Of a DNA stretch of 25,051 nucleotides, positions 1 through 25,051 are shown in pieces (positions within the stretch are counted from its first letter, which is position 1; each line of letters opens with the position of its first letter). This DNA comes from a virus, in the IMG/VR virus record IMGVR_UViG_3300009604_002944, positions 1 to 25,051 of that record; one strand, given 5' to 3'. A program made the position numbers and the translations under genes. The notes beneath the pieces were generated by a model, which was not told where the DNA came from, did not search any database, and worked only from the letters and a program-made list of their open reading frames with translations.

Positions 1-2
1 CG

Positions 3-614
3 CCAGATCGGCACCGGCCAGAGTCAGCCGCGCTGACCTTCTCCCGCCTGTATGAAGATGACGCGGGGCGTCTTGGCAAACGGCACAGCCGATGCACTGA
101 GGTATTGGGAACCCTGGCCGCCGGTCACACCATGCACGTTGTATCTATGGGTGAATGGTCCGCGGACAACATGATCGCATGGGCAGTGGATCAGATCGGA
201 CCCTCCGATCTCCTATTCGGAACGTGGAGCCTAAGCGTAAAGCCAGCCACCCGCCTTTGCGCCGCCGCCGACGCGGGACTGCTGACCCGCTTCCGGGGCG
301 TCTTCGACTTGCGTGCGGTCATTCGCCGCCCGGAGGCTATGCGAATGATCCGGCGCCGGTTCGGCTACAACAATGTTCGGATCTTTAATTGTCACGCGAA
401 GGTATACCTTCTCGAAAACGAATCCCGCCGGATCTCCATTGTCTCCTCCGCCAATTTCACAAACAACCCCCGGATCGAAGCGAGCGTCATAACGGACGAT
501 CCCGCAGTCTATGACTTTCACCGAAATTGGCTAGAATTGACGTTTGCCAATTCCGATCCATTCGATCCAGAAGATCAACCAGAGAGGCCCGATGCCCCAG
601 ACGCCGAAGACTAA
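3..614 (+). CDS. PLD-like (HKD motif) domain protein, 5' truncated
   Basis: The reading frame is open from the left edge of the window, so the true start is probably outside; the first internal start candidate is a TTG at 105. Counting from that TTG, His97 and Lys99 (HAK at 393-401) are followed by Ser-Ser-Ala-Asn at 114-117, which matches the HxK...GSxN pattern of the phospholipase D superfamily. Only one HKD motif is present, so the protein would need to dimerise to build a full active site, as single-motif PLD nucleases do. The C-terminus is acidic and proline-rich. The gene lies immediately upstream of the small terminase, and its last 23 bases overlap that gene. A nuclease or DNA-processing role near packaging is an inference; the substrate is unknown. 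The family call is fairly sure, the function is not. Confidence 0.7.
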   Translation, partial: PDRHRPESAALTFSRLYEDDAGRLGKRHSRCTEVLGTLAAGHTMHVVSMGEWSADNMIAWAVDQIGPSDLLFGTWSLSVKPATRLCAAADAGLLTRFRGVFDLRAVIRRPEAMRMIRRRFGYNNVRIFNCHAKVYLLENESRRISIVSSANFTNNPRIEASVITDDPAVYDFHRNWLELTFANSDPFDPEDQPERPDAPDAED

Positions 615-1113
615 GAAGCCGAGGGCGCCCGCCATCGGCGGCGTGCCCGTCGACGATGTGAACGAGAAAGTATCTATTGCCATGGTCAGAATGGCGGCCC
701 AGGGTAGCGTTCCCGCCGCTCGAACCGTTCTCGACCTCATCGAGAGGGAGCAGGCCCGTTCATTGGTGGACGCCGCCGCTAATCCTGGCACCGGGACCGC
801 CGCGCTATCCGTCCGAGCGTACCTTGTACGAGAATTAGAAGCGACCCACGACGACCTAACCTCCGCCCGCCGCGCTGGAAGCTGGCAAGCCGTGGCCGCC
901 CTCCGCCGCCAGGCCCTCTCCCTCCGAAGCGACCTCGAAACGCACGACCGAAGATCAGGCGCAGACGTAGACAACATGACAGATCAGCAACTGATGGCGA
1001 AGGTCGTTTCAGACTCCATCGCCCTCCCACCCGCCATCCGTGATCAGTTCATGGAAACGCTCGACGCCCTCGACACCGGCCAGATCGTACCGCTGAAGGT
1101 TAGCGGACAGTGA
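592..1113 (+). CDS. terS: Terminase small subunit (probable)
   Basis: The product is 173 residues. The ATG at 592 is chosen over the upstream ATG at 544 because AGAGAGG lies a few bases before it and the N-terminus then begins MPQTPKTKKPRAP, a basic tail typical of DNA-binding packaging subunits. The rest is mostly helical, with a long charged helix around residues 75-125. I do not see a diagnostic small-terminase motif. The call rests on size, helical character and position: it directly precedes the large terminase, with which it shares a GTGA stop-start overlap. Small terminases recognise the packaging site on the phage concatemer and hand the DNA to the motor subunit. An alternative is another small DNA-binding protein, but this slot is nearly always terS. 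Confidence 0.65.
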   Translation: MPQTPKTKKPRAPAIGGVPVDDVNEKVSIAMVRMAAQGSVPAARTVLDLIEREQARSLVDAAANPGTGTAALSVRAYLVRELEATHDDLTSARRAGSWQAVAALRRQALSLRSDLETHDRRSGADVDNMTDQQLMAKVVSDSIALPPAIRDQFMETLDALDTGQIVPLKVSGQ

Positions 1114-2510
1114 GCCTCGCCGAGCTTGCCCAGGTTGTCTCCGAACTGCGCCACCGGGCCGAGACTCGCCCGCTCGAATATTGGGATCCGACTCCCCCTC
1201 AATTGGCGTTCCTGTCAGACCCGTCGCCGTGCGTTCTCCTCAGAGGCGCCAACCAAATAGGGAAAACGGCGTGTCAGATGGCCGAAATCATTTACCGTTG
1301 CACTGGCAGGCACCCGCACAAGATCGTCCCCAGACCTCCCACGGAATGTTGGATCGTGGTCCATTCCTGGGAACAGAGCCTATCCATCCAACAGAAGTTT
1401 TGGGAGCTTGCACCGAAGGACCTCCTCGATCCGAGCGTCGAGTATATGCACGGCAAAGGGTTCCGTGGGAAGACGCCGGTGGTGCTTTGGAAGAACGGAT
1501 CCCTTTTGCGGTTCAAAACTACGAACCAGGGCTCCCTCGGCCTCGCCTCTTCGACGATCTCCTATGTCGGATTGGATGAGCCACCCTCGGCCCGGATCTG
1601 GGGCGAACTGAATGCCCGCGTCCTCCGCCAAGGCCAAGGAGGCGCCATCGGGCTCACCCTCACGCCGGTGGGCGCTCCGCTCGGATGGCTGCGCCAATTG
1701 GTAAAAGACGGAGTCGTCTCCGATCACCAGGCCGCGCTGACCGTCGAGAACACCACGCCCATCGGCGGGCGACCGCTGGTCACCCAAGAACAGATAGACC
1801 GGATCGCCAAAGCCTACCTCCCGATCGATAGGGCTCAAAGGCTAAAGGGAGCGTGGGAAGGGCTAACGACTGGGCGTGTCTTCGAGGCGTTCAACCCGGA
1901 GACAATGGTCTCCGACGCTCCGCTGCCGTCATTGCCCCGGGACGGCAAGCCGTACTCCATCGCCATCGGGATAGACCATGGCGCCGACGCCGGATCACAA
2001 GTCGCCATCCTATGCGCTGTGGATAAGAGCGGAGAGCACCCGCGGATCTTCGTCCTCGACGAATACACAGCGGGCGCGGCCACCGCCGACGCTCACGCCC
2101 GGGCCATGCTCGCAATGCTCCACAGAAACGGGATGACCCACGCCCATGTGGATAAGTGGGTGGGCGACCGCGCCTACGGAGGTAAGCGGAGCGGAGGTCG
2201 GATGTCCAACCTGACCCTGATGAAAGGGCTGGAGGCGAGCCTTGGACTTCTCCCGGGGCGCCTTCCCTTCAGAATTCGGACGGCGTGGAAGCCCCGGTTT
2301 TCCGTCTACCATGGCGCCCAGGTTATCCACGAGACAATGGAGCGGGACAATTTCATAGTTCACCCGCGTTGCGAACAGTTGATAAAGTCGCTCAATCACT
2401 GGGCGTTCCGAGATGACGAAAACAAACACTCGATCGACGCGCTCCGTTACGCTGCGGTCACGCTCATTGACGATCGGATCAGGATGCCCGTCCGCATTAA
2501 GATGTATTGA
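1110..2510 (+). CDS. terL: Terminase large subunit (packaging ATPase and nuclease)
   Basis: The product is 466 residues and starts at a GTG that overlaps the previous stop (GTGA). The ATPase half shows a Walker A-type loop, GANQIGKT at residues 46-53, a Walker B with catalytic acid in VGLDEPP (Asp156, Glu157), and a coupling motif LTLTPVG near 182-188. The nuclease half has the RNase H-fold acids: Asp289 in GIDHG, Asp348 or Asp353 in HVDKWVGDR, and Asp443 in HSIDALRYAA. This protein cuts concatemeric DNA and pumps it into the prohead through the portal. Length and motif order fit a complete large terminase. The Walker A loop has Asn-Gln-Ile in place of the more usual small residues, which is common in phage terminases. 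The packaging type (cos, pac or headful) cannot be read from this sequence. Confidence 0.95.
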   Translation: MSLAELAQVVSELRHRAETRPLEYWDPTPPQLAFLSDPSPCVLLRGANQIGKTACQMAEIIYRCTGRHPHKIVPRPPTECWIVVHSWEQSLSIQQKFWELAPKDLLDPSVEYMHGKGFRGKTPVVLWKNGSLLRFKTTNQGSLGLASSTISYVGLDEPPSARIWGELNARVLRQGQGGAIGLTLTPVGAPLGWLRQLVKDGVVSDHQAALTVENTTPIGGRPLVTQEQIDRIAKAYLPIDRAQRLKGAWEGLTTGRVFEAFNPETMVSDAPLPSLPRDGKPYSIAIGIDHGADAGSQVAILCAVDKSGEHPRIFVLDEYTAGAATADAHARAMLAMLHRNGMTHAHVDKWVGDRAYGGKRSGGRMSNLTLMKGLEASLGLLPGRLPFRIRTAWKPRFSVYHGAQVIHETMERDNFIVHPRCEQLIKSLNHWAFRDDENKHSIDALRYAAVTLIDDRIRMPVRIKMY

Positions 2511-2536
2511 TGAACGCCCCGCAGAGGTAGCCCCCA

Positions 2537-4228
2537 ATGCCCCAACACATCCCCACCCCGCCGAGCATTAGCAACCCCGAAGAGGGCGCCCGGTGGGAGC
2601 ACACCAGACTCCGCCGCCGTTTGCTGGAGGGCACCTGGCACGAAGACCTGAGAGAGAGGTACCGGGCGCACATGGGGATCACCCGGTCACAGGCGCACGG
2701 TGAACTCGACCAGTCGTCAAATCCGTTCCGCACGATCTCCCGCGAGCTATCCGTGCTCTATGACGCGGCGCCGGTGGTCCGTCATGACGACGAAGCCCGC
2801 GCCGATGTTCGCGCCTTCCTGAGCCCCGCGGGCCCGGTGGTCTCCTCTTCGCTCTGGGCTCAGATGTCCTGGTTCCAATCGCGGGTGATTGGCCTCCGGG
2901 AGATGTTGCTCCGCGTTGACGTGAACCAGGAGGGAGAGCTTCACTACCGGCCGGTTCCGCCTGACATGGTGTTGTGCGAAAGCCACCAAAGCTACCCGGA
3001 TCGGCCGGTCAAGATCTGCGAACTTCGCGCCCGCTCCATCGGCGGCGCCGTCGCTTGGACCTGGGACGTTTACGACATTTCCGATCCGCAGAACCCCAGC
3101 TATCGGGTTTTGCTCGACGATAAGAGCGGGGAGCCCAACGGCGCCGACATTACTGAAGAGATCCTCGGCCGCACCTTTGTAGGCGAGGACTACTGGTACC
3201 GTCGGGCCGACGGCACCCCCGTTCTCCCGTGGGTGCTCTACCACGCCCAAAAGCGCGGCGATCGTTTGTGGGATACCTACGAGGGCATCGAGGTGGTCGA
3301 GGGAACGGTCAACCTGGCGATCGCCTATTCGTACCTCTTCCACGCTCTGCGGGATGCCTCATGGGCTCAGCGGTGGTTAGTCAACCTCCGCCCTGCAGGC
3401 CTCGGCGTGGACACCACATCCCTTGGCGCACGGGCGGAGGTCACCACCGATCCGGCTACCGTTCTTCTTCTGGAGAGCACCGCCGACGCCGCCGAGGGCG
3501 GTCAACCGATGGTAGGACAGTGGTCGTCCCCGTCCGATGTCGAAGGGATGGAGCGGGCGATCTCGGCGATGGCTAACCGCCTGGCCCAGGACGCCGGGAT
3601 CCCGCCGTCCGACATCCAACGCATGGGCGGAACCGCTCGCAGTGGATACGCGATCAGCCTCTCAAACGACGGCAAGCGGGTAGCCCAGCGCCGATACGCG
3701 CCACAATTCCAGGACCACGATCGGAACCTCCTCGGCCTCTCCGCTCTGATGGTCAACCGGGCCACCGGCTCCGCCCTTCCTGAAGACGGATATGCGGTGG
3801 TCTATTCTCAGATCCCCCTGTCACCGTCCGAGATCAAAGAGCGGAGGGCCAACGTCCTCGAATTGCTCGAAGCTAAACTCATTGACCGCGTCTCGGCTTA
3901 CATGGAAGTTCACCCCGGGTTGACAGAGGCGCAGGCCGCCGCCGACCTGGACGCCATCGACAACGGCCAACGCGGAGAGGTCCGCTCGGGCGCCTCCATT
4001 CCGGTTCTGCCGCTGCCCACCGGCGCAGGAGAGAAGCTACAGGATACAGCGTTGAACGGCGCACAGGTCCAAGCCGCTCAGGCCATCGTTTCAGGCGTGA
4101 GCGCCGGACAGATACCGCGAGCCACCGGCGTCGAGATGTTGTCATCATTCTTCAATCTGCCCCCCGCCGTTGCCGAGTCGATCATGGGTACCGTCGGCGG
4201 CACCTTCAACCCTCGGCCCATCGCCTAA
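2537..4228 (+). CDS. Portal protein
   Basis: The product is 563 residues, the usual length of a siphovirus portal, and begins at an ATG 27 bases after the terminase stop with CAGAGGTAG upstream. It sits between the large terminase and the scaffold, the normal place for a portal. The first 50 residues are charged and helical; the middle carries the alternating strand-helix wing and stem pattern, and the last 110 residues contain an LNGAQVQAAQAIVSGVSAG segment followed by IPRATGVEML, which resembles the C-terminal clip or crown helices seen in many portal proteins. Portals form a dodecameric ring at one capsid vertex, dock the terminase motor and later the tail. The identification is from length, position and C-terminal pattern rather than a single active-site motif. 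Confidence 0.88.
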   Translation: MPQHIPTPPSISNPEEGARWEHTRLRRRLLEGTWHEDLRERYRAHMGITRSQAHGELDQSSNPFRTISRELSVLYDAAPVVRHDDEARADVRAFLSPAGPVVSSSLWAQMSWFQSRVIGLREMLLRVDVNQEGELHYRPVPPDMVLCESHQSYPDRPVKICELRARSIGGAVAWTWDVYDISDPQNPSYRVLLDDKSGEPNGADITEEILGRTFVGEDYWYRRADGTPVLPWVLYHAQKRGDRLWDTYEGIEVVEGTVNLAIAYSYLFHALRDASWAQRWLVNLRPAGLGVDTTSLGARAEVTTDPATVLLLESTADAAEGGQPMVGQWSSPSDVEGMERAISAMANRLAQDAGIPPSDIQRMGGTARSGYAISLSNDGKRVAQRRYAPQFQDHDRNLLGLSALMVNRATGSALPEDGYAVVYSQIPLSPSEIKERRANVLELLEAKLIDRVSAYMEVHPGLTEAQAAADLDAIDNGQRGEVRSGASIPVLPLPTGAGEKLQDTALNGAQVQAAQAIVSGVSAGQIPRATGVEMLSSFFNLPPAVAESIMGTVGGTFNPRPIA

Positions 4229-4244
4229 AACAGAGAGAAACACA

Positions 4245-4853
4245 ATGCCATTCAACTGTCCCAAATGCTCCGCTGAAATTGACGCCGTGCCACAGGACCG
4301 ATTCGACACAATCTACAAGGAACGGGGCGACCTGAAGACGGAGCTTAACCAAGCCCGCCAGGGTGAAGAGGCCGCGCTTGCCTCGGCCAATTCTGCCGAA
4401 GAGCTGAAAGCCGAATTGGCCGAATCCCGCGCCCGCCTGGAAGCGACAAAGGACGCACACTCCCGGGTCATGCATTGCACCCGCGCGGGGATCTCAGACG
4501 CCGATGACGTGGCGGATCTGCTCGCCGTCTTCGACCGCCGCGCACCTGAAGGCGTCGAACTCGCCGCCTGGCTCGACAACCGGGCGGAGCTTCCCCGCGC
4601 CGCCGCCGCTCTTCTCCCCTCGCTTGAGGTCACCATGACAAAGCCCACCGCCACCGCCGCGCCCGCACCGGAGGCGCCATCGGCAGAACCAGCGCCCGCC
4701 ACCCAGGGCACACCGCCACCGCCGACGAACAACGGAGCGGTAACGTTCAGTGATAGCCCGAAGGCGTGGACCGCTACCACGATCTCACAGGCCGACTACA
4801 AGCAGAACCGCGCCGCTATTCGCCGCGCGGCCGGGCTCCCTCCGAAGAGTTGA
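4245..4853 (+). CDS. Capsid scaffold-like protein with N-terminal CxxC and coiled coil
   Basis: The product is 202 residues. The ATG at 4245 is preferred because ACAGAGAG lies just upstream; an earlier ATG at 4170 would read through the end of the portal gene. Domains in order: a CPKC knuckle at residues 5-8 with no obvious second pair; a charged coiled coil at about 20-75, rich in Glu, Lys and Ala; a helical section; a low-complexity Ala-Pro-Thr linker at about 127-165; and a short basic C-terminal helix ending in RRAAGLPPKS. A coiled coil plus a basic C-terminal capsid-binding helix between portal and capsid genes is the classic layout of an internal scaffold, which directs prohead assembly and then leaves. 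The lone CxxC could bind metal across a dimer, which is an inference. Confidence 0.72.
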   Translation: MPFNCPKCSAEIDAVPQDRFDTIYKERGDLKTELNQARQGEEAALASANSAEELKAELAESRARLEATKDAHSRVMHCTRAGISDADDVADLLAVFDRRAPEGVELAAWLDNRAELPRAAAALLPSLEVTMTKPTATAAPAPEAPSAEPAPATQGTPPPPTNNGAVTFSDSPKAWTATTISQADYKQNRAAIRRAAGLPPKS

Positions 4854-4855
4854 CG

Positions 4856-4884
4856 TTGACACCGCCCCGGCTCATCCGATAGGG
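4856..4884 (+). promoter_or_regulatory. Possible promoter upstream of the major capsid gene
   Basis: A perfect TTGACA lies at 4856-4861, followed after 16 bases by GATAGG, a poor match to a -10 box (three of six). It sits at the start of the longest gap in the structural block (4854-5021, 168 bases), where a separate promoter for the abundant capsid protein would make sense. The -10 is weak and the host sigma factor is unknown, so confidence is low. Confidence 0.25.
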
Positions 4885-4966
4885 TTGGTCAACTGCTCTG
4901 GTTCAGGTCGCACCTGCAACAGCGGAATAAGGCCGGACGCACGACACCCAACACGTGCCTCCTATT

Positions 4967-4988
4967 GCCGCGCCCATGTGCGGGCGGC
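4967..4988 (+). other. GC-rich hairpin in the capsid gene leader
   Basis: GCCGC at 4967-4971 pairs with GCGGC within GCGGGCGGC at 4980-4988, with extra C-G pairs inside after one bulge. It ends about 35 bases before the capsid ATG and is followed by CTTTCCC rather than a run of T, so it is a poor terminator. It could affect mRNA stability or translation of the capsid gene. The rest of the 168-base gap shows no gene. Confidence 0.3.
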
Positions 4989-5021
4989 GCCTTTCCCTGT
5001 TTACAATGAGCATTGAATATC

Positions 5022-5945
5022 ATGGCCGACGAAATTCTTTTTAGTGGTCTCAGTGGCGATCTCGCCCTTGCCGCAATTCTTCACCAGGAGATGAACCTTC
5101 TTCTGGCTGACCGCGCCAGCATGGCGAACCACCCCGCGATCTCCTACCTCGGAGACGTTGCGGGGCGTGGCTCCACCGCGCTCGAAGTCGGCCTCGCCGG
5201 GCTCGACGGCTACGATCTCATGGGCTCAGTGGCCGAGAACGCCACCACGAGTAACACGGCATTGACGTCTGCGAGCCCCGCGGTCACGATCGCCCGGCAA
5301 GCTCTCCAGTATCAGATCTCGGATCTCGCTACGCTCACCTCTTCTCTGGGGCTCGACGCTGACCGTCTGGCCGAAAGTATGGTCGGTTCAGCCGTCATGC
5401 GACTCCAGGAGATGATCGCCAATGTTGCTGATGACTTCACCGGATCTGTGGGCTCAACCGGCGTGAACATGGACGTGGACAATTGGTTCAGCGCCCAGTA
5501 CACCCTCACGCAGAACAGCGTGCCGGGCCCTTACGTGGCTCTGCTTCACCCTGTGCAATTGACTGACTGGCAGTCGAGCCTCAGATCAGAGACCGGACCG
5601 CTCCAATTCAATGCTCCCTCAAATGAGGCCTTGGCGATCAAAGGTCCGGGCTATGCGGGATCTTTCGGTTCTGTGGATATCTTTAGCTCTTCGCATGTCC
5701 CCACCGCAAATGCGGGCGCTGACCGGGCCGGAGCAATGTTCGGAGCCGGGGCCATCGGGTACGCAGATGGGAGCGTCTCCGCCATCCGTGGCGCCGGTGA
5801 CGTGGTCTACCCCGCGGGGACCAAAATTGTGGTCGAGTTCGAGCGAGACGCCGGGTATGCCTACACGAAGATCGTGGGCTCCTATTTCGTGGGTACAAGT
5901 ATTCTCGAAGACGGCCGCGGAGTCAGCATTATCACGGACGCCTGA
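5022..5945 (+). CDS. Major capsid protein
   Basis: The product is 307 residues, starting MADEILFSG at the ATG at 5022. A TTG three codons upstream is also in frame but has no better ribosome site; neither start has a clear Shine-Dalgarno sequence, which is odd for a highly expressed gene. It follows the scaffold-like gene and precedes the head-tail joining genes, as a capsid gene should. The N-terminal third is helical and is followed by mixed strand-helix segments with conserved-looking VPGPYVALLHP and a C-terminal region of beta strands (KIVVEFERD, KIVGSYFVG). This fits an HK97-fold coat protein, which forms the icosahedral shell. I see no protease gene, so maturation cleavage is uncertain. 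The call depends on position, size and fold pattern. Confidence 0.8.
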   Translation: MADEILFSGLSGDLALAAILHQEMNLLLADRASMANHPAISYLGDVAGRGSTALEVGLAGLDGYDLMGSVAENATTSNTALTSASPAVTIARQALQYQISDLATLTSSLGLDADRLAESMVGSAVMRLQEMIANVADDFTGSVGSTGVNMDVDNWFSAQYTLTQNSVPGPYVALLHPVQLTDWQSSLRSETGPLQFNAPSNEALAIKGPGYAGSFGSVDIFSSSHVPTANAGADRAGAMFGAGAIGYADGSVSAIRGAGDVVYPAGTKIVVEFERDAGYAYTKIVGSYFVGTSILEDGRGVSIITDA

Positions 5946-6043
5946 ATCCTTCTGGGGCGTGCCCTGGAGAGCGGCGCCTGTCTCTCTCTGGGGCGCGTTC
6001 TCCGGGGTTCGCCTCATTTCACCAACAGAGAGACACAGCACAA

Positions 6044-6769
6044 ATGGCATTCAATCCGAACACCACCGCCGAAGCGCCGAGCGCCGCCCCAGCCGCCCAG
6101 GCCGCGGGCGAAGCGCCACCACGGCGAAGAGCCGCCGCAAAGGTGGTCAACCTGCCGAGGTCTCCCGACTTCCGTCTGAAATTCCACCCCGCCCGGTGGG
6201 AGTTCACCGACGGCGAGTGGCTCCCTCAACTGGGCAAGCTCAAATTAGAAGGCGGGATCGGCGGCGTTGACGGGCGCTTGAACGAAGGCGCCGCCCGGGA
6301 AAACTGCAGGCAGATCGGCTGGCAGGTCCTCGACCAGGACGCCATCGGCGAGGAGTACGTGATCCGCTACCCCGTGCGTGGGGGGTTCGCTCACCTGGAG
6401 AAGTGGATCGCCGTTAAACACATGCCGGGCAATCTACCCGCATCTTGCAAGCCGGACATGAAAGCCTACAACGCCTGGCGCCGATCGCTGATCGAGCGTT
6501 CTATTATCCCCGCCATTGACGAAGACGTGAAGGCGGGATTTGTGGAGATCAAGCAAGCCGAGGTGGAGCGCCTCCGGAACCGCGCCGAGCACGATCCAAT
6601 CGTTGCGGATCGACTGGCCGAGAACGAGGCGGTTCTGGCCGCCATGATGGGAGCGGCACCGACGCCGAAGCCGAAGCGCCGCAAGCGTCGAGCCACAAAG
6701 AAGAAGACCGCGCCGAAGGTCGCCACCGAAGCACCCGCACCATGGGACGAGGATGCCAACGCAGAATGA
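6044..6769 (+). CDS. Phage protein of unknown function with a strongly basic C-terminal tail
   Basis: The product is 241 residues. The ATG at 6044 has an ACAGAGAGACACA leader at 6025-6037. I do not recognise the family. The first 35 residues are Ala-Pro rich and probably disordered. Residues about 37-150 form a compact domain (KFHPARWEFTDGEWLPQLG, then an RQIGWQVLDQD segment and a basic-aromatic stretch). A charged helix follows at about 155-200, then a Lys-Arg tail (KPKRRKRRATKKK at about 209-221) and an acidic end. Its place between capsid and head-tail adaptor suggests a virion or head-assembly protein. The basic tail could contact packaged DNA or the inner capsid surface, but that is inference. 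The 98-base gap before it holds only the leader. Confidence 0.75.
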   Translation: MAFNPNTTAEAPSAAPAAQAAGEAPPRRRAAAKVVNLPRSPDFRLKFHPARWEFTDGEWLPQLGKLKLEGGIGGVDGRLNEGAARENCRQIGWQVLDQDAIGEEYVIRYPVRGGFAHLEKWIAVKHMPGNLPASCKPDMKAYNAWRRSLIERSIIPAIDEDVKAGFVEIKQAEVERLRNRAEHDPIVADRLAENEAVLAAMMGAAPTPKPKRRKRRATKKKTAPKVATEAPAPWDEDANAE

Positions 6770-6902
6770 GATCAACCGCCGGGCGATCGACAAGATGACC
6801 CGGGACGCTCACAAAGACGGCGGTGCCAAGGCGGCCGAATACGTGAAGCGCAAGGCCACTGAGGCCGCCAAACGTCAGGATCGCGACAAGGGGCGGGGAT
6901 GA
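6753..6902 (+). CDS. Small basic helical protein, 49 residues
   Basis: This short gene starts at the ATG at 6753, with GGACGAGG directly before it, overlaps the previous gene by 17 bases, and ends in an ATGA overlap with the next gene (stop 6900-6902, next start 6899). It fills the only space between two certain genes, and its codons are GC-rich at the third position like its neighbours. The product is almost entirely charged: Lys, Arg, Asp, Glu and Ala, with EYVKRKATEAAKRQDRDK near the end, so one amphipathic or fully charged helix is expected. No family is recognised. It is likely a small head or head-tail joining accessory protein. An alternative start is Met15 at 6795. Confidence 0.6.
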   Translation: MPTQNEINRRAIDKMTRDAHKDGGAKAAEYVKRKATEAAKRQDRDKGRG

Positions 6903-7669
6903 GTTCAACCGACACCCTCTACACCGCCAGGTTTCTAAGCCCTGAGTATGTGGAGCGGGATCGGGCGAACCTTATCAAGTGCCGGGTCTACCGGGACGGC
7001 GCCCTCTCGGCGCCCACATCGGGCACCGTCACCGTGTACAACGGGAGCGGCACGGAGGTGGTGGACGCCGCAAGCGTCACCATCACCGGGGACGTGGCCG
7101 AGTACAGCATCGGAGCGGTCACCCTGGCCGCCGAAGAACTGGAAGAGGCGTGGCTATTTGAGTGGGCGCTTGTCATGGGCGACACGATCACGCATACCTT
7201 CCGAAACGAGGGCGGGTGCGTTCGCCGCAAACTGTACCCGGTGATCACCGACGACGACCTTTTGCGCCGTCATACCGATCTGAGCGACCTCCGCCCTTCT
7301 GGGCTTTCCTCGTTCCAGGACTACATAGATGAGGCATGGGCGGAGCTTCAGAACCGGATCGTGGGCGATGGCCAGCGCCCCTACCTTGTCATGAGCCCTT
7401 CAGCGTTCCGCGAGCCGCATATCTACAAGACGCTGGAATTGATGTTTTTGGACTTCTCCACCAGCGTTGGCGACGGAAAATTTGCGGACATGTCGGATCA
7501 CTACGGGCGCCTGTACGGTATCGCCTGGAACCGGCTCAATTTCAGATACGACACAGACGACGACGGAAAGCCCGACGCGGATGGCCGCCGCCGCTCTGGT
7601 ACCTCCACCGTCTGGCTTTCCGACTCCAGTGGCCACCGCCCCTCCACGGTGCGACGATGGCCGCGGTAA
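6899..7669 (+). CDS. Head-tail adaptor (head completion) protein
   Basis: The product is 256 residues and starts at the ATG at 6899. The first 110 residues read as a beta-rich, immunoglobulin-like domain (SGTVTVYNGSGTEVV, then VTITGDVAEYSIG). Residues about 115-215 are helical, with DDDLLRRHTDLSDL, SSFQDYIDEAWAELQNRIV and a long helix around ELMFLDFS. That helical half resembles the connector or adaptor proteins (gp6/gp15 type) that dock under the portal and seal the head. The C-terminal 30 residues are Asp-Gly then Arg-Ser rich and likely flexible. The gene follows the capsid genes and precedes the tail terminator, the usual slot. The N-terminal beta domain fused to an adaptor is less common and could be a surface-exposed decoration. 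Confidence 0.65.
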   Translation: MSSTDTLYTARFLSPEYVERDRANLIKCRVYRDGALSAPTSGTVTVYNGSGTEVVDAASVTITGDVAEYSIGAVTLAAEELEEAWLFEWALVMGDTITHTFRNEGGCVRRKLYPVITDDDLLRRHTDLSDLRPSGLSSFQDYIDEAWAELQNRIVGDGQRPYLVMSPSAFREPHIYKTLELMFLDFSTSVGDGKFADMSDHYGRLYGIAWNRLNFRYDTDDDGKPDADGRRRSGTSTVWLSDSSGHRPSTVRRWPR

Positions 7670-8100
7670 GCGTGAGCGACCTCCGCACCCGCGTAGCCAC
7701 TGCCGTTGACGCGGTTACCGGCTTCACCGAAGCGAGCCAGCCGTTCGGCATCTACGCACGCGATCCGGCCACTGTCCTTCACAAGCGGTTCGCGGTGGGC
7801 GTGCCAAGCTCGGACCCGGTGGCCGGACGCCAACGGGTGACCGACGATCTATTGGTCGCCACCACCGCGGCGGTGGTCTACACGTTCCGCCTGGCGCCGA
7901 AGGATCAGATCACCAGCTACGGATCCGCCCTGGACGCCGAGGAGGAGATCATACAAGCCGTCATGGCTCAGAATTCGACCCTTTGGGCCAACTGCACAAT
8001 TCGGTTCGCCAGCATTGCTGACCGCCGGGTCGAGGCGTCGGGTGAGTGGTTCACCGGGGAACTCCGTTTTGTCATCACCCACAGGTTGCCTCTCTCATGA
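7657..8100 (+). CDS. Tail terminator or tail completion-like protein
   Basis: The product is 147 residues. The ATG at 7657 lies inside the last 13 bases of the adaptor gene, which suggests coupled translation; upstream in-frame starts would run far into that gene. The pattern is an N-terminal helix, strands around VVYTFRLAPKDQ, a long helix at SALDAEEEIIQAVMAQ, and a final strand pair ending GELRFVITHRLPL. This resembles the small alpha-beta proteins (lambda gpU type) that cap the tail tube and join it to the head. It sits between head adaptor and tail tube, where the terminator is expected. The identification is by fold pattern and order, since no catalytic motif exists for this family. Confidence 0.6.
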   Translation: MAAVSVSDLRTRVATAVDAVTGFTEASQPFGIYARDPATVLHKRFAVGVPSSDPVAGRQRVTDDLLVATTAAVVYTFRLAPKDQITSYGSALDAEEEIIQAVMAQNSTLWANCTIRFASIADRRVEASGEWFTGELRFVITHRLPLS

Positions 8101-8297
8101 CCCACAAAGAAGCACGCGCCCTCCTTGACGCTCACCTGGCCGGATGGCGAGACCTCGACCACGCCGCCGCCTGGATGGCCACAAAGAGCGCCGCCGATCC
8201 GAAGCACCGATCCGCCTGTCACCGGGCCCTCTCATTTCTCAAAGCCAACCCCACCAAACCAAAGAAGAAGAAGACGGCGCGTCCGTCTGAGGACTAA
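8097..8297 (+). CDS. Small phage protein, 66 residues, unknown
   Basis: The start ATG overlaps the stop of the previous gene (ATGA at 8097-8100). The product has a helical N-terminal half (HKEARALLDAHLAGW, then DLDHAAAWMATKS) and a Lys-rich tail (KPKKKK). No family is recognised. It lies between the tail terminator-like gene and the tail tube gene, so a tail assembly accessory role is plausible but unproven. The tight stop-start overlap and the neat fit between neighbours argue that it is real. Confidence 0.6.
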   Translation: MTHKEARALLDAHLAGWRDLDHAAAWMATKSAADPKHRSACHRALSFLKANPTKPKKKKTARPSED

Positions 8298-8299
8298 TC

Positions 8300-8794
8300 A
8301 TGGCGATTTCAGCCACCGTAAAGAATCACCGTGACGGCCAAATCGAAATTGAAGACGCCACGGGTACCCCGATCTCAATGACGGTCCAATATGAGGCAGG
8401 CGATTTCTCGATCTCCGGCCTCACCGAAGGGCAGAAAGAGATCGCGACCTACTACGACCGCGGCGACCTGTGCTCTGTTCGTAAGACCACGCAGACCTTC
8501 CCGACCTTCTCCTTTACCGCCCACATGACGGATCTGTCAGACGCTACCGAAAAGTGTCTTTTGGATGTGGTCAACAAGGGCGGCGCCTGGTCTTCTGGTG
8601 TTTCCACCCTGGGCGCCAATGCGGACGTTTGGGCCACAAAAGTTACCTTTACTTGTGAAGGAACCGACCACGGTGATACCGCCGACCACGTGACAACCCT
8701 GGACGACTGCCGCCTGTCGATCGACTTCTCAGAGGGCGATCCGAACACGTTTAGCCTATCTGGTCAGATCCTTGGCGCCATCTCCTTCACCTGA
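8300..8794 (+). CDS. Major tail tube protein
   Basis: The product is 164 residues; the ATG at 8300 has GAGGA seven bases upstream. The sequence is rich in beta strands with little helix, and its C-terminal block (TLDDCRLSIDFSEGDPNTFSL at about residues 134-154, followed by SGQILGAISF) is typical of siphovirus tube proteins. Hexamers of this protein stack to form the hollow tail tube that conducts DNA, with tube length set by the tape measure protein encoded downstream. The order tube, chaperones, minor tail, tape measure supports the call. No separate sheath gene is present, which fits a non-contractile tail. Confidence 0.82.
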   Translation: MAISATVKNHRDGQIEIEDATGTPISMTVQYEAGDFSISGLTEGQKEIATYYDRGDLCSVRKTTQTFPTFSFTAHMTDLSDATEKCLLDVVNKGGAWSSGVSTLGANADVWATKVTFTCEGTDHGDTADHVTTLDDCRLSIDFSEGDPNTFSLSGQILGAISFT

Positions 8795-8808
8795 GCCGGG
8801 GCGAACAG

Positions 8809-9201
8809 ATGACGAACGGAGAGCACACCATCAAGCTGGGCGACCAGGATCACCGGGTTACCCTGCCAGGTTTCGCGGAGCGGGAGGATATCGCCCTGGG
8901 CCACGCTATGGAGGCGGGCCACCCTCGCCGCCAACAGCGGATCCTCATGACAGGGCTGGCCCTTTGTTGTCCGACGCTCAACGCGGGCACCGTCGAGGAC
9001 TATGCCGAGGGCGGATATGAGGCGGTGAAATTCGGAAACGCCGCCTACAACGCGCTGCGGGCTCAGGGTCTGACGTTTGCCGACATCCACGCCGCGGCGA
9101 TCAAGATCTACAACATCATCGGCGCCGCCACCTTCCCGCGAGAAACCGAGGTCGACGAAACAGAGGGTTTTACCGAAGCCCCCGCGGTGGCTGTGACATG
9201 A
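8809..9201 (+). CDS. Tail assembly chaperone, upstream frame (gpG-like)
   Basis: The product read without frameshifting is 130 residues. It lies between the tail tube and the tape measure, the slot of lambda genes G and T. The N-terminal 40 residues form a small beta domain (HTIKLGDQDHRVTLPG), followed by helices. Near the 3' end the codons GGT and TTT (residues 120-121) sit inside the heptamer GGGTTTT in the correct phase for a -1 slip. After slipping, the ribosome reads 76 further residues to the stop at 9401, giving a 197-residue fusion. In lambda-like phages the short and fused forms bind the tape measure and recruit tube subunits in a fixed ratio. The zero-frame end is short and Ala-Val rich. 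Confidence 0.78.
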   Translation: MTNGEHTIKLGDQDHRVTLPGFAEREDIALGHAMEAGHPRRQQRILMTGLALCCPTLNAGTVEDYAEGGYEAVKFGNAAYNALRAQGLTFADIHAAAIKIYNIIGAATFPRETEVDETEGFTEAPAVAVT

Positions 9202-9206
9202 CCGCG
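9165..9206 (+). promoter_or_regulatory. Programmed -1 frameshift site with downstream hairpin
   Basis: GGGTTTT at 9165-9171 is an X XXY YYZ heptamer read as G GGT TTT in the frame of the upstream chaperone gene. Slipping back one base leads to TAC at 9171 and an open frame through to 9401. Eleven bases after the heptamer, CGCGGT (9183-9188) and ACCGCG (9201-9206) form a perfect six-base-pair stem with a 12-base loop holding the ATG of the second frame. The spacer is slightly longer than the usual 5-9 bases. Confidence 0.75.
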
Positions 9207-9401
9207 TTGGCCCTGGGTTTGGAGTTCGCGGGCGATCCGCGGTGGTTCTATGGGCTGACCCGGGGCGAGCAGATCCGGGTGCTGGCCTTCGACCGGATCC
9301 GAAAGGGAACCGGCCGAGCGAAGAAGCGAACGCTCCGCGGGAAGAAGTTGGCGCCCCAAGTGACCATGACCGAAGAGGCCCGCGCCTGGCTGGAGGAGTG
9401 A
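9198..9401 (+). CDS. Tail assembly chaperone, downstream frame (gpT-like extension)
   Basis: This frame can start at the ATG at 9198, overlapping the upstream stop (ATGA), or be reached by the -1 slip at 9165-9171. As a separate gene it encodes 67 residues: a helical N-terminal half around LTRGEQIRVLAFDRI and a basic stretch (GRAKKRTLRGKK). I favour the frameshift fusion because the heptamer is in the right phase and the frame has no stop between 9171 and 9198; the start codon overlap may allow a low level of independent product. In the lambda system the equivalent T extension binds the tube protein. The gene ends in GGAGGAG, which is the ribosome site of the next gene. Confidence 0.68.
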   Translation: MTALALGLEFAGDPRWFYGLTRGEQIRVLAFDRIRKGTGRAKKRTLRGKKLAPQVTMTEEARAWLEE

Positions 9402-9404
9402 GCG

Positions 9405-9911
9405 GTGGCAGGTATGCGGAAATTGTACGGGCGAGGCCGGGCTCAGATTGATGTGACCGACGACTGGTTCGTTCCGTTCGAGAAACTGATGGCGACGGTT
9501 ATCCCCTCCACCAAAGCGGTCATGACAGAGGCCACCCGCGAGCTATTCGAGAACGCCCGCGCCCAGTGGCCGGTCAAGCGGTTGCACAGCTACGAGCGCA
9601 AAGCCCTCGAAGACCCGAATAGCTCTCCCCAATTGGTGAGCTGGATCAAACGCAAGGAGAAGCAAAGAGGCGAACGCGGGATCGGCGGGTACTCGAAGGG
9701 GGATCTTGAGCATGGCTGGCGCGGGTACGGCCAGACGATCGAGGTGTTTATCCGCAACACCTCCAAATACAGCCACTACATTACAAAGCCTTGGCCCTAC
9801 AACAACGTGAAGGTTGCCAACGAATTGATCTACAAGCCCGGGAAGAAGCTAGCCAAACAATTGGCCATCCTGATGGGTGAAGAACTCGGCATCCTGGCGA
9901 GGGCCGCCTGA
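9405..9911 (+). CDS. Minor tail protein (tail completion-like), unknown exact role
   Basis: The product is 168 residues from the GTG at 9405, which has a strong GGAGGAG six bases upstream; an ATG three codons later is the alternative start. The N-terminal half is helical (VIPSTKAVMTEATRELFENAR), followed by a polar loop and strands around TIEVFIRNTSKYSHYITKPW. A helical start, then an aromatic segment with NxSKYSHYI, recalls the HK97 gp10-like minor tail proteins, in which a Y-A-x-Y-x motif is common. Position between the chaperones and the tape measure is unusual for that family, which more often precedes the tube. The call of a tail component is fairly safe; the exact assignment is not. It abuts the tape measure with a TGATG overlap. 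Confidence 0.55.
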   Translation: MAGMRKLYGRGRAQIDVTDDWFVPFEKLMATVIPSTKAVMTEATRELFENARAQWPVKRLHSYERKALEDPNSSPQLVSWIKRKEKQRGERGIGGYSKGDLEHGWRGYGQTIEVFIRNTSKYSHYITKPWPYNNVKVANELIYKPGKKLAKQLAILMGEELGILARAA

Positions 9912-11998
9912 TGGCCCAGGTTGTAGAACTCGCGTACCGCGCTGATATCTCTCAGTTGGTCTCGAACCTCGGGAAGATCCCCGGGGTCACGGAGCGCGAG
10001 GCCAAGGCGATGGTTAAGTCGCTTGACCGTCAAATGAAGAAAGCTGAGGCGTCGAGCAAGCGCGCGGCACAGGGTACACAGAAGGCGTGGTCGAAGGCCG
10101 GTGGGCCGCTCAAATCCTTCGAGAAAGACGCGGGAAGATCTGAGCAGGTGATCCGGGGACTGGGCGGAGCCCTCGACCAGATCAACCCGAAGCTCGGCGG
10201 AATGCTCGACTATTCATACGAGGCCGCGGGAGCGTTCAAAGCGATCGCAAAGAGCGGCGCAGGCGTGGCGTCCATCCTCGGACCTGTCGCCGTGGCCGCC
10301 GCCGCTGCCGCCGCGGCCTATACCTACCTGGCGAACGAGGTCAAGATCGCGGAGGACCGCATGAAGTCAGCCGCCGCCGCCGCCTCGGCCATGCAATCCA
10401 CGCACAGGAAAGCGGAGCTAATCGCTCTACAGGCCGCGGTGGCCATCGGGGAGAAGAGCAAGGCGGAATATGACGCCGCGGTGAATTCCGATCGCGCCAC
10501 CCAGATCTACGAGAAGCAAACCAAGACGATCAGCGATCAGCGAAAGGCGATCAACGATCAGATCGCCGCCCTCCGTGAAGAGGCGAAAGCCGCCACCGGA
10601 TCGGGCATCGGTCACCATGACATGGCCGCGGGCATCGGCTCCGCGGGCGCCGCAATTGCCGGGGCCAAAGAACAGACCCGGGACTATACGGGAGAGATAG
10701 AGCGCCTTCAGGGAGCCCTGAAGAACAACGCCACCCAACAAGAAACGGTGAACGCTGCGATCAAGAAGACCGAGGGCGACTTGAACACGATCGCCCGGGC
10801 ACATGACAAGAAAGGCAAATCTGCAACAAAGAGCGGGCGGAAAGCCGCGAAGAGCACGAAAACAGAAGCCGCCGCAATTGCCGATCTCTGGAAGACCTCG
10901 GAACAACACGCCGCCGCCCGCCTGGAGGGCGCCGATGCGATCATCTATGCCGCCAACAAAGAGCTAGCCGCAATCGATGACCTCGCCGCTTCGTACCCGA
11001 AGAGCGCCGCCGCCGCGGAGGCCGCCGCCGCCGCGCGATCGGAGGTCCAGGCCACCCTGGCCGCCGACATCGAGGAGCACAACGCGCAGCGGGTAACCGA
11101 TGCAAAGGCCGCCATAGCGGAGACACGGAAAGCGGAGGCCGACGCCGCAAGCGCCGCGGAGGATGAGATGCTGCGCCGGGCCGCAAACGAGCGGGAGATC
11201 GTGGCCGCCTATGAAGACCGGGCCGCCGCCGCCGCCGAATACCGCGCCGCGGAGCTTGAAGGGTGGGACGTGTTCTATTCGTCCATGATGCAAGGGGCAG
11301 AGCAGGCGTTTGGGCTTATCGCCGACGCCCACGAGGACGCCGCCAACGAGGTGCTCGAGACCGCCGAAGACGCCACCGCCGCCGCCGAAGATGCCCTGGC
11401 CGAGGCCGAAGAGAGTGGAGACGCCTCCGCCATTGCCCATGCTCAGAACGAACTAGCCAAGACCGAGGCCTCCGAAGAGGCTGCCCAGGAGATCGCCACG
11501 GTCAAGATGGCCTCAGCGGTTCGCGCGTTCCACGCAGAACAGGCCGCTTCTGTGGCCTCTGTCGCCATGTCCACGGCACAGGCCATAATGGCCGCCCTTG
11601 TTCCGCCGCCGATAGGCTACGGGCCAATTGCGGGCCCAGCCGCCGCCGCTGGTCTCGCCGCCCTGGGCGCGGTTCAGGTAGCCGGGATCATGGCCCAGGA
11701 GCCGCCGTCGTTCCATACGGGCGGAATGGTCCGAGCCGATGAGCGGGCCGCCATCCTCCGAGCGGGTGAAGGTGTGCTAACCGCTCAGGGCGTGCGGAAC
11801 GTCGGCGGAGCCGGTGGCGTGACCGCCGCCAACGCGGGACGGCAAGCCGGGGCGCCGGTGGTCGTGCAACATGTCTACAAGCACCGCAACCTCGACACCG
11901 TTGTAGTGGATCATCTGAAGACAAACAGCGCACTCCGCAAGGCGACAAGCTCCAGCCGCGCGCGGGGACGCCGCAATCCCTACAATGGGAGCCTCTAG
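9911..11998 (+). CDS. Tail tape measure protein
   Basis: The product is 695 residues, Ala-rich and mostly helical with extensive coiled-coil character. The start overlaps the previous stop by one base. Hydrophobic segments lie at about residues 118-141 (GVASILGPVAVAAAAAAAA) and about 558-600 (two Ala-Gly rich runs around LVPPPIGYGPIAGP), typical membrane-active parts of tape measures. The central region has repeated Glu-Ala-Ala helices. The end shows FHTGGMV, common near tape measure C-termini, followed by a basic tail. The protein runs through the tube lumen, sets tail length and is ejected at infection. Using the usual 1.5 angstroms per residue, the tail would be roughly 100 nm; this is an estimate from family knowledge. 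Simple GCC repeats explain much of the sequence bias. Confidence 0.9.
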   Translation: MAQVVELAYRADISQLVSNLGKIPGVTEREAKAMVKSLDRQMKKAEASSKRAAQGTQKAWSKAGGPLKSFEKDAGRSEQVIRGLGGALDQINPKLGGMLDYSYEAAGAFKAIAKSGAGVASILGPVAVAAAAAAAAYTYLANEVKIAEDRMKSAAAAASAMQSTHRKAELIALQAAVAIGEKSKAEYDAAVNSDRATQIYEKQTKTISDQRKAINDQIAALREEAKAATGSGIGHHDMAAGIGSAGAAIAGAKEQTRDYTGEIERLQGALKNNATQQETVNAAIKKTEGDLNTIARAHDKKGKSATKSGRKAAKSTKTEAAAIADLWKTSEQHAAARLEGADAIIYAANKELAAIDDLAASYPKSAAAAEAAAAARSEVQATLAADIEEHNAQRVTDAKAAIAETRKAEADAASAAEDEMLRRAANEREIVAAYEDRAAAAAEYRAAELEGWDVFYSSMMQGAEQAFGLIADAHEDAANEVLETAEDATAAAEDALAEAEESGDASAIAHAQNELAKTEASEEAAQEIATVKMASAVRAFHAEQAASVASVAMSTAQAIMAALVPPPIGYGPIAGPAAAAGLAALGAVQVAGIMAQEPPSFHTGGMVRADERAAILRAGEGVLTAQGVRNVGGAGGVTAANAGRQAGAPVVVQHVYKHRNLDTVVVDHLKTNSALRKATSSSRARGRRNPYNGSL

Positions 11999-12001
11999 CC
12001 C

Positions 12002-15000
12002 ATGGGTGACAAATACTCCCAGGACTTCTATCGGGCGATCGGCGTCCACGATCCGCGGTGGGTGTTCAGCGCCTACAGCAGCACAAGCACCGCCACGCAG
12101 GATGGTGCCGAGCCGGATCAACCGATACCAGGCACCGGCCAAACCTCGTTTGCTCAATTGCAAACTTTTGGCACAGTGGACGCGGGAACCACGTTCTCTG
12201 TTCAGACGGTGAAGGCCGGGGCGCCGGTGGGAGGCACCGCCGGTGGGCGCTTCGTTTGGCGTTCCGACACCGACACCGACGACAACCTTGGGTGGTTGGC
12301 CTACAACAAGGTCACCGCCCACGAATTCGTCAGGTACGACGACAACGACCCCGGCCCCACTGTTGGATTCCATGGCTACCAGAAGCCGAAGGCGATCCGC
12401 ACCCCAGACCATAAGATAATTATGGTCTATGTTGACCGGGTCAACTCCGAGTTTAGGTGTTCTGTTCGGAACCCTACGACGCAAGCGTGGACGCACAACA
12501 CGATCGCCGCCAGACAAACGCCGTCCATGATAGACGTTTGTCGTCTGCCATCTGGCCGCCTGTTAGCCTTTCACGGTGGCGGAACGCTGACCGAAGGCGG
12601 TACCGACTACTATACCATTTCGATGCACTATAGCGACGACGACGGGGTCACCTGGACGCTTGGCGCCCATCAGATCGACGCCCTGACTGGGGTGTATCCT
12701 CATGACATTGCCGTCGCATACCATGGCGGATTCATTACGCTTTTGACGTTTTACGCTCATTACGTCTCCGCCGACCTGGGCGCCTCTTTTGCTCTAGTGG
12801 CGGAGTACGATTCAACGACAAACGGCGCCGATGGTTTGCGGACCGATGCCACTGCCGCAGGTGCCGTTGACAATAACCAGGTCGGAGACTTGTGCGCTCT
12901 GCCATCTGGCCGCGTCTTGCTGGTGAAGCCAAAGACCACGTCAACGCCCACATCAACGCTCGCCCGCTACATCAAGGCCTCCCCCTATGCCGCCTTTAAT
13001 GACGATCCGGAGGCGGGGACGCACATAGCCTCGGCGGTAATGGATGAGACAGAGTACGACATAACCGCCACCGACATTGAGACCATTTCGCATCCATGCG
13101 CGGTGTGCGTTGACGATGAGGGCTTCGTTTATGCCGTGTTTCGGGCCGCCGCCGCCCGCAGAAACACGCTCGCAATTGTCAAGCTCGACCCGGTCACCCT
13201 GGCAAAGGTCGAATCGGAAGACAACCACATTTACACGGGGATCGCATCACCGGGCCGAAACCACCCGATCGATCTAAGCCATGAGCCCGACTCCTTTCTG
13301 TCACGGATGACCCTGGTACCTCACCTGGGCGGGTTGGTCCTGCTGACCAACCACTTCACCGCCAACGCGGACAACTGGAATTCCATCAGCGCCTTCTACC
13401 TCGGCGGATATTCCAATTTTGATTGGCAGGTTCACACGTTCGGCGGCCGGGAGATAGCGGGATCCTGGTCCGATAGCGGGATCTTCTATGTGCCTTATGT
13501 TGTGCCCAACGGGCTCGCCGCTTGGACGCCAGGCGGATCGGCTGGCTCTTCGATCAACGCATTCGGCCACCTTCAAACAGACAACACAGACACCGCCGGG
13601 CAATACTGGTCAGCCAACGGCTCGGCCGGATCTGCGGTTATCATGCAGTGCCGCCTTCACACGTACAACGACAACAACGGGAACGATTGCGCCACCATGC
13701 GGGCAAGCTGGTCAGACGGGTCGAATGAGTATCGGGCGTTTGCCAGGTTCGCCAAAGATGGCGCCTCGCTGTATGACCCGCAGGCCGCCGCCAACGTGGG
13801 CGCGGTGACCGGGCTCGCCGACGCCGCCAATCCTGACCCCACCCTGGGCGATGCCGCCCGCGATTGGCTGTTGGTGGTGGATGAGTCGAAGGCACACCTC
13901 CTTTACAAGGCGCCGACGGAACACAAGTGGACATCGGCCGTTTCTGGAACCCTCGCCGCCTACTCCTCGACATCCTCTCTGGTGTCCAAGGTGGTCTGGG
14001 GCCACATCAACGGATCCACCAACCTGCTAACGACCAATTGGCACTGGATCGGCGTCAACTGCGAGCCACACGAGACGGGGATCCCGATGGCCACGGCCAG
14101 CACCTACACCAATCCTGACGACCTGCTGGGCCGCCCGTTCGCCCTCTCTCAGTTGTACGTCGAGCAAGGCACCCGCGTATCAAGCCGGGGCTCCAGCAGC
14201 TACCAGGCGGACACCTGGACTATCCCGCCCCGCTATGAGTATGGCGTTCACAACATAGACCCAATGATCTCCGGGTCTCCATCGGTCCCGTGGATGAGTA
14301 CCACCGACGCTGCCGAGCAACGGCTCATGTGGGAGCTTGACGGCGATGGTGTCACAACGACGTTTCTAAACTCCTCGATCTTCGTCTACATTGGAAGGCC
14401 GAATTTCTCAACGGCATATCTTGAGGCCTACAACACGATCGGCCCGACCTGGGATACGCTCATTACGATCAACGCTCTAGCGCTCGACGGGATCTCCTAT
14501 AGTCGGAACGGCTCGCGGGTATCGGTTGACACGGGGACAAGCCAAACCGCTACGAGATACTTCCAAATGGACGAGCTTGTTGACGGCTATTTCATCTTCG
14601 ACGCAGACGGCTCCGCCGGTGGTCCGTACGTTCGCAAGATCGAGGCGAATTCCGAGGGCATGTGGACCGACGACGACACCCGCCGTCTAGAGATCCGGGT
14701 AAAGAATTCCGACTTGGCATCTATCCCGGTAAGCGGTGACGCTCAGGTCATCGCCCCACAGGTGGTAGCGGTTCGCCACAAGCTCACCACCAGCTATCCA
14801 AAATACCGGATCAGGATCCCGGCCACCACCACCGCCGAGGGTAAGCATTCCGCCGGGGTGATCTCTGTCGGGCCGCTTGTGGTCCTGGGGCGAGACTATG
14901 ACTACCCGTGGACATGGGCAATCGAACCCAACACAGAGATCAGCGAGGGCGCCGATGGTCAACGCCGCGTTGAGCAGATGGGCCCCGCCCGACGCACAGT

Positions 15001-15352
15001 TGAGGTCTCATGGCCAGAGGGGTGGGATCAAACAAAGATCCAAGGGGACTCACCCGATCCTGATTTCATCGTAGCGAGAGACGCTGCAGGCTACACCGGG
15101 ATCGGCGTGCGGGACGATGCCACCATCCTCGAAGGTCTCGTGAGGCGCACCGCTGGAGGGCAATACCCGGTGGTGTTGATCCCCAAGGTCGACCCGGCCA
15201 CCGGCTCAGCCGATGAGTTCTCCTACACTGGCGTCTCACAAATGCTCTACGGGCGCACCCTCGGCGGAGTTACCCGCCAGGTGATCAATGGGGACGATTG
15301 GACCGACGAAGTCGCCGTCTTGAATGCGATCACCGTCGAGGAAGAGGTATAG
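12002..15352 (+). CDS. Large tail-tip protein with sialidase-like beta-propeller
   Basis: The product is 1116 residues. Two Asp-box motifs of the sialidase/BNR type are visible: SDDDGVTW at 211-218 and SADLGASF at 256-263. Around them, a blade-like pattern recurs (CRLPSGRLLAF near 180, CALPSGRVLLV, CVDDEGFVYAVF), which fits a six-bladed propeller spanning about residues 80-460. A middle region at about 510-650 resembles a lectin-like jelly roll. The C-terminal 400 residues are beta-rich and include a VGPLVVLGRDYDYPW segment and MGPARRTVEVSW, which recall distal tail protein domains. The gene follows the tape measure, the normal place for distal tail and tip proteins. I infer a tail-tip component that also binds or trims host surface glycans; catalytic residues cannot be assigned. 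Confidence 0.65.
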   Translation: MGDKYSQDFYRAIGVHDPRWVFSAYSSTSTATQDGAEPDQPIPGTGQTSFAQLQTFGTVDAGTTFSVQTVKAGAPVGGTAGGRFVWRSDTDTDDNLGWLAYNKVTAHEFVRYDDNDPGPTVGFHGYQKPKAIRTPDHKIIMVYVDRVNSEFRCSVRNPTTQAWTHNTIAARQTPSMIDVCRLPSGRLLAFHGGGTLTEGGTDYYTISMHYSDDDGVTWTLGAHQIDALTGVYPHDIAVAYHGGFITLLTFYAHYVSADLGASFALVAEYDSTTNGADGLRTDATAAGAVDNNQVGDLCALPSGRVLLVKPKTTSTPTSTLARYIKASPYAAFNDDPEAGTHIASAVMDETEYDITATDIETISHPCAVCVDDEGFVYAVFRAAAARRNTLAIVKLDPVTLAKVESEDNHIYTGIASPGRNHPIDLSHEPDSFLSRMTLVPHLGGLVLLTNHFTANADNWNSISAFYLGGYSNFDWQVHTFGGREIAGSWSDSGIFYVPYVVPNGLAAWTPGGSAGSSINAFGHLQTDNTDTAGQYWSANGSAGSAVIMQCRLHTYNDNNGNDCATMRASWSDGSNEYRAFARFAKDGASLYDPQAAANVGAVTGLADAANPDPTLGDAARDWLLVVDESKAHLLYKAPTEHKWTSAVSGTLAAYSSTSSLVSKVVWGHINGSTNLLTTNWHWIGVNCEPHETGIPMATASTYTNPDDLLGRPFALSQLYVEQGTRVSSRGSSSYQADTWTIPPRYEYGVHNIDPMISGSPSVPWMSTTDAAEQRLMWELDGDGVTTTFLNSSIFVYIGRPNFSTAYLEAYNTIGPTWDTLITINALALDGISYSRNGSRVSVDTGTSQTATRYFQMDELVDGYFIFDADGSAGGPYVRKIEANSEGMWTDDDTRRLEIRVKNSDLASIPVSGDAQVIAPQVVAVRHKLTTSYPKYRIRIPATTTAEGKHSAGVISVGPLVVLGRDYDYPWTWAIEPNTEISEGADGQRRVEQMGPARRTVEVSWPEGWDQTKIQGDSPDPDFIVARDAAGYTGIGVRDDATILEGLVRRTAGGQYPVVLIPKVDPATGSADEFSYTGVSQMLYGRTLGGVTRQVINGDDWTDEVAVLNAITVEEEV

Positions 15353-15353
15353 A

Positions 15354-17018
15354 GTGCCGCTTTCCCGTTCCGAGCTGATTGACGGTGACCTCTTCGCACT
15401 GGTCACCCTGCGGGCCCGGGGAAAGGCGTTCCGGTTCTCAACCCGAGATACCACGGTGGCCAACGGCGCCGATGTCAGCCTACCGGATCGGTTGCACTTT
15501 GTTGGCGGGCTCGACCCGTTCGACTTCACCGACGCGATCGAACTGGGCGAAGACATGCAGCCCGCCCGCGAGGTCTCCCTATCGGTTCTGTTTCGCAATG
15601 ACGATGGCACCGGATGGGCCGACCTGGCCGCTATCGATCACGATCTCGGGGACGCTACCTGTGAGGTCTCCATCTGGAAGAGCGGGGACGACTGGTCAGA
15701 TCGTCGGGTTCTGCTCGATGGGGTAGTCTTGTCGCCTGAGTATGGCGCCGCCTTCGAGCCGTTGACCTTCACCGTCACCGAAGACCCAACAGAGGACACC
15801 GGGGTGATACCGCTCGACCGGATGGTGGTTAGCTCGTCGACGTTCCCGACGGTGGGAGTCGGTACGCACGATCCCGCCGATAGTGCCGCCGACCAATTCT
15901 ACCCGGTCATCTACGGGGCACCCGGTATCGTGGGCGCTGACGAAGACTTCGACATCCTCCCGGCCGTTCCCGCCCTCATCGCCGAGCAGGACAACACCGC
16001 CAACAATGAGAACGACACAACCGACTGGTTGATCTTGTTGGCTGGTCACCACGTCGCCGCCTCCACTGTCACCCTCCACAACAGAGAGGACGAGACCGAA
16101 GCCGACGTGAGCATTGTGAACGGGGCAGACGCCAACGACTACCCGATCGCCTACTCGCTCGTCACGGGCTCCGACCTTGTGATCGGCGGCGGTGACGAGA
16201 TCTACTGGTCGTTCAAACTCGAAGCGGCGGGCGGAAAGAAGAACCTACGCCGAGGTGGCACGCTTCGCAATGCCGTCGATATCATGCTTGACCTTCTGGG
16301 CCAATCAACGATCCGGTTCGACGGTGAGCGGATCCAGTCGCTCTCCGAACGCCTGGCCGGGTTCAACCTGGACTTCTACATTAACGAGCAGTCCACCCCG
16401 TGGGAGGTCATCCAGGATCACATTCTGCCGCTCCTCCCGCTCGCCCCGGCGATGGGCCCCAATGGTCTGTGGTTCGTTCACTACCCGTTTGACGCCACCG
16501 CCTCCGACGCCATCGCCGAGATCAACCCTCGAAGCCGGGGCGGTTCGCGTAACGGTATGGTCAAGGTCTCCAGCGCCACCGACATCGCCAACTACCATAC
16601 GATCTCTTTTGCGCTGAATGCGGAGAGCGGAGAGTACGCCCGGTCCCTGTCGTATGGCCCTCGCGAGCTATCGCGCAATGACGGAACCACGCTCCACCCG
16701 CTTAGCTGGGCTTCGTTCTCCCGCTACGGGCTCCGCCAGGGCGACACCATCGAGACCGATGTTGTCTATGACATCGCCACCGCGCACGCGGTCCTTGACT
16801 GGAGGATCCGCCGCGACGGGATGACACACCAAGAGGTCGAGTACCTCCTACCACAGCAATTCCAACACCTCGAAGCCGGGGACGTTGTCACTATCACCGA
16901 CGCCGAGATCGGCTGGTCTGACCGTGTCGCAATTGCGATGAGCGTACCGCGGCGCCCCGGTGACGGATCGTTTACATTTCGCACAATTCCCAACTGGATC
17001 AGGGACGCCCCAACCTGA
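15354..17018 (+). CDS. Tail hub or baseplate-like protein
   Basis: The product is 554 residues from the GTG at 15354, two bases after the preceding stop, with GAGGAAGAGG upstream; an upstream in-frame ATG at 15324 would lie inside the previous gene and lacks that site. The N-terminal 150 residues are beta-rich with a DITLGEDMQ-like segment (ELGEDMQPAREVSLSVLF), followed by mixed domains and a long C-terminal region with WRIRRDGMTHQEVEYLLPQQ and LEAGDVVTITDAEIGW. The last block resembles the end of siphovirus tail hub proteins (gp27-like), where a strand domain precedes a polar loop. It lies between the large tip protein and small fibre-like genes. Hub proteins close the tail tube and carry the fibres. 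No peptidase motif is seen. Confidence 0.58.
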   Translation: MPLSRSELIDGDLFALVTLRARGKAFRFSTRDTTVANGADVSLPDRLHFVGGLDPFDFTDAIELGEDMQPAREVSLSVLFRNDDGTGWADLAAIDHDLGDATCEVSIWKSGDDWSDRRVLLDGVVLSPEYGAAFEPLTFTVTEDPTEDTGVIPLDRMVVSSSTFPTVGVGTHDPADSAADQFYPVIYGAPGIVGADEDFDILPAVPALIAEQDNTANNENDTTDWLILLAGHHVAASTVTLHNREDETEADVSIVNGADANDYPIAYSLVTGSDLVIGGGDEIYWSFKLEAAGGKKNLRRGGTLRNAVDIMLDLLGQSTIRFDGERIQSLSERLAGFNLDFYINEQSTPWEVIQDHILPLLPLAPAMGPNGLWFVHYPFDATASDAIAEINPRSRGGSRNGMVKVSSATDIANYHTISFALNAESGEYARSLSYGPRELSRNDGTTLHPLSWASFSRYGLRQGDTIETDVVYDIATAHAVLDWRIRRDGMTHQEVEYLLPQQFQHLEAGDVVTITDAEIGWSDRVAIAMSVPRRPGDGSFTFRTIPNWIRDAPT

Positions 17019-17033
17019 AAAGGAGCCACACCA

Positions 17034-17348
17034 ATGGCCGAAGATCTCTCCTCTGTAGTCCTCCCATACGTCAAGCGGATCACCCTCGGTGACGCTGACG
17101 ATCTGACGGAGGTGAACCTTCCACCGCCAGCGACTAAATTAAGCGTTCAGTTCGTGACCAACGCGGGCAAGATTTCCTGGGAGGGCGTCGACGCCGCCGC
17201 CATCGGCACCGACTATGGGACCGTCGCCGCGGATGGCTGGTTCGAGATCCCGCTTCGAGGGCGGAACCTGTGCGCCCGCACCTCCGTGTTCCTGGCTTCT
17301 GCGTCTAGTTCTACGGTGGTGGAAGTCTGGCTCGACGAGGACAACTAG
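17034..17348 (+). CDS. Small beta-rich tail protein, unknown
   Basis: The product is 104 residues, with AAAAGGAG before the ATG. The sequence alternates hydrophobic and polar residues with many Val, Ser and Thr, so a single beta-sandwich is likely (KLSVQFVTNAGKISWEG, then GWFEIPLRG and TVVEVWLDED). It ends in TAG immediately before the next ATG. No family is recognised. Position among tail-tip genes suggests a small fibre-associated or decoration protein. Confidence 0.65.
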   Translation: MAEDLSSVVLPYVKRITLGDADDLTEVNLPPPATKLSVQFVTNAGKISWEGVDAAAIGTDYGTVAADGWFEIPLRGRNLCARTSVFLASASSSTVVEVWLDEDN

Positions 17349-18083
17349 ATGGCACGCTTCAGACTTCCCGCGGCGGGCGGCGGCAGTTCAACCGATATGG
17401 CGTGGCAACGCTTCAACCTGGCCGACGTTACGACAGAGATCAGCAACACCGGGCTGAACGCAGTTTCCCAGGACACCTCTACTGGTATCTGGACGGTATC
17501 GATCGACACCGGAGATACAAAGAAGCTTGGAAGCGGCGCCGCCTGGGCGTTCAACCTCTCGACCCTCTGGGCGTGGGATGACTTGCAGTGGGCCGCCGTA
17601 GCTATTGAAAAGTGCGGCGGATCGAATATCGCGTCGAGTGAGATGTACCTCTTTGCGGGCATTTGTCCCCAAGCAAACGCCACGTTCTCAACGTCTAGTG
17701 CAGTCGGTTTTATGCAAGACGGATCCAATGTCGATAACATCGACGTGGGTGTCTTCCACGGCTATGCAGCTAGCGCAAACCCGTCATACAGCGCAGCGCA
17801 AGCCGGTCTAAAGGGCGTGTTCGGCGGGTTCCATGTCGGCCCAGGTAACAAGATGTTGAATGCTACCGCTTCGTCTGTCTCGGCGTTCGGTGATCCGTCC
17901 ACCTGGCTTTACACCAAACGCGCGACAGGAACGGTCGCCATAACTGGCGACGATTCTGACTTTGGTTTCTTCCTAGCGGCGGGCCGAAACAACTCCTCCG
18001 CCGGTACCTCAACGCTTGAGTTCAGAGCCCACTACCTCGTATCAGGTAAAAACGCCGACTTCTTCCCAGACAATGACGGGTGA
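17349..18083 (+). CDS. Putative tail fibre or receptor-binding protein
   Basis: The product is 244 residues starting at the ATG directly after the previous stop. After a Gly-Ser rich N-terminus (AAGGGSSTDMAWQ) the sequence is beta-rich with many small residues, aromatic residues and few charges, for example TGIWTVSIDTGD, LSTLWAWDDLQWAAVAIEK and STLEFRAHYLVSG. This composition suits a trimeric fibre or tip lectin-like fold. The gene is the last sizeable structural gene before the lysis block, a frequent place for a receptor-binding protein. No catalytic motif is seen. Codon choice is less GC-rich in places than in the head genes (CTAAAG, GCAAGC, TTTGG stretches around 17650-17830), which can accompany exchange of host-range genes; this was judged by eye only. 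Confidence 0.5.
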   Translation: MARFRLPAAGGGSSTDMAWQRFNLADVTTEISNTGLNAVSQDTSTGIWTVSIDTGDTKKLGSGAAWAFNLSTLWAWDDLQWAAVAIEKCGGSNIASSEMYLFAGICPQANATFSTSSAVGFMQDGSNVDNIDVGVFHGYAASANPSYSAAQAGLKGVFGGFHVGPGNKMLNATASSVSAFGDPSTWLYTKRATGTVAITGDDSDFGFFLAAGRNNSSAGTSTLEFRAHYLVSGKNADFFPDNDG

Positions 18084-18086
18084 ACT

Positions 18087-18293
18087 ATGACCGAATCAGA
18101 AGCCGTAGAATTCTTGGCGAGGGTGATCGTCCGCTACACCGAAGGCGCCGCCACAGTGGCAGGCTTTCAGGAAGAAGGCGGCCAGTCAAGCGTCATTGCA
18201 GGGCCCGGTGGGCATAGCCACTTTATCGATCCCGCCGATGTCGTCGAGACGTTGACCGTGGCCCAGATAGCCGCAATCGCGGCCGGAGGTTGA
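18087..18293 (+). CDS. Small protein with GGHSHF motif, unknown
   Basis: The product is 68 residues, beginning three bases after the previous stop. An N-terminal helix (ESEAVEFLARVIVRYTEG) is followed by a Gly-rich loop with GPGGHSHFID near residue 39 and a final Ala-Ile helix. Short phage proteins with similar His-rich loops occur near lysis genes, but I do not recognise this family. It lies between the fibre-like gene and the holin-like gene. Metal binding by the His pair is possible and not shown. Confidence 0.6.
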   Translation: MTESEAVEFLARVIVRYTEGAATVAGFQEEGGQSSVIAGPGGHSHFIDPADVVETLTVAQIAAIAAGG

Positions 18294-18294
18294 C

Positions 18295-18492
18295 ATGGTC
18301 TCACGCTGGATAGACGCCGCGTTCGGATCGCAACGCCTGTCATATCGCCGCCTTTTGGCATGGCTTGTGACGTGCGCGTTCACCCTCGTCGGGTTGATCG
18401 ACTCCGATGGCTTCGTCACCCTAACGGTGGTCTACATCGGAAGCGATGCCGCCGCCCGGGCGGTGGGAGCGTGGCGCGGTGGTGCGTCTTGA
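18295..18492 (+). CDS. Holin-like small membrane protein
   Basis: The product is 65 residues with a basic N-terminus (MVSRWIDAAFGSQRLSYRR), then two hydrophobic segments at about 20-36 (LLAWLVTCAFTLVGLID) and 39-52 (GFVTLTVVYIG), separated by a short polar turn, and a basic end. Two membrane segments with charged ends in a small protein, directly before the endolysin candidate, match a class II-type holin, which forms lesions in the inner membrane at a set time. The gene starts two bases after the preceding stop (18291-18293), with GGAGG in GCCGGAGGTTGACATG. Its stop overlaps the next start (TTGA). Confidence 0.6.
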   Translation: MVSRWIDAAFGSQRLSYRRLLAWLVTCAFTLVGLIDSDGFVTLTVVYIGSDAAARAVGAWRGGAS

Positions 18493-19097
18493 GTTTGCCG
18501 CCGGTCCTGCAGAGATGCGCGGACCTGGGGTATGTCGTCTTCACGCGAGGCGATTACAATTTGAACATCGTGGGAATTCGCACCGCCGATCTCCGGTCAA
18601 ACGAATTCAACGACTGGATCACCTGCACCCACAAGGTCAACGGGGAGTGGGTACACAAGCGGTGGGCCGCCACCACAGATCCCGGCGTGTATTGGCGGGA
18701 GAACCCCGGGCGGACGGCGGGGACCGCCATCCTATGCCCTGACCAGCACCGCGGCTGCTGGAAATTAGGGTTGCACCGCGGTAGCTATGAGGCCCTGGTA
18801 CAAAGGGCCAGAGGCGGACCCAACGCGGGAAAGGTCAAGGTCTTTCGAGATGCCAACAAAGACGCGATCCTTGACATGGACCCGGAGAGCATTCAATTGG
18901 GGCGGTTCGGGATCAACATCCACCGCAGCAGCACCCGTGCGGGCGGGAGCGAATTGGTCGATCGCTGGAGCGCCGGTTGCCAAGTCTTCAAAGAGGCGGG
19001 CGCTAATGGATTCGAGGAGCTTATCAATCTGTGCCACAAGCAAGTCAAAGCGGGCCACGGCGAGACGTTCTCCTATACCCTTCTGGAAGACTGGTAA
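18489..19097 (+). CDS. YkuD-like (L,D-transpeptidase fold) protein, candidate endolysin
   Basis: The product is 202 residues if it starts at the TTG at 18489 that overlaps the holin-like stop (TTGA); a second TTG at 18495 is close, and no ATG or GTG is suitably placed. His145 in GINIHRSS and the segment VDRWSAGCQVF with Cys164 match the His...S-x-G-C arrangement of YkuD-type cysteine enzymes, which make or cut bonds to the peptidoglycan stem peptide. The upstream part carries LNIVGIRT, a WAATTDPGVYW block and an LGLHRGSYEALVQ block, which recur in phage relatives that I recall but cannot check. The gene follows the holin-like gene and precedes small envelope proteins, so an endolysin role is reasonable. 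It lacks a signal peptide. Confidence 0.58.
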   Translation: MSLPPVLQRCADLGYVVFTRGDYNLNIVGIRTADLRSNEFNDWITCTHKVNGEWVHKRWAATTDPGVYWRENPGRTAGTAILCPDQHRGCWKLGLHRGSYEALVQRARGGPNAGKVKVFRDANKDAILDMDPESIQLGRFGINIHRSSTRAGGSELVDRWSAGCQVFKEAGANGFEELINLCHKQVKAGHGETFSYTLLEDW

Positions 19098-19379
19098 ATG
19101 CCTCTACCTGATCTGGGGACCGGCGTTATCGCGTTCGCCCTGGGCGTGATCTCGTTTCTGATCTCTCTGGCAATTCTCACCCGCCGCAAGGTCCGGCCGA
19201 AGCTCGAAGAGGTGGCACCGCCCGCGGCCGATGTGGCGCCGGTGGCTGAGGCCGCCAGGGAGAACGCCGCCGAGGCCGCCCAGGCAGATGACAGGGCCCT
19301 CGAGGACGCCGTTAACGATGAGCACCCGGCCACCGCCCTGGCTCACCTTGTCAACGCTGACAGGCGCCGCAAAGAATGA
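19098..19379 (+). CDS. Small membrane protein with Ala-Glu helix, possible inner-membrane spanin
   Basis: The product is 93 residues. The ATG follows the previous stop with no gap. One membrane segment lies at about residues 7-28 (TGVIAFALGVISFLISLAIL) followed by a basic RRKVRPK stretch, then an Ala-Glu-Pro rich helical part likely to be a coiled coil. An N-terminal anchor with a periplasmic helix, downstream of an endolysin candidate, is the form of an inner-membrane spanin (Rz type). However, the charges after the membrane segment suggest that the C-terminal part may face the cytoplasm, which would argue against this role. Unassigned membrane protein is the safe call. Confidence 0.6.
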   Translation: MPLPDLGTGVIAFALGVISFLISLAILTRRKVRPKLEEVAPPAADVAPVAEAARENAAEAAQADDRALEDAVNDEHPATALAHLVNADRRRKE

Positions 19380-19804
19380 TCGCCTGTCTGTTGGTACTGG
19401 TCGCCCAGGCCGCCGAGCCACCGCCCAGGCCATCGGCGCCGGTGGTGGTTGAGTCTACACAGAGGGGTTGCGCCGATGCGGTTGAACTCGGGCCAGGCGA
19501 TAGCCGCGACTGTCTCTCTGTGTCTCTCCCGCTCGAAGACGTGGCGCGGTATCTGGCCGAGGGCACCGCATACACCCACCTCCGATCGCTGTATCGGATC
19601 GATACGTCCGAACTCGTCTACCAGGCCGCCGACGGAGAGCGCCGCGCGGAATGGTGGGAAGCCCGCTACAACGAAGCCGTCGAGCCGGTTCCGATTGTGC
19701 AACGGCCCGCCGTCGCCGTGGCCGTGGGTGTTATCGTAGGACTGGGAACAACGCTCCTCGCCGCCAAGAGTCTCCAAGCCGTCGCCGCATCGGGGGAAGA
19801 ATGA
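19376..19804 (+). CDS. Secreted or membrane protein of the lysis block, unknown
   Basis: The product is 142 residues and starts in an ATGA overlap with the previous gene. The first 13 residues are hydrophobic and end in Gln-Ala-Ala-Glu-Pro-Pro-Pro, which looks like a very short signal peptide with a Pro-rich mature start. The middle has two cysteines (RGCADAVELG, SRDCLSVSL) about 14 residues apart that could form a disulfide in the periplasm. A second hydrophobic helix lies near the C-terminus (PAVAVAVGVIVGLGTTLLAA at about 111-130). Two membrane segments around a Cys-bearing domain suggest an envelope protein. No family is recognised, and a lysis-accessory or superinfection-related role is possible. 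Confidence 0.6.
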   Translation: MIACLLVLVAQAAEPPPRPSAPVVVESTQRGCADAVELGPGDSRDCLSVSLPLEDVARYLAEGTAYTHLRSLYRIDTSELVYQAADGERRAEWWEARYNEAVEPVPIVQRPAVAVAVGVIVGLGTTLLAAKSLQAVAASGEE

Positions 19805-19986
19805 ACGGACATCTACACAAGCTGATAACCGGGCTCCTCACCACCGCCATTTGTGCCCTGTGCGGGTTCCTGTGGAACCTGAACGCCGAGATCGCCACCA
19901 TCCGGGTCCACCTCGAAACGACGAACGCCCGCACCGCCGAGATCCTCGCCGTGCTCGATGAGCTAGCGCCCCGTACCATCCGATAG
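19801..19986 (+). CDS. Small membrane protein with coiled coil, lysis-associated
   Basis: The product is 61 residues from the ATG at 19801, which overlaps the previous stop (ATGA). A membrane segment lies at about residues 8-27 (LITGLLTTAICALCGFLWNL), followed by a polar helix (AEIATIRVHLETTNARTAEILAVLDEL) with heptad-like spacing. Membrane anchor plus short coil resembles XhlA-like lysis helper proteins or a short inner-membrane spanin. Its position in the lysis block supports that, but the periplasmic helix is shorter than in known spanins. The next gene has a strong ribosome site overlapping this stop. Confidence 0.62.
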   Translation: MNGHLHKLITGLLTTAICALCGFLWNLNAEIATIRVHLETTNARTAEILAVLDELAPRTIR

Positions 19987-19996
19987 GAGGCCTCCC
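19985..19996 (+). promoter_or_regulatory. Strong Shine-Dalgarno site within a palindrome
   Basis: AGGAGG at 19985-19990 is part of the 10-base palindrome GGAGGCCTCC at 19986-19995. It begins inside the stop codon region of the previous gene and decides the ATG at 19997. It is the strongest ribosome site in the lysis block. The palindrome is too tight to fold on itself but could pair with another copy of the transcript. Confidence 0.6.
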
Positions 19997-20266
19997 ATGC
20001 TCTCTGCCCTCCTCGCGTGCGCGGCCCTGGCTGGAGAGCCACCACCGCCCGCACAGGCGCCCACAGACGCCGCCCAGCACATGGAACAGATCAACGACAA
20101 CCTCGACGCGGCGCTGGAGCGTTTACGCCAAATGGCGAAAGAGGCCCCGCCGCCACCGGCCGAGCCTCCATCTGATACGCCACCCGCAAAGGGCACCTAT
20201 GCGGTGGTCACCGTGGAGGCGCCACCGCCGCCTGTAGAGCCGCCCGCACCGCCGCCGCAACAATGA
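19997..20266 (+). CDS. Short secreted, proline-rich protein; possible outer-membrane spanin
   Basis: The product is 89 residues with AGGAGG (19985-19990) six bases before the ATG. The N-terminus is hydrophobic with LLAC at residues 5-8, which loosely fits a lipobox, or alternatively a cleavage after ALA before Gly-Glu-Pro-Pro-Pro-Pro. A helical centre (AAQHMEQINDNLDAALERLRQMA) is flanked by Pro-rich runs, and the end is PPPPVEPPAPPPQQ. Small proline-rich lipoproteins near endolysins are often outer-membrane spanins (Rz1 type). The hydrophobic part is very short and has no positive charge before it, which weakens the lipoprotein idea. The last 59 bases overlap the opposite-strand RHH gene tail to tail. 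Confidence 0.58.
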   Translation: MLSALLACAALAGEPPPPAQAPTDAAQHMEQINDNLDAALERLRQMAKEAPPPPAEPPSDTPPAKGTYAVVTVEAPPPPVEPPAPPPQQ

Positions 20267-20402
20267 ACGCGGAGAGCTTGAGCCCTTGAGCATCGGCCGC
20301 GAGCTTGATCGCCGCCTTCTCTGTTTCGGTCATGTTGACCTGGACGCGCTTTGTCCGCTTCAGTTCTGGCGTCGAGGGTGGGCGTCCTCGTTTGCGGGTC
20401 AT
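20208..20402 (-). CDS. Ribbon-helix-helix DNA-binding protein with AT-hook-like N-terminus
   Basis: The product is 64 residues; its ATG overlaps the stop of the upstream reverse-strand gene (ATGA at 20399-20402). Residues 3-9 (RKRGRPP) contain the Gly-Arg-Pro core of an AT-hook with basic flanks. Residues about 19-57 match the ribbon-helix-helix fold: a short strand (RVQVNM), a first helix (ETEKAAIKLAADAQG) and a second helix beginning at LKLSAFIVAAAVRAAL, similar to DUF1778 or CopG-type antitoxins and repressors. Such proteins bind DNA as dimers through the strand. No toxin gene is next to it in this window, so a phage transcription regulator is likelier than a toxin-antitoxin pair. Its tail overlaps the forward spanin-like gene by 59 bases. 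Confidence 0.72.
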   Translation of the reverse strand: MTRKRGRPPSTPELKRTKRVQVNMTETEKAAIKLAADAQGLKLSAFIVAAAVRAALQAAVAPPR

Positions 20403-20845
20403 CCTTGCACCTCTTCGAGCAAAACAGCGAGAAACGCCGCCGCGAACATGTCGTCATCAAGAAGAACGCCCAGACGGCCACCGCCGAGGGCGCACAGACC
20501 CGAATTCCAATTGTCTGCTGCTTGTTGTGCGAACACGTCCACAACGTAGCTCTCACCAGCAAATTCGACCCGCACCGCCCCGGGCTCGAATTCTGCTTCC
20601 GAATAAACGCTGATGCCGTTGTTTCGAAGCGATGCCGACAGATCGACGCGGTGGTGATCTGCTTTGACTTTGCGGTACGGTGTGCGGTCCATGTAGCCCT
20701 TGCACCCGTGGCACTTGAGCGCAGACCATCCAGCGAAGGCGACGAAGTGATCGTGTGCACAACCTGAGCAGGTAGCGATCACGCAGTAGAAACCGCCGGT
20801 GCTCATGGCTTTGTCGGTGAGGATGGCTTTTAGATTTGTGTTCAT
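20399..20845 (-). CDS. Zinc-ribbon-like protein of unknown function
   Basis: The product is 148 residues. The ATG at 20845 is chosen because ACAGAGAGACACC lies directly before it, in the same leader as the next gene upstream; a longer form from 20971 would run through that gene's end. Two cysteine pairs, CSGC and CHGC, sit at about residues 27-30 and 46-49, 15 residues apart, which suits a small zinc ribbon. A basic stretch follows (RTPYRKVKADHHRVD), and the C-terminal half is mixed with an acidic LLDDDMFAAAFLAVLLEEV end. No family is recognised. A nucleic-acid-binding role is possible given the zinc ribbon and the surrounding genes. Confidence 0.68.
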   Translation of the reverse strand: MNTNLKAILTDKAMSTGGFYCVIATCSGCAHDHFVAFAGWSALKCHGCKGYMDRTPYRKVKADHHRVDLSASLRNNGISVYSEAEFEPGAVRVEFAGESYVVDVFAQQAADNWNSGLCALGGGRLGVLLDDDMFAAAFLAVLLEEVQG

Positions 20846-20865
20846 GGTGTCTCTCTGTGTGGTTG
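20841..20865 (-). repeat. 25-base leader repeat, copy 1
   Basis: On the + strand this copy and the one at 21431-21455 are identical, covering the start codon and the bases before it in each of two consecutive reverse-strand genes. In the reading direction it contains ACAGAGAGACACC followed by ATGAA. It looks like a duplicated translation start region. Confidence 0.8.
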
Positions 20866-20880
20866 GTGTTGTTGGCGTTC

Positions 20881-21435
20881 TTAGTCGTCTTCGACCAGCA
20901 CCCATGTCGTTCGGATGTCGTATTTTGACTTGAAAATACCAGCGTCGATTAGCTCCCAGCCGAGTCGGCAACGCGCTCTTTCGTAGTGATACCGCCGTTC
21001 TTCATGCACGTTCTCCGTCATGAATTCGAGCCCTGCCAACGTTTGCATTACCAAAAAGTCGTGCACGAGTTGGTAACAGTCGCGTGTCAGTGGGCGATCA
21101 AGGTCTGCGCCTGTGGCACCCAGCCCGACAACATCGCCAGAAATGGCGCGAAGGCGTGGGTTCCCTTGCATGTCCATTTTGATATCGCTAACGGCGTTTT
21201 GTCTTTTCATTTGATTGTATGCGGCCACGCGCGCATCAGGGGCGCTCAGGAAGAAGTCTTCCGGCTCTCCGTTCATCGTCACACCATCACGATGGGTCAG
21301 GCCAATGCAGTGTTGATTGTCATCACAAATGACAAGCCATTGATCTTGATTGCCTTGAATGACTCGATAGTTCGAGTTTGCCCAGTGGACAGTTTGACCG
21401 GATTTGACCGCGTTTTTGATTTCTTCAAGGTTCAT
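20881..21435 (-). CDS. Phage protein of unknown function with a recurring N-terminal domain
   Basis: The product is 184 residues with ACAGAGAGACACC before its ATG. The first 65 residues (LEEIKNAVKSGQTVHWANSN, then YRVIQG, WLVICDD and CIGLTHRDGVTMNGEPEDFF) form a compact alpha-beta unit that I recall from short uncharacterised proteins of many phages. The rest is helical, with a basic segment HEERRYHYERARCRLGWEL and a C-terminal strand WVLVEDD. Base composition is less GC-rich than in its neighbours, for example around 21200-21435. It is followed after 35 bases by the zinc-ribbon gene. The function is unknown. Transfer from another phage is possible on composition, judged by eye. Confidence 0.7.
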   Translation of the reverse strand: MNLEEIKNAVKSGQTVHWANSNYRVIQGNQDQWLVICDDNQHCIGLTHRDGVTMNGEPEDFFLSAPDARVAAYNQMKRQNAVSDIKMDMQGNPRLRAISGDVVGLGATGADLDRPLTRDCYQLVHDFLVMQTLAGLEFMTENVHEERRYHYERARCRLGWELIDAGIFKSKYDIRTTWVLVEDD

Positions 21436-21455
21436 GGTGTCTCTCTGTGTGGTTG
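21431..21455 (-). repeat. 25-base leader repeat, copy 2
   Basis: This copy is identical over 25 bases to 20841-20865 and precedes the ATG at 21435. Beyond the repeat the two sequences differ at once, so the duplication covers only the ribosome-binding region and the first codons. Confidence 0.8.
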
Positions 21456-21520
21456 ATTACTCTATTTATGTACCACCAAACAAAGGGCAGGTCCACGATT
21501 ATTTTGCCTGCACTAAAATA
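21436..21520 (-). promoter_or_regulatory. AT-rich gap in the reverse block, candidate promoter region
   Basis: This is the only clear gap in the reverse-strand block, and it is much more AT-rich than its surroundings. In the reverse direction it contains AATAAT (positions 21503-21498), a five-of-six match to a -10 box, and a TACATAAATAG stretch nearer the gene. No good -35 box lies at the right distance. A promoter for the two following genes is plausible and unproven. No terminator hairpin is visible. Confidence 0.35.
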
Positions 21521-22744
21521 TCAGGCCGCACCTTCTCCGCCTTCGACTGTCACCCGGTGGGCAAAGAGCGCCCCAGCATGGTGGCGGATCCGCGCTTCCG
21601 CGATCGACATGTATTCGGGCTCACACTCGATACCGATAAAGGCGAACCCTTCGAGGAGGGCTGCCGCGCCGGTGGTGCCTGAGCCCATGAACGGGTCCAA
21701 GATGACCGAACCGCGCTGACATCCCACAAGACGCGAGATCCATCTCATGAGCGTTAGTGGCTTGACCGTTGGGTGAAAATTCTTGACCGTCTCCGCCGTC
21801 CGTCCAGCGCCCGCCCGGGGATTGTCCAGACCTGCCGAGCCTTCGACCCGGGCCACCGCTTCAAAGCCCCGCCGCCCTGTCAACCGTTCGCACCCTTCCT
21901 CCCGTTCTCCCCTGCTCGCTTTGGGTGTGGCGTATATGTTGGCGGGCCATCTGCCCAGGTCATGCTCCGAGGACATCCCGGGACGATCGAAGATCACCCC
22001 ACCAGAAGCCGCCTCAGAAACCCTATCATTCCATCCACCCTGCGGCCCCGGCCAAGCCGGATCACCGTACCCAATTCGGCACGCGTCAATGTTGAGGGCC
22101 CCGGTCCCATGCTGTAGGACGTTGGCGGCGATGGTGCCGTCTGGTGGTTTGCGGGCAAGTACGGCAGGTTCAAACGCGGGCTTTAAGGCGGTACCGAACG
22201 CCGACCACTTCTCACCTTCTGGCGTGCGCGCCTTGTATGGCTCGACGGCGTGAGAGGTTAGGCGCTCTTCCTTGTAGCGCCCGGAGGGCAGGTGGGTACT
22301 GGCCACCGGGATCGCTCGACCACGGGCGGGTTGCCCCATCCGCTTGTCGATGTCGTTGGCGACGTTGTGGCTCTTTGGGAACCCTTGCCACTGCAGGTGG
22401 GCGAGCTGATCTCTGATCTGGAAATTGCCGTCCTCCAGAGCGGACGCAAGCCGGTGGATCGTGCGGGTTGCACTGAAGGCGACAAGGTGGCCGCCGGGTT
22501 TGAGCACCCGGTGACAGGCCCGCGCCCAGGTGACACCGGGCACAGCAGCGTCCCACGCTTGACCCATGAAGCCGCCGCCCTGGCGTCCGTCTTCGACGTC
22601 GTCCCACGTGCGGGCGCGCCCGTCTGGGCTCAGGCCATACGGGGGATCGGTGACGATGGCGTCAACGGATGCCGGTGGGAGCGCCGCCAGTACTTCGAGG
22701 CAGTCGCCCAAGATGAGACGGGCGGTGGTCACGCTGGAGGCCAT
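21521..22744 (-). CDS. Beta-class DNA methyltransferase, probably N6-adenine
   Basis: The product is 407 residues from the ATG at 22744, which lies inside the last 16 bases of the upstream gene; the in-frame ATG at 22879 would overlap much more. Catalytic motif IV is DPPY at residues 33-36. The SAM-binding motif I, LDPFMGSGTTG, lies near the C-terminus, preceded by HPTVKP. The order motif IV before motif I defines the beta class. DPPY rather than SPPY favours N6-adenine over N4-cytosine. Between them, FMGQAWD, LKPGGHLVAF and NVLQHGTGALNID segments are typical of phage members. No restriction nuclease is beside it, so it is an orphan enzyme that may protect phage DNA. The target sequence cannot be read from the protein. 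Confidence 0.88.
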   Translation of the reverse strand: MASSVTTARLILGDCLEVLAALPPASVDAIVTDPPYGLSPDGRARTWDDVEDGRQGGGFMGQAWDAAVPGVTWARACHRVLKPGGHLVAFSATRTIHRLASALEDGNFQIRDQLAHLQWQGFPKSHNVANDIDKRMGQPARGRAIPVASTHLPSGRYKEERLTSHAVEPYKARTPEGEKWSAFGTALKPAFEPAVLARKPPDGTIAANVLQHGTGALNIDACRIGYGDPAWPGPQGGWNDRVSEAASGGVIFDRPGMSSEHDLGRWPANIYATPKASRGEREEGCERLTGRRGFEAVARVEGSAGLDNPRAGAGRTAETVKNFHPTVKPLTLMRWISRLVGCQRGSVILDPFMGSGTTGAAALLEGFAFIGIECEPEYMSIAEARIRHHAGALFAHRVTVEGGEGAA

Positions 22745-23151
22745 GGGCGGTGGTGTATCTCTGCCCACCATCGGACGAATGTGAGCATGTGATCCACGCT
22801 TCGAGGCCATCCGATAAGCTCCGCTACATCGTTCCAGGTGGCTGACTTGTGTTTCACGTACAGATGGTAAGCCAGCCACGCCGACTCATCGCAGGCATGG
22901 ACTTTCTTGATCCGGCAATCGCTGGCAAAGATCGCACCGCGCCAATCGCCGCATTGACAGGATTTGAACCCAAAGGGGCGCTCCATCTTTCCCGATGTCG
23001 GGTTGTATTCTCGCTCCATACTATCGGGCGGCGTTGGCCATTTGTTCAGGTGGCCCACAAAGAATTCGCCGCACCACCGGCACGTTCCCTTTCCGATTGT
23101 TCGATTGGCGTGCCAAACCGCACGATCGATCGGTATCGGTAGCTCTGTCAC
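22729..23151 (-). CDS. Cysteine-rich phage protein of unknown function
   Basis: The product is 140 residues and starts at a GTG that overlaps the upstream stop (GTGA at 23148-23151). Cysteines are arranged as CRWC at about residues 24-27, CQC at about 62-64, then single Cys residues in ASDCRIKKVHACDE. This can form one or two zinc sites, and WRGAIFASDCRI with the basic stretch suggests nucleic-acid contact. The C-terminal half is helical (SAWLAYHLYVKH, ATWNDVAELIGW, DHMLTFVRWWAEIHH). HNH-like nucleases also carry CxxC pairs, but no convincing HNH His is seen. It lies between a 71-residue unknown and the methyltransferase gene, which it overlaps by 16 bases. Confidence 0.65.
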   Translation of the reverse strand: MTELPIPIDRAVWHANRTIGKGTCRWCGEFFVGHLNKWPTPPDSMEREYNPTSGKMERPFGFKSCQCGDWRGAIFASDCRIKKVHACDESAWLAYHLYVKHKSATWNDVAELIGWPRSVDHMLTFVRWWAEIHHRPWPPA

Positions 23152-23363
23152 GCTTCCCCCGTTTCTCTCCCGTAGGAGAGCCATGCCTTGACGCTGGCCG
23201 TCTGGAGGATGGCCGCGAGGTCTTGCGGCGCCTGGCCTGTCTCGATGGCGTGGATGGCCGCCGCCTGTAGCAGTTCTTGGCACAGCGTGAGCGGGCCGAT
23301 CCCGCCCTCGTCCGCCCAGGCGATGAGCGAGGCGAGATGAGCCCGGAGGGTGAAGAGGCTCAT
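23148..23363 (-). CDS. Small helical protein, 71 residues, unknown
   Basis: The ATG at 23363 overlaps the upstream radical SAM stop (ATGA at 23360-23363), and the stop overlaps the next GTG. An in-frame ATG at 23549 would lie deep in the radical SAM gene and is rejected. The product is nearly all helix: SLFTLRAHLASLIAWADEGG, LTLCQELLQAAAIHAIETGQ and LAAILQTASVKAWLSYG. The family is unknown. Overlaps at both ends suggest that it is translated as part of one operon. Confidence 0.62.
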   Translation of the reverse strand: MSLFTLRAHLASLIAWADEGGIGPLTLCQELLQAAAIHAIETGQAPQDLAAILQTASVKAWLSYGRETGEA

Positions 23364-24277
23364 TGACCGCCCCACATTGAAAGCTGATTGCGGGCCGCCG
23401 CCGTCAACGTCTCGACCGGTTTGTGAAGTGCGTAGGTCAACGCGGGGCGCGACCAGTTCTTCGCCAATTTCCGCCAGTCGCGCGAGTATTCGATCCAGTC
23501 GTTGTCGGGTTGGTAGAGTTGCGCGTGGGGCATCATTCCGAGATCCCACACACGTTCAAGGCGCTTTGTGGCTTTCACGATCGTGTCATTGCCAAACCCG
23601 ATCAAAGTGTAGACCCGCAAACGATAGCGGGAAAAGTCAGAAAGGAGAGCCCTTGCCGCTTCGAGTTGTTCAACCTGCCGGTTTGTGTCCGCAGCTAAGA
23701 AGATCTGGAATAGGCGGATCGTCTTCAGTTGCTCCACAAACCACGGATTGACCAGGCGGATGTCAATACCCCCGGCAAATTGCACCCCGCGCGTTTTGTC
23801 GAATGCAGCATGCCCCGGCATCCGGCGAAGCATTGCAAACACCCGCGCCTGATGTGCCTGGGATGCTTGCAAGAAGTTGTTGTCTTGAATGATCCACCCG
23901 TCCTCGAAGTTCTCGATCTCTGAGATCCGGCCCTCTCGACTGGGCACCAAGCACCACGGGCACTTTCGATTGCACCCCCGGGTAGTGAACGTGACACCCT
24001 CCGCGAGGTAGCGCCCAGGGACGAAGGCCGAGGCCGTCTCATCGCCCAGAGCCGGGCCGCCAACGCGCACCACCGGATAGAACGCGGACCAGGCTCGCCG
24101 CAATCGCTCCGCCTCAACGAGATCCCATGTGAACGATACCGAAATGTGCACCTCGGAAACGTCACCCGGGGGCGGGCGAAACAACGGGGGATCACCGACG
24201 AAGGCAAGCCGATCTTTAGGCGTGTGAGAGGTGCGCCGCGGAAAGACCCGCAGCAGATCCGGGCGGCCGTTCATCAT
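23360..24277 (-). CDS. Radical SAM enzyme of unknown substrate
   Basis: The product is 305 residues from the ATG at 24277 overlapping the Gp157-like stop (ATGA); a second ATG follows immediately. The radical SAM cluster motif CNRKCPWC gives Cys102, Cys106 and Cys109 (CxxxCxxC), ligands of the 4Fe-4S cluster that cleaves S-adenosylmethionine. The preceding 90 residues (VHISVSFTWDLVEAERL, VRVGGPAL) look like a degenerate cobalamin-binding-like domain. Downstream, WIIQDNNFL, a Gly-Gly motif in FAGGIDIRLV, and LRVYTLIGFGND follow the usual TIM-barrel order. Several phages carry relatives near DNA metabolism genes. Here it sits two genes from the edge and three before a methyltransferase, so a DNA, nucleotide or tRNA modification role is possible; this is inference. 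Confidence 0.85.
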   Translation of the reverse strand: MMNGRPDLLRVFPRRTSHTPKDRLAFVGDPPLFRPPPGDVSEVHISVSFTWDLVEAERLRRAWSAFYPVVRVGGPALGDETASAFVPGRYLAEGVTFTTRGCNRKCPWCLVPSREGRISEIENFEDGWIIQDNNFLQASQAHQARVFAMLRRMPGHAAFDKTRGVQFAGGIDIRLVNPWFVEQLKTIRLFQIFLAADTNRQVEQLEAARALLSDFSRYRLRVYTLIGFGNDTIVKATKRLERVWDLGMMPHAQLYQPDNDWIEYSRDWRKLAKNWSRPALTYALHKPVETLTAAARNQLSMWGGQ

Positions 24278-24780
24278 TTGAGCGTCACCGACCAGTCATG
24301 CAACAGGGAGAACCCTTCAAGCTCAGCGCCACCGCGGAGGGCGGAGAGGGCGCCTTTCTTGTCCATCCTCTTCACCTCTTCCACAGAGACGAACTCAGGC
24401 GGCCAGGCGTCCGGGTCTGAGGGGCTGACCATTGACGCCCTCCGTGAGAGGTGCGCGGAAAAGTGATCGCCACGGATCGCGCTCTCCCCCGTTAGGTCGT
24501 GATGTGCGATCAACAATTCCCGCGCATTGCCCCGTAACCTATCCCGCTTCGTTCTGAGCGACTTCACCCGGGCGGAGGCCCTGTCGGCTAACCGCTTGAA
24601 ATGATCGGCCTCAGCGTTCAGCCGACGGACGACCGCGGCGATGGCGCCGAGCTTGTCGGGCGCCGCGTCGAAGTATTCGGCTAACCGCTGTTCGGATTCT
24701 GGCGTCAATGCGCCGCCCTCGTCTTCGAGGAGAGCGACCAGGCGCCCGGCCTCCACTGTCAGATCGAATGCGGAACTCAA
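24274..24780 (-). CDS. Gp157-family phage protein
   Basis: The product is 168 residues. The TTG start at 24780 overlaps the stop of the upstream gene (TTGA at 24777-24780). The centre is a long charged coiled coil at about residues 45-90 (VVRRLNAEADHFKRLADRAS, then VKSLRTKRDRLRGNARELL), followed by a beta segment (AIRGDHFSAHLSRRASMV) and an end with PEFVSVEEVKRMDKKGALSALRGG and a GFSLL strand. This order, coil then strands then an Lys-rich helix and a short strand, is that of the siphovirus Gp157 family (PF05565), first named in Streptococcus phage Sfi21-related work on host resistance. The molecular role is not known. The context of SSB-like and radical SAM genes fits a DNA replication or recombination module. 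Confidence 0.72.
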   Translation of the reverse strand: MSSAFDLTVEAGRLVALLEDEGGALTPESEQRLAEYFDAAPDKLGAIAAVVRRLNAEADHFKRLADRASARVKSLRTKRDRLRGNARELLIAHHDLTGESAIRGDHFSAHLSRRASMVSPSDPDAWPPEFVSVEEVKRMDKKGALSALRGGAELEGFSLLHDWSVTLK

Positions 24781-25051
24781 AACGGTAAATCCCCATCGGC
24801 CGCCGCCTTGACCGCTTCGATCTCTTCGATCTCAGCCGCCCACGCTTCAGGCATCTGTGGGCCCGGGGCGTCCCGGTCCTCTGGTGGTAGCTCGCAAGGG
24901 ATCGGTGTGCTGGGCCATTGGAGGAAGTCGCACCCCTTTCCATTATCAACGCACTTGAACGAAGGCCATGCGGGCTTCTGTGTCTTGTTTCGCTCGCGGT
25001 TGTCCCACAGGTCCCCGCCGCATTCCGGGCACCTGCCGAGGAGCTTTCCGC
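24777..25051 (-). CDS. Zinc-ribbon protein with SSB-like C-terminal tip, N-terminus outside the window
   Basis: The frame is open to the right edge of the window, so only the last 90 or so residues are present. A zinc-binding block starts CPECGGDLWDNRER and continues to FKCVDNGKGCDFLQWP, giving two cysteine pairs. The C-terminus is DGDLPF, close to the acidic-hydrophobic tip DDDIPF of single-stranded DNA-binding proteins, which recruits partner enzymes. I infer a ssDNA-binding or annealing protein of the phage replication module. It might also be a recombination mediator that uses the same tip. The stop overlaps the next start (TTGA). Confidence 0.65.
   Translation of the reverse strand, partial: GKLLGRCPECGGDLWDNRERNKTQKPAWPSFKCVDNGKGCDFLQWPSTPIPCELPPEDRDAPGPQMPEAWAAEIEEIEAVKAAADGDLPF

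Follow-up and report, generated by a model that had tools for sequence, protein, structure and literature searches.

Radical S-adenosylmethionine (SAM) enzymes hold a [4Fe-4S] cluster by three cysteines and reductively cleave SAM to a 5′-deoxyadenosyl radical, which pulls hydrogen from a substrate inside the barrel, and they functionalise unreactive carbon atoms without oxygen. Some members, MgmA and CysS among them, use cobalamin in addition. The SAM-altering phage enzyme CmoA falls outside the radical SAM superfamily. In phages, the most chemically varied DNA modifications are built on hydroxymethyl handles, carboxymethyl handles being newer, and the phage CmoA/CmoX system (carboxymethylcytosine) pairs a SAM-altering enzyme with a DNA methyltransferase homologue (PMC12783734, partial text). 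A role in DNA modification has been proposed for a radical SAM/DUF483 module of the Thermus phages Cumys and phiMa (PMC11437467, partial text), and a radical SAM gene of a Parabacteroides phage, which may or may not belong to the family described here, phrog_9298, has been discussed in connection with quorum sensing (PMC10773633, partial text). In the open-access literature searched, we found no study of the function of phrog_9298 or of its association with methyltransferases.

The window analysed here is an entire IMG/VR virus record of 25,051 bases, and a tightly packed minus-strand operon near its right end runs from a first gene cut by the window edge through a Gp157-family gene, a radical SAM gene and two small genes to a DNA methyltransferase gene:

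24777–25051, minus strand: 3′ part of the first operon gene, zinc-ribbon-like, with the acidic tail DGDLPF; full copy in contig L014, likely at 4774–5508
24274–24780, minus strand: Gp157-family gene, TTG start (Pfam PF05565, 3e-14)
23360–24277, minus strand: radical SAM protein, 305 aa, ATG start, phrog_9298 family, clade A; C102/C106/C109, DNN 132–134, D197, Y223 and R239 conserved
23148–23363, minus strand: small gene 1, uncharacterised, 71 aa
22729–23151, minus strand: small gene 2, uncharacterised, 140 aa, GTG start, CxxC-containing
21521–22744, minus strand: N6/N4-type DNA methyltransferase (Pfam N6_N4_Mtase, PF01555, 9.4e-25; phrog_67), start at 22744 probable

The first five genes are joined by four stop/start overlaps of 4 nt each (24777–24780, 24274–24277, 23360–23363 and 23148–23151), and the methyltransferase, started at 22744, probably overlaps small gene 2 by 16 nt; a longer methyltransferase ORF, from 22879, overlaps the preceding gene. 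The initial annotation had described a radical SAM gene with an intact CxxxCxxC cluster, locked by overlapping start and stop codons to a Gp157 gene upstream and small genes downstream within a phage DNA-metabolism operon, and the reading frame, the overlaps and the Gp157 and N6/N4 methyltransferase matches agree with it. Its "SSB-like" gene did not stand: the first operon gene, an open frame of 332 aa in L014 (244 aa from the ATG at 4774), had no SSB-family match over the 254 residues scanned (L014:4744–5505) and matched only the uncharacterised phrog_22961, its SSB resemblance being due to the acidic DGDLPF tail. The gene also has a zinc-ribbon-like stretch, and an annealing protein is our guess for it. 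The window radical SAM protein recurs at 100% identity in two more contigs (L002, which is L014, and L003, which is L015), and L014 reaches further upstream, into opposite-strand genes for a repressor-like protein, a RuvC-like resolvase, a primase-like protein and a VapE-like helicase. The window contains no tRNA gene and no Rfam RNA, and a promoter and terminator scan of it gave nothing above chance. A small basic ORF at 20208–20402 (minus strand), which reads as ribbon-helix-helix DNA-binding-like, ends the leftward genes.

The cluster motif of the radical SAM protein is CNRKCPWC (C102-x3-C106-x2-C109), followed by xVPxxEG, and the three cysteines were kept in 148 of 148 rows of an alignment that included the window protein and took sequences of at least 240 aa. 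In a set of 75 sequences, the invariant positions were R100, G101, these cysteines, N133, N134 and D197, with D132, E115, G116, Y223, R239, P250 and W275 conserved at 90% or more; some genome copies outside this set carry DDN in place of DNN, or ANN in Sporomusa. The phrog_9298 profile, "radical SAM domain protein", matched the window protein at E 5.6e-24 and all 75 members of the 75-sequence alignment (A3). The Pfam Radical_SAM model gave the window protein 15.7 bits against a cut-off of 29.5, so recognition by Pfam only would be weak. A tree of 153 rows set the clade of the window protein (clade A; 124 rows, support 100, stem 1.11) apart from clade B, which takes in the Bacteroides-phage type and larger bacterial relatives. 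The window's clade is thus a well-separated part of phrog_9298, differing from the rest also in how its N-terminal domain is reduced and in its association with DNA methyltransferases, as detailed below.

NCBIfam matches were weak across the family (best E 3.4e-5, to the RimO model) and spread over B12-type and methylthiotransferase models; the B12-binding/radical SAM model matched weakly in 19 of 75 members (best 1.3e-4), in the window protein at residues 98–139, the cluster region. Neither a cobalamin-binding domain nor a TRAM domain was found by Pfam at E 0.01 in the 75 members. Cysteines outside the motif recurred at columns 222 (104 of the 148 rows), 138 (75), 196 (67) and 47 (57), the first three lying in the barrel and column 47 being the sole cysteine column of the N-terminal domain, and the N-terminal cysteine triad for a second (auxiliary) cluster was not found in the 148 rows. 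MiaB, RimO and MtaB have the RGCxxxCxxCxVPxxxG loop and the fold in common with the family, but the window protein has about 55–80 fewer residues before the cluster and, like its relatives, neither the triad nor TRAM; together with a TIGR00089 score of 10.8 bits against a cut-off of 251, this rules out membership among the methylthiotransferases. With neither an auxiliary-cluster triad nor a Pfam cobalamin domain found, the protein does not count as a methylthiotransferase, nor can it be called a demonstrated B12 enzyme.

An AlphaFold2 model of the window protein, built with 75 sequences (pLDDT 91.3, pTM 0.85), contained two domains, a reduced cobalamin-domain-like N-terminus and a radical SAM barrel with a partial (β/α)6 core. 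The 50 fold-match rows listed were, judging by their titles, all radical SAM enzymes. By VIA-align, the model best matched AprD4, a radical SAM 1,2-diol dehydratase (PDB 6fd2; Z 15.5, 266 residues aligned, 4.2 Å), with both the N-terminal domain and the barrel aligned, tied within 1 Z with MgmA (Z 14.6, 261 aligned, 4.7 Å) and TsrM (Z 14.6, 267 aligned, 4.6 Å) and followed by MiaB (Z 13.8, 276 aligned, 6.3 Å). The two-domain match spanned model residues 4–291, and rows covering mainly the barrel reached Z about 10.5. Ordered by Foldseek E-value, MiaB came first (1.5e-6), and the single Foldseek match among viral models at or below E 0.001 was a giant-virus methylthiotransferase. AprD4 is 15% identical to the window protein, around which no aminoglycoside context was seen; nor was a partner reductase noticed among the operon genes. 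The cobalamin-dependent enzymes TsrM, OxsB, TokK, MgmA and CysS share the order of the two domains and the fold (Z 14.6 to 10.3); the window family differs from them in its short N-terminal domain and in having no cobalamin-binding Pfam domain.

A clade-B protein modelled by the same approach (pLDDT 93.8) tied between AprD4 (Z 17.7), MgmA (17.6), MtaB (17.6), MiaB (17.4) and TsrM (16.9). Its N-terminal domain has a first helix at 15–26 that is absent from the window model, whereas the window model has a helix at 50–64 that is absent from the clade-B model; only 101 residues precede the cluster in the window protein, and the first Rossmann helix is missing from its model. In these predicted structures the N-terminal domain is fold-related to the cobalamin-binding and methylthiotransferase N-domains and reduced in both clades, differently in each, which upholds the initial impression of a degenerate cobalamin-binding domain: the match to AprD4, MgmA and TsrM covers nearly the whole length, in a family whose 75 members gave no cobalamin Pfam match at E 0.01.

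The family is large, at least 504 of the 600 pattern matches listed from one collection passing a loose tblastn test. GenBank phages with a match were phages of Bacteroides, Phocaeicola, Marinitoga and Methanomassiliicoccales or came from faecal records, and three plasmids with a match came from Alistipes and Bacteroides; no match of 60% identity or more to the window protein was found in 50,697 GenBank phage records. We counted family members in genomes of four sampled classes, each centred on a genome chosen for having the gene, with at most six first-look candidates scored per genome. At E 1e-25, centre genomes included, the family was present in 20 of 380 genomes of the Sporomusa class and 26 of 391 of the Ohessyouella class, but in 2 of 369 of the Accumulibacter class and 1 of 385 of the Rhodospirillales-MAG class. 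With the centres removed, the first two classes gave 44 of 769 genomes and the other two 1 of 752, or, at E 1e-60, which is closer to clade A, 9 of 769 versus 0 of 752. Judging from the loci, the first two classes would be Firmicutes and the other two proteobacterial, so that the family occurs in 5–6% of genomes of the two sampled Firmicutes classes and in almost none of the two proteobacterial ones. This distribution would fit an oxygen-sensitive enzyme, with phylogeny and oxygen confounded in the comparison, and the family is carried by many viruses of mostly oxygen-shunning microbes.

The window methyltransferase is the third gene downstream of the radical SAM gene, and in clade A DNA methyltransferases recur directly beside it. 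Radical SAM loci were dereplicated at 85% identity of the radical SAM protein, from 200 to 154, and their genes were called with a simple longest-ORF script, which often sets starts too long and misses small genes. For the Pfam comparison, 120 of the 212 clade-A neighbours of 70–700 aa (218 before the upper limit) were drawn and 25 dropped by hand (23 opposite-strand genes, plus two same-strand genes whose loci have a split radical SAM gene), leaving 95 genes, one of them still opposite-strand; the control was 95 of the 121 neighbours of phage SSB genes, same strand only. DNA methyltransferases were the commonest Pfam families among the clade-A direct neighbours, with C5 methyltransferase in 9, N6_N4 in 5, D12 in 3 and Dam in 1 (and Mom in 1), compared with one C5 and one D12 beside SSB, amounting to 18 of 95 versus 2 of 95 (Fisher p = 2e-4); the underlying tables listed 25 of 26 families for clade A and 25 of 28 for SSB, and a two-family protein could count twice.

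Because HMMs first built from radical SAM neighbourhoods favour radical SAM loci, the methyltransferase HMMs were iterated on all sets, with Pfam added for the same reason. By these HMMs, 32 of 243 genes directly beside a clade-A radical SAM gene were methyltransferases, as were 1 of 49 beside clade B, 4 of 156 beside SSB, 4 of 155 beside a PAPS-reductase-like gene and 8 of 142 beside Gp37/Gp68, the last control omitting L070 and L289, which were already in the radical SAM set or on one of its contigs. The clade-A rate exceeded that of the three pooled controls (16 of 453; p = 5e-6) and, by a smaller margin, that of Gp37/Gp68 alone (p = 0.02). A radical SAM gene occurred within 0 of 80 SSB, 7 of 78 Gp37/Gp68 and 10 of 80 PAPS-reductase-like loci, counts not used as evidence since all query sets came from radical SAM loci. 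Over the 154 loci, the methyltransferase rate fell steeply with distance from the radical SAM gene, from 28 of 302 genes at distance 1 and 44 of 588 at 1–2 to 27 of 784 at 3–5 and 16 of 1053 at 6–10. Of the 123 rows in a clade-A tree, 30 have an adjacent methyltransferase, a pattern that needs 30 gains or losses, at least 23 of them forced by supported branches; the label is no more clustered than when shuffled (mean 27), so a single inherited block does not account for the excess.

The association has bounds. A methyltransferase lies within 3 genes in only 43 of 128 clade-A loci. Over whole loci of up to 8 kb on each side, N6/N4 methyltransferases occurred in 39 of 154 loci versus 6 of 80 SSB loci (p = 8e-4, uncorrected for about 20 families), and C5 methyltransferase, PAPS-reductase-like, Gp37/Gp68 and ASCH genes showed no significant excess over SSB loci. 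In a prophage-like region of Sporomusa ovata DSM 2662 (L174, NZ_ASXP01000004.1), a 109-aa ORF separates the C5 methyltransferase from the radical SAM gene, so that a pair scored as adjacent is really two genes apart, and other adjacent cases, in the radical SAM and control sets alike, may be so too. Several methyltransferase classes adjoin clade-A radical SAM genes, and this mixture implies no single target base.

The closest link is a fusion. In L145 (6968–8551), a single 527-aa frame joins the entire radical SAM protein (residues 1–277) to an N6_N4_Mtase domain (308–512; PF01555, 1.5e-20), the only ORF with both matches among the loci examined. It also occurs in L456, which is identical to L145 over 10.8 kb and therefore represents the same phage, so the fusion counts once. 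Outside the window's phage population, a locus whose radical SAM protein is 65% identical to that of the window (L019) has a run of methyltransferase, PAPS-reductase-like and radical SAM genes, with a 4-nt overlap and then 5 nt before the radical SAM ATG.

Beyond methyltransferases, no gene cluster lay near the radical SAM gene in more than 33 of the 154 loci, and a dedicated partner gene for the family was rejected. The two small proteins at 22729–23363, put forward at first as partners, turned up in no locus compared other than the window and near-identical contigs of its phage, the radical SAM gene itself being found in 198 loci; they accompany no other radical SAM homologue compared and hence are not family partners. 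PAPS-reductase-like genes also thin out with distance (18 of 588 at 1–2 genes, 7 of 1053 at 6–10), leaving room for a looser link. Gp37/Gp68 (DUF5131) genes, whose products have their own cysteine motif, were near the radical SAM gene in 20 of 154 loci (e.g. L061:14281–15009 and L046:5109–6071).

With its intact cluster motif and superfamily membership, the window protein would be expected to bind the cluster and generate a radical from SAM. We propose, with a probability of roughly 45%, that the phage uses it to modify DNA in company with DNA methyltransferases, with a putative substrate that may be a nucleotide in phage DNA, a methyltransferase-altered base, or a methyl-donor or nucleotide precursor for the methyltransferase; alongside these methyltransferases, it would belong to the DNA-modifying, and probably anti-restriction, equipment of the phage. 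We infer a DNA substrate from the company of the gene only. Since cobalamin and a second cluster are apparently absent, oxidation, dehydration, isomerisation or another rearrangement would be expected over B12-type methylation or methylthiolation. CmoA/CmoX offers a precedent for a phage-borne SAM-altering enzyme accompanied by a DNA methyltransferase homologue, differing in that the window enzyme is a radical SAM protein. The Thermus phage module differs from the window in its DUF483, which is absent among the window neighbours scanned and among the 25 of 26 families listed for the 95 clade-A neighbours, and no Thermus phage appeared among tblastn matches at 1e-5 to GenBank phages, a collection that may lack the Cumys and phiMa genomes.

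Both nucleotide hypermodification and tRNA modification had been named as candidate functions at the outset. The repeated adjacency to DNA methyltransferases and the one fusion speak indirectly for a nucleic-acid substrate, and the tRNA half of that suggestion fares worse, with no tRNA gene in the window and no RNA-modification Pfam family listed for the window or the clade neighbours. An enzyme that modifies tRNA or rRNA during infection like its fold relatives MiaB and MtaB, for example sustaining translation or dodging a tRNA-cutting defence, looks distinctly unlikely to us, even though MiaB heads the sequence-profile matches in the PDB (E 0.0038, followed by RimO at 0.035, both confined to the cluster loop), comes within 1.7 Z of the best fold match and ties with the best for the clade-B model, and LoVEphage, of clade B, has a gene annotated "tRNA splicing ligase" a few genes downstream. 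The missing N-terminal triad and TRAM domain argue against it, as do the window's want of tRNA and Rfam RNA and direct-neighbour Pfam families led by DNA methyltransferases.

The mixed methyltransferase classes and the presence nearby of further cargo (PAPS-reductase-like and Gp37/Gp68 genes, for example) would also suit an enzyme of anti-defence or host takeover whose substrate is a small molecule (a nucleotide signal, SAM or a free nucleotide), the methyltransferases being merely fellow anti-restriction cargo, and shared cargo placement could by itself cause the adjacency. Small-molecule substrates have parallels in the top fold match AprD4, whose substrate is paromamine and which works with a partner reductase (PMC5461906, partial text), and in viperin, a radical SAM enzyme that yields modified nucleotides (PMC12926258, partial text). 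We nevertheless consider a small-molecule role unlikely, as the fusion and the steep distance decay exceed what general cargo would lead one to expect and the two cargo control genes have lower methyltransferase rates, Gp37/Gp68 only modestly so. A host-metabolism (auxiliary metabolic) gene, or a protein or lipid modifier unrelated to nucleic acids, has relatives in fold that act on sugars, proteins and lipids (AprD4, MgmA and GDGT-MAS); it is very unlikely given the place of the gene among DNA-handling genes, the absence of a biosynthetic partner among its recurrent neighbour clusters, and the one terminase cluster tested, which had 0 of 464 genes within 3 genes of the radical SAM gene versus 12 of 839 further out.

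The DNA-modification reading can take two forms, each compatible with mixed methyltransferase classes: the radical SAM enzyme may act on DNA independently, adding another anti-restriction mark, or it may supply or modify something common to all the methyltransferases. We speculate, as a doubtful extension, that phages of anaerobes carry an undescribed radical-based DNA modification in which the enzyme alters the methyl-bearing base made by a methyltransferase or makes an altered methyl donor for several methyltransferase classes. If true, this would account for the recurrence of C5, N6/N4 and Dam/D12 enzymes next to the gene and for the fusion seen in one phage. Such a radical SAM route would be a new way of decorating DNA, suited to phages of anaerobes, and because cultured bacteria carry copies of the family, for example Acetobacterium wieringae DSM 1911, the question is directly testable. 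In A. wieringae, locus L151 (8001–9816) pairs the radical SAM gene, its cluster motif and DNN intact, with an N6/N4-type methyltransferase gene; a terminase search of that genome, as a check for a prophage, gave two weak matches only.

Several loci are of interest in themselves. The prophage-like region of S. ovata noted above carries PAPS-reductase-like, replication initiation, C5 methyltransferase, radical SAM, ASCH-like, terminase and portal genes, and its radical SAM protein is without the usual D of the DNN motif, having IMNANN in place of the family's IIQDNN. Two family members lie close together on one viral contig (L090:532–1773 and 2268–3083, plus strand), one of them, of 413 aa, with a longer N-terminal domain. 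A larger relative of 685 aa with a fuller N-terminal domain (L450:1122–3179, minus strand) overlaps a 562-aa gene at 3148–4836 (minus strand) that reads as NERD-type nuclease/helicase-like, and the two are possibly a chromosomal defence pair.
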